This document shows positions 1-64,000 of a DNA stretch of 64,000 bases, one piece after another. The first letter of the stretch is position 1; each line of letters opens with the position of its first letter. Made by a program: the position numbers and the translations under genes. The DNA is taken from assembly GCA_011959805.1 (NCBI GenBank), contig BLMC01000003.1, positions 1-64,000 on the forward strand. Reading direction: 5' to 3'. The notes beneath the pieces are model-generated. The model made no database searches and was not told where the DNA came from. It saw only the letters and a list, made by a program, of their open reading frames with translations. Source of the stretch: Lachnospiraceae bacterium (GTDB taxonomy: Bacteria > Bacillota > Clostridia > Lachnospirales > Lachnospiraceae).

Positions 1-15
1 ACTCAAGTGAAATTT

Positions 16-138
16 GTCAGCAGAAGCTGACGGCTGTCCGGCATGGGAGTAGGAGAAGATAAAACTTCTCTATTCGATTGCACAGACCCATGTAGAGAAA
101 ATAAGCCGCGAAAGCAGCGCGCAGGTAGCATGGGAGGA
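16..138. repeat. Dispersed intergenic repeat, family B, copy 1
   Basis: GTCAGCAGAAGCTGACGGCTGTCCGGCATGGGAG...TTCTCTATTCGATTGCACAGACCCATGTAGAGAAAATAAG; relatives at 43914-44026 and 54104-54190. Confidence 0.65.
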
Positions 139-255
139 TAAATACACAACAATCTATTTATAAAACAGTATCAACTGTTATTTTTATATAGCTTATCCCT
201 TGAAAATGTGAAGGACTTTGGTATAATAAAATAGCGAAAGAAAGGCGGAAATACT

Positions 256-1758
256 ATGATTAAAAATGAAGAATTGGAAGCGGTATTAAAAACCATTGAT
301 TTAAGAGAGAATGCACCTACAGACGAGCCATTACGCCAGTATTATTTTATAAAGAAAGCGCGTGAGATTATCAATGTAGAGAGTGAAAGATTAGGCAGAC
401 GTCTGACTGCCGATGGAGAGACATTTGGCTGTCAAATGAATGCAAAGGACAGTGAAAAGTTAATTGGTATTCTTGAGAATATTGGTTTTGTAATTATTGA
501 GGATGAGTCAGCGGACCTTGTTTTTTATAATACTTGTACTGTTCGCGACAATGCAAATCAGCGTGTGTATGGTAGATTAGGATATGTGAACAACATGAAA
601 AAGAAAAATCCACAAAAAAAGGTTGCGCTCTGTGGTTGTATGATGCAGGAATCCTCTGTAATTGAGAAGATACAGAAAAGTTATTCGTTTGTTGATTTGA
701 TTTTCGGCACACATAATATCTATAAGTTTGCAGAGTTAATTGTCGCAATGTATAGTTCAGATTCTATGATTATTGATATTTGGAAAGATACAAATCAAAT
801 TGTGGAGGATTTGCCAGCGGAGAGAAAATACTCTTTTAAATCAGGAGTTAATATTATGTACGGATGCAATAATTTTTGCAGTTACTGTATTGTGCCTTAT
901 GTGCGTGGACGTGAACGCAGTCGCAATCCAAAGGATATTATTCGCGAGATTGAGAAACTTGTATCAGAAGGTGTAGTGGAAGTTATGCTATTGGGACAAA
1001 ATGTGAATTCTTATGGTAAGACACTTGAGGAACCAATGTGTTTTGCACAGCTTCTACAGGAAGTCGAAAAAATTGAGGGACTAGAACGAATTCGATTTAT
1101 GACTTCACATCCAAAAGACTTGTCAGATGAATTAATTCAGGTAATGAAAAATTCTAAAAAAATCTGTCGTCATTTACATTTGCCATTACAGTCAGGATCG
1201 ACTAGGATTTTGGAGGCGATGAATCGTCGATATACAAAAGAGCAATATCTTGCACTTGCACAAAAAATTAGACGAGAGATACCAGACATCTCACTCACAA
1301 CAGATATTATAGTGGGATTTCCGGGCGAGACGGCAAAAGATGTGGATGAGACAATAGATGTTGTTCAGAAAGTGCAGTATGACAATGCTTTTACATTTAT
1401 TTATTCAAAACGTACAGGAACTCCTGCCGCGGTAATGCCAAATCCTATCAGTGACGAAGAGATAAAGGCAAACTTTGATAGGCTTTTAAACGTAGTGCAT
1501 AAAACCGCAGAAAAACGAGGGGGGCAGATGGTTGGGGAGACACACAGTGTTCTTGTGGAAGAGAGTGACGGTTCTAAACTAACTGGAAGACTTTCCCAAA
1601 ATATATTGGTTCACTTTGAAGGAGATGCTTGTTTGGTTGGTAGAATTGTGGATGTGAAACTTACTGAAACACATGGGTTCTACTATGTTGGAAAAATAAA
1701 TATGCAAGAACACCGTTTGCAAAAATTATTGGGCAAAGATACAGAAAACATAGGATAA
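256..1758 (+). CDS. miaB: tRNA-2-methylthio-N6-dimethylallyladenosine synthase (MiaB)
   Basis: Radical-SAM CxxxCxxC motif (CNNFCSYCIVPYVRGRERSR), N-terminal UPF0004-like Cys region (GCQMNAKDSEKL), C-terminal TRAM-like region. Confidence 0.95.
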   Translation: MIKNEELEAVLKTIDLRENAPTDEPLRQYYFIKKAREIINVESERLGRRLTADGETFGCQMNAKDSEKLIGILENIGFVIIEDESADLVFYNTCTVRDNANQRVYGRLGYVNNMKKKNPQKKVALCGCMMQESSVIEKIQKSYSFVDLIFGTHNIYKFAELIVAMYSSDSMIIDIWKDTNQIVEDLPAERKYSFKSGVNIMYGCNNFCSYCIVPYVRGRERSRNPKDIIREIEKLVSEGVVEVMLLGQNVNSYGKTLEEPMCFAQLLQEVEKIEGLERIRFMTSHPKDLSDELIQVMKNSKKICRHLHLPLQSGSTRILEAMNRRYTKEQYLALAQKIRREIPDISLTTDIIVGFPGETAKDVDETIDVVQKVQYDNAFTFIYSKRTGTPAAVMPNPISDEEIKANFDRLLNVVHKTAEKRGGQMVGETHSVLVEESDGSKLTGRLSQNILVHFEGDACLVGRIVDVKLTETHGFYYVGKINMQEHRLQKLLGKDTENIG

Positions 1759-1808
1759 AATTTTGTGTTGTGAGTCTTTTGTTTGGAGTGACAACAAGGA
1801 GGATTGGT

Positions 1809-3452
1809 ATGGAAAAGTTAAAACCAAAGTTATTTTCAGTGATGAAGATATATACAAAACAACAATTTGTAAAAGATGTGATAGCAGGAATTATTGTTGC
1901 AATCATTGCATTACCATTGTCGATTGCACTTGCGCTTGCATCAGGTGTTGGGCCTGAGCAGGGTATTTATACAGCAATTGTTGCGGGATTCTTGATTTCA
2001 TTTTTTGGCGGAAGTCGTGTGCAGATTGCAGGTCCTACAGCGGCATTTGCAACGATTGTGGCAGGAATTGTCGCCCACAAAGGGATGAATGGACTTATCA
2101 TTGCGACAATTCTTGCAGGAATAATATTAATTGTAATGGGATTTTTAAGACTAGGCAATCTCATCAAATATATTCCATTTACAATTACAACAGGGTTTAC
2201 TGCGGGTATTGCAGTGACAATCGTTATTGGACAGATTAAGGATTTTTTAGGACTTACTTATCCAGAGGGAACGATTACAATTGAGACAATGGAGAAAGCG
2301 CAAGCGATTGTAAATAATATTGCTTCCATCAATTGGCAGGCGTTGTTAGTAGGAGTGATTTGCCTTGCAATTTTGATTGTATGGCCTTACATAAATAAGA
2401 CGATTCCAGGTTCGTTGCTTGCAGTTATTGTTGGAATTCTTATCGTAAAGTTATGGAATCTAAATGTTAATACGATTGGCGATTTATATGAAATTAGCAA
2501 CAAACTTCCTAGCTTGCAAGTTCCAGAGATTTCTTTTGGCGTTGTTCGGGAGATGCTTCCAGATGCCTTTACAATAGCCATTCTTGCGGCGATTGAATCG
2601 TTGTTGTCATGTGTGGTCGCGGACAGTATGATTAACTCAAAACATCGTTCCAACATGGAATTAATTGCGCAAGGAATTGGAAATATTGGCTCGGCATTAT
2701 TTGGTGGAATTCCAGCGACAGGTGCGATTGCGAGAACAGCTGCCAACATAAAGAACGGTGGACGTACCCCCATTGCAGGTATGGTTCACGCAGTGACTTT
2801 AGTAATGATTTTGGTAGTGCTGATGCCTTATGCAGCTTTAATTCCAATGCCTTGTATTGCGGCGATTTTATTTATGGTTGCCTATAATATGTGTGGGTGG
2901 AGGACTTTTGTGAATCTGTGTAAATCTTCGCCCAAAAGCGATATTATTGTGCTTGTCACAACATTTGTGTTGACAGTTGTATTTGATTTGGTTGCAGCGA
3001 TTGAAGTTGGGATTTTGTTGGCGGCAATACTTTTTATGAAACGCATGAGCGATGTTATGGAAGTAGAAGGTTGGAAATATGTGGATGATGATGAGGACCC
3101 GGACAGCATTACGCTTCGGGAAGTTCCGCCACATACACTTGTATATGAGATTTCAGGACCAATGTTTTTTGCTGCTGCTGATAAGATTTTAAATATTTCT
3201 GTGAAAGATGATACACAATGTTTGATACTCCGAATGAGGAGTGTGAGTGCGATTGATGCGACTGCAATGCATTCGTTAGAGCAACTTTATGAAAAATATT
3301 CCAATAAAAATATTCAAATGATTTTGTCCCATGTAAATGAACAGCCAAAGGCTGTTATGGATAAATCTGGTTTTACAAAGGCAGTTGGAGAAGAGAGTTT
3401 TTGTGCACATATTGATGAAGCATTGGAGAGGGCACAAAAGATTTGTAAGTAA
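1809..3452 (+). CDS. SulP family inorganic anion transporter with C-terminal STAS domain
   Basis: SulP core motifs (GPTAAFATIVAGIV, GGIPATGAIARTAANIKNGGRTPIAG) and STAS C-terminus; start at 1809 preceded by AAGGAGG. Confidence 0.9.
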   Translation: MEKLKPKLFSVMKIYTKQQFVKDVIAGIIVAIIALPLSIALALASGVGPEQGIYTAIVAGFLISFFGGSRVQIAGPTAAFATIVAGIVAHKGMNGLIIATILAGIILIVMGFLRLGNLIKYIPFTITTGFTAGIAVTIVIGQIKDFLGLTYPEGTITIETMEKAQAIVNNIASINWQALLVGVICLAILIVWPYINKTIPGSLLAVIVGILIVKLWNLNVNTIGDLYEISNKLPSLQVPEISFGVVREMLPDAFTIAILAAIESLLSCVVADSMINSKHRSNMELIAQGIGNIGSALFGGIPATGAIARTAANIKNGGRTPIAGMVHAVTLVMILVVLMPYAALIPMPCIAAILFMVAYNMCGWRTFVNLCKSSPKSDIIVLVTTFVLTVVFDLVAAIEVGILLAAILFMKRMSDVMEVEGWKYVDDDEDPDSITLREVPPHTLVYEISGPMFFAAADKILNISVKDDTQCLILRMRSVSAIDATAMHSLEQLYEKYSNKNIQMILSHVNEQPKAVMDKSGFTKAVGEESFCAHIDEALERAQKICK

Positions 3453-3490
3453 ATAGAAAGCACTAGTCTAAATAAGCCAAAGATTCTTAA

Positions 3491-3519
3491 TTGATTGTAT
3501 GTTAAAAAACTGCTATAAT
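3491..3519 (+). promoter_or_regulatory. sigma-A-type promoter upstream of REC-GGDEF-EAL gene
   Basis: TTGATT - 17 nt - TATAAT. Confidence 0.6.
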
Positions 3520-3643
3520 GAATTCAAGAATGCCATCGGCATTCTTAATGCGTCGTGCGAGTCAGTTCTGTTGATATAGAATTAATTTGTACGACTGTAA
3601 TAAAAGGAAATAATGCACAGCACTTAAAGGAACGGATAAATAC

Positions 3644-5737
3644 ATGTATATCAAAAATACAATATTGATTGTAGATGATGAAGAAATCATTAAAAGAATG
3701 CTCAAAGATGTGCTTAAAGATACGTTTGCGGTGTTGGAAGCATCAAATGGGCAGGAAGCATTGGACATGCTGGCAGCAAATGCTGATAAGATTGCAGTGA
3801 TTGTTTTAGATTTGATGATGCCAGTTATGGATGGCTTTCAGTTTATGGATGCGTTTCGGAAGAACCGGTCATACGATAATATTCCTGTGATTATTGCCAC
3901 TTCCGATGAGGATTGGCACGCGGAGCAGAAATGCCTGGAGGCAGGGGTGTGGGATTTTGTTATGAAGCCGTATGATCCTGTACTTTTGCGATTTCGCATC
4001 AAGAATGCGATTGAAAAAAGTCGTATGATAATGGCAGAAATGGATGCGGTGACAGGACTTTATACGAAATTTAAGTTCTATCGAACTGTACGCAGCCTTC
4101 TTTCTAAGAGAAAAGAAGAAACATTTGCATTTGTACGATTTGATATTGATCGTTTTAAGATGATTAATAATTTTTATGGTGTCAAAGAAGGCGATAAAGT
4201 TTTACAAAGTATTGCTTCTGAATTGCGAAAGGTTTCAACGGTTTTTGACAAGTTTGTTTATGGACGGTTTGAAAATGACATCTTTGCTGTCTGTATGCCT
4301 TATAAAGAAGAAAATGTTGATTTGTTGCTCAATGCGCTTCAAATTAACTTAAAAAGAGTAAATAAGGATTATAATATTAAAATTTCTTGCGGAGTATATA
4401 TCATAGGAGACGATTCGCTAGATGTGCCGGAAATGTACGATAGAGCTTTGCTTGCTGCCAAAAGTTGTAAAGGTAAATTTACGCAGAGTTTGGCTTATTA
4501 TGACGACAGCATGATTGAGAATATGCGTCAGGAACAGTTTATTATCAATGAAGTTAACAGAGCGATTGATGAGGAACAGTTTGAAGTATATTTACAACCG
4601 AAGATTAACTTGGCAACAGATCGTTCCTACGGTGCAGAAGCACTAGTTCGCTGGAATCATCCAGAGAGGGGAATGATTTCTCCGGGAGAGTTTATACCAG
4701 TTTATGAGCGAAATGGTATTATTGGCAGACTGGATCAGTATATGTGGCGTCGTGTCTGTATCCTTTTGCGAAAGTGGATTGATGAAGGGAAGAATCCAAA
4801 TCCCATTTCTGTTAATGTGTCACGGGTAAATATTTACAATCCGCAGTTGGTCAAGATTTTTAAGAAGCTGATTACAGAGTATCAAATTCCAGCAGAACTG
4901 CTAAATCTCGAGCTGACAGAAAGTGCATTTATGGAAGACCAAGATTTGATTATGCAGACTATGAGTAGTTTGCATAATCTTGGATTTAAGATTATGATGG
5001 ATGATTTCGGAAGCGGGTATTCTTCACTTAACGTCCTAAAAGATATGGAAGTGGATTATCTAAAAGTGGATATGAAATTTTTGCAGAATAAGGAGTTTAA
5101 TGGAAAGGGAGAGAAGGTACTCACTTCTATTATACGGATGGCAAAATGGCTCCATCTTCCATCGATTGTAGAGGGCGTTGAGACGGTTGAACAGGTTGAT
5201 TTCTTGAAATGTATTGGCTGTGAATATGCACAGGGATATTATTATGCAAAACCTTTGCGGATAGACGAGTATGAGGAGTTTCTAATCAGAGAAGAAGAGA
5301 CGGACGCAAGAGGTAACGCGGATGAAAATACAATCATTATCAATGAATTATGGAATACTCGTTCAAGCATTAGTAAGTTTTTTGATTTGCTGGAAACACC
5401 AATTGCGATTTATGAATATCGAAAAGGGAAATTGGAGTTGCTTAGAACAAATATTCGATACGAGACAGATATTGTATTTGACGAAAAAGTGGATGAGCAG
5501 GAATATTATAGAAGGTCTGAGACAGAAAAAGCACTTTTGAGTGAAGCATTTACCAGAATTGTTCGCGGTGATTTTTCTGAGGCGCTTGAATATGAACTTA
5601 CAGAGAATGTATGGTATCGTGTGACTGTAAAAATGATTGGAAAACGCGCAGATACTATGATTATGATGGTAACTTTCTATGAGGTTAGTTCCTATAAACA
5701 AAAGGATTGGCATAGGAGTAGGGCAGAATGGAAATAA
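3644..5737 (+). CDS. Response regulator with REC, degenerate GGDEF and EAL domains (probable c-di-GMP phosphodiesterase)
   Basis: REC (ILIVDDEE...VLDLMMPVMDG), GGDEF site replaced (RFENDIF), intact EAL motifs (EALVRW, LELTESAF, DDFGSGYSS, VEGVET). Confidence 0.9.
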   Translation: MYIKNTILIVDDEEIIKRMLKDVLKDTFAVLEASNGQEALDMLAANADKIAVIVLDLMMPVMDGFQFMDAFRKNRSYDNIPVIIATSDEDWHAEQKCLEAGVWDFVMKPYDPVLLRFRIKNAIEKSRMIMAEMDAVTGLYTKFKFYRTVRSLLSKRKEETFAFVRFDIDRFKMINNFYGVKEGDKVLQSIASELRKVSTVFDKFVYGRFENDIFAVCMPYKEENVDLLLNALQINLKRVNKDYNIKISCGVYIIGDDSLDVPEMYDRALLAAKSCKGKFTQSLAYYDDSMIENMRQEQFIINEVNRAIDEEQFEVYLQPKINLATDRSYGAEALVRWNHPERGMISPGEFIPVYERNGIIGRLDQYMWRRVCILLRKWIDEGKNPNPISVNVSRVNIYNPQLVKIFKKLITEYQIPAELLNLELTESAFMEDQDLIMQTMSSLHNLGFKIMMDDFGSGYSSLNVLKDMEVDYLKVDMKFLQNKEFNGKGEKVLTSIIRMAKWLHLPSIVEGVETVEQVDFLKCIGCEYAQGYYYAKPLRIDEYEEFLIREEETDARGNADENTIIINELWNTRSSISKFFDLLETPIAIYEYRKGKLELLRTNIRYETDIVFDEKVDEQEYYRRSETEKALLSEAFTRIVRGDFSEALEYELTENVWYRVTVKMIGKRADTMIMMVTFYEVSSYKQKDWHRSRAEWK

Positions 5738-6486
5738 GGGAAGTATTAGAAAAAGTACAGCGCGGAGAAATTTCGGCAGATGAGGCAGAAGAATATTTGA
5801 GAAGACAACGATTTGAAGAGTTAGGATTTGCCAAGCTTGATTGGAATCGGGAGGACCGAACGGGATTTCAGGAAGTGGTATATTGTGCGGGAAAACAAGA
5901 CGCATATCTTGTGTCAATCTATCAAAAATTGTATGAAAAAAATGGGGAAGTGTTGGGAACAAGAGCAAATGCACAACAGTATGCATTAGTACAGAAAAAT
6001 CTTCCACAAGTACAATATGATCCTATTTCAAAAATTTTAAAGATTGAGAAAGAACCAGAAGAAAAAGCACGCAAAAGAATTGGAAAAATTGCGGTCTGTA
6101 CAGCAGGAACCGCGGATATTCCTGTGGCGGAGGAGGCAGCGCAGACTGCGGAGTATTTTGGTGCGTCTGTAAATCGAATCTATGATGTAGGAGTGAGTGG
6201 CTTGCATAGATTATTGGCAAATACACAGGTAATACAACAGGCAAACTGTGTGGTGGCAGTAGCGGGTATGGAAGGAGCTTTGGCAAGTGTGATTGGAGGC
6301 CTTGTCAGCAATCCAGTGATTGCAGTTCCAACTTCTATTGGCTATGGGGCTAATTTGCAGGGATTATCAGCGCTGCTTACCATGATTAACTCCTGTGCAA
6401 ATGGGATTGCAGTTGTCAATATTGATAATGGATATGGAGCAGGTTATATTGCAACACAGATTAATCGACTTGCGAGTATAAAATAG
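5728..6486 (+). CDS. larB: Nickel pincer cofactor biosynthesis protein LarB
   Basis: AIR-carboxylase-like fold motifs (AVCTAGTADIPVAEEAAQTAEYFG, VAVAGMEGALASVIGGLVSNPVIAVPTSIGYGA); adjacent larC. Confidence 0.92.
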   Translation: MEIREVLEKVQRGEISADEAEEYLRRQRFEELGFAKLDWNREDRTGFQEVVYCAGKQDAYLVSIYQKLYEKNGEVLGTRANAQQYALVQKNLPQVQYDPISKILKIEKEPEEKARKRIGKIAVCTAGTADIPVAEEAAQTAEYFGASVNRIYDVGVSGLHRLLANTQVIQQANCVVAVAGMEGALASVIGGLVSNPVIAVPTSIGYGANLQGLSALLTMINSCANGIAVVNIDNGYGAGYIATQINRLASIK

Positions 6487-6533
6487 AGAGATTATACTAT
6501 ACTTGGTATTATTGCAGAAATGGAGGATATGCT

Positions 6534-7811
6534 ATGGAACGAACATTGTATATAGAGTGTTATTCTGGAATCAGTGGAGATATGACAGTCGCAGCGCTGC
6601 TTGATCTTGGCGCTGACCAGAAGGCGCTTGAGGAGGCAATTAATAGTATTCGAACGTTGGTGTCTGGATTTGAGATTGTAATAAAGAAAGTCCAAAAAGC
6701 AGGAGTATGTGCCTGTGACTTTGCAGTAATACTGGACAAAGAGCATGAAAATTATGACCATGATATGCAATATTTACATGGACATGCGCAAAAAGAACAT
6801 CACAAAGAGCATCACCATGAGCATGGTGAACATCATCATGTTGGACTCTCAGAAATAACAGATGTTTTGAATCAGGCAAAGCTGACGGAGGGTGCAAGAA
6901 CGTTGGCGTTGCACATTTTTAGAATTTTGGCGGATGCGGAGTCAAAAGCACACAATAAACCTGTGAATGAGGTACATTTTCATGAAGTGGGTGCAGTGGA
7001 TTCCATTGTGGATATTTTGTCTGTCGCGGTATGTATTGATTTACTGAAAAAGCAGTATCACATAACAGATGTTGTTGTATCGGAACTATACGAAGGGCAT
7101 GGAAGTGTCCGCTGCCAGCATGGAATTTTACCAGTACCGGTTCCAGCAACAGCAAATATTATTGAAACATATCAACTTCCAGTTCATTTTATGGAATTTC
7201 AAGGTGAGTTTGTGACCCCAACAGGAGCAGCAATTGCCGCAGCAGTTAGAACAAAAAAACATTTGCCAAATAAATTTCGGCTGGTTGCAAGTGGTGTTGG
7301 TGCAGGTAAGAGAACTTATGAAAAGGCAAGTCTGCTGCGGGCGATGATTATCGAGGAAGATTCTGAAAAACAGGAAAAAATTTACAAACTAGAATCAAAC
7401 ATTGATGATTGTCCGGGTGAAGCATTTGGTTATGTGATAGACAGGTTATTTGCAGCGGGAGCAAGAGATGTATATTTTGTGCCTGTTTTTATGAAAAAGA
7501 ATAGACCAGCGTATCAGCTTAGTGTGATTTGTAAAGAGGAAGATATTTCCAAGCTGGAAAAGATTATTTTTCAGGAGACTACAACTATTGGAATTAGAAG
7601 GGTGGAAATGGAGCGCACTATTCTAAAACGAGAAAATCAGATGGTTGATACCAGCTTGGGAAAACTTATGGTCAAAATATGTGAAGAAAAAATATATCCA
7701 GAATACGAATCTTTGACATCAATCTGTCAGGAAAAAGGGATTTCTTATTTAGAAGCCTATCATAAAGTTTATACAGAATTAAATCACAAAAAATCATCTA
7801 AACAGGAGTAA
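6534..7811 (+). CDS. larC: Nickel pincer cofactor biosynthesis protein LarC
   Basis: N-terminal YIECYSGISGDM, VHFHEVGAVDSIVDI, VTPTGAAI; His-rich insert HHKEHHHEHGEHHH. Confidence 0.93.
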   Translation: MERTLYIECYSGISGDMTVAALLDLGADQKALEEAINSIRTLVSGFEIVIKKVQKAGVCACDFAVILDKEHENYDHDMQYLHGHAQKEHHKEHHHEHGEHHHVGLSEITDVLNQAKLTEGARTLALHIFRILADAESKAHNKPVNEVHFHEVGAVDSIVDILSVAVCIDLLKKQYHITDVVVSELYEGHGSVRCQHGILPVPVPATANIIETYQLPVHFMEFQGEFVTPTGAAIAAAVRTKKHLPNKFRLVASGVGAGKRTYEKASLLRAMIIEEDSEKQEKIYKLESNIDDCPGEAFGYVIDRLFAAGARDVYFVPVFMKKNRPAYQLSVICKEEDISKLEKIIFQETTTIGIRRVEMERTILKRENQMVDTSLGKLMVKICEEKIYPEYESLTSICQEKGISYLEAYHKVYTELNHKKSSKQE

Positions 7812-7815
7812 AGAC

Positions 7816-8475
7816 ATGTGTGATAGAAAAATAACGACTGTAATTTTTGATTTGGATGGAACTCTTTTGGATACATTAGAGGATTTGAAAGAGGCGACAA
7901 ATTATGCGCTAAGAGTGTGTAATATGCCAGAGCGTACTTTAGAGGAAGTGCGATGTTTTGTTGGCAATGGTGTTAGAAATTTAATGATTCGTGCAGTACC
8001 CAATGGAGAGAGAAATCCAGAATTTGAACGTGCTTTTAGGATATTTAAAGAATATTATGGGCTGCACTGTAACGATACGACAAAAGCATATGATGGAATT
8101 CCAGAACTCTTGCAGGAATTGAAATCACGAGGATATACACTTGCGATTGTCTCTAATAAAATTGATTCGGCAGTGCAAGATTTGAATTGCAGATATTTTC
8201 CGCAGGTGGATGTCGCAATTGGAGATTGTGAAAATCTGCGAAGAAAGCCAGAGCCAGACAGTGTGAATCTTGCGCTAGAAAAGCTTCACAAAACTAAACA
8301 AGAAGCTATCTATATAGGGGACTCTGATGTTGATTTAGCGACTGCACGAAATGCAGGACTTCCATGTATTAGTGTGCTCTGGGGATTTCGAGATAAGAAG
8401 TTTCTTTTGGAACAGGGAGCATCAATTTTTGTGGAAAGTCCTATGGAGATAGTAGATATTTTGTCAAATATGTGA
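7816..8475 (+). CDS. HAD family hydrolase (phosphoglycolate phosphatase-like)
   Basis: FDLDGTLLDT, SNK and YIGDSDVDLATARNAGL motifs. Confidence 0.9.
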   Translation: MCDRKITTVIFDLDGTLLDTLEDLKEATNYALRVCNMPERTLEEVRCFVGNGVRNLMIRAVPNGERNPEFERAFRIFKEYYGLHCNDTTKAYDGIPELLQELKSRGYTLAIVSNKIDSAVQDLNCRYFPQVDVAIGDCENLRRKPEPDSVNLALEKLHKTKQEAIYIGDSDVDLATARNAGLPCISVLWGFRDKKFLLEQGASIFVESPMEIVDILSNM

Positions 8476-8497
8476 TTCGTGTTTCTCAATCTCCAGA

Positions 8498-8716
8498 TTA
8501 AGATTCCGAAATCTTTTCATCAGGGACGTATTCCATAATATCTTCGACTTTACAATCAAGGATACGACATAAACTATTGATAATAAGAGTTTTTACAATC
8601 TCATTATTGCGTAGGCGCTGCAGTTGAGCTTTGTCGACTCCATAATATTCGATTAGCTGGTATTGACTGATATGTTTCTTTTTGAGAGTTATCCATAATT
8701 TGTCATATTTTATCAT
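8498..8716 (-). CDS. Cro/XRE-type helix-turn-helix regulator
   Basis: 72-aa protein MIKYDKLWITLKKKHISQYQLIEYYGVDKAQLQRLRNNEIVKTLIINSLCRILDCKVEDIMEY; RBS AAGGAGGG upstream. Confidence 0.8.
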   Translation of the reverse strand: MIKYDKLWITLKKKHISQYQLIEYYGVDKAQLQRLRNNEIVKTLIINSLCRILDCKVEDIMEYVPDEKISES

Positions 8717-8761
8717 TTTATACAACCCTCCTTCTTGTATTTTATATGTTGGTGAATTATA

Positions 8762-8791
8762 ATGGTATGGTGCGTGTACGCACCATACCAT
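8762..8791. promoter_or_regulatory. 30-bp near-perfect palindrome, candidate operator
   Basis: ATGGTATGGTGCGT-GT-ACGCACCATACCAT: 14-bp arms with a 2-nt centre, in the divergent intergenic region upstream of the HTH gene. Confidence 0.7.
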
Positions 8792-8873
8792 GTGAGAGAC
8801 TAGAATATTACATACAAAATTACTTGATGGTTAGAATAGAGAGTATAGGAAATCAGAATAACAGGAGGTACAC

Positions 8874-9263
8874 ATGGAAAAAAAAGTGTATATTACAGAA
8901 GAGGAACGTGAAAGATGTAGAAAGGTGGCAGATGCTTATGCAGAAATCTATGAAGATGAGGAACAAAATATTGTAGTGTTGGATGCTGGGAGATATGGGT
9001 ATATCAAATTGCAATATTATAATCCGCCGTATGGATTTAGTGATATGCTAGTGTTCACAGATAGCAGAGAACTGTTTGAAGATTTGTGGGAAGATTGGTT
9101 AAATGCGCAGCTTTTTGAACTGGCAAAGGGAACAAGGTTGATTGAACTAGATTATGAGGATATTTTTGCTTGCCTTCCAGAACAGAAGCAAAAGGAATTA
9201 ATCTCAAAGAAAGATTACTTTGTAAAGAAAACAGGACTAACAGATATTTTTTTGGAAAGTTAA
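8874..9263 (+). CDS. Hypothetical protein, acidic, about 129 aa
   Basis: ORF with RBS AGGAGG and coding-like composition; no family recognised. Confidence 0.65.
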   Translation: MEKKVYITEEERERCRKVADAYAEIYEDEEQNIVVLDAGRYGYIKLQYYNPPYGFSDMLVFTDSRELFEDLWEDWLNAQLFELAKGTRLIELDYEDIFACLPEQKQKELISKKDYFVKKTGLTDIFLES

Positions 9264-9346
9264 GGAAATCTGGGATATTACATTTATTGGAAAAGAAAAA
9301 TATTTAAAGGAAAGTAAGAATTTTTGATAGAATTTTTGTTGTATGT

Positions 9347-9382
9347 AGTAGTTCCGCCGCTTTTCTAAGCGGCGGAACTACT
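9347..9382. terminator. Bidirectional intrinsic terminator
   Basis: AGTAGTTCCGCCGCTT-TTCT-AAGCGGCGGAACTACT, 16-bp perfect arms between convergent genes. Confidence 0.85.
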
Positions 9383-9400
9383 ATTTTATGAATTGTAATA

Positions 9401-10402
9401 TTAAATTTGCTGATCAATGATAGACACTCCAATTTTTTCAGGCTGAAGAAGGTCATGAATAATTTTTTTGCAATCTTGTGCAGCAGTAGTGCCAAATACT
9501 GCATTTTCGCCAAATAATGTGTTAAAATTGCTAGTAAAATCATTGGTGGTGAGATCAATTGTATCGTCGAAACGCATCTTTTTATTTTCACTGTCAAAAG
9601 TTAGACCAATCTTGGATAGTTCTTCTTTGTGGTCAAGGCACAATTGATTTAATTTGCCGATTGTCTCTACATGGTCAGTATTGTTTGTATTGTAGATAAA
9701 GTCTGCAAAAGAAGTAAGGGACTTTTTAATATCTTCTTGAAAGGTTGGATTGGAAATAACACTGGATTGTACAAGACTATTGTTTTTTTGCAAAGCAGAT
9801 AGGATTGACCCAGCTAATGTTACTTTGGTTGCAAGTAAAACATCGTTTTCTTTGTACTCGGTAGTTTGTGTTATTTTATGTTCGACAATACTGTATTCTG
9901 CATTGTCGGTGGTTTCTTCTAATTTGCGCATGATTTTATCTGCTTTTCCAATAAAGGAATCATGTCCTACAAGCAGTTGATCAATTGATTTGTCTTTAGC
10001 ATTTTTGAAAATCTTATAGTTGAGTGAATATTTCCCTTTTTCTTTTGTGATTCCAACTTTTCTTAGGTCTTTTTCATGTTCCGAAAATAATTTTTTTAAT
10101 TTGGAAACCTGTTTTTTTACATTTGGGTCTGTTATGGATGCAGAGTCTTTTTCTAAATCATTATAAGATTTGATAAAGTCCTCCAATCGTTTTTCAACCA
10201 TGTCTTTTGAAGTTCCACCGGGGGAGTAACTTTTTAACATTTTTAATTTTTTGCGAAAAGAGTCCTCGCTGTCTTGAAGTTTTTGGATATCGGTATCTGT
10301 TTCTGTTATTTTTTTAACATAAGAGCTTGTATAGGAAAAGTCATTATCTCTAATTTTGTTTATAAGGTCGACGGGCGTATATGGTTTTAATTGAATTGCC
10401 AT
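9401..10402 (-). CDS. Hypothetical coiled-coil protein with FliD-like C-terminal modules
   Basis: Start ATG (MAIQLKPY) at 10402 with RBS GGAGGAATATTT; modules resembling 'LssiGI..d..g...' (LRKVGITKEKGKYSL and LSKIGLTFDSENKKMRFDD). Confidence 0.6.
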   Translation of the reverse strand: MAIQLKPYTPVDLINKIRDNDFSYTSSYVKKITETDTDIQKLQDSEDSFRKKLKMLKSYSPGGTSKDMVEKRLEDFIKSYNDLEKDSASITDPNVKKQVSKLKKLFSEHEKDLRKVGITKEKGKYSLNYKIFKNAKDKSIDQLLVGHDSFIGKADKIMRKLEETTDNAEYSIVEHKITQTTEYKENDVLLATKVTLAGSILSALQKNNSLVQSSVISNPTFQEDIKKSLTSFADFIYNTNNTDHVETIGKLNQLCLDHKEELSKIGLTFDSENKKMRFDDTIDLTTNDFTSNFNTLFGENAVFGTTAAQDCKKIIHDLLQPEKIGVSIIDQQI

Positions 10403-10656
10403 AAATATTCCTCCTTGAATTATAATAAAAATCGTTTCTTCAAATTTTCTTTGCACTTGTATTGTATAATTTAGTGCAAAAAGGTAGAAAAAACCTACTT
10501 ATATAGATAATATCGGCAGACAGGGATTAATGTTATAGGTGTTTTTAGAAAAAAGTATAGACAGTTGTTTTGATGTAGTGTTTAGAGATTTCTTAGAGAT
10601 AATTATGTTATTATACCAATATGCAAAGAATCAAAATGTATGTATGGAGGGAAATT

Positions 10657-13005
10657 ATGAGAAAAAAGTTGATTGCACTGTTTACAGCGATAGCGGTCAG
10701 TATTACAACTGTTGGATGCGGCACAAAGGAGCAGGTTGTCAGCAATGAGAAAAGTTCCAATACCAATATTTCGACTGAGACAAACATGACAGAAGAGCGT
10801 TCCAACGAATCTAGTCAGAAGAATGAAACAGTCAGTGGAGGAATGGGGCGTTATGTAGAGACAATCGTTTATGAAGAGACGAATTTCTATAATAAGGTAG
10901 AAAAACAGACTTTAAATGATGGTCAGATGGTCTTTCTAAACAGTCTCTCAAACCAGCAAATTGTTTCTAAAGATAATGGTTCTACATGGAGTCCAAAAGC
11001 ACAAGAGGCGTTTTCTAATTTTATTGATGTACATTATCCAGCGGAATCAGCCATTGCAAAAGATGGAACCATTGCCATTATTGGGATGGATAAGATAGCA
11101 GGAACAGAGAGTGATTACGAGTACAATCTTTACATTTACAATACAGATGATACTACAAAGCAGATTTCTGTTCCACTACCAGATACGAATTCCCATCTAA
11201 GTGAATTGGCATTTGATGAGCAGGGAACCTTGTACGTGTTTGCATCAGGGTGCAAAACAATCTATCAGGTGGATATTAGCACAAAAACAGCAGAAAAGCT
11301 TGTGACGCTCGAGGACTCTGTACATTTGCTTGAGTGTAGAGATGGTATTTTGATGTGCTTGACATTTGAGAAGATATTTCTTTATGATTTGGAAAAGAAA
11401 AGTTTTATTGAGGATGAAGTATTAGATAGTTTTGTTGAACAAAATTATGAGGAAATATCATGGACAGGAGGAGGGTACACGGCATATGCTTTTTTGGGGA
11501 CAGACAAAACAATCTATATAGCTGGGGAGAAAGGTTTGCACCGTCATGTTATTGATGGGGGTATTGTGGAACAAGTAATTGATGGAAGTCTTTCCTCGCT
11601 AGGAGATCCTACATATAGTATTTTGGCGATGACAATGAATGACAAGAATGAGTTTTTTGCAGCGTACAATGATGGGAAGATTGTGAAATTCACTTATGAT
11701 GCGACAGTGCCTTCTGTTCCAAGCGATAAAATTACGGTCTATAGTTTGAGTGAAGATGATTTAGTGAAACAGACAATTTCAGCTTACCAGGCACAGAACC
11801 CAGATATGTTTGTAGAGTATCAAATAGGAATAGATGAGGGCGGCGTTACACGAGAAGATGCACTTAAAAAATTAAATACACAATTGCTTAGTGGCAATGG
11901 TCCTGATGTGATTATGCTGGATGGGATGAATATTGACACTTATGCAGAAAAAGGTGTGTTGATGGATTTGTCTGATATAGTCAATGATGTTAACCAGAGC
12001 GATGGGCTTTATATGAATCTGATGGAACAGTTTCAGACAAATGCCAACCTGTACGCTGTTCCAGCAAAGTTTTATATTCCAGTTATTTTGGGTGATTCGG
12101 ATTATGTGGATCATGTAGAGGACTATCAATCAATTGCGGATATGGCAGAAAAAGCTCGAGATGCATATCCTGATACAAGCATATTGAGTGTGTGTTCGGC
12201 AACTGGTATTATGAGAAGATTTATGCCAGTGTGTGCGCCGACATGGAAAGATGAGAATGGGCAGTTAAATCAGAGTAAAATACGAGAGTTTTTGGAGCAG
12301 TCAAAGAGACTTTATGATGTGGAGATGAACGGTACACCAGAGGAGTATATTGAGCAGTATAAACAAAAATTAATTGACGCAGATGGAAGAAACTTTGAGG
12401 AAGAAAAATATTTTATGATGTTGCTAGACACTTCTTATTTGATGCAACAGTCACCGTTTGCGTATGGAGAAATAATCGATGCAGGTACTTATAGAACGAT
12501 GCTGTCCGTACCAAGAATTAGTGGTTTGGAGAATACATTGATAAAGCTAATGAGTGGACAGTGCAACAATGTTTATCACCCTGAATCAATTGTCGGGATT
12601 AATGCAGCGACCAAAAATGTGGATGCAGCCGGACAGTTTGTGCGTATGATGCTTGGCACGACTGTTCAAGAGACATTGCAATTTGGAATTCCTGTAAACA
12701 AGAAGGCACTGCCAAAGCAGTTTGCCTATGATGAGAGTGAGCTTGGAGAGGACGGTGGGCAATATTATATGAGTTTTTCAATGAAGGATGGAATAAGATT
12801 TTCCTATACCATTTATCCAGTAGATCAGGAAGGAATCAATAAGCTCGAATCTTGGATTGCACAGTTTGACACACCTTATTTAAGAGATATTGTACTAGAA
12901 ACTGCAGTTTATACGGAGGGTGCAAAGTACATTGAAGGGATACAAGATATTGACTCAGCAGTGAAGGCAATTGCGGATAGTGTCGAGATTTATCTTTCTG
13001 AATAG
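10657..13005 (+). CDS. ABC transporter extracellular solute-binding lipoprotein with long N-terminal beta-propeller-like region
   Basis: Lipobox (AVSITTVGCG), repeat-rich N-terminus, then SBP domain (DALKKLNTQLLSGNGPDVIMLDGMNIDTYAEKGVLMDLSD); followed by two permease genes. Confidence 0.8.
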   Translation: MRKKLIALFTAIAVSITTVGCGTKEQVVSNEKSSNTNISTETNMTEERSNESSQKNETVSGGMGRYVETIVYEETNFYNKVEKQTLNDGQMVFLNSLSNQQIVSKDNGSTWSPKAQEAFSNFIDVHYPAESAIAKDGTIAIIGMDKIAGTESDYEYNLYIYNTDDTTKQISVPLPDTNSHLSELAFDEQGTLYVFASGCKTIYQVDISTKTAEKLVTLEDSVHLLECRDGILMCLTFEKIFLYDLEKKSFIEDEVLDSFVEQNYEEISWTGGGYTAYAFLGTDKTIYIAGEKGLHRHVIDGGIVEQVIDGSLSSLGDPTYSILAMTMNDKNEFFAAYNDGKIVKFTYDATVPSVPSDKITVYSLSEDDLVKQTISAYQAQNPDMFVEYQIGIDEGGVTREDALKKLNTQLLSGNGPDVIMLDGMNIDTYAEKGVLMDLSDIVNDVNQSDGLYMNLMEQFQTNANLYAVPAKFYIPVILGDSDYVDHVEDYQSIADMAEKARDAYPDTSILSVCSATGIMRRFMPVCAPTWKDENGQLNQSKIREFLEQSKRLYDVEMNGTPEEYIEQYKQKLIDADGRNFEEEKYFMMLLDTSYLMQQSPFAYGEIIDAGTYRTMLSVPRISGLENTLIKLMSGQCNNVYHPESIVGINAATKNVDAAGQFVRMMLGTTVQETLQFGIPVNKKALPKQFAYDESELGEDGGQYYMSFSMKDGIRFSYTIYPVDQEGINKLESWIAQFDTPYLRDIVLETAVYTEGAKYIEGIQDIDSAVKAIADSVEIYLSE

Positions 13006-13018
13006 CAAGGGTAAAAAG

Positions 13019-13789
13019 ATGAAACGATTTAAAGAAGTTGCCTATTTTATAGGGTTTATTGGAATAAGTCTTGCTGGGGTGTTGATTTTTGTATTAATTC
13101 CATTTGCAGATGTGATAAGACGTTCTTTTATGACTGTTATGTCAGGGGAGTTTGCAAGATTTAATAACTATCAAATCGTAATCAATAATCAGGCATTTCG
13201 TCTCGCGGTAAAAAACACGCTCCATTTTGTGAGCGTGGCAATACCGCTGGTAGCTGTAATTGGTTTGACAGCGGCATTAGTGCTTAACAAGATACAAGAA
13301 ATTCGTATCATAAAAAGTTTGTATTTGTTTCCAATGGCAATGCCAACAGCAACGGTGGTTATAGTTTGGAGAATGTTTTTCTATCAGCAGAATTTTGACA
13401 GTTTGGTCATCAGTTATCTGTGGAAAAATACAGGTTATACCATTGTGCTGTGGCTTGCGGGGATTGCAGGAATCCCGAATGAACTGATTGAAGCATCAAA
13501 AGTGGATGGCGCAAACAGATTGCAATGTTTAATCTTTGTAAAACTGCCATGTCTAAAAGGGAGTATTTACACAATTGTGATTTTATCTTTTTTAAATTCT
13601 ATGAAAATCTATAGGGAAGCGTACCTTGTCGGAGGCTCTTATCCTAAAAAGGATATTTATCTTTTGCAACATACATTTAATAATTGGTATGTGAATCTTG
13701 AGTTTGACAAGATGGCGGCGGCAAGTGTTTTGGTGGCGATTGTGCTGTTTGCGTTTATTTTAATGTTTCAGTATTATAGTCAGAAATAA
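13019..13789 (+). CDS. ABC transporter permease (sugar-type, MalF/UgpA-like)
   Basis: BPD permease motif EASKVDGANRLQCLIFVKLPCLKG; multiple TM segments. Confidence 0.88.
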   Translation: MKRFKEVAYFIGFIGISLAGVLIFVLIPFADVIRRSFMTVMSGEFARFNNYQIVINNQAFRLAVKNTLHFVSVAIPLVAVIGLTAALVLNKIQEIRIIKSLYLFPMAMPTATVVIVWRMFFYQQNFDSLVISYLWKNTGYTIVLWLAGIAGIPNELIEASKVDGANRLQCLIFVKLPCLKGSIYTIVILSFLNSMKIYREAYLVGGSYPKKDIYLLQHTFNNWYVNLEFDKMAAASVLVAIVLFAFILMFQYYSQK

Positions 13790-13823
13790 TCAAAGAATTT
13801 CTGCGTAAAGTGGGAGACTAGAA

Positions 13824-14690
13824 GTGAAGAGAAAGAAATTTTTTCGGATGATATTAGAGGCAGTGACAAAATTGATTTTTATAGTAGTAGGGATTGTAAT
13901 CTGTGCGCCAGTATTTCTTGTTGTAACAGGTTCTGTTATGGGAAAAGAGGATTTGTATGCGTGTTTAGCGCCCGTGTTTGAACATGGAACGGGATTTGTA
14001 TCATGGAAACTTATTCCACAATATCCTACGATAGAAAATTATATCCGGTTGCTTTTTTATTCGCCGGAATTTTTTGTATTGTTTTGGAATTCAATGAAGA
14101 TGGTTATCTTGATTTTGCTGGGGCAAATGGTGGTGGGAGTACCTGCGGCATGGGCGTTTGCAACGTATGTAGTAAAAGGAAAAAATGTGCTTTTTACCAT
14201 CTATGTTGTATTAATGTTGTTGCCTTTTCAGGTGACAATGCTCTCAAGTTATCTAACACTTGACAGGTTGTCTTTGCTAAATACACATTGGGCGGTTATC
14301 CTTCCAGCAGTGTTTAATACGTTTCCAATTTTTATAATTTATGGTGGATTTCGCACCATACCAAAATCGTTAATTGAGGCAACCAGAATCGACGGTGCAG
14401 GGGAGATTTATATTTTTTTTATGGTGGGAATAGGGCTTGGAAAAGGTGGGATTTTCTCTGCGCTAGTGCTTGGATTTTTGGAATATTGGAATATGATTGA
14501 GCAACCGTTTGCATTTTTGGAGGACAAGACGTTATGGCCGTTGTCATTATATTTGCCTGAAATTAGCTGGACACAGGCGGGATTTGCATTCGCTGCGTCG
14601 GTGGTTATGCTAATTCCGGCAATTTTTGTATTTATGATGGGGCAAGATTATTTGGAACAAGGAATTATTTATTCTGGACTAAAGGGTTAG
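13824..14690 (+). CDS. ABC transporter permease (sugar-type, MalG/UgpE-like)
   Basis: BPD motif EATRIDGAGEIYIFFMVGIGLGKGG; multiple TM segments. Confidence 0.88.
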   Translation: MKRKKFFRMILEAVTKLIFIVVGIVICAPVFLVVTGSVMGKEDLYACLAPVFEHGTGFVSWKLIPQYPTIENYIRLLFYSPEFFVLFWNSMKMVILILLGQMVVGVPAAWAFATYVVKGKNVLFTIYVVLMLLPFQVTMLSSYLTLDRLSLLNTHWAVILPAVFNTFPIFIIYGGFRTIPKSLIEATRIDGAGEIYIFFMVGIGLGKGGIFSALVLGFLEYWNMIEQPFAFLEDKTLWPLSLYLPEISWTQAGFAFAASVVMLIPAIFVFMMGQDYLEQGIIYSGLKG

Positions 14691-14721
14691 GAATTGTTTT
14701 AAAATTAATCACAAGGCTATT

Positions 14722-16839
14722 GTGTGGAGGAGTTGTATGTTAGAGAAAGATGAGGAGAAGTTGTTAATCCGCAGACGAATAGAAAAATCGATGAAGATAT
14801 TTTTAATATTTTTGGCGTTTGTGTGGCTGTGCACAATTATTTCAAAAAGTATTTATGTGTCAGGCCTGCCGATTGTCAATACAGATACAGCCTCTAAAAA
14901 GTATGTGGAACATATTGTGGAGACAGATGGAATTGTGATAGCAGGTGGTGAAATTGCTGTGAATACGCAAGCCGGATTGCGTGTGGATAAAGTATTTGTC
15001 CATCAGGGGGATGCAGTCAAAGCTGGAGATGTTCTTTTTACAATCGATTTGGCAGACGTTGTGGAGCTTATCGATGCAAAAGAGATGGAGCTTTCTAAAC
15101 TTCAGTGTAATCTTTCGGATTTCCAGATAAATTCATTGATTGATGCACAGAAGAAGGAAGTGGCAATTCTCTGGGCAAAAGAAGACTATGAGACCGCGGA
15201 TAAGGAGACAGCACTGGCGAAGGAGCGCGCAAAAATAACCTTGGAAAAGGCGGAGGAAGCACTACAAAAGCATCTAGCAAACACAGTGCCATACACGGCA
15301 GACAATGCGCGGCGTGATGCGTGGGAGGCGTACCATGACTGGGTAAGCAAAGGATATAGTATCACAGATAAGATTACAGCACAGGAACGTGAAATTCAAA
15401 GATTGGAGGAACAACTTGCTGCGCTAGAGAATCTTGCTGGAAAAGAGGGCAATATAGAAAATGATGAACAAGGAAAAGTGTTGTCAGGGGCAGCAGGAAA
15501 CTTAGTACATAATAATACAGAGAAAGTAGATATAAACGATAATTCTAAAGTGGAAAACAATACAGATAAGACAACTAACATAGGAATTGAATTTGAAGAT
15601 GCAGAAGTGGAAAATAGCACAGATACCAATACGATAGAGACAGACAATGAAGATACGATTGTAGACAATAGGGAAGAAAATACTGCCGATACAGATATGG
15701 GCGACAAAGATATAGATACAGAAAATAACACAGACAACACAGATACAAAGAATACAGAGATAGACGACGAAAATACAGATGCAAAGACAGATATTGACAA
15801 AACAAATAATACAGACTTTGAAAATCAAGAGATGGATAGTAATAATACAGAAAACAACACTTCTACACAAAAACCAAAAGAAAATCAAGAATTTGTGGAT
15901 GAGGAAAAACGAACAGAACTGCTAAACAAAATTAAAAAAGCAAATAAACAGTTGGTTGCGTTGCGCGATCAGTTGACAAAACATGACAGAGATGTAGTTA
16001 CACAGCCAGATTATTCTGCGGAAGAAGCTGAGTATGATGCATGGCAGAACACAAAGCTTACGCTGGAAGAAAATGTGCAACATGCAAAAGAATCTTATTA
16101 TGATACAAGCTATGCACGCGAAGTTACACTGCGGCAAAAAATGCGAGAGATTGCCGCTGCGGAAGTTCCATCAAGGGTAGATTCTACGGCTGAAGTTTAT
16201 CAACTTGAAATTAAACAGACACAAAAGCAGATTGAAAGACTAAATATGATCAAAAAACAAAAAGGAGAAATTAAGGCGGAAAAAGATGGTATTATTTCTA
16301 AGATTCAAATAGAAGTTGGGAGCAGAACATCAGATGTGGCTGCGCTATTAGTGACAGATACACAAAGACCTTGTCAGTTTAAATTCAGCATTACAAAAGA
16401 AGATAGCAAATATGTTCATTTAAAAGACATGATTGCGGTCAAACTCAATGGACAGTCCTCCGCAATAGAAGTTACAGTGGATTATTTTACAGAAAATACA
16501 CAGGGGGGTTATGATATTGCATGCCAACTCCCTGAAAATGTGGGACAGCCTGGTTGGAGCGGAAAAGCCCAGAAAACAGTGCAAGGAGAATATCATGAAT
16601 TGACTTTTCCAGTGGAGGCTGTCTTTGAGGAAAATAATGCTTATTATATTTATACATTGAATGAAAAAGAAGGAATTCTTGGAAGTGAATATTATGTCGA
16701 GAAAATTAAGGTACAAATGAAAGACCAAAATGATCGTTATATTGCAGTTGAACCTGGAACAATCAGTGCGGACACGAAAGTGGTTATCTACTCTACGAAA
16801 GAATTAAAACAAGGACAAAGCGTGCGTCCACGGGAATAA
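14722..16839 (+). CDS. HlyD-family membrane fusion / efflux adaptor-like protein with acidic low-complexity insert
   Basis: N-terminal TM, biotinyl-lipoyl-like half (VHQGDAVKAGDVLFTIDL), coiled coils, D/N/T/E-rich insert, C-terminal barrel-like region. Confidence 0.75.
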   Translation: MWRSCMLEKDEEKLLIRRRIEKSMKIFLIFLAFVWLCTIISKSIYVSGLPIVNTDTASKKYVEHIVETDGIVIAGGEIAVNTQAGLRVDKVFVHQGDAVKAGDVLFTIDLADVVELIDAKEMELSKLQCNLSDFQINSLIDAQKKEVAILWAKEDYETADKETALAKERAKITLEKAEEALQKHLANTVPYTADNARRDAWEAYHDWVSKGYSITDKITAQEREIQRLEEQLAALENLAGKEGNIENDEQGKVLSGAAGNLVHNNTEKVDINDNSKVENNTDKTTNIGIEFEDAEVENSTDTNTIETDNEDTIVDNREENTADTDMGDKDIDTENNTDNTDTKNTEIDDENTDAKTDIDKTNNTDFENQEMDSNNTENNTSTQKPKENQEFVDEEKRTELLNKIKKANKQLVALRDQLTKHDRDVVTQPDYSAEEAEYDAWQNTKLTLEENVQHAKESYYDTSYAREVTLRQKMREIAAAEVPSRVDSTAEVYQLEIKQTQKQIERLNMIKKQKGEIKAEKDGIISKIQIEVGSRTSDVAALLVTDTQRPCQFKFSITKEDSKYVHLKDMIAVKLNGQSSAIEVTVDYFTENTQGGYDIACQLPENVGQPGWSGKAQKTVQGEYHELTFPVEAVFEENNAYYIYTLNEKEGILGSEYYVEKIKVQMKDQNDRYIAVEPGTISADTKVVIYSTKELKQGQSVRPRE

Positions 16840-16850
16840 TAGGCGGAAAC

Positions 16851-16987
16851 GTAACAGTTCAGTCTTCGGCTTCCTGTTACAAGCATCAAACCATGCAAAA
16901 CCACTTCGTGGTAGCTTGATGCATCTTTTCCACTACGCTGTTTCACGGACTTTGCAGCAAGTGCAAAGTCCTAGGCTGAACTGTTAC
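16851..16987. repeat. Compound palindromic intergenic repeat, family A, copy 1
   Basis: Ends GTAACAGTTCAGTCT...AGGCTGAACTGTTAC; near-identical inverted copy at 30188-30283; contains nested hairpins. Confidence 0.85.
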
Positions 16988-17016
16988 GTGGAAACAATAA
17001 CTCTGCATTTTCTTAA

Positions 17017-17045
17017 TTGACAATAGATTTGAATTGCACTATACT
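17017..17045 (+). promoter_or_regulatory. sigma-A-type promoter of nrdD
   Basis: TTGACA - 17 nt - TATACT. Confidence 0.75.
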
Positions 17046-17054
17046 AAGATACAG

Positions 17055-17102
17055 ACACTATATATAGTGCTATAATTAAATAACAGACACAATATAAAAG
17101 AA
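17055..17102 (+). promoter_or_regulatory. Tandem NrdR-box-like sites upstream of nrdD
   Basis: ACACTATATATAGTGC at 17055 and ACACAATATAAAAGAA at 17087, 32 bp apart start to start, both preceded by ACAG. Confidence 0.7.
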
Positions 17103-17128
17103 AATGCTTAAAAGGGAGTAGGATGTAA

Positions 17129-19294
17129 ATGAGCGAAGAAATTGATTACAGTGTGCTTTATCAGCCAAAAAGGATTGTCTACGTAATCAAAAAAGATGGC
17201 AGCAAAGAGGCGTTTAATGTGCAGAAGGTCATCACTGCTGTTGGAAAATCGGCCTATCGTGCGTTGACAAAATTTACGGATGCGGAGAAGAACCAGATTT
17301 GTCAGGATGTTATAGACAAAGTGGATGAGATGGAGAGCGAGCGGATTCCCATTCCAGTAATGCACAATATTGTTGAAAGTGCTTTGGAGGATGTGAAGCC
17401 CATTGTGGCAAAGAGTTATCGTGATTACAGAAATTATAAGCAGGATTTTGTCCGTATGATGGATGATGTATACAAAAAGAGTCAATCCATTATGTATGTT
17501 GGCGATAAGGAAAATGCCAATACAGATTCCGCGCTTGTCTCTACAAAGAGAAGTCTTATTTTTAATCAGTTTAACAAGGAGCTTTATCAGAAGTTTTTTC
17601 TTACGACAGAGGAAATTCAGGCGTGTAGAGATGGATATATCTATATTCATGATATGTCAGCGCGGCGCGACACAATGAACTGTTGTTTGTTTGATGTAGA
17701 AAATGTGCTTTCCGGTGGTTTTGAAATGGGAAACATTTGGTATAATGAACCAAAGTCATTGGATGTGGCATTTGATGTAATCGGTGATATTGTGCTTAGC
17801 GCAGCGAGCCAGCAATATGGCGGATTTACAGTTCCAGAGGTAGATAAAATTCTAGCGCCTTACGCCGAAAAAACATACCAATCAGCGGTTGAGAAGTATA
17901 TCCGTCTTGGCATCGAGCAAAAAAGGGCAGAAGAAGTGGCTATCGCTGATGTAGAGCGTGAGTTTGAACAAGGATTTCAAGGATGGGAGTACAAGTTTAA
18001 TACTGTGGCAAGTAGCCGTGGTGATTATCCATTTATTACGGTCACAGCCGGAATAGGAACAGAACGCTTTGCAAAGATGGCGACAGTACAAATGTTAAAT
18101 GTCAGGCGAAAGGGGCAGGGGAAAAAGGATTGCAAGAAACCTGTTCTGTTTCCTAAGATTGTGTTTTTGTATGATGAGAATCTTCACGGACCGGGAAAAC
18201 CGCTTGAGGATGTGTTTGAGGCAGGGGTTCAATGTTCGGCAAAAACAATGTATCCTGATTGGCTTAGTTTGACAGGAAAGGGATATATTGCCAGCATGTA
18301 CAAGCAGTATGGCAAAGTGATTTCTCCGATGGGGTGCCGCGCATTTCTTTCTCCGTGGTATGAGCGGGGTGGAATGCATCCTGCAGATGACAAAGATATG
18401 CCAGTATTTGTTGGACGTTTTAATATCGGGGCTGTTTCGCTACATCTTCCAATGATTCTTGCAAAAGCAAGACAGGAAAGCAGAGACTTTTATGAGGTGC
18501 TTGACTATTACTTGAATCTTATTCGACAACTGCATATTAGAACTTATGCATATCTTGGAAATATGCGTGCTTCGACCAACCCATTGGCTTATTGTGAGGG
18601 TGGATTTTTGGGTGGTCATCTCAAGTTATCGGACAAAATTAAACCGTTGTTAAAGTATGCGACAGCTTCTTTTGGCATCACAGCATTCAATGAGCTTCAG
18701 ATGTTATATAATGGTAAATCTCTTGTGGAGGATGGTACATTTGCGCTGGAAGTTCTTGAATATATCAACAAGGAAGTCAGCCGTTTTAAAGAGGAGGATG
18801 GAAATCTGTATGCAATCTATGGAACCCCCGCTGAAAATTTGTGTGGCTTACAGGTAAAACAGTTCCGCGCACAGTATGGAATTGTGGAGGGAGTTTCTGA
18901 CAGAGAGTATGTCAGCAATAGCTTTCACTGTCATGTGACAGAGGACATAACGCCAATTGAAAAACAGAATTTAGAATACCGGTTTTGGGAGCTATCCAAC
19001 GGAGGCAAAATTCAATATGTAAAATATCCAATTGATTATAATATCTCTGCGATTAAGACGCTTGTGAGGCGTGCAATGGAGATGGGTTTTTATGAGGGGG
19101 TCAATCTATCTCTTGCATATTGTGATGACTGTGGGCATCAGGAGTTAGAGATGGATATTTGCCCGAAATGCGGCAGTAAAAACCTAACCAAAATTGACCG
19201 TATGAACGGGTATCTGTCATACTCTCGTGTTCATGGGGATACTAGATTGAACGATGCAAAGATGGCAGAAATAGCAGAACGCAAAAGCATGTAG
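17129..19294 (+). CDS. nrdD: Anaerobic ribonucleoside-triphosphate reductase (class III)
   Basis: ATP-cone N-terminus, C-terminal Zn site (CDDCGHQELEMDICPKCGSKNL), glycyl-radical region RMNGYLSYSRVHGDTRLN. Confidence 0.95.
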   Translation: MSEEIDYSVLYQPKRIVYVIKKDGSKEAFNVQKVITAVGKSAYRALTKFTDAEKNQICQDVIDKVDEMESERIPIPVMHNIVESALEDVKPIVAKSYRDYRNYKQDFVRMMDDVYKKSQSIMYVGDKENANTDSALVSTKRSLIFNQFNKELYQKFFLTTEEIQACRDGYIYIHDMSARRDTMNCCLFDVENVLSGGFEMGNIWYNEPKSLDVAFDVIGDIVLSAASQQYGGFTVPEVDKILAPYAEKTYQSAVEKYIRLGIEQKRAEEVAIADVEREFEQGFQGWEYKFNTVASSRGDYPFITVTAGIGTERFAKMATVQMLNVRRKGQGKKDCKKPVLFPKIVFLYDENLHGPGKPLEDVFEAGVQCSAKTMYPDWLSLTGKGYIASMYKQYGKVISPMGCRAFLSPWYERGGMHPADDKDMPVFVGRFNIGAVSLHLPMILAKARQESRDFYEVLDYYLNLIRQLHIRTYAYLGNMRASTNPLAYCEGGFLGGHLKLSDKIKPLLKYATASFGITAFNELQMLYNGKSLVEDGTFALEVLEYINKEVSRFKEEDGNLYAIYGTPAENLCGLQVKQFRAQYGIVEGVSDREYVSNSFHCHVTEDITPIEKQNLEYRFWELSNGGKIQYVKYPIDYNISAIKTLVRRAMEMGFYEGVNLSLAYCDDCGHQELEMDICPKCGSKNLTKIDRMNGYLSYSRVHGDTRLNDAKMAEIAERKSM

Positions 19295-19313
19295 GGTGGA
19301 GGTTTGATGGATT

Positions 19314-19925
19314 ATGAGATATCACAATATCACAAAAGATGATATGCTAAACGGCGATGGATTGAGAGTCGTCTTGTGGGTTGCAGGGTGTGAGCATTGC
19401 TGTAAGGGATGTCAAAATCCTATGACATGGGATTCTGATGGAGGATTGCCGTTTGATGATGCCGCCAAAGCGGAGATTTTTGACCAGCTGGACAAACCCT
19501 ATATTGAAGGAATTACATTTTCAGGTGGTGATCCACTACATTGTGCAAATCGAGAAGGAGTAAAAGCACTGGCAAAAGAGATTAAGGAAAAGTATCCGAA
19601 TAAAAATATTTGGTTGTATACAGGTGATGTGTGGGAAAATATTATAAAGTCCTCATTGGTGAAGTATATTGACGTGCTTGTCGACGGAGAGTTTGTGCAG
19701 GAGAAGAAGGATGTAACACTTTTGTGGAAAGGAAGCAGCAATCAGAGAGTCATTGATGTAAAAGCTACTTTAGCACAAGAAAATCCAAGGATACCAATCC
19801 TTCATTGCGGGGATTATGATGATATCCCTATGGGACGAGAGACAATGGGGGTATCAGACCAAAATATTGTGCCATTTAGTGCCGATGGAAGCTGTGCAAT
19901 CAAGAAAAATGCATGTGAGGCGTAA
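19314..19925 (+). CDS. nrdG: Anaerobic ribonucleotide reductase activating protein
   Basis: Radical-SAM [11 protein letters not shown] motif; follows nrdD. Confidence 0.93.
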
Positions 19926-19959
19926 TTGGAAATTTGGAAATTGCTTTAGGGAGGCAAAT

Positions 19960-20412
19960 GTGAATATAAAGATAAAATATTTTACAGATAAAGTACAAAA
20001 GTTAGAAAAAATATCAAAGGGAAATTGGATTGATTTGAGAGCTTCAGAAGATGTGGAGATGAAGCAAGGTGAGTTTAAACTGATTCCTCTTGGAATTGCG
20101 ATAGAATTGCCAAGGGGATATGAAGCACATGTTGTTCCAAGAAGCTCTACCTTTAAAAATTTTGGACTGATTCAAGTAAATCATCAAGGAGTGATTGATG
20201 GGCCTGACCGTGAGACAGGGGAAGGCGGATACTGCGGCAATGAAGATCAGTGGTTTGTTCCAATGTATGCGATGCGAGATACAACAATCCATTTGAATGA
20301 CCGTATTTGCCAGTTTCGGATTATGGAACAACAGCCAGAACTTGTTTTTGAGGAGGTTGCAGAACTTACGGGAACAAATCGTGGAGGATTTGGTTCGACT
20401 GGCAAAAATTAA
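19960..20412 (+). CDS. dut: dUTPase / dCTP deaminase-like dUTP diphosphatase
   Basis: GTG start after GGGAGG; dUTPase motifs ([48 protein letters not shown]). Confidence 0.85.
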
Positions 20413-20485
20413 AGAAATAAAGGATGTTTGAATTTATTTTACCCTTTTGGAGATACTGTTCTTGATATTGAAATTATGTAACTGA

Positions 20486-21913
<1,428 letters not shown>

Positions 21914-21924
21914 TTGTTTTTAAG

Positions 21925-21959
21925 ACAGGACTTTGTATTTTGTGCAAAGTCCTGTTTTA
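21925..21959 (+). terminator. Intrinsic terminator downstream of eno
   Basis: ACAGGACTTTG-TATTTTGTG-CAAAGTCCTGT followed by TTTA. Confidence 0.85.
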
Positions 21960-22292
21960 GGAGAAGTATGCCAATAAGGTGTAGCAAGAAGGAGAGATAA
22001 AGTTGCATTACGCAATTATAGATGGGTATTTAAAAGGAAAGTGTCAACAAGGATAATACAAAGAATTTCCAAATATAGTAAAAATAGTTAAAATTTTGCG
22101 ACAATTATATGAAAAATATAGATAATATGCAAAATTTACATAATTTTTTTAAATAATATAAAAAATTTCCAAAATTCACCGATATATATAATGCGCAGCA
22201 AAATATTAATTAAAACAGTTATAAAAATGTCAAATAATACCCTAATATGCCAACAGACATGTTTTATAGCTGCTTAATAAAATATTTTCAGG

Positions 22293-22347
22293 ATAGGGTG
22301 TCTAATGTTCTGGATTACGATTCAGAGTATTAGATACCCTATTTTGA
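22293..22347 (+). terminator. 20-bp stem hairpin upstream of fprA (orphan terminator or leader structure)
   Basis: ATAGGGTGTCTAATGTTCTG-GATTACGATT-CAGAGTATTAGATACCCTAT; fully paired as + strand RNA with three G-U wobbles, followed by TTTTG. Confidence 0.6.
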
Positions 22348-22484
22348 TGATAACTTTTCATTTGGGGGTTTTTCGTATAGAAATTTTGTGATACAATGAC
22401 AAATAAGAGCTGTTGATAAGTATGGTGTTTGACAGCAGTTTCTTAAGCAAAAAAGGTAAAATAAAAAAGAAGGAGATTGAAATT

Positions 22485-23645
22485 GTGGAAAAGGTTACGG
22501 AAGATATAATAAATATAGGAGTGAATGACAGAACAATCACTCTTTTTGAAGGTCAATATGAAGTAAAAAATGGAATGGCATACAATTCGTATGTAATACT
22601 AGACGAGCAAGTGGTTGTGATGGATACGGTTGATCCACGTGCGACTCAGGAGTGGTTAAAAAATCTGGATGAAGCAGTGGGGACAAGACGTGTGGATTAT
22701 CTGGTAATTCAACATATGGAACCAGATCACGGCGGTAGCATTGTACAGTTGATGGAACGTTATCCAGAGATGAAACTTGTAGGAAATGCAAAGACATTTC
22801 AGATGTTTGAGCAGTTTTTTGATGTTTCATCCAGTGACAAAATGGTTACTGTAAAAGAAGGTGATATTCTTTCTGTTGGAAAACATACATTACAATTTTT
22901 TATGGCGCCAATGGTTCACTGGCCAGAGGTAATGGTTACTTATGAGCAGACAGAAAAGGTATTGTTTAGTGCCGATGGTTTTGGCAAATTTGGAACACGT
23001 GACGCAAAAGAGGACTGGGTACAGGAAGCCAGAAGATATTATATTAATATCTGTGGAAAGTATGGTATGCAAGTACAGGCACTATTAAAGAAAGCATCCA
23101 CATTAGAAATTAATATAATTTGTCCACTACATGGACCTGTGTTAACAGAAAATCTTGGATATTATATTGAGAAATACAATATATGGAGCAGTTATGAACC
23201 GGAAGATGAGGGTGTGCTGATTGCCTGTGCATCTATTCATGGCCATACGTTGCATACGGCTGAAAAAATGAAAGAAATTCTGGAACAGAAAGGTGCAAAA
23301 AAAGTAGTTCTTATGGATTTAACCAGAGAGGATCTTCATGAGGCTGTCGCAGATGCATTTCGTTATCGCTATTTAGTTCTTGCAGCGGCATCATATGATG
23401 CAGGGGTATTTCCACCTATGGAGGATTTCTTAAATAAAATTAAGGCAAAGAATTATCAGAAACGTATGATTGGTATAATAGAAAATGGTTCATGGGCGCC
23501 AACTGCTGCAAAAAGTATGAAATCCTTGCTTGAAGGAGCAAAAGCACTGACAATTGTAGAACCTGTTGTGACAATTAAATCGGCGATGAAAACAGAAAAT
23601 ATTTCGCAGCTAGAAGCGCTTGCCGATGCACTTTTAAAACTATAA
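22485..23645 (+). CDS. FprA family A-type flavoprotein / flavodiiron protein
   Basis: Diiron motif HMEPDHGG, flavodoxin domain (IACASIHGHTLHTAEKMKEIL); GTG start after AAGGAGA. Confidence 0.92.
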   Translation: MEKVTEDIINIGVNDRTITLFEGQYEVKNGMAYNSYVILDEQVVVMDTVDPRATQEWLKNLDEAVGTRRVDYLVIQHMEPDHGGSIVQLMERYPEMKLVGNAKTFQMFEQFFDVSSSDKMVTVKEGDILSVGKHTLQFFMAPMVHWPEVMVTYEQTEKVLFSADGFGKFGTRDAKEDWVQEARRYYINICGKYGMQVQALLKKASTLEINIICPLHGPVLTENLGYYIEKYNIWSSYEPEDEGVLIACASIHGHTLHTAEKMKEILEQKGAKKVVLMDLTREDLHEAVADAFRYRYLVLAAASYDAGVFPPMEDFLNKIKAKNYQKRMIGIIENGSWAPTAAKSMKSLLEGAKALTIVEPVVTIKSAMKTENISQLEALADALLKL

Positions 23646-23671
23646 TGGATAGACAAAAGAAGAGTGATGGT

Positions 23672-25264
23672 CTACTCACGGTAGGTCACCACTCTATCAC
23701 CTTCTAATATTCGCGTTTTTCCGTCAGGAATTAAAGATTCCTCTTCTCGCATAATCATTGCAATTAATTCATCAGGAGCTAAGTTTAAATCTGCAATGGT
23801 GCGATTGCACCACGGATGATATCTATCAATAAAAATTTCATCCAGCAATTCATTACCGCTTGGATTGTACGAGGGCGCACTCAGAATCACACTGTCACCC
23901 GCAAGAATGAGTGTATCCCCCTTTGTTATGATGGTTTCATGATTGCGCTTAATCATCAGCGCAAGAGAACCTGTGGGAAAGGATACTTCCTTGACAAGTT
24001 TGTTTTCCCAATTATGTCCTTTTGGAATATACATACGAATCAATGTAATGGAAGAGTCTTCCTGATAGTCATTGAAGGTTTTTCGGACATCTTCATTTTC
24101 ATCAATCATATCAAGTTTTTCCGCCACTCTTGGAAGCAAAGTTCCTTGTATTGCAACAGAAAATAGAGATACCATAAAGACAATATGAAACAGATTGTGG
24201 GGCATAATAACACCACCTGCCACTGCCATAATCGCAAATACGGAAGAGGAAGCACCGCGAAGTCCTGCCCAAGAAACCAAAAGACATTGTCTTGCAGAGC
24301 ACTGAAAGGGTTTTAGGAGCAGAAATACAGCAACAGGTCTTGCGATTAATGTAAGGATTACTGTGATGACAATTGCTGTAAATATCACGTTTGACATCTC
24401 ATGCGGAATCGTTAGAAGTCCTAGCAAGAAAAAGATTAATATCTGTGCAAGGGAAGTGACTCCATCAAAAAACGGAATCAATGTGGCTTTGTTTTTGATA
24501 TGGCTATTTCCAATAATAACACCCATAATGTATACACTCAAGTATGCATTTCCTCCCATAATTTGGGATAAAGTATAGCAGATTAATACCATTGCGATCA
24601 TAAAAATTGTGTCAAGACCATCGGATACAAGTGTTGTTTTTGTCATTAGACGTATTGTGATTAACGCGAAAATTAGACCGACCAAGGAACCTACTACCAA
24701 TTGTAAAAAGATGTGCATAATAATATGTTGCGATTCTCCAGAATAGATGATTCCTAGGGCAATAAAGGTCAACATATAAGCCATAGGGTCATTGCTTCCG
24801 CTTTCCATTTCCAAAAGAGATGCAGTGCTGTTCTTTAGATTTAGTTTTTTCTGACGGAGTATGGCAAATACACTTGCAGCGTCTGTGGAACCGAGCACTG
24901 CACCGACAAGAAAGCTTTCTGGCCATGTGTAACCCAAGATAAGTTTCACAAACAATGCTGTGGCGGCTGTCGTAATTGCTACGCCAATTGTTGATAAAAG
25001 AACCGACTTTACAGCGACGTCTTTTGCAAGATCCCACTTTAGATTAAATCCACCATAGAACATGATAAACAACAATGCAATGGAGCATATATTTTCTGCA
25101 AGTTTATAGTCACTGAAAGGAATTTTTAAAATTCCATCACTTCCAAAGAGCATACCAATAAACATAAACAAAATTAACGCTGGCATACCAAACTTTCCAG
25201 AAAATTTTTCGGCTATCACACACAATAATATCACAATTGCTACGAGTAGTAGGATAAAAGTCAT
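23672..25264 (-). CDS. CPA1-type potassium/proton antiporter with TrkA-C domain
   Basis: Antiporter TM core (GSTDAASVFAIL, WAGLRGASSSVFAIMAVA), cytosolic C-terminal regulatory region. Confidence 0.9.
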   Translation of the reverse strand: MTFILLLVAIVILLCVIAEKFSGKFGMPALILFMFIGMLFGSDGILKIPFSDYKLAENICSIALLFIMFYGGFNLKWDLAKDVAVKSVLLSTIGVAITTAATALFVKLILGYTWPESFLVGAVLGSTDAASVFAILRQKKLNLKNSTASLLEMESGSNDPMAYMLTFIALGIIYSGESQHIIMHIFLQLVVGSLVGLIFALITIRLMTKTTLVSDGLDTIFMIAMVLICYTLSQIMGGNAYLSVYIMGVIIGNSHIKNKATLIPFFDGVTSLAQILIFFLLGLLTIPHEMSNVIFTAIVITVILTLIARPVAVFLLLKPFQCSARQCLLVSWAGLRGASSSVFAIMAVAGGVIMPHNLFHIVFMVSLFSVAIQGTLLPRVAEKLDMIDENEDVRKTFNDYQEDSSITLIRMYIPKGHNWENKLVKEVSFPTGSLALMIKRNHETIITKGDTLILAGDSVILSAPSYNPSGNELLDEIFIDRYHPWCNRTIADLNLAPDELIAMIMREEESLIPDGKTRILEGDRVVTYRE

Positions 25265-25475
25265 AATCCCGTCCTTTCTATCAATCGCCTAAAAGGTTGC
25301 AGTTGAGTCAAGAACTTTGCAAGAGACTGTAACCAAAAAGACTCTTTAGTCTAATAAAGTGTTCCTATAATAATACTAACTTTTTCTGGTAAAATATGCA
25401 AGTAACGTTATAAAATTTTAATACTTGTTTATTTCCATAAGTAATGCGCTAAGTGATTGTGAAGCAGATATTTGA

Positions 25476-25554
25476 CGAATAAAGCCCCTCGTAGCTTGCT
25501 GCGTTGCAAGTTTGATGCTTTGTCAGCTCTTGCTCTGGGGGCTGACTTTATTCG
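25476..25554. repeat. 79-bp imperfect palindrome / structured intergenic element
   Basis: CGAATAAAG-CCCC ... GGGGGC-TGA-CTTTATTCG with internal CTTGC-n-GCAAG stem. Confidence 0.65.
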
Positions 25555-25573
25555 AGCAATTTGCTTGTCTCTA

Positions 25574-25717
25574 TTAATTGTAAATAGATATATGGTATTT
25601 TACTTTGCGATAAATCTTATAGAAAATTACTGCAAAGAGTGACACAATAATATAGAGTGTAGAAAGCGCACCAGTTGTACCACCAATAAATACTAAAATC
25701 CATAAAAATATATTCAT
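25574..25717 (-). CDS. Small membrane protein, 47 aa (not in ORF track)
   Basis: MNIFLWILVFIGGTTGALSTLYIIVSLFAVIFYKIYRKVKYHISIYN; RBS GGAGG upstream; hydrophobic. Confidence 0.6.
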   Translation of the reverse strand: MNIFLWILVFIGGTTGALSTLYIIVSLFAVIFYKIYRKVKYHISIYN

Positions 25718-25747
25718 AATCAAACCTCCGAATTTATACATTAAATA

Positions 25748-25894
25748 CTATTTGTTCTGTGTGTTGTTTGGTTTTGTCTGAGACGTTTTTTCAACAGAAG
25801 AGTGTGACGATCCTCCCGCTTCATAAATGCAGGTAAAAATCCCAGCACCAACAGCGATAACAACCATCAATCCAAATATGATATTTTGAAACAT
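25748..25894 (-). CDS. Small membrane protein, 48 aa (not in ORF track)
   Basis: MFQNIIFGLMVVIAVGAGIFTCIYEAGGSSHSSVEKTSQTKPNNTQNK; RBS GGAGG; single TM then hydrophilic tail. Confidence 0.6.
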   Translation of the reverse strand: MFQNIIFGLMVVIAVGAGIFTCIYEAGGSSHSSVEKTSQTKPNNTQNK

Positions 25895-26125
25895 AATAAA
25901 AAACCTCCATAGTTTATTTTGTAAAGTGTCTCTTGCAAAAGAACATTACTGCATATAAAAGGTAGGAAAAATCATTACAAAATAGTTAAAATTGTGTACA
26001 CAAAAAAGACAAAACGATAAATTTTGCTTATCAGACAATCTTTAAAATTTTTGCATTGATTTTAGAGTGTTCTTTTTAATGAACAGTGCTTTACAAAAGT
26101 GATGAAACAGTAAAGTGAAAATAAG

Positions 26126-26539
26126 TTAAGAAATATGGGATTTTTTACCATCATTATTGTGAATATAATTCAGAGTCCTGCAATTGTACTGATTTTGATG
26201 TGCGTCAGTACACAAGTAGGAGTTTTTGAAAAATAGATATAATAGAAAAACACTAAGTAGAAGCAGGGCATAAATTATACACTGACTAATACGTAGAACT
26301 GTAGAAGGGCGTGCAGACTGACGCATTAGAACAAATTCTTCAATAAAACGTATAGAACCTTTATCGTAGAAGATATGAGTGTCTGCAACATGGCTGCTTT
26401 CTTGTAATGTTGAGCCAGATAAGTCAGAAACATGCGAAAAAGAGGAATCCTTGCAAATCTCTTCACAAGAAATTCCCAGTACAAGCAAAGACAGTATTAA
26501 TATTATACATAAAAATTTGCTATGTACAACCTTTCTCAT
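26126..26539 (-). CDS. Hypothetical secreted/membrane protein with N-terminal signal-like segment and C-terminal TM
   Basis: MRKVVHSKFLCIILILSLLVLGISCEE... and ...IIYALLLLSVFLLYLFFKNSYL; start choice uncertain. Confidence 0.4.
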   Translation of the reverse strand: MRKVVHSKFLCIILILSLLVLGISCEEICKDSSFSHVSDLSGSTLQESSHVADTHIFYDKGSIRFIEEFVLMRQSARPSTVLRISQCIIYALLLLSVFLLYLFFKNSYLCTDAHQNQYNCRTLNYIHNNDGKKSHIS

Positions 26540-26812
26540 ACCAGTTGTTGCCTCGATTCTGACAGTTTTAATATACCCGATTACAACAAAATTTGTTGTA
26601 TTTAAAGTATTTTGTTGCAAAATAGGGGTGTCTGTAACTATACCACAAATAAAAATGTTATTCAAGTAAAATATTGAAAAAAGAATTTAGGATAAGAAGC
26701 CAAACTTGAAAATAAACTGTAACCTTGAGATACATAGTATAATGTGATATGCTATTGATATCGTTGATGTTAAACAATTTTTACCAAAAAGATAGAAAGG
26801 AGCTGCTTAAAA

Positions 26813-27382
26813 ATGGAAAACCAAAAGGAGCAGATTTTAGCAGAGGCGTTAAAGGAAGCGACAAAGAAAGCTTTTGTAGATTTGTTTGCCCAAAATCCAA
26901 AAGAACATTTTTATTATTGCACGCTTGTGTTGATAGAGGCACAGGGATGTCCTGTGGTATCTGCAATGTCTGAAGAAGCATTGGATAGAGTCGTAAAAAA
27001 ATATATAGAAGAGTATAAAGTTGAAGATTCGCCAGAAAATTTAAGACAGGACCTTAAATGGTCATATGCAGATTCTCCGTATAATTTATATGGAGAGCAG
27101 TATTTTACAAAGGTTCAACAAATCGTTGAGGAAAGAGATGCAAAGTTACAGTCGGATGAAGATTTTGAGCAGGAATATGAAATACGAATGAATATTATGG
27201 AAAAAGTTATGGCGGATTTGGACCAGGAGGGAATCTTTGGGAGTGGGGAACAAAGAAATCGTATTGTCGTTGCGGCGGAAGTAATGCCGCCTGACGATAC
27301 AAACACATCAAGGGTACTTCGACTAAACGCAAAAGAAAATTTAAAAGAATGGCTTGAGGAAGCAGCGGAGGAATTAGAATGA
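26813..27382 (+). CDS. DUF4303-like protein
   Basis: FYYCTLVLIEAQGCPVVSAMSEEALDRV...DLKWSYADSPYNLYGEQYF; overlaps next start by ATGA. Confidence 0.7.
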   Translation: MENQKEQILAEALKEATKKAFVDLFAQNPKEHFYYCTLVLIEAQGCPVVSAMSEEALDRVVKKYIEEYKVEDSPENLRQDLKWSYADSPYNLYGEQYFTKVQQIVEERDAKLQSDEDFEQEYEIRMNIMEKVMADLDQEGIFGSGEQRNRIVVAAEVMPPDDTNTSRVLRLNAKENLKEWLEEAAEELE

Positions 27383-29391
27383 GATTTGAATTTGACAAAA
27401 AGAATTGGACATCAATACAAGAGGGAGAAAAGGATTGTTATTTGCTCACAAATGGATTGGGCGGATACAGTAGTTTATCTATAATAGGTGCAGCAGCAAG
27501 AGGCGACCATGCATTGCTGATGTCCGCTAAAAGAGCGCCAAATGTTAGAATGCATTTGGTTTCCAATATTTTTGAAAAGCTAGTCATTGATGGACAAGCG
27601 TATATTTTGACTTCGCAGCGCATGAAATCGGGAGTGGATTATGAGGGATTTCATTATCTGGAAAAGTTTGTGTATGATGATTTTGATGAAAATGCACCTA
27701 TGTGGACATTTCAGATTGCGGATGTGACTGTCACAAAACATTTACAGATGGCGCATGGCGAAAATAAGGTGGCATTGTGGTATCAAATTGATAATCCTTT
27801 AGAGAAAGATGTGACATTAGAACTTTTGCCGTTGTTACGGTTTACATCAAAAAAAGAGGATTTTGATGTAACACAGGATTTGGACACATATAAGATAGCA
27901 TCTTATGATGCAAGTGTAAAAGCAGAAGTACAAGACGGACAATATTATATTACGGATGGGGATATTAAACTATTTCTTACTACGAATGCAGATTTTGCTT
28001 TGCAGCAAGCACATTTATTTGGAGAATTATATTTTTCACAGGATGAACGTGATGGGCGTATGGCGTATGGTAATGCCTTCGTGAATTGTATTTTGAAAAA
28101 ACAGACAGGAAGAAAAAGTGACATCTATGTCATTTTTAGCACAGAGGAGAATGCCAATTCTAGTGCGAAACAATGTTATGAAGATTGCGTACAGAAAAAC
28201 AGTGCACACAAAAAGCAGTTGCTTACGCAGGCCACACTATCCTCTGACCTTGGAAAGCAGCTTGTGTTAAGTGCAGATGCGTATATTGTGCGACGAGATT
28301 CTACCAATGGTAAGAGCATTATAGCGGGCTACCCATTTTTTGAAGACTGGGGACGTGATACAATGATATCACTTGCAGGCGCGACCATAGTAACAAAACG
28401 TTTTGCAGAGTGCAAGAGCATTCTCCAGACTTTTGCAAAATATGTGAAAAATGGATTATTGCCAAATCTGTTTCCAGAGGGTGGAGAAAATCCTATGTAT
28501 AACTCTGCTGACGCGCCATTGTTGTTTGTGAATGCAGTGTATGAGTATATGAAATATTCTGGTGATAAGGCATTTGAGAGTGAGATATTGCCTGTGTTAG
28601 AACAGATTATTGACCAATATCAAAATGGTACGGATTTTCATATTGGTATGGATAGCGATGGTTTAATTATGGCGGGCGCTGAGTTGGAACAGCTTACATG
28701 GATGGATGTGCGTGTGGGTGATTTTCTACCGACGCCAAGACATGGAAAGCCTGTGGAAATTAATGCATATTGGTATAGTGCATTGATGGTGATGTATGAG
28801 CTGACACAGGAGGCAAAATATCAGGAACTTGCTGCAAAGGCAAAAGCTTCTTTTATAGAGAAGTTTTGGAATGAAAGCGAACAATGCTTAAAAGATGTGT
28901 TGTCTGGTGGAAAGGATGAGAATCAGATTCGGTGTAATCAGATTTGGGTACTGACAATGCCGTTTACAATGCTTTCTGCCGAAAAAGAAGCATTGGTTCT
29001 TAAGAAAATAAAAGATGAATTGTACACAACAGTTGGTTTGCGTACATTGGCAAAGAATGATTGTGATTTTCATCCTGTCTATATTGGACCGATGGAGGAG
29101 CGCGACAGAGCATATCATCAAGGAACTGTATGGGCATTTCCGTTAGGAGCGTATTATAGAGCATGTGTTCGATATGCAGAGAAATGTGAGGACATAGCAG
29201 AAAAGGAGCGCATTAAAACAGAACTGAAGGAAGGTTTTGTGGCGCTTAAAACATGGTTGCGAGAAGGCTGTGTTTCGCAGATTGCTGAGATTTATGATGG
29301 CGATACGCCAACTGTGTCAAGAGGGTGTTTTGCACAGGCATGGAGCGTAACAGAACTATTGCGGGCTGTCTATGATTTTGAAAGGATGTAA
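27379..29391 (+). CDS. Glycogen debranching enzyme (amylo-alpha-1,6-glucosidase type)
   Basis: YLLTNGLGGYSSLSI, GYPFFEDWGRDTMISLAG, NLFPEGGENPMYNSADAPLLFV, TWMDVRVGD. Confidence 0.93.
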   Translation: MRFEFDKKNWTSIQEGEKDCYLLTNGLGGYSSLSIIGAAARGDHALLMSAKRAPNVRMHLVSNIFEKLVIDGQAYILTSQRMKSGVDYEGFHYLEKFVYDDFDENAPMWTFQIADVTVTKHLQMAHGENKVALWYQIDNPLEKDVTLELLPLLRFTSKKEDFDVTQDLDTYKIASYDASVKAEVQDGQYYITDGDIKLFLTTNADFALQQAHLFGELYFSQDERDGRMAYGNAFVNCILKKQTGRKSDIYVIFSTEENANSSAKQCYEDCVQKNSAHKKQLLTQATLSSDLGKQLVLSADAYIVRRDSTNGKSIIAGYPFFEDWGRDTMISLAGATIVTKRFAECKSILQTFAKYVKNGLLPNLFPEGGENPMYNSADAPLLFVNAVYEYMKYSGDKAFESEILPVLEQIIDQYQNGTDFHIGMDSDGLIMAGAELEQLTWMDVRVGDFLPTPRHGKPVEINAYWYSALMVMYELTQEAKYQELAAKAKASFIEKFWNESEQCLKDVLSGGKDENQIRCNQIWVLTMPFTMLSAEKEALVLKKIKDELYTTVGLRTLAKNDCDFHPVYIGPMEERDRAYHQGTVWAFPLGAYYRACVRYAEKCEDIAEKERIKTELKEGFVALKTWLREGCVSQIAEIYDGDTPTVSRGCFAQAWSVTELLRAVYDFERM

Positions 29392-29442
29392 AAAACAGGA
29401 ATATGGAATTGGATATTATATGTTCACAGGAGGTTTCTATAG

Positions 29443-30177
29443 ATGCAAAAGATATATGAGATTGATTTTGCAGCGTTAAGCGGGAAAGAAAAGTCAAAGT
29501 TTATTTTATATTTGAGGGACCTTGCGGAAGAATGTTTTGCAGAGTATCCATTTGAGGTTGCAATTAAGGCGCAACTTTTGATTTTTACGAGATGGTGGAA
29601 TTCTTATCGCCTAATGGTTCCTGAAAATCCAACACCAAAGATTCTGGAGATTATTATAGAAAAGTTGTGGGATTTTCAGGAAGGAAAGTTAGCGCAGTCA
29701 AAATTTGAGGAGTTTGCAAAATGTCTGGAAGCAGTTGTACTTGAGATTGCGACAGGCGATACTGAAAAAATGGATGAGGACGAAAAATATTATGATTTTG
29801 AGGCAGAGTATTTTGGAGATTGGGATGATTGCTATACTTCATTCCTTATCGATGTTTCCTATATCTGTTATGAGATTTGCGAACGTGAGATAGCTTGGAC
29901 TGGTGTTGAGGATATACTAGATGGTGATATTGCAGATCTTAAAATTCCTTTGCTGGAAGAAATGGAAGAAGAATCAAATTGTACAGCAATTGCCTTAGAA
30001 AAACGTACTCAGCAAATTTATAGTACCCCTACATTTTGCAAAGTAATTGCCTTGTTACAGGAAGATATCCGAACTGCATTAGAGGGAGAATCAATAACAG
30101 AGCTTAGGAAACGATATCAAAAGGAATATTTGTTTCCACCAGAAGATTGCGCCAAAGTAACTGCTGAATGGTGTTAG
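29443..30177 (+). CDS. Hypothetical acidic protein
   Basis: RBS AGGAGG; coding-like ORF immediately after the debranching gene. Confidence 0.65.
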   Translation: MQKIYEIDFAALSGKEKSKFILYLRDLAEECFAEYPFEVAIKAQLLIFTRWWNSYRLMVPENPTPKILEIIIEKLWDFQEGKLAQSKFEEFAKCLEAVVLEIATGDTEKMDEDEKYYDFEAEYFGDWDDCYTSFLIDVSYICYEICEREIAWTGVEDILDGDIADLKIPLLEEMEEESNCTAIALEKRTQQIYSTPTFCKVIALLQEDIRTALEGESITELRKRYQKEYLFPPEDCAKVTAEWC

Positions 30178-30187
30178 TAGGAAAAAG

Positions 30188-30283
30188 GTAACAGTTCAGC
30201 CTGAATACGTAGTGGTTGAGATGCATCAAGCCACGTACCGTGGCTTGATGCCCGTAACAGGAAGCCGAAGACTGAACTGTTAC
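30188..30283. repeat. Compound palindromic intergenic repeat, family A, copy 2 (inverted, shorter)
   Basis: GTAACAGTTCAGCCT...CCTGTTAC...AGACTGAACTGTTAC-type ends; reverse complement matches 16851-16987 except for a missing internal hairpin. Confidence 0.85.
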
Positions 30284-30464
30284 AGAAAAAGTTGTGTAAT
30301 CGTATTGAATTATTGTTAAAAATATGTCAAAATAATACTGTTTAGGTTCATGGGAAATGATAAGCATCAGATTCAAAGCTATCTTTGCAACAATAGCGTT
30401 CTGGGAATATCCGTGGACTGTATGATAAGCAAGAACAGATTGATACACAGGAGGCAAAGAAATT

Positions 30465-31961
30465 ATGAGAGGGATAGATACACAAGTTCGTAAAACACGG
30501 CGTGCAATTTTTAGGGAAGTAGCAAACATGGCATATCATTCTACAAATCTTGTGGATGATATGGAAGCGCTTCCTTATAAGTTGGTGGATGCAGAGAACT
30601 CACCTTATTGGGATAATATTTATCGGGAACGCGAGATTATTCGTGAGCGTACAAGGCTTGCTATGGGAATGTCGTTGCGTCCAGAAGATGAGCCAGTACA
30701 AGTTAGTCAAGGTGTAGAAGAAAGCAATATTGATGAGAAATATTATGAGCCGCCTTTGATGCAAGTGATTGCATCTGCTTGCAACGCTTGTCCAGAGAAT
30801 CGATATGAGGTCACAGATAAATGTATGGGCTGTCTTGCGCACCCCTGCAATGAAGTTTGTCCAAGAGGAGCCATTACTATGAAAAATGGGCGCTCGATTA
30901 TTGATCAGGAAAAATGTATTAAATGTGGTAAATGTAAGACAGTCTGTCCATATGATGCAATCTCTCATCAACAGCGTCCTTGTCTTGCGCATTGTGGTGT
31001 AAATGCAATTCATTCTGACAGTCATGGCAGAGCAGTGATTGATGATGAGAAATGTGTTTCTTGTGGACAATGTATGGTGAGCTGTCCTTTTGGTGCGATT
31101 GCAGATAAATCGCAGATTTTTCAGTTGATTCGTGCTATGCAGTCCGGCAGAAAAATTATTGCGCAGGTGGCACCTGCATTTGTGGGACAGTTTGGACCAA
31201 AAGTGACACCGGATATGCTCAAGACAGCACTTAAAGAACTAGGATTTTTTGATGTGTATGAGACTGCAATCGGCGCTGATATGGGGGCGATGACAGAGGC
31301 AGAGCACTATGTCAAAGAAGTTGCAACTGGAGAAGTTCCATTTTTGCTTACGTCGTGTTGTCCATCTTGGTCAATGCTGGCAAAGAAATTTTTCCCAGAA
31401 ACGATTGATAAAATCAGTAATGCGTTGACACCAATGGTAGCGACTGCCAGAGTAATTAAGGAGAAACACCCAGATGCCAGTGTTGTGTTTATTGGACCAT
31501 GTGCCAGCAAGAAGCTCGAGGCGAGCCGCAGGACAATTCGGTCTGATGTGGATTTTGTTATTACGTTTGAAGAACTTGTGGGCATGTTTGAGGCGAAAGG
31601 AATTTTGCTGGAAGAAATCAAAGCGATGGATTCAATGAATGATGCGACTGCTGCTGGGCGCGGATATGGTGTAGCTGGAGGAGTTGCTAGTGCCATTGAA
31701 AGTTGTATTAAAGAGTATTATCCTGACACGGAGATTCATATTGAACATGCGGAGAGTCTCTCTGAGTGCAAGAAAATCTTGATGCTTGCAAAAGCTGGCA
31801 AGAAAAATGGATGTTTAATTGAGGGTATGGCATGTCCGGGTGGCTGTGTTGCTGGCGCGGGCACCAATATTGCAATTCCGACAGCGACAAAAGATTTAAT
31901 TGGCTTCAAAAATTCTTCTGCACAGAAACTACCAGAGCAAAATGTACGCCAACCAGAGTGA
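30465..31961 (+). CDS. Monomeric [FeFe]-hydrogenase-like ferredoxin-hydrogenase protein (group B-like)
   Basis: Several 4Fe-4S motifs plus H-cluster motifs TSCCPSW, GPCASKKLEA, EGMACPGGCVAGAG. Confidence 0.88.
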   Translation: MRGIDTQVRKTRRAIFREVANMAYHSTNLVDDMEALPYKLVDAENSPYWDNIYREREIIRERTRLAMGMSLRPEDEPVQVSQGVEESNIDEKYYEPPLMQVIASACNACPENRYEVTDKCMGCLAHPCNEVCPRGAITMKNGRSIIDQEKCIKCGKCKTVCPYDAISHQQRPCLAHCGVNAIHSDSHGRAVIDDEKCVSCGQCMVSCPFGAIADKSQIFQLIRAMQSGRKIIAQVAPAFVGQFGPKVTPDMLKTALKELGFFDVYETAIGADMGAMTEAEHYVKEVATGEVPFLLTSCCPSWSMLAKKFFPETIDKISNALTPMVATARVIKEKHPDASVVFIGPCASKKLEASRRTIRSDVDFVITFEELVGMFEAKGILLEEIKAMDSMNDATAAGRGYGVAGGVASAIESCIKEYYPDTEIHIEHAESLSECKKILMLAKAGKKNGCLIEGMACPGGCVAGAGTNIAIPTATKDLIGFKNSSAQKLPEQNVRQPE

Positions 31962-32040
31962 TGAAATTATAAGCAGATGTGTAAATCGGAATTTGAAAAA
32001 AATAAATTAATCAATGATAAATAAGATGGAGGAATACAAA

Positions 32041-33504
32041 ATGTCTAAAAAAGTAAGATGCAGATTTGCGCCAAGTCCAACAGGAAGAATGCATGTTGGA
32101 AATCTGCGCTCTGCATTATATGAGTTTTTGATTGCAAAGCACGCGGAGGGAGATTTTATCTTTCGCTTAGAGGATACTGACCGTGAGCGTTATGTAGAGG
32201 GTGCAGTTGACATTATTTATAGCACTCTGAAACAAACAGGTTTGACATATGACGAAGGGCCTGACAAAGATAAGGGATATGGACCTTATGTGCAGAGCGA
32301 GCGTGTGCAGGCAGGTATCTATATGAAGTATGCCAAAGAGCTGATTGACAAGGGAGAGGCATATTATTGTTTTTGTGATAAAGAACGGCTTGCTACGCTA
32401 AAATCAGAGGTTGTAGAGGGAAAAGAAATCACTGTTTATGATAAGCATTGTCTTGGACTTTCCAAGGAGGAAGTAGAACAGAAACTTGCAAGTGGGATTT
32501 CTTATGTAATTCGACAGAACAATCCGGCCGAAGGCACAACAAGTTTTCATGATGAACTTTATGGAGATATTACCATTGACAATTCTGAACTAGATGATAT
32601 GATTCTGATTAAGTCCGATGGATATCCTACTTATAATTTTGCGAATGTGGTGGATGATCATTTGATGGAGATTACACATGTTGTCCGTGGGAATGAGTAT
32701 CTATCTTCCACGCCAAAATACAATCGTTTATATGAGGCATTTGGTTGGGAGATACCGACCTATGTGCATTTGCCACTCATTACAGACGAAGAACACAAAA
32801 AGCTTAGTAAGCGCAGCGGACATTCTTCATTTGAGGATATTGTAGAGCAAGGGATTCTACCAGAAGCGATTATTAACTTTGTCGCGCTGCTAGGCTGGAG
32901 TCCAGAAGACAATCGAGAAATCTTTACGCTTGATGAGCTAATTCGTGATTTTGACTATACTAGAATCAATAAGTCTCCATCTGTATTTGATATGAATAAA
33001 CTTAAGTGGATGAATGGCGAGTACATTAAAGCGATGGAATTTGAGCGATTTTATGAAATGGCGCTTCCTTATATGAAGGAGGTTCTGCACAAAGAATTTG
33101 ATCTAAAGAAAATAGCAGCGATGGTAAAGACTAGAATTGAAGTATTTCCAGATATAAAAGATTTAATTGGATTCTTTGAGACTTTACCTGAATATGACAC
33201 TGCAATGTATACACACAAAAAGATGAAGACAACAGAGGAAACTGCACTTACTGTACTGAAAGATATCCTTCCCTTGCTGGAAGTACAGGAAGATTATTCC
33301 AATGATGCGCTCTATCAACTGTTACTATCATATGTGACAGAAAAAGGCGTGAAAAATGGCTATGTTATGTGGCCAGTGAGAACTGCGGTTTCTGGGCTTC
33401 AGATGACTCCGGCTGGGGCGACAGAAATTATGGAAATTCTTGGAAAAGAAGAAACCCTAATCAGGATTAGAAAGGGTATTGAATTACTTGAAAATACTAG
33501 ATAA
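32041..33504 (+). CDS. gltX: Glutamyl-tRNA synthetase
   Basis: FAPSPTGRMHVGNLRSALY, KLSKRSGHSSFED. Confidence 0.96.
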   Translation: MSKKVRCRFAPSPTGRMHVGNLRSALYEFLIAKHAEGDFIFRLEDTDRERYVEGAVDIIYSTLKQTGLTYDEGPDKDKGYGPYVQSERVQAGIYMKYAKELIDKGEAYYCFCDKERLATLKSEVVEGKEITVYDKHCLGLSKEEVEQKLASGISYVIRQNNPAEGTTSFHDELYGDITIDNSELDDMILIKSDGYPTYNFANVVDDHLMEITHVVRGNEYLSSTPKYNRLYEAFGWEIPTYVHLPLITDEEHKKLSKRSGHSSFEDIVEQGILPEAIINFVALLGWSPEDNREIFTLDELIRDFDYTRINKSPSVFDMNKLKWMNGEYIKAMEFERFYEMALPYMKEVLHKEFDLKKIAAMVKTRIEVFPDIKDLIGFFETLPEYDTAMYTHKKMKTTEETALTVLKDILPLLEVQEDYSNDALYQLLLSYVTEKGVKNGYVMWPVRTAVSGLQMTPAGATEIMEILGKEETLIRIRKGIELLENTR

Positions 33505-35356
33505 AAATAGTGTAAATGAAGCCCAATACAGGGCAATTACACACGGAACTGGGGCAATGCTGGTATTGGCAGGACCTGGTTCCGGCAAAACCTTTGTAGT
33601 TACACAGAGAATTAAATATCTGATTGAACAACATCATGTCAAACCAGATGATATTCTTGTGATTACATTTACCAAAGCAGCCGCTGCGGAGATGCAGGAT
33701 CGTTTTGCGAAGCTGAATGAAGGGAAGCTTTATCCAGTTCATTTCGGAACATTTCACTCAGTCTTTTTTCAGATTTTAAGGCATACATATCGTTTTACAG
33801 CACAGAATATTATAAGAGAGCGAGATAAATATCGTTTCTTGACACAAATTATTAGTGAGATGCCAGAGGAAATGCGCGGACAGGCACAGGCAGACGATAA
33901 TATGGAGTTGTTGCAAAACTTATTGTCGGAGATTAGCACTGTAAAAAACAATGGAATTACGCCACAAGAACTCCAGAGTACAACTGTATCACAGACAGAA
34001 TTTGAATATATTTTTCAAATGTACAAGCAAGAAATGAATCGTTGCAGATTGATTGATTTTGATGATATGGTTCTTTTGTGTCGCAATCTTCTTGTGGAGC
34101 GACCAGACACTCTAAAACTGTGGCAGGAGCAATTTCAGTATATTCTTGTAGACGAGTTTCAGGATATCTGTCCACTGCAATATGAAGTTGTGCAGTTGCT
34201 TGCCAAACCGCAGGACAATCTGTTTATTGTGGGAGATGATGATCAGTCTATCTATGGTTTTCGGGGTTCAAAACCGGAGATTATGATGAATTTTGTAAAA
34301 GATTATCCCAAAGCACAACAGGTGCTTCTCAACATTAATTATAGGAGCAAGCAGGGGATTGTAGATACTGCTGGAAGATTGATTGCGCACAATAAGATAC
34401 GTTTTTCAAAAAATGTAACAGCACAGAATGAACAGACGGATGGGGTAAATATATATTCGTTTCACTCAAAATTAAAACAGGCAGAAAATATAGCATTGCT
34501 TATTAGACAGTATATGGAACAGCCAGAGGCAAAATACAGTGACATTGCAATTCTTTATCGCACGAACAATCATACAGTGTATACAGCCGATAAACTGATG
34601 AAGGAAGGGATTCCGTTCCATATGAAAGAAAAGCCAAAAAATATTTATGACACTCCAATTGCAAAAGATATTATCGCATATTTGAACTATGCATTATATG
34701 AGAATAATCTGGAAGACTTTTTAAGAATTATGAATCGTCCTGCGCGATATATTAAAAAAAGTACGGTTCCGCGCCAGATATTTTTAATGGAGGAGTTAAT
34801 ACAAAATAACAAGTCGACAGATTATGTCGTGCAAAATATTCTTGAATTGTATGATATGTTGCGGTTTATCAAAGGTCTCAATCCCTTTTCGGCGGTAAAC
34901 TTTATTAGAAAAGGAGTTGGATATGAAGCATTTCTAAAAAAACAGGCCTTGGAAAATGGTAAAGATATATCAAAAGAAATGGAGATGCTTGAAGAATTGA
35001 TGTCGCTTGCAAAGGACTTTGAGACAATTCCAGAATGGTTGGAACATATCCAGAATTACGATACGATAATACGAGAGATTGCGCAACAAGAGAATATCCA
35101 AAAATCAACAGATGCAGTGAGCATGGTGACAATGCACGCTTCCAAAGGTTTAGAGTGGAAGATTGTGATTTTGCCAGATGTCAATGAGGGTGTTGTTCCA
35201 CACAAAAAGGCAGTTACAGACAATGAAATTGAGGAGGAACGCAGGATGTTCTATGTGGCAATGACGCGCGCAAAAGAGAGCCTTTTTCTTTTTTATATCA
35301 AAGAAAAAGAGGCAGGAAACCTCCTGCCTTCGCGATTTTTAGATGAAATATTATGA
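33479..35356 (+). CDS. UvrD/PcrA-like superfamily I DNA helicase (short form)
   Basis: Walker A GPGSGKTFVVTQRI, DEFQDI, GDDDQSIYGFRGS, VSMVTMHASKGLEW; TTG start overlapping gltX by 26 bp. Confidence 0.9.
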   Translation: MNYLKILDKNSVNEAQYRAITHGTGAMLVLAGPGSGKTFVVTQRIKYLIEQHHVKPDDILVITFTKAAAAEMQDRFAKLNEGKLYPVHFGTFHSVFFQILRHTYRFTAQNIIRERDKYRFLTQIISEMPEEMRGQAQADDNMELLQNLLSEISTVKNNGITPQELQSTTVSQTEFEYIFQMYKQEMNRCRLIDFDDMVLLCRNLLVERPDTLKLWQEQFQYILVDEFQDICPLQYEVVQLLAKPQDNLFIVGDDDQSIYGFRGSKPEIMMNFVKDYPKAQQVLLNINYRSKQGIVDTAGRLIAHNKIRFSKNVTAQNEQTDGVNIYSFHSKLKQAENIALLIRQYMEQPEAKYSDIAILYRTNNHTVYTADKLMKEGIPFHMKEKPKNIYDTPIAKDIIAYLNYALYENNLEDFLRIMNRPARYIKKSTVPRQIFLMEELIQNNKSTDYVVQNILELYDMLRFIKGLNPFSAVNFIRKGVGYEAFLKKQALENGKDISKEMEMLEELMSLAKDFETIPEWLEHIQNYDTIIREIAQQENIQKSTDAVSMVTMHASKGLEWKIVILPDVNEGVVPHKKAVTDNEIEEERRMFYVAMTRAKESLFLFYIKEKEAGNLLPSRFLDEIL

Positions 35357-36103
35357 TTCCTGAGATTCTTGCTCTCGGAGTTTTGTGATTTGTTCTTTTA
35401 GTTCCAAACTCTTGTCTTTTAGGCGTGGACTGACACTTCTACTAGTAACAACCCCAGATAAAAGCTGCATGGCAGTCTGGTATTCTCCTTTGCGATAGGC
35501 ATAGTATGCCAAGAGATAGTCTAAAGTTGTCTCATTCATTCCAGCAATGGGGAAACCTTCATGCATTCGTGCATTTGTCAATCGGTCGTTGGCATTCATT
35601 GCTGCATTTTCTGCCTCTTTGAGATAGATTTCTCTCTTGGTGGCTGTATCAGGATTATCCTCTGGCAATTCGTCTGCAAGGTCCTGATATAGCCAACTTA
35701 TTTTTAGACATACATTTCCAATCTCGCTATCTTTTCCACCTTTTGTAATTGTACAGAATAATACCATTTTCATACGACTAATTGCCATTTCTGTTGTATA
35801 GAAATCACATACTGTTTCCTCGTGTGACTTGTAATTGGAACTAATTTTTTCCCGAATTAGTTTTCTTTGGGTGGTTGTAGTGTTGCTAAAATTTTTGGTC
35901 AGTGCAGCAAAACCACAGTTTGGGCAGCAGACAGCATCATATTTTGTGATATTTACATTGCTGTGAATTGGTCTTAAATCAGCCATTGTGTCAACAAACT
36001 TTGCAGAATTGGCTTTAACTATCTTAGAGTGAAACTCTTTATCACAGACCGGACAGGTGTATTTTTTGTCTATGAGGAGAGCCTTTTCGTTGTTTTCATC
36101 CAT
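35351..36103 (-). CDS. DUF2225 family protein (Zn-ribbon plus TPR-like)
   Basis: YTCPVCDKEF...AVCCPNCGFAAL with C-terminal helical repeats. Confidence 0.85.
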   Translation of the reverse strand: MDENNEKALLIDKKYTCPVCDKEFHSKIVKANSAKFVDTMADLRPIHSNVNITKYDAVCCPNCGFAALTKNFSNTTTTQRKLIREKISSNYKSHEETVCDFYTTEMAISRMKMVLFCTITKGGKDSEIGNVCLKISWLYQDLADELPEDNPDTATKREIYLKEAENAAMNANDRLTNARMHEGFPIAGMNETTLDYLLAYYAYRKGEYQTAMQLLSGVVTSRSVSPRLKDKSLELKEQITKLREQESQES

Positions 36104-36127
36104 ATTGTTGTGTTCCCTCCTGCATCT

Positions 36128-36460
36128 TTATTTGTTTTTATTCTCGATGAGCTCATCAAATTCAACATTGTCAAGGTATTCGTCAAAAGCATCTGCAACG
36201 TTGTCATACTCCTCGTCATCTTCAATGTAAGTTAGTTTTGGTTCTTCCTCTGGATTTGTTTCATTTTCCTCATATTGATAGAACCATACCTCACCGTCAT
36301 CATTATTTCCGTTTTCATCGAGAGGTAATAGAGCGATGTAATCTTTTTTATCTACAGTTAGGATTGTGATGATGGCACAGTTTACAATCTGACCGTCATC
36401 AAGCTCAAGCTCAACTGTCATCTCTTCATTGTCATAATTATTTGTGTTTTTGTCTGTCAT
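36128..36460 (-). CDS. DUF1292 family protein
   Basis: VELELDDGQIVNCAIITILTVDKKDYIALLPLDENG..EVWFYQYEE. Confidence 0.85.
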   Translation of the reverse strand: MTDKNTNNYDNEEMTVELELDDGQIVNCAIITILTVDKKDYIALLPLDENGNNDDGEVWFYQYEENETNPEEEPKLTYIEDDEEYDNVADAFDEYLDNVEFDELIENKNK

Positions 36461-36775
36461 GAATTCGTACACCAAACCTTTCTTAAGCTTCAGGGATTGT
36501 CTATAAAAGTATTGCACAAATATACCCTGGGTAAATTGGAATTATTGCCAATATTTTTATCTTACCGAAATTATATAGACAAATCAAGAAATTTTTCAAA
36601 TTTATTACGAGTTATTTTTAGTTCTGAAAAAATTTTTCAAAAATTAGGTTGATAAAGCGCGAATTACTTGACATAGAGTATAGAAAGCGAGTATCATAAA
36701 ATATAGAAATGAATAAATGAACACAGATGGAACGGATTTTGTCATTTGGCCGTGGCATGCACTTGAGGTACTGAG

Positions 36776-37522
36776 ATGGAAGTTAAAACAGATGGAAAGA
36801 TAATTAATTTCATTAGAAGAAAAATAAAAAATTCCAAAAACGTTGTTGCAGTGCTTGGTATAGAGATGCTTGTGGAGAGCGGTGGATATGATCTTGACAC
36901 GAATGATGAGAACTATCGTGTGGAGGAAGAGTACGGATTTAGTCCAGAGGACATGCTTTCTACGAGTTTCTTTAATGCAAAGGTTGAAAAATTTTATCGT
37001 TTTTATAAGAAGGAGATTTTGGGAATGCAAATGCATTCCACACCTGCGTATGATGCACTGATGCGGTTACAAGCACAAGGAAAACTCTCTGCGGTGATTA
37101 ACCAGAATTTTCATGGACTGCCACAGGACATAAAATTCAAAAAAGTAATCAACTTAAATGGAAGTATCCATATCAATCAATGTCCGCATTGTGATAAGGA
37201 TTTTGACATGCAATATATTATAAATGCGAATGGAATTCCACAATGCAACCATTGTAAAATGGCCATTAGACCAGGAATTCGTCTGTTGGGAGAGCGTGTT
37301 GATTCAGATTTAATGACGCAGACAGCAATAATCTGTGACGCAGCGGATGTTTTGTTGATTCTTGGGAAGAATATATATCACAACCGACTTGAATACAGTG
37401 CAGCTCCAGAACATGAGCAGCTTAAGGTGCTCTTCTCAAAGAGCGAATTTGAACAAAACAGCAAAGTGAACTTTATTATCAGAGATGATATCTGTAAATT
37501 CCTACCTCTTATAATCGATTAA
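36776..37522 (+). CDS. Sirtuin (Sir2)-like protein with degenerate active site
   Basis: Sir2 architecture with Zn Cys pairs (CPHC...CNHC) and IRPGIRLLGE, but GAGIS, TQNIDGLH and the catalytic HG motif are altered. Confidence 0.75.
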   Translation: MEVKTDGKIINFIRRKIKNSKNVVAVLGIEMLVESGGYDLDTNDENYRVEEEYGFSPEDMLSTSFFNAKVEKFYRFYKKEILGMQMHSTPAYDALMRLQAQGKLSAVINQNFHGLPQDIKFKKVINLNGSIHINQCPHCDKDFDMQYIINANGIPQCNHCKMAIRPGIRLLGERVDSDLMTQTAIICDAADVLLILGKNIYHNRLEYSAAPEHEQLKVLFSKSEFEQNSKVNFIIRDDICKFLPLIID

Positions 37523-37547
37523 ATTACGGCAAGAATTGTGAGGTTTT

Positions 37548-39572
37548 ATGAAGAGAACAAAAATTAAAAATGGACAGCCCTACCCTTTAGGAGCCTCCGT
37601 CAGGGAGGACGGCATTAATTTTTCTATGGTAAATAGTTCCAATAAGGAGTGTGGAATTGTTTTTTACCGGAAGGGAATTGAGCAGAAAGAGCGTATTCTT
37701 TTTGATCAGAAGCATAGAATTGGAAATATTTGCTGTGCTTTTGTGGAAGGAATAACGGCTAGTAATTGTGAGTATAATTTTTTTATTGGAGATCATATCT
37801 TTATAGACCCCTATGCAAAGCGAATTGTTGGCAATGAGAAATGGCGTTCTGGCGAATTTGAGCATCTTCTTTTGCGAGGAGGATTTGACAATTGTGTGTT
37901 TGACTGGCAGGATACGGCACCATTACATCTCCCATATCAGCAAAGTATTATGTATTGTCTTAATGTCAGGAGCTTTACAAGGCATTCCTCTTCCAAAGTG
38001 ACTAAGAAAGGTACATTTGAGGGACTTACAGAAAAAATCCCATATTTGAAAGAACTTGGAGTCAATTCAATAGAATTGATGCCAGCGTATGAATTTGAGG
38101 AGTGTGAGTGGGATGAGACGGATATTGCAACTAGACAACAGATTGCGTATCAGGTAGCGCATATCGATGAGAAATTACAGTTGGATCAAGAACCAAAGCG
38201 CGCAAAAAGACTAAATTGTTGGGGATATAAGGAAGCATTTTACTTTGCGCCTAAGGCATCTTATTCTGCAAGTGGAAACCCATGTGAAGAGTTTAGAAGC
38301 ATGGTACGAAAACTTCATAAAAATGGCATAGAAGTGATTATGCAATTTTATTTTCCAGAGCATATAAAACAGGGTTATATTCTTGAGATTATCAAGCATT
38401 GGGTTTTGGAATATCAAATTGATGGCGTACATTTAAAGGGCAGTCGACTGCCTCTGACGCTGATTGCTACAGAACCGCTTTTTGCAGATATAAAGATTAT
38501 ATGTGAGAATTTTTATCTGCATGAAATCTATCCAAATGGGGTAAACCCATCTGTCAGAACTTTGGGATATTATAGAGATGAGTTTATGTGTGATATGCGC
38601 AGATATCTCAAAGGAGACCAAGATATGCTCAAAAGTTTCCAATATCATATGAGAAACACAAATCCTAAGTGCGGCGTAATTAATTACATTGCAAATTATT
38701 ATGGTTTTACACTGAACGATCTTGTGTCCTACGAAAGAAAGCATAATGAATTGAATGGCGAAGGGAATACAGATGGAACGGATTATAACCTTAGTTGGAA
38801 TTGTGGGGCAGAGGGACCATCACGCAAGAAGGCAGTGAGACAGCTACGTCATAAACAGATGAAAAATGCGCTTGGATTTTTATTTACTGCGCAGGGAACG
38901 CCACTTTTGTATGCAGGTGATGAATTTGGAAATAGTCAATATGGCAATAACAATTGTTATTGCCAGGATAATGAGACTGGATGGGTAAACTGGAATGGAC
39001 TTTCTACAAATGCAGATGTGTTTGCTTTTGCAAAAGAATTGATTTCTTTTCGGAAAAATCACAATATTCTCCATCTTGGAGAACCGCTTACAATGCTTGA
39101 CCGATTTGGTCAGGGATATCCTGATCTTTCCTATCATGGTGAGGAAGCCTGGAAGGCACAATTAGAAAGTTATAACAGACATATTGGTATTATGTACTGT
39201 GGAAAAAATGAGAGCGCCGATGAGGGAGATTATGTTTATATTGCCTATAACATGCATTGGAATGCGCATCGTTTTGCACTGCCATCTATCGCAAATCACA
39301 AATGGGTTTCTGTGATTTGCACAGAAGAGAATCTTGTTATTTCTGACGTTGAGAGGAATACAGAGTATATTGATGTCGCGCCGAGGAGTATTTCGATTTT
39401 AATAGGTAGAATGTTGTCCGAGGAGGAAAGAAAGCAAAAAAATTCTCTTATGATAAAGGATAATACATTACAAAAAACAGGTGTGATTCAAAATAAACGT
39501 TGTGCGGTAACTTCAGCACCGGAAAATACTACAAAAAATAATCAAAAAAATAAAAGCAAAAAAGGTAAGTAA
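37548..39572 (+). CDS. GH13 (isoamylase/pullulanase-type debranching) homologue, catalytic motifs lost
   Basis: INYIANYYGFTLNDLVSYERKHNELNGEGN, GTFEGLTEKIPYLKELGVNSIELMPAYEF; canonical DVVFNH / GFRFD / HD residues not conserved. Confidence 0.8.
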   Translation: MKRTKIKNGQPYPLGASVREDGINFSMVNSSNKECGIVFYRKGIEQKERILFDQKHRIGNICCAFVEGITASNCEYNFFIGDHIFIDPYAKRIVGNEKWRSGEFEHLLLRGGFDNCVFDWQDTAPLHLPYQQSIMYCLNVRSFTRHSSSKVTKKGTFEGLTEKIPYLKELGVNSIELMPAYEFEECEWDETDIATRQQIAYQVAHIDEKLQLDQEPKRAKRLNCWGYKEAFYFAPKASYSASGNPCEEFRSMVRKLHKNGIEVIMQFYFPEHIKQGYILEIIKHWVLEYQIDGVHLKGSRLPLTLIATEPLFADIKIICENFYLHEIYPNGVNPSVRTLGYYRDEFMCDMRRYLKGDQDMLKSFQYHMRNTNPKCGVINYIANYYGFTLNDLVSYERKHNELNGEGNTDGTDYNLSWNCGAEGPSRKKAVRQLRHKQMKNALGFLFTAQGTPLLYAGDEFGNSQYGNNNCYCQDNETGWVNWNGLSTNADVFAFAKELISFRKNHNILHLGEPLTMLDRFGQGYPDLSYHGEEAWKAQLESYNRHIGIMYCGKNESADEGDYVYIAYNMHWNAHRFALPSIANHKWVSVICTEENLVISDVERNTEYIDVAPRSISILIGRMLSEEERKQKNSLMIKDNTLQKTGVIQNKRCAVTSAPENTTKNNQKNKSKKGK

Positions 39573-39574
39573 AG

Positions 39575-40144
39575 ATGCATATTTGGAAACACTTTAAAAC
39601 AATTACACATCATAAGTTTATGGTAATGAAAGGGTGCTTTTCCGTTGGATTGTACAGACAGGGACTGATGCATGACCTTTCTAAGTATATGCCAAGTGAA
39701 TTTCTTGTCGGTGCAAAATATTATCAGGGAACACAGAGTCCGAATAATGCAGAGCGAAAAGAAAAAGGATATTCTGCTGCATGGCTGCATCATAAAGGCA
39801 GAAATAAGCATCATTATGAGTATTGGATGGATTACAGTGCACATGCAGGCAGGGGAATTATTCCTGCAAAGATGCCGGACAATTATATTGTAGAGATGTT
39901 TATTGATCGGGTTGCTGCCTCCAAAAATTACAATAAAGAAAATTATACAGATGATATGGTTTTAAAGTATTATCTCAGCGGGAATCCGAACACTTTTATG
40001 CATAGGGAAACGAGAAGAAAACTTGAGAAATTATTGTATATGTTGGCAGAACGGGGAGAAAACTATACAATGCGTTATATTCGCAAGAGAATTATTCCTA
40101 AGATCAAAAAACAAAATTTTTTAAAATCAAAGAGATATAAGTAA
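39575..40144 (+). CDS. DUF5662-like protein
   Basis: MHIWKHFKTITHHKFMV..GLYRQGLMHDLSKYMPSEF...AWLHHKGRNKHHYEYW. Confidence 0.8.
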   Translation: MHIWKHFKTITHHKFMVMKGCFSVGLYRQGLMHDLSKYMPSEFLVGAKYYQGTQSPNNAERKEKGYSAAWLHHKGRNKHHYEYWMDYSAHAGRGIIPAKMPDNYIVEMFIDRVAASKNYNKENYTDDMVLKYYLSGNPNTFMHRETRRKLEKLLYMLAERGENYTMRYIRKRIIPKIKKQNFLKSKRYK

Positions 40145-40154
40145 CCGATAGAAG

Positions 40155-40210
40155 AACTCCTCATATATTAAGTATTAGAAAAAGCGCTTGATGCATGAGG
40201 AGTTGTTTTT
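40155..40210 (+). promoter_or_regulatory. Hairpin overlapping RBS; terminator-like
   Basis: AACTCCTCAT (40155-40164) pairs with ATGAGGAGTT (40195-40204), then GTTTTT and ATG at 40211; the SD GAGGAG lies within the stem. Confidence 0.6.
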
Positions 40211-40462
40211 ATGAATTGTTGGTTTTGGATTATCTTATTGTGGTGTTTTTGTGGGAAGGGCGGTTGCCAGAACAATTGTATAGGTACATGTGATCGTAAT
40301 AACGATTGTGATTGCAATTGTAATCCTACATTTCCAACACCAGTTGTTCCACCTTGCCCTCCGAACAATGGTTGTGGCTGCGGAAATGATATGATACAGC
40401 CGCGCGGCTTTGCTGGATTTGGAGACAACAATACCTGCGGGTGTGAAGAGAAAGAAAACTAA
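40211..40462 (+). CDS. Small Cys/Asn/Gly-rich protein, 83 aa
   Basis: MNCWFWIILLWCFCGKGGCQNNCIGTCDRNNDCDCNCNPTFP...; RBS GAGGAG. Confidence 0.65.
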   Translation: MNCWFWIILLWCFCGKGGCQNNCIGTCDRNNDCDCNCNPTFPTPVVPPCPPNNGCGCGNDMIQPRGFAGFGDNNTCGCEEKEN

Positions 40463-40472
40463 AATAAAAAAC

Positions 40473-40520
40473 CACTATAGAAGCGTGCACAAATGCTGCA
40501 CGCTTCTATAGTGTGTATTT
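40473..40520 (+). terminator. Intrinsic terminator after Cys-rich ORF
   Basis: CACTATAGAAGCGTGCA-CAAATGC-TGCACGCTTCTATAGTG, 17-bp perfect arms. Confidence 0.85.
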
Positions 40521-40541
40521 ACTAATATTGGAGTATGAACG

Positions 40542-41228
40542 ATGGAAAACATCAATCAAGAAATTAGAAATAGAGTTAATCTTAGAGAGATATATCGGTA
40601 TTTGGGATATGGTACAAACACTCCAGAAGCTAGTGTTGAGAATTTAATTTTGGAAGTGCTTGATAGGTTGCTTTGTACAATTAAACCAAAGAATCTTTAC
40701 AAGGTATATCACAACAAGATTTCAGGAAATCAAGTGGTACTGCAAGAAAATAATAGAACATTTGTTTTTGAAAGTCAAAATCTTGCGGATAACCTCGCAC
40801 AGTGCAGTATCGTAGTTTTACTCACTGCTACGTTGGGAATTGAGGCGGACAAGTTATTACAGCGATATGAGATATTGCATATGACAAAAGCAGCAGTCGC
40901 ACAGGCTTGTGGTGCAGCGTGTATTGAAGCTTATTGCAACATCTTACAGGAGCAAATTTGTGAGGAATTGTCTAAGAAGGGAACAAAATTGTATCTACGA
41001 CCACGCTTTAGCCCCGGTTATGGAGATTTATCTTTACAATATCAGCGTGTGATTTTCCAGGAGTTGGAGTGCACAAAACGAATTGGGCTTACACTCACAG
41101 ATAGTTTGTTGATGTATCCTACAAAAAGTGTATCAGCATTGATTGGATTGACTGCCAATCCACAAAGCTGTCATATTGGCAAATGCAGTTATTGTGATAA
41201 TATAACATGCGTGTTTCGTGCAATATAA
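40542..41228 (+). CDS. Methionine synthase activation domain protein (stand-alone)
   Basis: FSPGYGDLSLQYQRVIFQEL...LTDSLLMYPTKSVSALIGL; precedes MetH lacking this domain. Confidence 0.88.
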   Translation: MENINQEIRNRVNLREIYRYLGYGTNTPEASVENLILEVLDRLLCTIKPKNLYKVYHNKISGNQVVLQENNRTFVFESQNLADNLAQCSIVVLLTATLGIEADKLLQRYEILHMTKAAVAQACGAACIEAYCNILQEQICEELSKKGTKLYLRPRFSPGYGDLSLQYQRVIFQELECTKRIGLTLTDSLLMYPTKSVSALIGLTANPQSCHIGKCSYCDNITCVFRAI

Positions 41229-41368
41229 AGATAGACTTTCGGAATCTTTTTTACCTGATGCTGTGAGAAAATTTTTTATAAAGTATGTATAGATTGATAC
41301 GCATATAACAGAAAATCTGTTGTAAAGCAAATACAAAAGAGATTCCGAGATACAAAGGGAGGATTTTT

Positions 41369-43783
41369 ATGAATTTTAGAGAACAATTAGGAACGCAGAT
41401 ACTTTTTTTTGACGGTGGAATGGGAACATTATTGCAGGAACGTGGACTTTTGGCTGGTGAAGTGCCTGAGACGTGGAATATCCTTCATCCAGAAGTTATT
41501 AGACAAATTCATACAGAGTATTTGTTGGCAGGAAGCAATATTATTTCTGCCAATACCTTTGGAGTAAATGCGTTCAAATGCAAAAATTTGGAATATTCAG
41601 TGAAGGAACTTGTAACAGCGGGTATTAGGCTTGTTCGAGAAGCGATGCAAGAGGCACGCAGCAATAATTCTAAGCAGCCTATGTATACAGCACTTGATAT
41701 TGGTTCTATTGGAAAATTGTTGAAACCATTGGGAGAAATTTCTTTTGATGAGGCATATAAAACATTTCAAGAGATTATTATAGCTGGAGATCAGGCAGGA
41801 GCAGATTTGATTTTGATAGAGACAGTCAGCGACTCCTATGAGATTAAGGCGGCAGTTCTTGCGGCAAAGGAGAATAGCAATTTGCCAATTATTGTCACTA
41901 TGATTTTTGACGAGAATGGAAAATTGTTGACGGGTGGTGATGTGGCAAGCGTGACAGCAATGCTTGAAGGGTTAGGTGTTGATGCTATAGGGTTTAATTG
42001 TGGTTTAGGTCCAGAACAGATGCAAAAGTTGTTGCCGCAGCTAACAGCATGTTGTTCACTTCCAATTGTGATTAATCCAAATGCTGGACTTCCAGTTGTC
42101 GTAAATGGACAGACGGTTTTTCAGGTAGCCCCAGAGGAGTTTGCGCAGAGTATAAAAACTCTGGTGCAGATGGGAGCGAGTGCGGTTGGTGGTTGTTGCG
42201 GTACTACACCGGCACATATTAAGCGAGTTGTAGAACAATGTAAAAATATGGAAATTATGCCTGTTACGGACAAAAAACTGACAGTTGTGTCATCTTATAA
42301 TCATGCAGTTTACTTTACCAAAAAACCATTGATTGTAGGTGAGCGCATTAATCCAACTGGCAAGTCAAAATTTAAACAAGCACTTCGCGATCATGATATG
42401 GAGTATATCTATAAAGAAGGACTTGCACAGGAAGAAAAGGGTGCCCATATTTTGGATGTCAATGTAGGGTTGCCTGAGATTGACGAACCGCAGCTGATGG
42501 AGGAGGCGGTTATTGGAATACAAGCAATTATTGACTTGCCATTGCAGATTGATACGTCTAACACAGAAGCGATGGAGCGAGGGTTACGCTATTATAATGG
42601 AAAACCCATGCTAAATTCCGTAAATGGCAAAAAAGAGTCGATGGAGAGTGTTTTTCCAATTGCAAAAAAATATGGTGCTGTAGTAGTGTGTCTTTGTCTT
42701 GACGAAGACGGGATTCCTGAGACGGTTGAAGGAAGGCTGCAGGTGGCAGAAAAGATAGTTAAAACTGCTGCAAAATATGGCATTCCTAAGAAAAATTTGG
42801 TGATGGATGCGCTTGTTCTCACTATTAGTACCGGTCAAAACAATGCAAATGTTACTTTGGAAGCGCTGCGTAGAATCCGCTATGAGATGGGAATACACAC
42901 AATTCTTGGCGTGTCAAATATCTCGTTTGGATTGCCGGAGAGAAGTCGCATTAATACAACATTTTTTACAATGGCGATGAACAATGGGTTGAGTGCTGGA
43001 ATTGTGAATCCTTCCAGTGAACCAATGATGTCTGCCTACTACAGTTTTAATGCGTTGATTGGTGAGGATGATCAGTGCAGCACATATATTGCAAATGCGT
43101 CACAAGCAACAGAAAAGAGCACTATGTCATCTGATATGAAAAAAGATACACTTTCGCTGGAGGAGGCAATTGTAAAGGGATTGGTGGAGAGTGCCAATGA
43201 GGAGACCATCAAACTATTAGAACAGAAAATGGATGCGCTTTTCATTATTAATGAAAAATTGATTCCAGCATTAGATATAGTAGGAAAAGGTTTTGAGGAA
43301 AAGAAAATGTTTCTACCACAGCTTTTGATGAGCGCAGAAGCGGCAAAAGCATCTTTTGAAGCGATTAAGACCACTTTATCAAAACAGGGAAAAAATAGTG
43401 AGAGCAAGGGAAAGATTGTGATTGCAACTGTCAAGGGAGACATTCATGATATTGGGAAGAATATTGTGAAAACTTTGTTGGAAAATTATGGATTTGATAT
43501 GATTGACCTAGGGAAAGACGTAAATCCAGAACAAATATTAAAAACAGTGCAAGAACAGCAGGTAAAATTGATTGGACTGAGTGCGCTTATGACGACTACT
43601 GTAGTTAATATGGAAACAACAATTAAGCTTTTGCGTGAAAATAACTTGGATTGTAAAGTTATGGTGGGTGGTGCTGTACTGACACAAGAGTATGCAGATA
43701 TGATTGGCGCAGATTTTTACTCAAAAGATGCTATGGGTTCTGTGCGATACGCAAATGAACTTTACGAAAGAGGAGAACTATAA
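41369..43783 (+). CDS. metH: Cobalamin-dependent methionine synthase (Hcy, pterin and B12-binding domains)
   Basis: FFDGGMGTLLQERG, VGGCCGTTPAHIK, GERINPTGK, TVKGDIHDIGKNIV. Confidence 0.93.
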   Translation: MNFREQLGTQILFFDGGMGTLLQERGLLAGEVPETWNILHPEVIRQIHTEYLLAGSNIISANTFGVNAFKCKNLEYSVKELVTAGIRLVREAMQEARSNNSKQPMYTALDIGSIGKLLKPLGEISFDEAYKTFQEIIIAGDQAGADLILIETVSDSYEIKAAVLAAKENSNLPIIVTMIFDENGKLLTGGDVASVTAMLEGLGVDAIGFNCGLGPEQMQKLLPQLTACCSLPIVINPNAGLPVVVNGQTVFQVAPEEFAQSIKTLVQMGASAVGGCCGTTPAHIKRVVEQCKNMEIMPVTDKKLTVVSSYNHAVYFTKKPLIVGERINPTGKSKFKQALRDHDMEYIYKEGLAQEEKGAHILDVNVGLPEIDEPQLMEEAVIGIQAIIDLPLQIDTSNTEAMERGLRYYNGKPMLNSVNGKKESMESVFPIAKKYGAVVVCLCLDEDGIPETVEGRLQVAEKIVKTAAKYGIPKKNLVMDALVLTISTGQNNANVTLEALRRIRYEMGIHTILGVSNISFGLPERSRINTTFFTMAMNNGLSAGIVNPSSEPMMSAYYSFNALIGEDDQCSTYIANASQATEKSTMSSDMKKDTLSLEEAIVKGLVESANEETIKLLEQKMDALFIINEKLIPALDIVGKGFEEKKMFLPQLLMSAEAAKASFEAIKTTLSKQGKNSESKGKIVIATVKGDIHDIGKNIVKTLLENYGFDMIDLGKDVNPEQILKTVQEQQVKLIGLSALMTTTVVNMETTIKLLRENNLDCKVMVGGAVLTQEYADMIGADFYSKDAMGSVRYANELYERGEL

Positions 43784-43864
43784 AATATTTCAAGAAAGAC
43801 TTTACAAATATAAAAAAATTTTTTATAATGTGTAGAGTATAAAGAAATAGAATATTGGATTTTA

Positions 43865-43910
43865 AAGCAACCAAAGACGGTTTATAGCTGTTTTTTGGTT
43901 GCTTTTTTTA
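43865..43910 (+). terminator. Intrinsic terminator after metH
   Basis: AAGCAACCAAA ... TTTGGTTGCTTTTTTT. Confidence 0.85.
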
Positions 43911-43913
43911 TGC

Positions 43914-44026
43914 ACACGGATGCGGAAAAGAAATATGCAACGAGTAGAAAAAGTCTTCCCTATTCGATTGTGTAGCCCAATATAGAAAAATAAATCAACA
44001 AAGCTGATGGGTGTCCTATACAGTTA
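43914..44026. repeat. Dispersed intergenic repeat, family B, copy 2
   Basis: TCTTCCCTATTCGATTGTGTAGCCCAATATAGAAAAATAA... is collinear with positions 62-138. Confidence 0.65.
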
Positions 44027-44056
44027 AAAAGTAAACAAAGAGAAGGAGAGAATATA

Positions 44057-47000
44057 ATGTTTGATGCAAAGATGAATGTTCCAAAAGCACCGCTTTATAG
44101 GCCAGAATTTGAACATGACAACTGTGGAATAGGTGCGGTTGTCAACATCAAAGGTATAAAGACACATGAGACTGTGGAAAATGCCTTAAAAATTGTAGAG
44201 AATCTGGAGCACAGAGCTGGAAAGGATGCAGAAGGAAAAACTGGTGATGGCGTAGGCATTTTAGTACAAATCTGTCATAACTTTTTTGTCAGGGTCGCGA
44301 GTCCTCTTGGAATTGTACTTGGCGGTGAGCGTGAATATGGCGTTGGCATGTTTTTCTTTCCGCAAGAGGAACTGAAAAGAAATCAGGCAAAAAAGATGTT
44401 CGAGATTATCGTTGAGAAAGAAGGGCTAGAATTTTTAGGATGGCGTGAAGTACCCTGCACCCCCGAGGTCCTTGGCCATAAGGCAGTAGAGTGTATGCCT
44501 TGTATTATGCAAGCATTTGTTAAAAAACCCGCAGCGGTAGAGAAGGGTCTTGCTTTTGATAGGAAACTTTATATTGTGAGGCGTGTTTTTGAACAGAGTT
44601 CTGACAATACTTACGTGGTATCACTAAATAGTAGAACTATTGTGTATAAGGGAATGTTTTTGGTTAGTCAGCTTAGAATGTTTTTTAAGGACTTGCAAAG
44701 TGAAGATTATATCTCTGCAATTGCAATTGTACATTCTCGTTTTTCTACAAATACTAATCCAAGTTGGGAACGAGCGCATCCAAATCGTTTTATTGTACAT
44801 AATGGTGAGATTAATACTATTCGCGGCAATGTAGATAAGATGCTTGCACGAGAGGAAAATATGGAGTCTGTATTTTTGAGTCGTGAATTTCATAAAGTAT
44901 TGCCTGTGATCAATGCGCAGGGTTCTGATTCTGCCATGCTTGATAATACACTGGAATTTTTGGTGATGAGCGGTATGGAGCTTCCACTTGCAGTAATGAT
45001 TACGATACCAGAGCCATGGGCAAACAACAAGACAATGTCTCAGTCGAAGAAGGATTTTTATCAATATTATGCAACGATGATGGAGCCGTGGGATGGTCCA
45101 GCATCCATACTTTTTTCAGACGGAGATATTATGGGCGCTGTACTTGACAGGAACGGACTTAGACCATCTCGCTATTATATTACTTCAGATGATCAGCTGA
45201 TATTGTCTTCGGAAGTTGGTGTGCTTCCAATAGATATGTCCAAGATTATGAAAAAGGATAGGTTGCGTCCTGGTAAAATGCTTTTGGTAGACACGATTAA
45301 GGGTGAGGTGGTTGATGATGACACGCTCAAGGAAAAATATGCAAAGAGTCATCCTTATGGAGAATGGTTAGATTCCAATCTGGTCACTTTAAAGGAATTA
45401 AAGATTCCAAATGTGAGAGTGCCTGCATTCTCCAACGAAGAGAGACAGCGTATGCAGAAGGCGTTTGGCTACACTTATGACGAGCTCAAAACAAGTATTC
45501 TGCCAATGGCGAAAAACGGTGGGGAGAGTATCGGTGCAATGGGTGTTGACACACCGATTCCAGTATTGTCGAAAACACATCATCAATTGTCGCATTATTT
45601 TAAACAACAGTTTGCACAGGTGACAAATCCGCCAATCGATGCAATTCGTGAGGAGATAGTCACATCAACAACTGTTTATATAGGAAAAGATGGAAACCTT
45701 CTACATGATACAGAAAAGAATTGTAATGTATTGAAGGTCAACAATCCGATTCTGACTATTACAGACCTTTTAAAAATTAAGAATATGAAACGAGAAGGAT
45801 TCAAGGTTGAGGTTATTCCAATTATTTATTATAAAAATACAAGTTTGGAACGTGCAATTGATCATTTGTATGTGGAGGCTGACCGCGCGTACCGTGAAGG
45901 GGTTAATATTATTATCCTTTCGGACCGCGGAGTGGATGAGAATCATGTAGCAATTCCTTCTTTGCTTGCAGTATCTGCAATGCAAAAACATTTGGTTCGC
46001 ACGAAGAAGCGGACGAGTGTCGCACTGATTATCGAGTCTGCGGAACCAAGGGAAGTACATGATTTTGCGGCACTTATCGGTTATGGTGCCTGTGCAGTAA
46101 ATCCTTATTTAGCACAAGAGTTGATTAAGGAATTGATTGATAATAGGATGTTGGATAAGGATTATCATGCGGCAGTTGATGACTACAATGATGCAATTTT
46201 GCATGGCATTGTTAAGATTGCGTCCAAAATGGGTATTTCTACAATTCAATCCTATCAGGGTTCACAGATTTTTGAGGCGATTGGTATTGATGTGGATGTG
46301 ATAAACAAGTATTTTACAAACACAGTTTGTAGGGTAGGTGGTATTACCTTACAGGATATTGCAAAAGAAGTAGATGACTTACATTCGCTGGCTTTTGACC
46401 CACTTGGACTTGCGACAGACCTAACACTTGACAGTCCTGGACAGCATAAATCGCGCGGTGGTGGAGAGGAGCATCTGTACAATCCAGCTACCATTCATAT
46501 GTTACAGCAATCTACCCAGAAGGGTGACTATGCACTGTTTAAACAATACTCAAATCTAATTGACCATGAGAATAGTATACACAATATTCGAGGTCTGATG
46601 GACTTTAATTATCCGAAAAAGAGGATTCCAATCGATGAGGTTGAGAGTGTGGAGTGTATTGTTACTCGTTTTAAGACAGGAGCAATGTCCTACGGCTCAA
46701 TATCAAAAGAAGCGCATGAAACGCTTGCAATTGCAATGAATCTGCTTCACGGCAAATCTAATTCCGGTGAGGGCGGTGAAGATTTGGATCGCATGGTAAT
46801 CGGAGCAGATGGACGAAACCGCTGTTCAGCAATTAAACAGGTTGCGAGTGGACGGTTTGGTGTCACCAGTAAATATTTAGTGAGTGCGCAGGAAATTCAG
46901 ATTAAGATGGCACAGGGAGCAAAACCCGGCGAGGGTGGACATTTGCCAGCGGGCAAGGTATATCCGTGGGTGGCTAAAACAAGGCATTCTACGCCCGGCG

Positions 47001-48598
47001 TCGGTTTAATCTCACCACCACCGCATCATGATATCTATTCAATAGAAGATTTGGCACAATTGATTTATGACCTAAAAAATTCTAATAAAGATGCAAGAAT
47101 CAGCGTCAAACTGGTATCGGAGGCGGGTGTCGGTACTGTTGCGGCCGGTGTTGCAAAGGCCGGCGCGCAGGTGATATTGATATCGGGTTATGACGGTGGT
47201 ACAGGCGCCGCGCCTAAGAGTTCAATCCATAATGCTGGACTTCCATGGGAACTTGGGCTTGCGGAGACACATCAGACATTGATTCAAAATGGACTGAGAA
47301 ATAAAGTTCGTATTGAGACGGATGGAAAACTTATGACAGGACGTGATGTTGCTATTGCCGCGATGCTTGGAGCAGAAGAGTTTGGCTTTGCGACTGCGCC
47401 GTTGGTGACAATGGGATGTGTAATGATGCGCGTGTGCAATCTTGACACCTGTCCAGTAGGGATTGCGACGCAAAATCCAGAACTGCGGAAACGTTTTAAA
47501 GGAAAGCCAGAATATGTTATAAATTTTATGAAATTTATCGCACAAGAACTTCGTGAGTATATGGCAAAGCTTGGCGTCAGAACAGTTGATGATTTAGTCG
47601 GACGTACAGATTTACTAAAGAGAAAAGAGACTCTGCCAAAAGGAACAGTGAAGCTAGATTTAAGTTTAATTTTAAGCAATCCCTATCAGGCAGAAAAAGT
47701 AGTGTTTGATCCTAAGCAAGTTTATGATTTTGCGTTGGAAAAGACTTTAGATGAAAAAGTTTTACTAAAGCAGCTTAGCGGTGCTCTTACAGCTCGTAAA
47801 AAGAAGAATATTGAAGTGGAAGTTACAAATATAGATCGCTCTTTTGGAACGATATTTGGTTCTGAAATTACAAAAAGGTATCACAATACATTGGAGGAAG
47901 ATACCTTCCATGTGCACTGTAATGGTGCAGGAGGACAAAGTTTTGGCGCGTTTATACCAAATGGACTTACGCTGGAGTTAGTTGGAGATTCCAATGACTA
48001 TTTTGGCAAGGGTTTATCTGGTGGTAAACTGATTGTCTATCCACCCAAAGGTAGCAATTTTAAACAGGATGAGAATATTATTGTCGGCAATGTGGCACTG
48101 TACGGTGCGACAAGTGGAAAGGCATTTATCAATGGTGTAGCCGGAGAGCGTTTTTGTGTTAGAAATTCGGGAGCACTTGCAGTAGTTGAGGGCGTAGGCG
48201 ATCACGGATGTGAGTATATGACAGGCGGGCGCGTCGTGGTGCTTGGCGATACTGGTAAAAATTTTGCCGCGGGTATGAGTGGTGGTATCGCATATGTACT
48301 CGACGAGAAAAATGATTTGTATATGCGCATTAATAAAGAGATGATATCTATGAGTGAGATTACAAATAAATATGATGTAATCGAGCTAAAAGAAATGATT
48401 GAGGATCACGTAAAGTATACTGATTCTGCGAAGGGTAAAAAGATTTTGGAAAATTTTGGCGCTTATTTATCAAAATTTAAGAAGATTATTCCTTACGATT
48501 ATGAGCGAATGCTCAAGGCTATCGCACAGATGGAGGAGAAGGGACTCAGTGCGGAACAAGCCCAAATTGAGGCATTTTATGCTAATATGCACAAATAA
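44057..48598 (+). CDS. gltB: Glutamate synthase large subunit
   Basis: Ntn-type N-terminus with CGIG, central and FMN domains (GAMSYGSISKEAHETLAIAMN), C-terminal GXGXG domain. Confidence 0.96.
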   Translation: MFDAKMNVPKAPLYRPEFEHDNCGIGAVVNIKGIKTHETVENALKIVENLEHRAGKDAEGKTGDGVGILVQICHNFFVRVASPLGIVLGGEREYGVGMFFFPQEELKRNQAKKMFEIIVEKEGLEFLGWREVPCTPEVLGHKAVECMPCIMQAFVKKPAAVEKGLAFDRKLYIVRRVFEQSSDNTYVVSLNSRTIVYKGMFLVSQLRMFFKDLQSEDYISAIAIVHSRFSTNTNPSWERAHPNRFIVHNGEINTIRGNVDKMLAREENMESVFLSREFHKVLPVINAQGSDSAMLDNTLEFLVMSGMELPLAVMITIPEPWANNKTMSQSKKDFYQYYATMMEPWDGPASILFSDGDIMGAVLDRNGLRPSRYYITSDDQLILSSEVGVLPIDMSKIMKKDRLRPGKMLLVDTIKGEVVDDDTLKEKYAKSHPYGEWLDSNLVTLKELKIPNVRVPAFSNEERQRMQKAFGYTYDELKTSILPMAKNGGESIGAMGVDTPIPVLSKTHHQLSHYFKQQFAQVTNPPIDAIREEIVTSTTVYIGKDGNLLHDTEKNCNVLKVNNPILTITDLLKIKNMKREGFKVEVIPIIYYKNTSLERAIDHLYVEADRAYREGVNIIILSDRGVDENHVAIPSLLAVSAMQKHLVRTKKRTSVALIIESAEPREVHDFAALIGYGACAVNPYLAQELIKELIDNRMLDKDYHAAVDDYNDAILHGIVKIASKMGISTIQSYQGSQIFEAIGIDVDVINKYFTNTVCRVGGITLQDIAKEVDDLHSLAFDPLGLATDLTLDSPGQHKSRGGGEEHLYNPATIHMLQQSTQKGDYALFKQYSNLIDHENSIHNIRGLMDFNYPKKRIPIDEVESVECIVTRFKTGAMSYGSISKEAHETLAIAMNLLHGKSNSGEGGEDLDRMVIGADGRNRCSAIKQVASGRFGVTSKYLVSAQEIQIKMAQGAKPGEGGHLPAGKVYPWVAKTRHSTPGVGLISPPPHHDIYSIEDLAQLIYDLKNSNKDARISVKLVSEAGVGTVAAGVAKAGAQVILISGYDGGTGAAPKSSIHNAGLPWELGLAETHQTLIQNGLRNKVRIETDGKLMTGRDVAIAAMLGAEEFGFATAPLVTMGCVMMRVCNLDTCPVGIATQNPELRKRFKGKPEYVINFMKFIAQELREYMAKLGVRTVDDLVGRTDLLKRKETLPKGTVKLDLSLILSNPYQAEKVVFDPKQVYDFALEKTLDEKVLLKQLSGALTARKKKNIEVEVTNIDRSFGTIFGSEITKRYHNTLEEDTFHVHCNGAGGQSFGAFIPNGLTLELVGDSNDYFGKGLSGGKLIVYPPKGSNFKQDENIIVGNVALYGATSGKAFINGVAGERFCVRNSGALAVVEGVGDHGCEYMTGGRVVVLGDTGKNFAAGMSGGIAYVLDEKNDLYMRINKEMISMSEITNKYDVIELKEMIEDHVKYTDSAKGKKILENFGAYLSKFKKIIPYDYERMLKAIAQMEEKGLSAEQAQIEAFYANMHK

Positions 48599-48617
48599 TA
48601 TGGGAGGATATTGTGAA

Positions 48618-50111
48618 ATGGGAAAACCAACGGGATTTTTGGATTATGAGAGAAAAACTTCTATGGCGGAAGCGCCAGAAGAAAGAATCAAACACTTTAA
48701 TGAATTTCGTGAGCATCTTCCTATGGAGGAACAGCAAAAGCAAGGCGCAAGATGTATGGAGTGCGGTGTGCCATTTTGTCAGGCTGGTATGACAATTGCA
48801 GGTATGACTTCCGGTTGTCCGTTGCATAATCTAGTGCCTGAATGGAATGATTTGGTCTATACAGGAAATTGGGAGCACGCCTATAATCGACTAAAAAAGA
48901 CCAATAATTTTCCAGAGTTTACAGCAAGAGTATGTCCAGCGCTCTGCGAACATGCATGTACTTGTGGACTAAATGGCGATGCGGTTGCCACAAAGGAAAA
49001 TGAGTACGCTATTATTGAGAATGCATATAAGACGGGGTTGGCAGCTGCAAAACCGCCCAAAGTGCGCACCGACAAGACGGTAGCAGTGATTGGAAGTGGT
49101 CCATCTGGTCTTGCTGTGGCGGACCAGCTAAATAAGCGGGGGCACAATGTCACTGTATTTGAGCGCAGTGACCGCCTCGGTGGACTTTTGATGTATGGAA
49201 TTCCGAATATGAAACTTGAAAAACACATTATTGACCGTAAGATTCAAGTGATGAAGGAAGAAGGTGTTAAGTTTTTCACCAATACAGATATTGGGCGTGA
49301 TGTTAAGTCGAAAAAGCTTGTGGAAGGATTTGACAGGATTGTATTTGCGTGCGGCGCCTCCAATCCAAGAGATATTAATGTACCTGGAAGAGACGCCAAA
49401 GGTATTTATTTTGCGGTGGATTTTCTGACAGGAGTAACGAAGAGTTTTTTGGATTCTCAATTGGCAGATAACAATTATGTTTCCGCAAAAGGGAAGGATG
49501 TTGTAATTGTTGGAGGTGGAGACACTGGTAATGATTGTGTGGGTACGACAATCAGACTTGGAGCGAAATCTGTGATGCAGATTGAAATGATGCCCAAAGC
49601 TCCAGATACTAGAGATGTAAATAATCCATGGCCAGAGTGGCCCAACGTTTGTAAAACAGATTATGGACAGGAGGAGGCGATTGCATTATTTGGGAAGGAC
49701 CCACGCCTCTATGAGTCTACAGTCAAAGAGTTTCTAAAGGATAAAGATGGTAATCTTAGTGGTGTAAAGATTGTGAAACTTTTATGGGAAAAAGACCCAG
49801 AAACTAATAAAATGAACAGTAAAGAGATCGAGGGAAGTGAACAGGTTATTGAAGCGCAGCTTGTATTGATTGCAGCAGGATTCCTTGGCAGTCAAAAGTA
49901 CGTCGCAGATGCATTTAATCTTGTGCTAGATGCTCGATCGAATGTGAAAACAGAGCCAGGCAGATATAAGACCAACGTAGAAAACATCTTTGTCGCAGGT
50001 GATATGCACACAGGACAATCGCTTGTGGTTAAGGCGATTCGGCAGGGACGCGAATGTGCGCAACAGGTTGATGAGAGTCTAATGGGATACTCGAATATGT
50101 ATGTACAATGA
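48618..50111 (+). CDS. gltD: Glutamate synthase small subunit
   Basis: GARCMECGVPFCQ, CPALCEHACTCG, VIGSGPSGLAVADQLNKRGHNVTVFER. Confidence 0.96.
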   Translation: MGKPTGFLDYERKTSMAEAPEERIKHFNEFREHLPMEEQQKQGARCMECGVPFCQAGMTIAGMTSGCPLHNLVPEWNDLVYTGNWEHAYNRLKKTNNFPEFTARVCPALCEHACTCGLNGDAVATKENEYAIIENAYKTGLAAAKPPKVRTDKTVAVIGSGPSGLAVADQLNKRGHNVTVFERSDRLGGLLMYGIPNMKLEKHIIDRKIQVMKEEGVKFFTNTDIGRDVKSKKLVEGFDRIVFACGASNPRDINVPGRDAKGIYFAVDFLTGVTKSFLDSQLADNNYVSAKGKDVVIVGGGDTGNDCVGTTIRLGAKSVMQIEMMPKAPDTRDVNNPWPEWPNVCKTDYGQEEAIALFGKDPRLYESTVKEFLKDKDGNLSGVKIVKLLWEKDPETNKMNSKEIEGSEQVIEAQLVLIAAGFLGSQKYVADAFNLVLDARSNVKTEPGRYKTNVENIFVAGDMHTGQSLVVKAIRQGRECAQQVDESLMGYSNMYVQ

Positions 50112-50328
50112 GCAATTTATTGTAAGTGTGCGAAATAGTCTTATATCGGCAGAAGTGATTTGTATGCTATTTTTCTTTTCCTAACTGTTTAAAATATACG
50201 ATGCAATATTGTGACATTAAACTTGTAAAAATTATGAGAAAAAATTTTCTAAAAGATGAAAGGATTTGTTTAGGATAGACGTATTGATAGTATAAAAACA
50301 AAAAACAGGAATGTTAGGAGGAAAGAAA

Positions 50329-50649
50329 ATGAAAAAAATTATAACGAGTATGGCAGTTATGGCAGCAATATTTACTATAAGCGGTGCGACAGCATTTGCG
50401 ACAGAGGCGACAATAGTGCCTGATAATCTGGAGACAACTTTAGATACTATCTGTAGTTATTGTGGAGCTACCTGTTCATTTGTGGATGCAGACGGCGACG
50501 GAATCTGTGACAATTATGGAACATATGGTGGTGGATTAGGAGTAGGTTTCGTGGATGCAGACGGCGACGGAATCTGTGATAATTATGGAACATATGGCTG
50601 TGGTCGTGGCGGACGTGGCCGCGGTTGTGGCCGTGGTAGATGGAGATAA
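50329..50649 (+). CDS. Secreted small protein with DxDGDGICDNYG repeats and Gly/Arg/Cys-rich tail
   Basis: Signal peptide MKKIITSMAVMAAIFTISGATAFA; two FVDADGDGICDNYGTYG repeats; RBS AGGAGGAAAG. Confidence 0.75.
   Translation: MKKIITSMAVMAAIFTISGATAFATEATIVPDNLETTLDTICSYCGATCSFVDADGDGICDNYGTYGGGLGVGFVDADGDGICDNYGTYGCGRGGRGRGCGRGRWR
50482..50600 (+). repeat. In-frame 69-bp-period tandem duplication within the 50329 CDS
   Basis: GTGGATGCAGACGGCGACGGAATCTGTGAYAATTATGGAACATATGG at 50482 and 50551. Confidence 0.9.
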
Positions 50650-50691
50650 GAAAAGGTGACTCTATAAGTAATATGTTCGTCGAAGCTGATA

Positions 50692-50743
50692 AATACCGAG
50701 TATAAGTAGGAAAGATAACTTCTTTCTATTTATACTCGGTATT
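50692..50743. terminator. Bidirectional intrinsic terminator
   Basis: AATACCGAGTATAAGTAGGAAAG-n-CTTTCTATTTATACTCGGTATT between convergent genes. Confidence 0.85.
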
Positions 50744-50755
50744 GTATAGACAGTT

Positions 50756-52168
50756 TTATTCCGCAGATTTTGGCAACCGATGACGGAAGAGTGCATGGCT
50801 AAGTTTCTGCCAGCTAAATGGTATCAGCGGATAGAGATAACTCTGTCCAGACACCATCTTGTTAGTGACAATAGCAGTAAAGAATAAAATAACACCTACG
50901 AGGTATCCCCAGAATTGGAATATAGAGGTTAGTATTAGGTTAATTAGTCTGAAAAACTTAATAGCATAACCTAGTTCGTAACTTGGATGGGTATAATTGG
51001 CAATGGCAACAAACGCCATATACAACATGACTTCGGCATTAAACCATCCGCTTTTGACAGAAAATTCACCAAGAATCAACGCTGCCATTACACTCAGAGG
51101 AGTCGATAGCATATTTGGGGTGTTGACTGCTGCAAGTCTCAGACCATCGATGGCAAGTTCTAGGATTAAAAATTGCCATATGAGTGGTACATTAATATCT
51201 TCTTTTACCACAATAAATTCAAATCCGGCTGGAATCCAGTCTGGGTTCTGCATTAATAGCAGAAAGGTTGGAGTAATAAAATACGTTAGTATCAGAATTA
51301 GAAAGCGCGAAAGGCGCAGATACGAACCTGTAACTGGCGGAAAATAATAGTCATCTGCTTCTTGTATCATATCGAGAATGCTAATAGGCAATATCATTGC
51401 AGAGGGAGAGTTGTCTACTAAAATGATAATATTTCCTTCCAGTATTTGTGCCGCCGCGGTGTCTGGACGTTCTGTATACTTAAATTTTGGAAAAGGATTG
51501 TACCATTTTGAAGTGTAAAGACATTCCGCAAGACTTTCTTGGTTTAGTGTCAATGCATCCACTTTAATATTGTTGATGCGATCGCGTATCTTTTTTAAAA
51601 ATTCTTTGTCAACTCTACTGTCCATATAACAAAGTACAATATCTGTGTTGGACGCTTTTCCAGCGTTGAGCATTTCCATGCGTAAATCGGTGCTTCTAAT
51701 ACGACGGCGTATCAGCGCTGTATTGAATACGACTGTTTCCACAAAACCATCTTTGGAACCACGCAGAACCTTATCTTTTTCTGGTTCAGATACCCCACGG
51801 GCAGGATAGGTGCGAGAATCTATCAGAATACATTGGTCAAAACCATCGATAATGATAGCAAATACGCCACATAGAATATTTTTGGCAATTTCATCAAAAT
51901 CCTTCGTGAGGTCGACCTCTACATAAGGCATGAGCTGATTTAGTTTTTCTGCATTGTTTGGGAGGTCCTCGGCTTTTAAGCCCATTAGAAATTGCAAAAG
52001 TTTTTGCATTAATACATCTTTGCAAAAACCGTCAACAAAGTAAAACATAGCATTTTTATCGCCAATTAAGATATCACGGCTTACAATGTCAAATGATGTT
52101 TCTGCGTGAAGTAATTCTGTCAAATGTTTTTTATTTTCCTCAAAATTTTGATACATTTGTATAACCAT
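50756..52168 (-). CDS. Spore germination protein, GerA family (A subunit)
   Basis: VFNTALIRRRIRSTDLRMEMLNAGKASNTDIVLCYMD, LVDNSPSAMILP, EEDYY-like QEADDYYFPPVTGSYLR; TM C-terminus. Confidence 0.93.
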   Translation of the reverse strand: MVIQMYQNFEENKKHLTELLHAETSFDIVSRDILIGDKNAMFYFVDGFCKDVLMQKLLQFLMGLKAEDLPNNAEKLNQLMPYVEVDLTKDFDEIAKNILCGVFAIIIDGFDQCILIDSRTYPARGVSEPEKDKVLRGSKDGFVETVVFNTALIRRRIRSTDLRMEMLNAGKASNTDIVLCYMDSRVDKEFLKKIRDRINNIKVDALTLNQESLAECLYTSKWYNPFPKFKYTERPDTAAAQILEGNIIILVDNSPSAMILPISILDMIQEADDYYFPPVTGSYLRLSRFLILILTYFITPTFLLLMQNPDWIPAGFEFIVVKEDINVPLIWQFLILELAIDGLRLAAVNTPNMLSTPLSVMAALILGEFSVKSGWFNAEVMLYMAFVAIANYTHPSYELGYAIKFFRLINLILTSIFQFWGYLVGVILFFTAIVTNKMVSGQSYLYPLIPFSWQKLSHALFRHRLPKSAE

Positions 52169-52412
52169 GCCTTTCTAAGTTATTTTGGTACGAATGGTCA
52201 GCACACGAGTGTACCGAAGATGTATTCTTTTGTTCATATATGGATTCAGTATGTGTCAAAATATATATTTCATACATTTTTTTTATCTTTTATCCACCTA
52301 AAATTTACTTTTTCATATATTTTCAGAATACTTGTTATATGTTTTATTTAGCAAAAAGCATCTCTATTTAATAAAAATAATAGAAAGAACAAAAGCAATA
52401 TAGAAAATATAT

Positions 52413-52637
52413 CAGATTGCAGTATGTGATGATGATTCAACGACTTGTGATATGATGACAGAGGGAATTAAAAAGTGGAATCAAGATATTAGAATTTTTT
52501 GCTTTGCATCTGGGAAGGCATTGTTAGAAGCCTATGTTTTTTACGATGCGTTTTTTAGATATTGATATGACTGGAATAAATGGTATTGAGACAGGTAAAC
52601 AGATTCGTCAAGGTGTGTTATTGCTCAGTGTTGTATA
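52413..52637 (+). pseudogene. Decayed response regulator (LytTR/AgrA-type receiver remnant)
   Basis: QIAVCDDDSTTCDMMTEGIKKWNQDIRIFCFASGKALLEAY, then frameshift into FLDIDMTGINGIETGKQIRQ, then stop. Confidence 0.7.
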
Positions 52638-52670
52638 AGGAATTTGGCATCTTCCAGTCGATTTGTTTTA

Positions 52671-52833
52671 TGAATAATAATTTGGTTCCAATTGTTTGAG
52701 GTAATTTTTCAACAAGTGTACTTGAAAATCAGACAGTAACATGGGGAGAACTGCTGGCATCATTGGTGGTCAGCGGCGTGATTTTTGGGATGTTTTTGTT
52801 TGCAAAACCATTTTGCAAGAAGAGAGAAATCTG
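52671..52833 (+). pseudogene. C-terminal remnant of a membrane protein (possibly ABC-2 permease)
   Basis: NNNLVPIV*GNFSTSVLENQTVTWGELLASLVVSGVIFGMFLFAKPFCKKREI* with internal stop. Confidence 0.4.
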
Positions 52834-52941
52834 AATTTGGCAGAATGTATATTTTAGAAGATATCTGCTGTTTTTCCTAGTAGCATTCTTGTAAATTTGA
52901 CATATTATGATAGTAACTATGCAAAAACAACAAGGAGCGGT

Positions 52942-53121
52942 ATGGATATGCAGGAATGGAAACCGCCAATGCCATATATGGAACAATTTCCTATTGCGAT
53001 GGCATATGTACCATGGCAGAAAAATTGTATCATGTACGAAAATCTTGATGAAGCCTTTAAGACAGGCACCGTATTCCCAGAACTTAACAAACCATTTTTA
53101 GGAAGGAGAGTAAAGGGATGA
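52942..53121 (+). CDS. cotJA: Spore coat-associated protein CotJA
   Basis: Small N-terminal cotJ gene (PMPYMEQFPIAMAYVPWQ...) followed by cotJB and cotJC. Confidence 0.85.
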   Translation: MDMQEWKPPMPYMEQFPIAMAYVPWQKNCIMYENLDEAFKTGTVFPELNKPFLGRRVKG

Positions 53122-53408
53122 ATACAGGATGCAAACAATGTATGGAGGCATATACAGAGAGACAAAAACTTTTGTACGAAATTGGAAAGATTGATTTCGT
53201 GTTGAAAGAGCTAAACCTTTATCTTGATACTCATCCATATGATCAGCAGGCGATGGCTAGTTTTCGTCAATACAACACGCTGAAAAATAAACTGGTAAAA
53301 GACTATACAGAACAGTATGGACCACTTGTGTTAAGTTGTGTTGATATGGATAGTAGAGAATGGAAGTGGGCTATTCAGGATTGGCCGTGGGAAGGAGGAT
53401 ATAACTAA
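53118..53408 (+). CDS. cotJB: Spore coat protein CotJB
   Basis: LLYEIGKIDFVLKELNLYLDTHPYDQQAMASFRQYN; overlapping starts and stops in the operon. Confidence 0.9.
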   Translation: MNTGCKQCMEAYTERQKLLYEIGKIDFVLKELNLYLDTHPYDQQAMASFRQYNTLKNKLVKDYTEQYGPLVLSCVDMDSREWKWAIQDWPWEGGYN

Positions 53409-54004
53409 TGTGGAATTATGAGAAGCGTTTACAGTATCCGGTAAAGATTACCCAGACCAATCCGCAGATTGCACAAGTTATTATAAGTCAGTATGGCGGT
53501 CCAGATGGAGAGCTTGCGGCTTCAATGCGATATCTTGCGCAGAGATACACTATGCCATACAATACTGTGACAGGACTGCTCACGGATATTGGCACAGAGG
53601 AGTTGGCACACTTTGAAATGATTTGTGCAATTGTTTATCAGTTGACAAAGAATCTCACGCCAGAGCAAATCAAAGAGTCGGGATTTGATAAGTATTATGT
53701 GGATCACACATTGGCACTCTGGCCACAAGCAGCAGGAGGCATTCCGTTTAACGCTTGTGAATTTCAGTCTAAAGGTGATGTGATTACCGATTTGACAGAG
53801 GATATGGCAGCAGAACAAAAAGCCAGGACAACATATGACAATATCCTTCGGCTGGTTAAAGACCCTGATGTCTGTGATCCGATTAGATTTCTACGTGCAA
53901 GAGAGATTGTACATTTCCAGCGTTTCGGTGAAGCGCTGCGAATCGCTCAGGAAAATCTCGATTCTCGTAATTTTTACGCATTTAATCCGGAATTTGATAC
54001 ATAA
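53408..54004 (+). CDS. cotJC: Spore coat protein CotJC (manganese catalase-like)
   Basis: MWNYEKRLQYPVKITQTNPQIAQVIISQYGGPDGELAASMRYL; ferritin-like ExxH motifs. Confidence 0.93.
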   Translation: MWNYEKRLQYPVKITQTNPQIAQVIISQYGGPDGELAASMRYLAQRYTMPYNTVTGLLTDIGTEELAHFEMICAIVYQLTKNLTPEQIKESGFDKYYVDHTLALWPQAAGGIPFNACEFQSKGDVITDLTEDMAAEQKARTTYDNILRLVKDPDVCDPIRFLRAREIVHFQRFGEALRIAQENLDSRNFYAFNPEFDT

Positions 54005-54052
54005 GAAAATCTTGTTTTATTTTATTGAAATCGTTCTCTATGAATATATGAT

Positions 54053-54100
54053 ACAAAATAGCAGATTTGTAGAAAAATTATCGCAAATCTGCTATTTTGT
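54053..54100. terminator. Intrinsic terminator between cotJC and apbE
   Basis: ACAAAATAGCAGATTTG-14 nt-CAAATCTGCTATTTTGT, 17-bp perfect arms. Confidence 0.85.
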
Positions 54101-54103
54101 ATG

Positions 54104-54190
54104 TACACGGACATGGAAAGGAACTAAGCAGCCAAAGCTGCCGGTGTCCGGCGCACAAGTAACTCGATTGCACATGAACGCGGAAAGGTA
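54104..54190. repeat. Dispersed intergenic repeat, family B, copy 3 (divergent)
   Basis: GCAGCCAAAGCTGCCGGTGTCCGGCGCACAAGTAACTCGATTGCACATG resembles positions 18-90. Confidence 0.5.
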
Positions 54191-54195
54191 ATATG

Positions 54196-55284
54196 TTAAG
54201 AAAAAATAATTTCGTAATCTTTTGTAATAAAAATTGCTTCTACATTTTCTAATGTATGGATATATTCTAGTCCTTTTTCCAGTCCGAGAATATAACAGTA
54301 GGTACTGATAGCATCCCCCATCATAGAGGAATTGGAGAGAATTGTAACTCCTAAAAGGTCACTTTGAACTGGATAACCAGTTGTTACATCAAAGATATGA
54401 TGGTAAATGGATTTGCTTTTTTCATTGTCATCTGTGATAAAATAGCGCTCATAACAACCAGAAGAAACAATGGAAATATCTTCTTTTTGTAGAGTGGTAA
54501 TAACTTCATTGACAGCACCAAATGGTTTTTGTATTCCCACATGAAAGGAAGAACCATCTGGCTTGGAACCAATAAGCAAAACGTTTCCACCAAGGCTGAT
54601 AATGCCATTTTTTATATCTTGTGACAACAGATAAGATTTGAGCTGGTCTGCGATATAGCCTTTGGCAATAAAGCCAAGATCGATAGCACTTTGACTATCT
54701 TTAAGTACAGCAAAGTAATCTGCATATTCTGAGAGCACTGTATCATAACTAATTTTGGTTCCATTAGCATCTGTTATCTGTAGATTTTGATAGTTTACAT
54801 GTTCAAGAAGTTGAGAGAGGGTTTGTTTGGAAGGAACATAATAGTTGTAGTCTGCAACAATAGATGCCTGTTTCATTTGACCTGCAATATTCCATTCCTC
54901 AGAGATAGGGCGAAGTGTGAGATCTAATAGGCCTTGACTTTGTTCGCAATAATACAATGCAGACTGAATCAGTGATGCAGTTTCATAAGAGATAGGTACT
55001 GCTTGCCCATTGGCATGATTGAGATTCCATATTTCTGAACCTTCTTGTGTGGCACTAAAAAGAGACTCGTATTTTTCACAGAGCATTAGACAATGGTCAA
55101 GCACTTTTGTTTTTTGGGAATCATAAATAGTAATGGATATGGCAGTATCAAATGCAAAACCAGTTCGGGAGATTGGAGCGGCAAAACGATGATTAGAACA
55201 GCCATTGACTACAATTAAAATAAATAATAAAAATCCAAAGAATAGGTATTTTTTATAGTTTGTAGATATTGATAAAGTTTTCAT
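54196..55284 (-). CDS. apbE: FAD:protein FMN transferase (ApbE) lipoprotein
   Basis: Lipobox (VVNGCSN), LGFIAKGYIADQLKSYL, HIFDVTTGYPVQSDLLGVTILSNSSMMGDAIST. Confidence 0.9.
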   Translation of the reverse strand: MKTLSISTNYKKYLFFGFLLFILIVVNGCSNHRFAAPISRTGFAFDTAISITIYDSQKTKVLDHCLMLCEKYESLFSATQEGSEIWNLNHANGQAVPISYETASLIQSALYYCEQSQGLLDLTLRPISEEWNIAGQMKQASIVADYNYYVPSKQTLSQLLEHVNYQNLQITDANGTKISYDTVLSEYADYFAVLKDSQSAIDLGFIAKGYIADQLKSYLLSQDIKNGIISLGGNVLLIGSKPDGSSFHVGIQKPFGAVNEVITTLQKEDISIVSSGCYERYFITDDNEKSKSIYHHIFDVTTGYPVQSDLLGVTILSNSSMMGDAISTYCYILGLEKGLEYIHTLENVEAIFITKDYEIIFS

Positions 55285-55784
55285 AAGATATATCTCTCCG
55301 TAATGTTTGATTTCACTTTATATATGCAATAGATGCCTATCAATAATTATTTTACTATGCAATGATATCAATGAATAATAGTATAGTCAATCTTTTCGAT
55401 AACAACTTTATTTAATAGTAACTGTTGATATTATAAAATATTGTTTGTATCTCACTTGATTTAGCACAATTTTATTTATGAAAGGCATCGGCTATAATGA
55501 TTTTTGTACACAGATTTTACGGTTTTATCAATGAAAGCCAATGATGTTACAACTTTAGTAAGAATTTATTTTTCGGACCTCTATTATTGAAATTCCTATA
55601 AATATTCAGAAAATAATTGAAATTGCATTTAAAATGCTATATAATAAACTCTGTAAATCTATTATGTAAATTCATAACCCTTCTACGGTATGATTACAGT
55701 ATGGAATAAGTATGGTGATGAAAATAGCCTTTTGGAGTCTATGGATAAGAGGATATAAATGATAGAAACGGAGGATTATCGAAT

Positions 55785-57092
55785 ATGAAACTGCATGATG
55801 ATTATTATGAGGAGGAGCACAGTTCAGGTTCCAAAATGACTTATGTGTATATGGCGTTGATTATGTCAGCGATTATTTTGGGGGTGACAGCGCTTGTCTT
55901 TTGGGCAAATCAATCAAAAACGAAATCAGATGGAAGTGGATATGCCGCAGCGCTTGCGCAGAAGGAAGCAAAGGCGGCAGCAGAAAATAAAAAGATAGAG
56001 ACAAATGCTTCAGAAAATACAAGTACAAAGAGTAAACTTACATCAAATGATCTTGATATCTGGACACTTCCAGATACAGGAAGAGAAAAGAATACTGCAC
56101 AATCCAATCGAAACAATGGTACAGTCACAAATCAAACGACAGGGGAAACGGTTATTGACGGTTCTGCAAATACTTCAGATAGCAAAGAACCATCTAAGAC
56201 TGCGGATGAACTGTCCAATGGCAAGACCTCTGTCTACGATATGACGACCAAGGAAGATGTAAGTGAAGAGAAGAAAAGTGAGGAGAGTGAAACTGCAAGT
56301 TCGCAGGAGGACGAGGAAGAAGACGAGGAAGAAGAACTTGTAAAACGTATTCAAGTCAAACATGCAGATGGGACAAGAGAGTGGGTAGATGTCAATGAGG
56401 ATATTCCAAGAAATAAATACGACTTGTCTAATTTGAAATATAAGAAGCCAATTATGAATTATTATGAGGATAGCAAGATCGTATCTAAGTGTGGCGTTGA
56501 TATTTCAGCCAATCAGGGCGAGGTTGACTTTAGCAAGTTAAAAAGTGCAGGCTGTGATTTTGTGATGATTAAGGTTGGAGCAAGGGGATACAGCAGCGGT
56601 AAACTGGTTTTAGACACAGAATATCAGGACAATTTAAAAGCTGCAAAGAAAGCAGGGCTTGACATTGGAGTATATTTTTGTTCGCAGGCGATTAATAGAT
56701 CAGAGGCAAGAGAGGAAGCAGATGAACTTTTGGATGCTATATCGGGCTATAGTGTAACATATCCAGTTGCATTTGTTATGGAAACAGTAGAGGATGATAT
56801 GGCACGAATTGAAGCGTTGGATATGACTGAGAGAACACAGATTGCGAAAGCATTTATGAATCGAATTGAAGATGCTGGTTATCAATCTATGATTTATGGG
56901 GATAAAGAATGGTTACTAACAATGGTAGATATGGAAGAATTGCAGGAATATGATGTATGGTTTGCGCAGGATAGTGATGAACCAGAGTATCCGTATGAAT
57001 TTGGTATGTGGCAGTATGATTCTGATGCCAGTATCAAGGGAATAAAAGGTGATGCAGCGATGATAATGAGTTTTAAAGACTATGCAAAATAG
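55785..57092 (+). CDS. Membrane-anchored glycoside hydrolase family 25 (lysozyme-like) protein
   Basis: N-terminal TM, low-complexity S/T/E linker, GH25 domain (CGVDISANQGEVDFSKLKSAGCDFVMIKVGARGY...GVYFCSQAI). Confidence 0.9.
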   Translation: MKLHDDYYEEEHSSGSKMTYVYMALIMSAIILGVTALVFWANQSKTKSDGSGYAAALAQKEAKAAAENKKIETNASENTSTKSKLTSNDLDIWTLPDTGREKNTAQSNRNNGTVTNQTTGETVIDGSANTSDSKEPSKTADELSNGKTSVYDMTTKEDVSEEKKSEESETASSQEDEEEDEEEELVKRIQVKHADGTREWVDVNEDIPRNKYDLSNLKYKKPIMNYYEDSKIVSKCGVDISANQGEVDFSKLKSAGCDFVMIKVGARGYSSGKLVLDTEYQDNLKAAKKAGLDIGVYFCSQAINRSEAREEADELLDAISGYSVTYPVAFVMETVEDDMARIEALDMTERTQIAKAFMNRIEDAGYQSMIYGDKEWLLTMVDMEELQEYDVWFAQDSDEPEYPYEFGMWQYDSDASIKGIKGDAAMIMSFKDYAK

Positions 57093-57112
57093 CCATTAAA
57101 ATTTCTAAATAA

Positions 57113-57152
57113 CAAACAAAAAGGGCATGGAATCAAAGCTCTTTTTTGTTTG
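57113..57152. terminator. Bidirectional terminator
   Basis: CAAACAAAAAGGGC...GCTCTTTTTTGTTTG between convergent genes. Confidence 0.75.
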
Positions 57153-57930
57153 ACTTATAATTTAGAATTTTGTCTGATATTTTCAGCCGAGAGTAGATAT
57201 CGGCGTATGCTGACGGAGAAAGTCCTTCAATATAGTTTGGCGTATAATTTTTTTTAATTCCATTTTTTTTGAGAATATCAATCGCCTTGTTGTAAGCAAT
57301 CGCTGCATCAATCTCACTATGATAATAGCCAACAATATAATATCCAGGTACGTTGATGCGTGCCCGGTATTTTTTTTTGCCTTTATACAAAACTTCAGAG
57401 ACACCTTGATACTGATTAATGATGGCTAGATTCTCATGTCGAAAATCGGTGTCGTCATCATTCAAAAAAAGATAATCTTTTCCGGCTACAGCAAAGCTTC
57501 GGATGCCATAGCGATTTAGGATGTTTACTTGCATTCCATAATCAGCTACAAAAAGATGACCATCACGTTTCATAATTTTTCGCGAAGAATAATAAAACAA
57601 GTCATCAATATCAAATTTCAATACATCAGTCGGGGACAAATAATAGTAGAAAAATTTTGTTCTTGCATAGATGGGGGTGCTAAAATAAATACCATTGTCA
57701 CGAAAATTAATCAAAATAACCCACTTTTCAAAAGAAAGAGGAGAACTATCTTTGTATTGATGAATGCTGAGTCGATTGCGATTTAAGATACTATCTGCTT
57801 CGAGATAGGCAGCGTTTGCTTTCGATATGGTATCAAATCCGCCAAGACTGATATGTTTTCGTCGATATGTTATAGAGGCGCGATAGTAGACTGTACCATC
57901 TTTTCTTTTTGCTGCATATGTACCTTTCAT
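57133..57930 (-). CDS. AP2-like DNA-binding domain protein with degenerate HNH-like centre
   Basis: N-terminal GTYAAKRKDGTVYYRASITYRRKHISLGGFDTISKANAAYLEAD and C-terminal GVSEVLYKGKKKYRARINVPGYYIVGYYHSEIDAAIAYNKAID look AP2-like; centre YLFLNDDDTDFRHENLAII is HNH-like without the His residues. Confidence 0.6.
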   Translation of the reverse strand: MKGTYAAKRKDGTVYYRASITYRRKHISLGGFDTISKANAAYLEADSILNRNRLSIHQYKDSSPLSFEKWVILINFRDNGIYFSTPIYARTKFFYYYLSPTDVLKFDIDDLFYYSSRKIMKRDGHLFVADYGMQVNILNRYGIRSFAVAGKDYLFLNDDDTDFRHENLAIINQYQGVSEVLYKGKKKYRARINVPGYYIVGYYHSEIDAAIAYNKAIDILKKNGIKKNYTPNYIEGLSPSAYADIYSRLKISDKILNYKSNKKEL

Positions 57931-58160
57931 TGCAATAGTCCTTTCATCTGTTTTTATGTTTGATTCCTTATTGAAAATTATAGCACAGTTTTGGAACTTG
58001 CTACAATAAGTGACCTATATACTATTTTAGAAAGTTTTTAGTATTTTTTATGGGACAAGCGAATAGACTAATAAAAGGTAAAATCTGAAGTGGGTTGGGA
58101 AGAAAGGCCGTAACGGTCTGGATGCTATGTTGGCAATAAGAAAGGAAAGATTCGCAGATT

Positions 58161-58763
58161 ATGTATTCAAAAAGCAATATCCTTCTATTCATTGCATACA
58201 CTGTATGCGCGGGACTGTTAATAGTTTCACGGCAGTACGAAGTACAAGCAGAAAATGTTGACGAACAAGTAACAGCGACAGTGAAAGCAGTGACAGAGCG
58301 TGTGGAACTGGAACGATTGGAATCCCTAGAACGTATTATAACATATAAGACATTAAAACCACGTTTTTGTATTGAAGTGTCAGAGAAAGATTTAGAAACA
58401 CTTATGAGGATTGTGGAGGCAGAGGCAGGGGGTGAAGATAGGAAAGGAAAGTTACTGGTAGCAAATGTGGTGATCAATCGTGTGAAAAATAAACGTTTTC
58501 CAGATAATATAACAGATGTGGTATATCAACAGGCGCATAATGTAACACAGTTTTCGCCTGTATCAAATGGAAAAATCAATCAAGTAACAGTGTCGGAAGA
58601 GACAAAGGATGTTGTGTACAGTGCACTTCGAGGGGAGGATATATCAAACGGTGCTTTATTTTTTATGGCAAGAAAATATGCTGCACCTGAAAATGCAGCA
58701 TGGTTTGATGATCATCTAACGTTTTTGTTTTCGTATGGTGGGCATGATTTTTATGCAAGATAA
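58161..58763 (+). CDS. Cell wall hydrolase, SleB family
   Basis: LMRIVEAEAGGEDRKGKLLVANVVINRVKNKRFPDNITDVVYQ...FSPVSNGKI. Confidence 0.92.
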   Translation: MYSKSNILLFIAYTVCAGLLIVSRQYEVQAENVDEQVTATVKAVTERVELERLESLERIITYKTLKPRFCIEVSEKDLETLMRIVEAEAGGEDRKGKLLVANVVINRVKNKRFPDNITDVVYQQAHNVTQFSPVSNGKINQVTVSEETKDVVYSALRGEDISNGALFFMARKYAAPENAAWFDDHLTFLFSYGGHDFYAR

Positions 58764-58789
58764 AATATTGAGTGCTGCCTATTTTTATG

Positions 58790-58813
58790 GTATAATGTCT
58801 TCAGACATTATAC
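58790..58813. promoter_or_regulatory. 24-bp palindrome containing a -10-like hexamer
   Basis: GTATAATGTCT-TC-AGACATTATAC between sleB-like and hipA-like genes. Confidence 0.65.
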
Positions 58814-58904
58814 TAGCTCAAATGAGCATAGATTTATTGAGGTGGCAGAGCAATTATAGTATACTGTATCAGAAATACAATTTTTAGATGAGCGGTGAGT
58901 TATT

Positions 58905-60020
58905 ATGTATTTAATGCTGGAAAATACCAAAATATTATATTTTAATTTTCAGGATTTTACGGTGGAGGTAATTCGAGAGGAGTTGCTTCCATTCTATCTG
59001 CGGTCGAATATTAAGAAGTCGGCAGCAATGAAGGATATTTTGTCAAATGTGCAAGCAGTAAAAAGTTATTTAAGTAGTAGAATGTTGTCTCTGTCGAGAG
59101 ATAATGCAAAAAAAATTTATGCTGCTTTTCAAATCCCGCAGATTGATACTATTGACAATAGAGTTAATATCTGCATTAAGTGCAAAGGAGTATCCATTCA
59201 GGATAGTTATTGGGTGAAGGAGGAGAATGGTTCTGAAAATTGGGAGGACATTAATATCCGAAAAAATAAACTGAAGGATATTGTTGACTTATCGCTGGGG
59301 GGATATAGTCCAACAATTACGACAAGTGTGATTTGCCCAGAATTAACAACAAAAGGGTTGTTCCGAAAGGGTTGGGTGCGCATGGGAGATACTTTGTATC
59401 TGCTAAAGTCAGATAAAACAAAGGACAGTGTAAACACTAGGATGGAGATATTGACTTCGGAAATTTTAGAGTGTTTTGACCATACAATCGAGAGTGTAAA
59501 GTATGTTGGTGACGATAAAAATATGATGGATGGTATGGGGCATGTATCTATCTGTAAAAATTTTGTTGGAGAAAAATATTCTTTTGTGGAAGCATGTGAA
59601 GTAATGGATTACTGTAGACGTCTTAACATTAATTTTAGGGAGTATTGTCTGAAGCGCTGGGGAGCAGAATTTGCCAGCATTCCAGTGCTTGATTATATTG
59701 TTGTAAATACTGATAGACACACACAAAATTACGGGTTTATGATGAACAATGAGAGTGGAAAAATCGAATATCTGGCACCGTTGTTTGACTTTAATTGCGC
59801 ACTTGTAGCGGATTATTTTGCACATGATGCACGGGATACGCTAAGTCAGATGTTTAACACGAAGGATACACTTCGTGAACTGGCACAGCAATACATAGTT
59901 TACACGAATATTGAATTTCATGAAGATCGGTTTGTTGAGGTAGCTGAGAGGAACAAAAGTTATGCATATATTTTTGAGAAAGTATATGAGAGAATACAAG
60001 AATTGGGGATGGTTGAGTAA
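58905..60020 (+). CDS. HipA-like (PI3/4-kinase fold) protein kinase
   Basis: VLDYIVVNTDRHTQNYGFMMNNESGKIEYLAPLFDFNCAL catalytic and DFN motif region. Confidence 0.8.
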   Translation: MYLMLENTKILYFNFQDFTVEVIREELLPFYLRSNIKKSAAMKDILSNVQAVKSYLSSRMLSLSRDNAKKIYAAFQIPQIDTIDNRVNICIKCKGVSIQDSYWVKEENGSENWEDINIRKNKLKDIVDLSLGGYSPTITTSVICPELTTKGLFRKGWVRMGDTLYLLKSDKTKDSVNTRMEILTSEILECFDHTIESVKYVGDDKNMMDGMGHVSICKNFVGEKYSFVEACEVMDYCRRLNINFREYCLKRWGAEFASIPVLDYIVVNTDRHTQNYGFMMNNESGKIEYLAPLFDFNCALVADYFAHDARDTLSQMFNTKDTLRELAQQYIVYTNIEFHEDRFVEVAERNKSYAYIFEKVYERIQELGMVE

Positions 60021-60261
60021 GAGTAGTGTGAAATTAAAATTTCACCCATCTTGATTTGTACGCCTGCTGAAGCAGCCAGATGGGAGTTAGTGTATAAAAT
60101 TGATTGCTGTTTACGCCCCAATGCATGAGTTGAGATTAAACATAGCTGGTAAAATTGTGTTTTTGGGCGATGCTTGCAGATGACATAACCCTATGATATA
60201 CTATAAAAAGTTATTCCAATTTGTGCGAATTGCTAAAAAATAGATAAGAGGAGAAAGTGAA

Positions 60262-61749
60262 ATGGATTTATTTTACAGAAGCACGAGAAGTAATCATGAT
60301 GCAGTAAAGGCATCACAGGCAATATTAAAGGGACTTGCAGATGATGGCGGATTATATGTGCCAGAGTCAGTTCCACGACTTGACAAAAGTTTTGAAGCGC
60401 TGTCTGAGATGACATATCAGGAGACGGCCTATGAAGTGATGAAACTGTTTCTGACAGACTTTACGGAGTCAGAATTAAAGGACTGTATTAATAAAGCTTA
60501 TGATAGTAAATTTGATACGGAGCAGATTGCACCGATTGTCGAAGCAGAGGGCACCTATTATCTGGAACTTTTTCATGGTGCCACAATTGCGTTTAAAGAT
60601 ATGGCACTTTCTATTTTACCACATCTATTAATTACATCAGCAAAGAAAAATAATGTGAAGAATGAGATTGTAATCCTTACGGCAACCAGTGGCGATACTG
60701 GCAAAGCAGCGCTTGCAGGTTTTGCTGATGTAAAGGGAACCAAAATTATAGTGTTTTATCCCAAAAATGGAGTTAGCCCAATTCAGGAAAAACAGATGAT
60801 TACACAAAAAGGAGAAAACACGCTTGTTGTTGGTATTACCGGCAATTTTGATGATGCGCAAACGGGCGTTAAGCAGTTGTTTGGCGATAAGGAATTGGCA
60901 GAGAGAATGAATCAGGCAGGGTTTCAGTTTTCTTCTGCAAATTCTATTAATATTGGTAGACTTGTGCCACAGATTGTTTATTATGTTTATTCTTATTCAC
61001 AGCTTTTAAAGATGGGTAAAGTTGAGAAAGGAGAAAAAATTAACGTCGTTGTGCCAACAGGGAACTTTGGCAATATTCTTGCTGCGTATTTTGCCAAACA
61101 TATGGGGATTCCTATCGCAAAATTAATTTGTGCCTCCAATGAAAACAAGGTACTTTATGATTTCTTTGAGACAGGTATTTATGACAGGAATAGAGCGTTT
61201 GTACTCACAAGTTCTCCTTCTATGGATATTTTGATTTCCAGTAATTTAGAAAGACTAATTTATTTAACAGCAGGCGCAGATGCAGATAAAAATGTAGCGT
61301 TTATGAACTCGCTGGCGACATCTGGTAGATACGAGATAACAGCGGATATGAGAGAACATATGAAGGATTTCTATGGAAATTACGCATCAGAACAAGAGAC
61401 TACAAACACCATCAAAACACTTTTTGAAAAGACAGGATATGTGATTGATACACATACTGCGGTAGCTGCCTGTGTATTAGAAAAATATAAGAAAGAAACT
61501 GGTGATGAGACAAAAACTATTGTGGCATCGACTGCAAGTCCATTTAAGTTTACTAGAAGTGTGATGAATGCGATTGATATTAAATATGATACTATGGGAG
61601 ATTTTGCACTTGTCGATGAACTTTCTAAAATTGCAAAGATTAAAGTGCCAAATGCGATAGAAGAAATTCGTACAGCATCTATATTGCATGATACTGTATG
61701 TGAAAAGGAAGATATGAAGGCAGTAGTGATGAGATTTCTCGGTATATGA
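60262..61749 (+). CDS. thrC: Threonine synthase
   Basis: LELFHGATIAFKDMALSILPHLL (PLP Lys), TATSGDTGKAALAGF, NSINIGRLVPQIVYYVYSY. Confidence 0.95.
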   Translation: MDLFYRSTRSNHDAVKASQAILKGLADDGGLYVPESVPRLDKSFEALSEMTYQETAYEVMKLFLTDFTESELKDCINKAYDSKFDTEQIAPIVEAEGTYYLELFHGATIAFKDMALSILPHLLITSAKKNNVKNEIVILTATSGDTGKAALAGFADVKGTKIIVFYPKNGVSPIQEKQMITQKGENTLVVGITGNFDDAQTGVKQLFGDKELAERMNQAGFQFSSANSINIGRLVPQIVYYVYSYSQLLKMGKVEKGEKINVVVPTGNFGNILAAYFAKHMGIPIAKLICASNENKVLYDFFETGIYDRNRAFVLTSSPSMDILISSNLERLIYLTAGADADKNVAFMNSLATSGRYEITADMREHMKDFYGNYASEQETTNTIKTLFEKTGYVIDTHTAVAACVLEKYKKETGDETKTIVASTASPFKFTRSVMNAIDIKYDTMGDFALVDELSKIAKIKVPNAIEEIRTASILHDTVCEKEDMKAVVMRFLGI

Positions 61750-61785
61750 TAAGGCAAACATACAAGAAGACAAAGAGGGTTACAT

Positions 61786-62130
61786 ATGAATTTTGGAATA
61801 ATACTGGATTTGCTTATTATGTTATGCGGTGTTTATACAGTATATTGGGCAGTGCAGATGAAGTCGACCAATAAAATTCCACCGATGCTTGTCGGAAAAA
61901 ATTTTCCAATTAATCGGGCAAAAGATCCCGCAGGTTTTATTCAGTTTACGTTTCCTTTTACATTAGCAGTGGGAATGATAATCGTTGCAGTAGGATTGAT
62001 TAGTACATTGGGATTTTTTACAACCTATCCGATAGCAGAGACCATGATGTGGATGCTACTGATTATAGTTCTTGTTGTTTACAGTGTGTTGCTGATGAGG
62101 GCACAGAAAAAGTATTTGGTAGGAATGTAG
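61786..62130 (+). CDS. Hypothetical membrane protein (three predicted TM)
   Basis: Hydrophobic 114-aa ORF between thrC and deoC; weak RBS. Confidence 0.65.
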   Translation: MNFGIILDLLIMLCGVYTVYWAVQMKSTNKIPPMLVGKNFPINRAKDPAGFIQFTFPFTLAVGMIIVAVGLISTLGFFTTYPIAETMMWMLLIIVLVVYSVLLMRAQKKYLVGM

Positions 62131-62173
62131 ATACAAAAGTTTATACGAAGGAAAAGAGAGGGAAGCAAAAGAT

Positions 62174-62833
62174 ATGACAGACAAAGCACTTTTTAGGCAT
62201 ATTGACCACACCTTATTAAAACCTTTTGCTACATGGAGTGAAATTGAGCTGCTGTGCGACCAAGCAGTGCGATATCAAACCGCGTCAGTGTGTATTCCGC
62301 CATCTTATGTAAAAAGGGTTTATGATGGATATGGTGATAAAGTCAATATCTGTACTGTGGTAGGATTTCCGCTTGGTTATAGCATGACATCTGCAAAGGT
62401 AACAGAGATAGAACAGGCAATTGCAGATGGCTGTAATGAGATTGATATGGTGGTTAATATTGGCGATGTAATCAATGGCGATTATGCAAAAGTGGAGGAG
62501 GAAATCCGAATTTTAAAGAGAGCATGTGGTGATCATATACTGAAAGTTATTATAGAAACTTGTTTTTTGTCGGAAGAAGAAAAGATTGCTATGTGCAAGG
62601 CAGTAACAAATGCAGGGGCCGATTACATAAAGACTTCAACTGGTTTTGGAACAGGTGGAGCAACTATCGAGGACATTCGGTTATTTCGCAAATATGTTGG
62701 CCAAAATGTAAAGATTAAAGCAGCAGGTGGAATAAAAACAAGAGAAGAATTAATATTGTTTCTCGAAGAAGGATGCGATAGAATTGGCACGTCATCAGCG
62801 GTAGCGATACTGTTGGGAGAACAAGGATATTAA
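62174..62833 (+). CDS. deoC: Deoxyribose-phosphate aldolase
   Basis: IDHTLLKPFATWSEI, TVVGFPLGYSMTSAKVTE, DYIKTSTGFGTGGAT, KAAGGIKTREEL. Confidence 0.95.
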   Translation: MTDKALFRHIDHTLLKPFATWSEIELLCDQAVRYQTASVCIPPSYVKRVYDGYGDKVNICTVVGFPLGYSMTSAKVTEIEQAIADGCNEIDMVVNIGDVINGDYAKVEEEIRILKRACGDHILKVIIETCFLSEEEKIAMCKAVTNAGADYIKTSTGFGTGGATIEDIRLFRKYVGQNVKIKAAGGIKTREELILFLEEGCDRIGTSSAVAILLGEQGY

Positions 62834-62849
62834 GTGCGTGGAGGAAAAC

Positions 62850-64000
62850 ATGGGAGAAATAGAAAAACAACGGATTGCAGCATTGCAAAAGCTGCTCAAA
62901 GAGGCAGGGATTGACTATTATATTGTGCCAACGGCAGATTATCACAACTCAGAGTATGTCAATGCACATTTTAAGATGCGAGAGTTTTTGTCTGGATTTA
63001 CTGGATCGGCTGGAACGCTTGTGGTGAGTGCCAAAGAGGCAGGTCTTTGGACAGACGGTAGATATTTTGTGCAGGCGGAGAATGAGTTGCAAGGCTCTGG
63101 AATTGTCTTATATAAAATGCTGGAAGAGGGCGTTCCAAAAATCGAGGAATATTTGGAAAGAAATGTTACAGATGGTCAGACAATTGGTTTTGATGGCAGG
63201 GTTGTGGACGCTTTTTTTGGAAAAGAACTGGAAAAGACATTTGCCGGGAAAGATATAACTTTTGTATATGATAAGGATATTGCGGCGCAGCTTTGGCAGG
63301 ATAGGCCGGCAAGACCTGTAAGCAAACTTTGGATTGTGTCTGAGGAAAATTGCGGTATGAGTGTCGCAGATAAACTGACCAAGGTTCGTGAAAAAATGGC
63401 AGAAGAAGGGGCAAAGTATCTTCTGATCTCAAAGTTGGATGATATTATGTGGCTTTATAATATTCGGGCAAATGATGTTGATTGTAATCCAGTAGCGCTT
63501 TCTTATACGTATGTTTCAAAGGACAAAGCAGTATTATTTATTCAGACAGAAGCGTTGACAGAGGAAGCGAAGCTGCATTTTGAGAAGAGCGATGTACTTT
63601 GTGAAGACTATGACAATATTGCAGAGTATCTTAAAACGTGTGACATGCGTGGAAAAGTGTGGTGTTCGGGAGCAGATATCAGCTATATGCTCTATAAGGT
63701 GGTTCAAAACCGTACAGAACTTGTGGACAAAAAAAATCCGACAGAGCTGTTGAAAGCAATCAAGAATCCTGTTGAACTGGAACATATCAGAGAGTGTTAC
63801 TTGAAAGATAGTGCTGTTTTGACAAAGTTTCTTTTTTGGATGAAAGAAAATGTGGGGAAAGTTTCGATGGATGAACGAAGTGTAGCTGCGAAGTTGGATA
63901 GTATGAGAGCGAAAATTCCAGGTTTTCTTGACTTGTCTTTTCCAACAATCAGTGCCTACAAGGCCAATGCAGCGATGGCACATTACAGTGCGACTCCAGA
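62850..64000 (+). CDS. Xaa-Pro aminopeptidase (aminopeptidase P), 3' truncated by the window edge
   Basis: MGEIEKQRIAALQKLLKEAGIDYYIVPTADYHNSEYVNAHFKMREFLSGFTGSAGTLVV...LWTDGRYFVQAENEL; RBS GGAGG; open to the window end and absent from the ORF track. Confidence 0.9.
   Translation, partial: MGEIEKQRIAALQKLLKEAGIDYYIVPTADYHNSEYVNAHFKMREFLSGFTGSAGTLVVSAKEAGLWTDGRYFVQAENELQGSGIVLYKMLEEGVPKIEEYLERNVTDGQTIGFDGRVVDAFFGKELEKTFAGKDITFVYDKDIAAQLWQDRPARPVSKLWIVSEENCGMSVADKLTKVREKMAEEGAKYLLISKLDDIMWLYNIRANDVDCNPVALSYTYVSKDKAVLFIQTEALTEEAKLHFEKSDVLCEDYDNIAEYLKTCDMRGKVWCSGADISYMLYKVVQNRTELVDKKNPTELLKAIKNPVELEHIRECYLKDSAVLTKFLFWMKENVGKVSMDERSVAAKLDSMRAKIPGFLDLSFPTISAYKANAAMAHYSATP

Follow-up and report, generated by a model that had tools for sequence, protein, structure and literature searches.

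The open reading frame at positions 36776-37522 (+ strand) of the window, that is, of the whole 64,000-nucleotide stretch of gut bacterial DNA that was analyzed, encodes a 248-residue pseudosirtuin in which the SIR2 fold is kept and the NAD and catalytic pocket has been rebuilt. Our preferred reading, to which we assign a probability of roughly 0.45 as a whole, is that the protein is a non-catalytic sirtuin-fold paralogue with a binding or regulatory role, probably exercised together with a neighboring pseudo-isoamylase on alpha-glucan. The components of this reading are not equally firm. Because the NAD and catalytic pocket is rebuilt, the protein very probably lacks NAD-dependent deacylase activity, and a binding or regulatory role is likely. 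That the pseudo-isoamylase is its physical partner and glycogen its pathway is a tentative proposal.

The gene product belongs to the SIR2 superfamily, and the match is far beyond chance. It was recognized by Pfam PF02146 at 2e-21 (77 bits versus a cut-off of 24), a phmmer search of the PDB matched it to Sir2Tm at 5.5e-19, and its AF2 model (pLDDT 91.3) aligned in Foldseek with Sir2Af2, Sir2Tm, and Sir2Af1 at E values of ~5e-17 and TM scores of 0.79 to 0.81. The features that define the superfamily, namely a profile score above cut-off, a Rossmann and Zn-module fold, and a CxxC...CxxC pattern, are all present. The Zn module (C136-x2-C139 ... C157-x2-C160, positions 37181..37255, + strand) is invariant in the alignments, and R165-P...G172-E173 (RPxxxxxGE) is still there. 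A preliminary description of this DNA had called the gene a sirtuin-like pseudoenzyme with a retained fold and Zn module, and had proposed an AlphaFold model with comparison to known sirtuins as a check; the TM score of ~0.8 to Sir2Tm and the other Sir2 structures bears out the fold, and the open reading frame and every motif that it quoted are present exactly as given. The NCBIfam search, for its part, found that the protein misses the cut-offs of all deacylase models (best score 130 bits versus 221). The same genome encodes a second, canonical sirtuin (G000:C82, L001), in which GAGVSTESGIPDFR, QNID, and HG are all intact and which shares ~30% identity with the pseudosirtuin. PADLOC gave no antiphage SIR2 match for the pseudosirtuin, and its neighborhood consists of housekeeping genes.

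Relative to CobB, Sir2Tm, and Sir2Af (PF02146), the pseudosirtuin has the same fold, Zn cysteines, length, and motif order, whereas its NAD and catalytic residues are replaced and a clade-invariant Glu is inserted. In the genus, 15 of the 18 NAD and catalytic positions are changed. Remodeling affects the NAD phosphate loop and cofactor loop (residues 28-41, positions 36857..36898, + strand), where GIEMLVESGGYDLD is found in place of the canonical GAGVSTESGIPDFR; G28-IEML...E34-SGGYDLD-41 thus stands where GAGxS..SGIPDFR would be expected, and this segment is among the best-conserved stretches of the protein within the genus. Further along the cofactor loop, the inserted residue E50 (36923..36925, +) is invariant in 71 of 71 aligned pseudosirtuins; 17 of 19 canonical sirtuins have no residue there. 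Residues 110-114 read QNFHG (37103..37117, +) rather than QNIDG, and the catalytic His is replaced by N128 (37157..37159, +), which converts HG to NG in 23/23 genus sequences. None of these 23 sequences keeps the Ala, Ser, Phe, or Arg of GAGxS...PDFR, the Asp of QNID, the catalytic His, the Thr/Ser of GTS, or the Asn of LIN. The motif replacements reported in the preliminary description (GIEML...GGYDLD, QNFHG, and NG) are confirmed, and the marks of a CobB-type deacylase, which are the GAGxS...GIPDFR loop, QNID, the catalytic His, and a score above the NCBIfam equivalog cut-off, are lacking. Substrate-side motifs are altered too: GTSLxVYPA is lost throughout, and at the FGE-type strand the sequence is IRLLGE or one like it. 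The pocket is partly kept at Q110, N111, and D39; the retention of N111, the sirtuin catalytic Asn and a key sirtuin residue, counts against our explanation.

The substitutions are shared widely within the genus. Open-frame orthologues are present in 25 of 37 other genus genomes (the one in G019 ends at a contig end), with 57-88% identity for all but a divergent copy in G011 (39%), and one further genome, G035, carries a broken copy. With the exception of G011, the genus-wide pattern is G(I/V)EM(L/M), an Asp-Leu-Asp loop end, (Q/R)N(F/Y)HG, and NG for HG; the survey of substitutions suggested in the preliminary description thus finds them common to 23 distinct genus sequences. In a single-protein contig scan, the only sources of the pseudosirtuin were isolate A4 and Lachnospiraceae MAGs (57-88% identity), and the remaining aligned matches were canonical sirtuins. 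Pairwise dN/dS among genus pseudosirtuins, calculated with an NG86 script for 16 pairs with dS < 1.5, had a median of 0.067 and a range of 0.028-0.103, as compared to 0.046 for one pair of canonical sirtuins. The replaced pocket columns were more conserved than random columns (entropy 0.40 versus 0.86, P = 0.01). As judged from the sequences, the pocket in this genus is rebuilt and maintained rather than abandoned.

A profile search identified the pseudosirtuin in ~80 of 396 Lachnospiraceae genomes, which were mostly one per genus and many of which were MAGs. This figure is a hand tally, from tables, of genomes with a second SIR2 protein above the canonical score range (at least 250.6 bits, with one canonical protein, from G100, near the cut), and ~74 of the sequences were checked by alignment. 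The aligned clade set comprised 71 sequences, 23 from the genus and 48 distinct sequences from outside it. The Ala of GAG and the Asp of QNID were kept in 0/71 members, while among the 48 non-genus members Ser was kept in 4, Arg in 23, the catalytic His in 33, and the Zn cysteines in 48; the GTS Thr and LIN Asn were also kept in many of them. The alignments thus indicate that the His to Asn change belongs to this genus and that the whole clade has lost the Ala of GAG and the Asp of QNID. The interpretation in the preliminary description is supported in part: its pseudoenzyme assignment is strongly supported, with the qualification that the catalytic His replacement is genus-specific, and the binding or scaffolding role that it suggested is likely.

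Phylogenetic analysis placed the pseudosirtuins in one clade with branch support of 100/100 (100/97 when SirTM-like outgroups were included), in a tree whose long branches call for caution. Among 295 sampled genomes of the order, no pseudosirtuin was found outside Lachnospiraceae, and all eight high-scoring proteins from outside the family were canonical. On the preferred reading, the protein arose once, by duplication and divergence of the usual CobB-type sirtuin of clostridia, either within Lachnospiraceae or at the root of the family. Re-fixation of the pocket was considered as a family-wide rule and rejected, as it was significant in this genus only: pocket conservation in three other sublineages was only average, and the pocket columns are highly variable family-wide. 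Because the pocket is differently conserved across sublineages and the family, it seems to have been remade separately in the sublineages.

The second gene of the locus, 25 bases past the pseudosirtuin stop codon, encodes a 674-residue GlgX/ISA-like protein (37548..39572, +) that was characterized by profiles, alignment, AF2, and Foldseek. Where active GH13 enzymes have an Asp nucleophile, a Glu acid/base, and an Asp stabilizer, the protein in the window has K, E, and Y. The nucleophile is replaced by K297 (38436..38438, +; DGVHLK versus DGFRFD), and the His-Asp of the transition-state stabilizer by Y384-Y385 (38697..38702, +). The nucleophile Asp is replaced in every aligned homologue, by Lys in the genus, where the stabilizer is Tyr-Tyr with two exceptions (Tyr-Phe and Tyr-Asp). 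Active GlgX paralogues keep FRFD, AEAWD, and HDGF in 10/10 cases checked. Based on these alignments, the protein is a second pseudoenzyme beside the pseudosirtuin. Its AF2 model has a pLDDT of 81, and the best Foldseek matches are rice ISA1 chains in ISA1-ISA2 complexes. Counted by score (E <= 1e-75), the pseudo-isoamylase occurs in 306 of the 396 genomes of the family, with catalytic residues checked in <50. The active GlgX of the window's genome (G000:C57, L239) is encoded elsewhere, keeps its triad, and is a candidate active-isoamylase partner for a heteromer. The family-wide retention of the pseudo-isoamylase beside an active GlgX paralogue may prove more important than the sirtuin.

A precedent for such an enzyme is plant ISA2, an isoamylase paralogue that has lost its nucleophile and other catalytic residues, is kept by selection, and affects glucan structure; why a dead isoamylase is retained in plants has been called not understood (PMC12510319). 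The protein described here resembles ISA2 in being a dead isoamylase, and its best fold matches include the ISA1/ISA2 proteins of rice (9j6x) and Arabidopsis. It differs in being a bacterial and independent case, in having ISA1 chains as its best fold match, and in that its partner is only a candidate. The pseudo-isoamylase would then represent, in bacteria, an independent equivalent of plant ISA2.

Within the genus, the gene order is conserved as gltX, a uvrD-like gene, DUF2225 (-), DUF1292 (-), pseudosirtuin, pseudo-isoamylase, and DUF5662. The pseudosirtuin and pseudo-isoamylase genes are co-directional in all genus loci that have both, with gaps of 8-221 bases that are mostly 17-33. In the window, a sigma-A-like promoter identified by consensus match only (TTGACA-18-TATCAT, 11/12; 36668..36697, +) lies 78 bases 5' of the pseudosirtuin ATG; 21 such sites were found in the region versus 16.9 expected, and this one shares the best score. 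The DUF5662 gene (39575..40144, +) is the third of the syntenic + strand run, and a strong bidirectional terminator-like hairpin with a 17 bp stem (40473..40513) closes the unit. The pseudosirtuin and pseudo-isoamylase are probably cotranscribed here. Between the DUF5662 gene and the hairpin is an 83-residue Cys-rich open reading frame (40211-40462, +) with an N-terminal hydrophobic stretch and the C-terminal motif CGC...QPRGFAGF...TCGCEEK, which is conserved through the genus, including in genomes that lack the pseudosirtuin. In other genera, the pseudo-isoamylase adjoins or lies near the pseudosirtuin in ~10 loci, and in many the pseudosirtuin sits by gltX or elsewhere, away from the pseudo-isoamylase. 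One sister lineage (L210, L212, L214, L215, L217-L220) has the order GNAT-ThrE fusion, ThrE_2, pseudosirtuin, gltX.

Two lines of evidence bear on whether the two pseudoenzymes act together. With respect to co-occurrence, 25/25 genus genomes with an open-frame pseudosirtuin carry the pseudo-isoamylase and the pseudosirtuin occurs alone in none, while four (G021, G014, G023, and G001) have the pseudo-isoamylase at the same locus with the pseudosirtuin missing, and seven have neither. Across the family, the pseudo-isoamylase is found in 78 of 81 pseudosirtuin genomes versus 228 of 315 others (Fisher P of 2.8e-7, phylogenetically uncorrected; the 78/81 is a hand tally at or above 250.6 bits that includes the broken G035 copy). 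This co-occurrence is only weakly informative, and was set aside as proof of a partnership, because the pseudo-isoamylase itself is so common (306/396). With respect to evolutionary rate, the pairwise distances of the pseudosirtuin correlate best with those of the pseudo-isoamylase among the genes of the locus (r = 0.925, raw); after control, this pair comes only 5th among 36 in residual covariation, a result that is suggestive and falls short of proving a partnership.

Taken as a mechanism, the preferred reading would run as follows. The Rossmann and Zn-module fold would be kept while NAD-dependent deacylation is lost, and because the pocket is held by selection in the genus, it most likely serves as a binding site for a partner protein or a different small ligand. 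The likeliest arrangement would be a regulatory or scaffolding complex of both dead enzymes on alpha-glucan, which would modulate active GlgX/GDE or glycogen synthesis by a logic like that of plant ISA2. A genuine glycogen debranching enzyme with GDE_N and GDE_C domains is encoded ~7 kb upstream (27379-29388, +). The wider generalization, in which the clade consists of old, single-origin, NAD-independent sirtuin-fold regulators of Lachnospiraceae that in one large gut genus and ~10 loci of other genera form a two-pseudoenzyme module with an ISA2-like dead isoamylase controlling the turnover or structure of glycogen, is less likely than not.

Several other explanations were weighed. The protein could be an acyl-lysine reader or decoy: with its peptide cleft partly retained, it would bind acylated proteins or the substrates of CobB, leave them unhydrolyzed, and thereby protect them from the active paralogue. 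The retained fold and Zn module, the active-looking sirtuin in the same genome, and the GNAT-ThrE fusion gene that adjoins the pseudosirtuin in the sister lineage would suit such a function. The substrate-side changes noted above speak against it, however, and the GNAT link is limited to one lineage, which makes this an unlikely account, if the least so of the four considered here. Slightly less probable is a function with glutamyl-tRNA synthetase or in translation. This is suggested by gltX being the commonest conserved neighbor across genera (beside or near the pseudosirtuin in 18/40 non-genus loci) and part of the extended genus synteny, but gltX also neighbors the block in genomes that lack the pseudosirtuin, and its distances correlate least with those of the pseudosirtuin among the locus genes (r = 0.67).

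A more remote proposal is that the protein remains an enzyme but uses another chemistry or cofactor, with a nucleotide or ADP-ribose as a conceivable substrate. The class M sirtuins (SirTM) provide a precedent: with His changed to Gln, they were once missed for want of the His, yet they bind NAD and are active, macrodomain-linked ADP-ribosyltransferases (PMC4518038). Retained chemistry would fit with the survival of Q110-N111 and D39 in the genus and of the His, GTS Thr, and LIN Asn in many non-genus members. Class M enzymes, however, bind NAD, whereas none of the 71 aligned pseudosirtuins has the GAG Ala or the QNID Asp, and 15/18 pocket positions are changed in the genus; moreover, the pocket residues vary between sublineages, unlike those of a conserved new active site. 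Far less probable than any of these is a decaying, functionless gene. The G035 copy (L044:3931-4368, -) is broken by an internal deletion next to an intact pseudo-isoamylase, and four relatives lack the gene at this locus; the pseudosirtuin is therefore dispensable in these five genomes. As a general account, decay is refuted by the dN/dS of 0.03-0.10 and by open frames that persist in 25 genomes of the genus and family-wide. The strain-specific decay that the preliminary description had named as a way for its reading to fail is excluded because orthologues occur in 25/37 genus genomes at a dN/dS of ~0.07, with 23 genus sequences sharing the substitutions under strong purifying selection and a clade that extends through the family.

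A literature search for pseudosirtuins, inactive bacterial sirtuins, and bacterial pseudo-isoamylases, which did not extend to subscription literature and preprints, found no description of either protein. The vertebrate sirtuins FAM118A and FAM118B, which are almost inactive alone, process NAD together, and are related to antiphage SIR2 (PMC12700824), offer a precedent for non-canonical sirtuins acting by paralogue assembly but lie outside the pseudosirtuin clade. Neither the class M nor the FAM118A/B papers describe this clade. Proteins that match SIR2 models are easily labeled NAD-dependent deacylases, and the clade suggests that in Lachnospiraceae, a major family of gut bacteria, roughly every fifth genome has one gene for which that label is incorrect. 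It also offers a natural series of sirtuins in which the NAD site is dismantled to varying degrees, with the His kept or lost, that could help to separate fold from chemistry. Like SirTM, the pseudosirtuin is a bacterial sirtuin without the catalytic His; it differs in that its NAD motifs are lost, it has no macrodomain, and its neighbors are the pseudo-isoamylase and DUF5662. SirTM is defined by HG to QG, a kept NAD site, and an operon with a macrodomain and GcvH-L/LplA2. Membership was rejected, as HG is changed to NG rather than QG, the NAD site is lost, and the protein falls outside the SirTM-like clade (L045, L047). SirTM-like sirtuins with EIQG or EFQG do occur in two relatives (L045:3524-5008, +, and L047:3612-4355, -), with two in tandem in G035.
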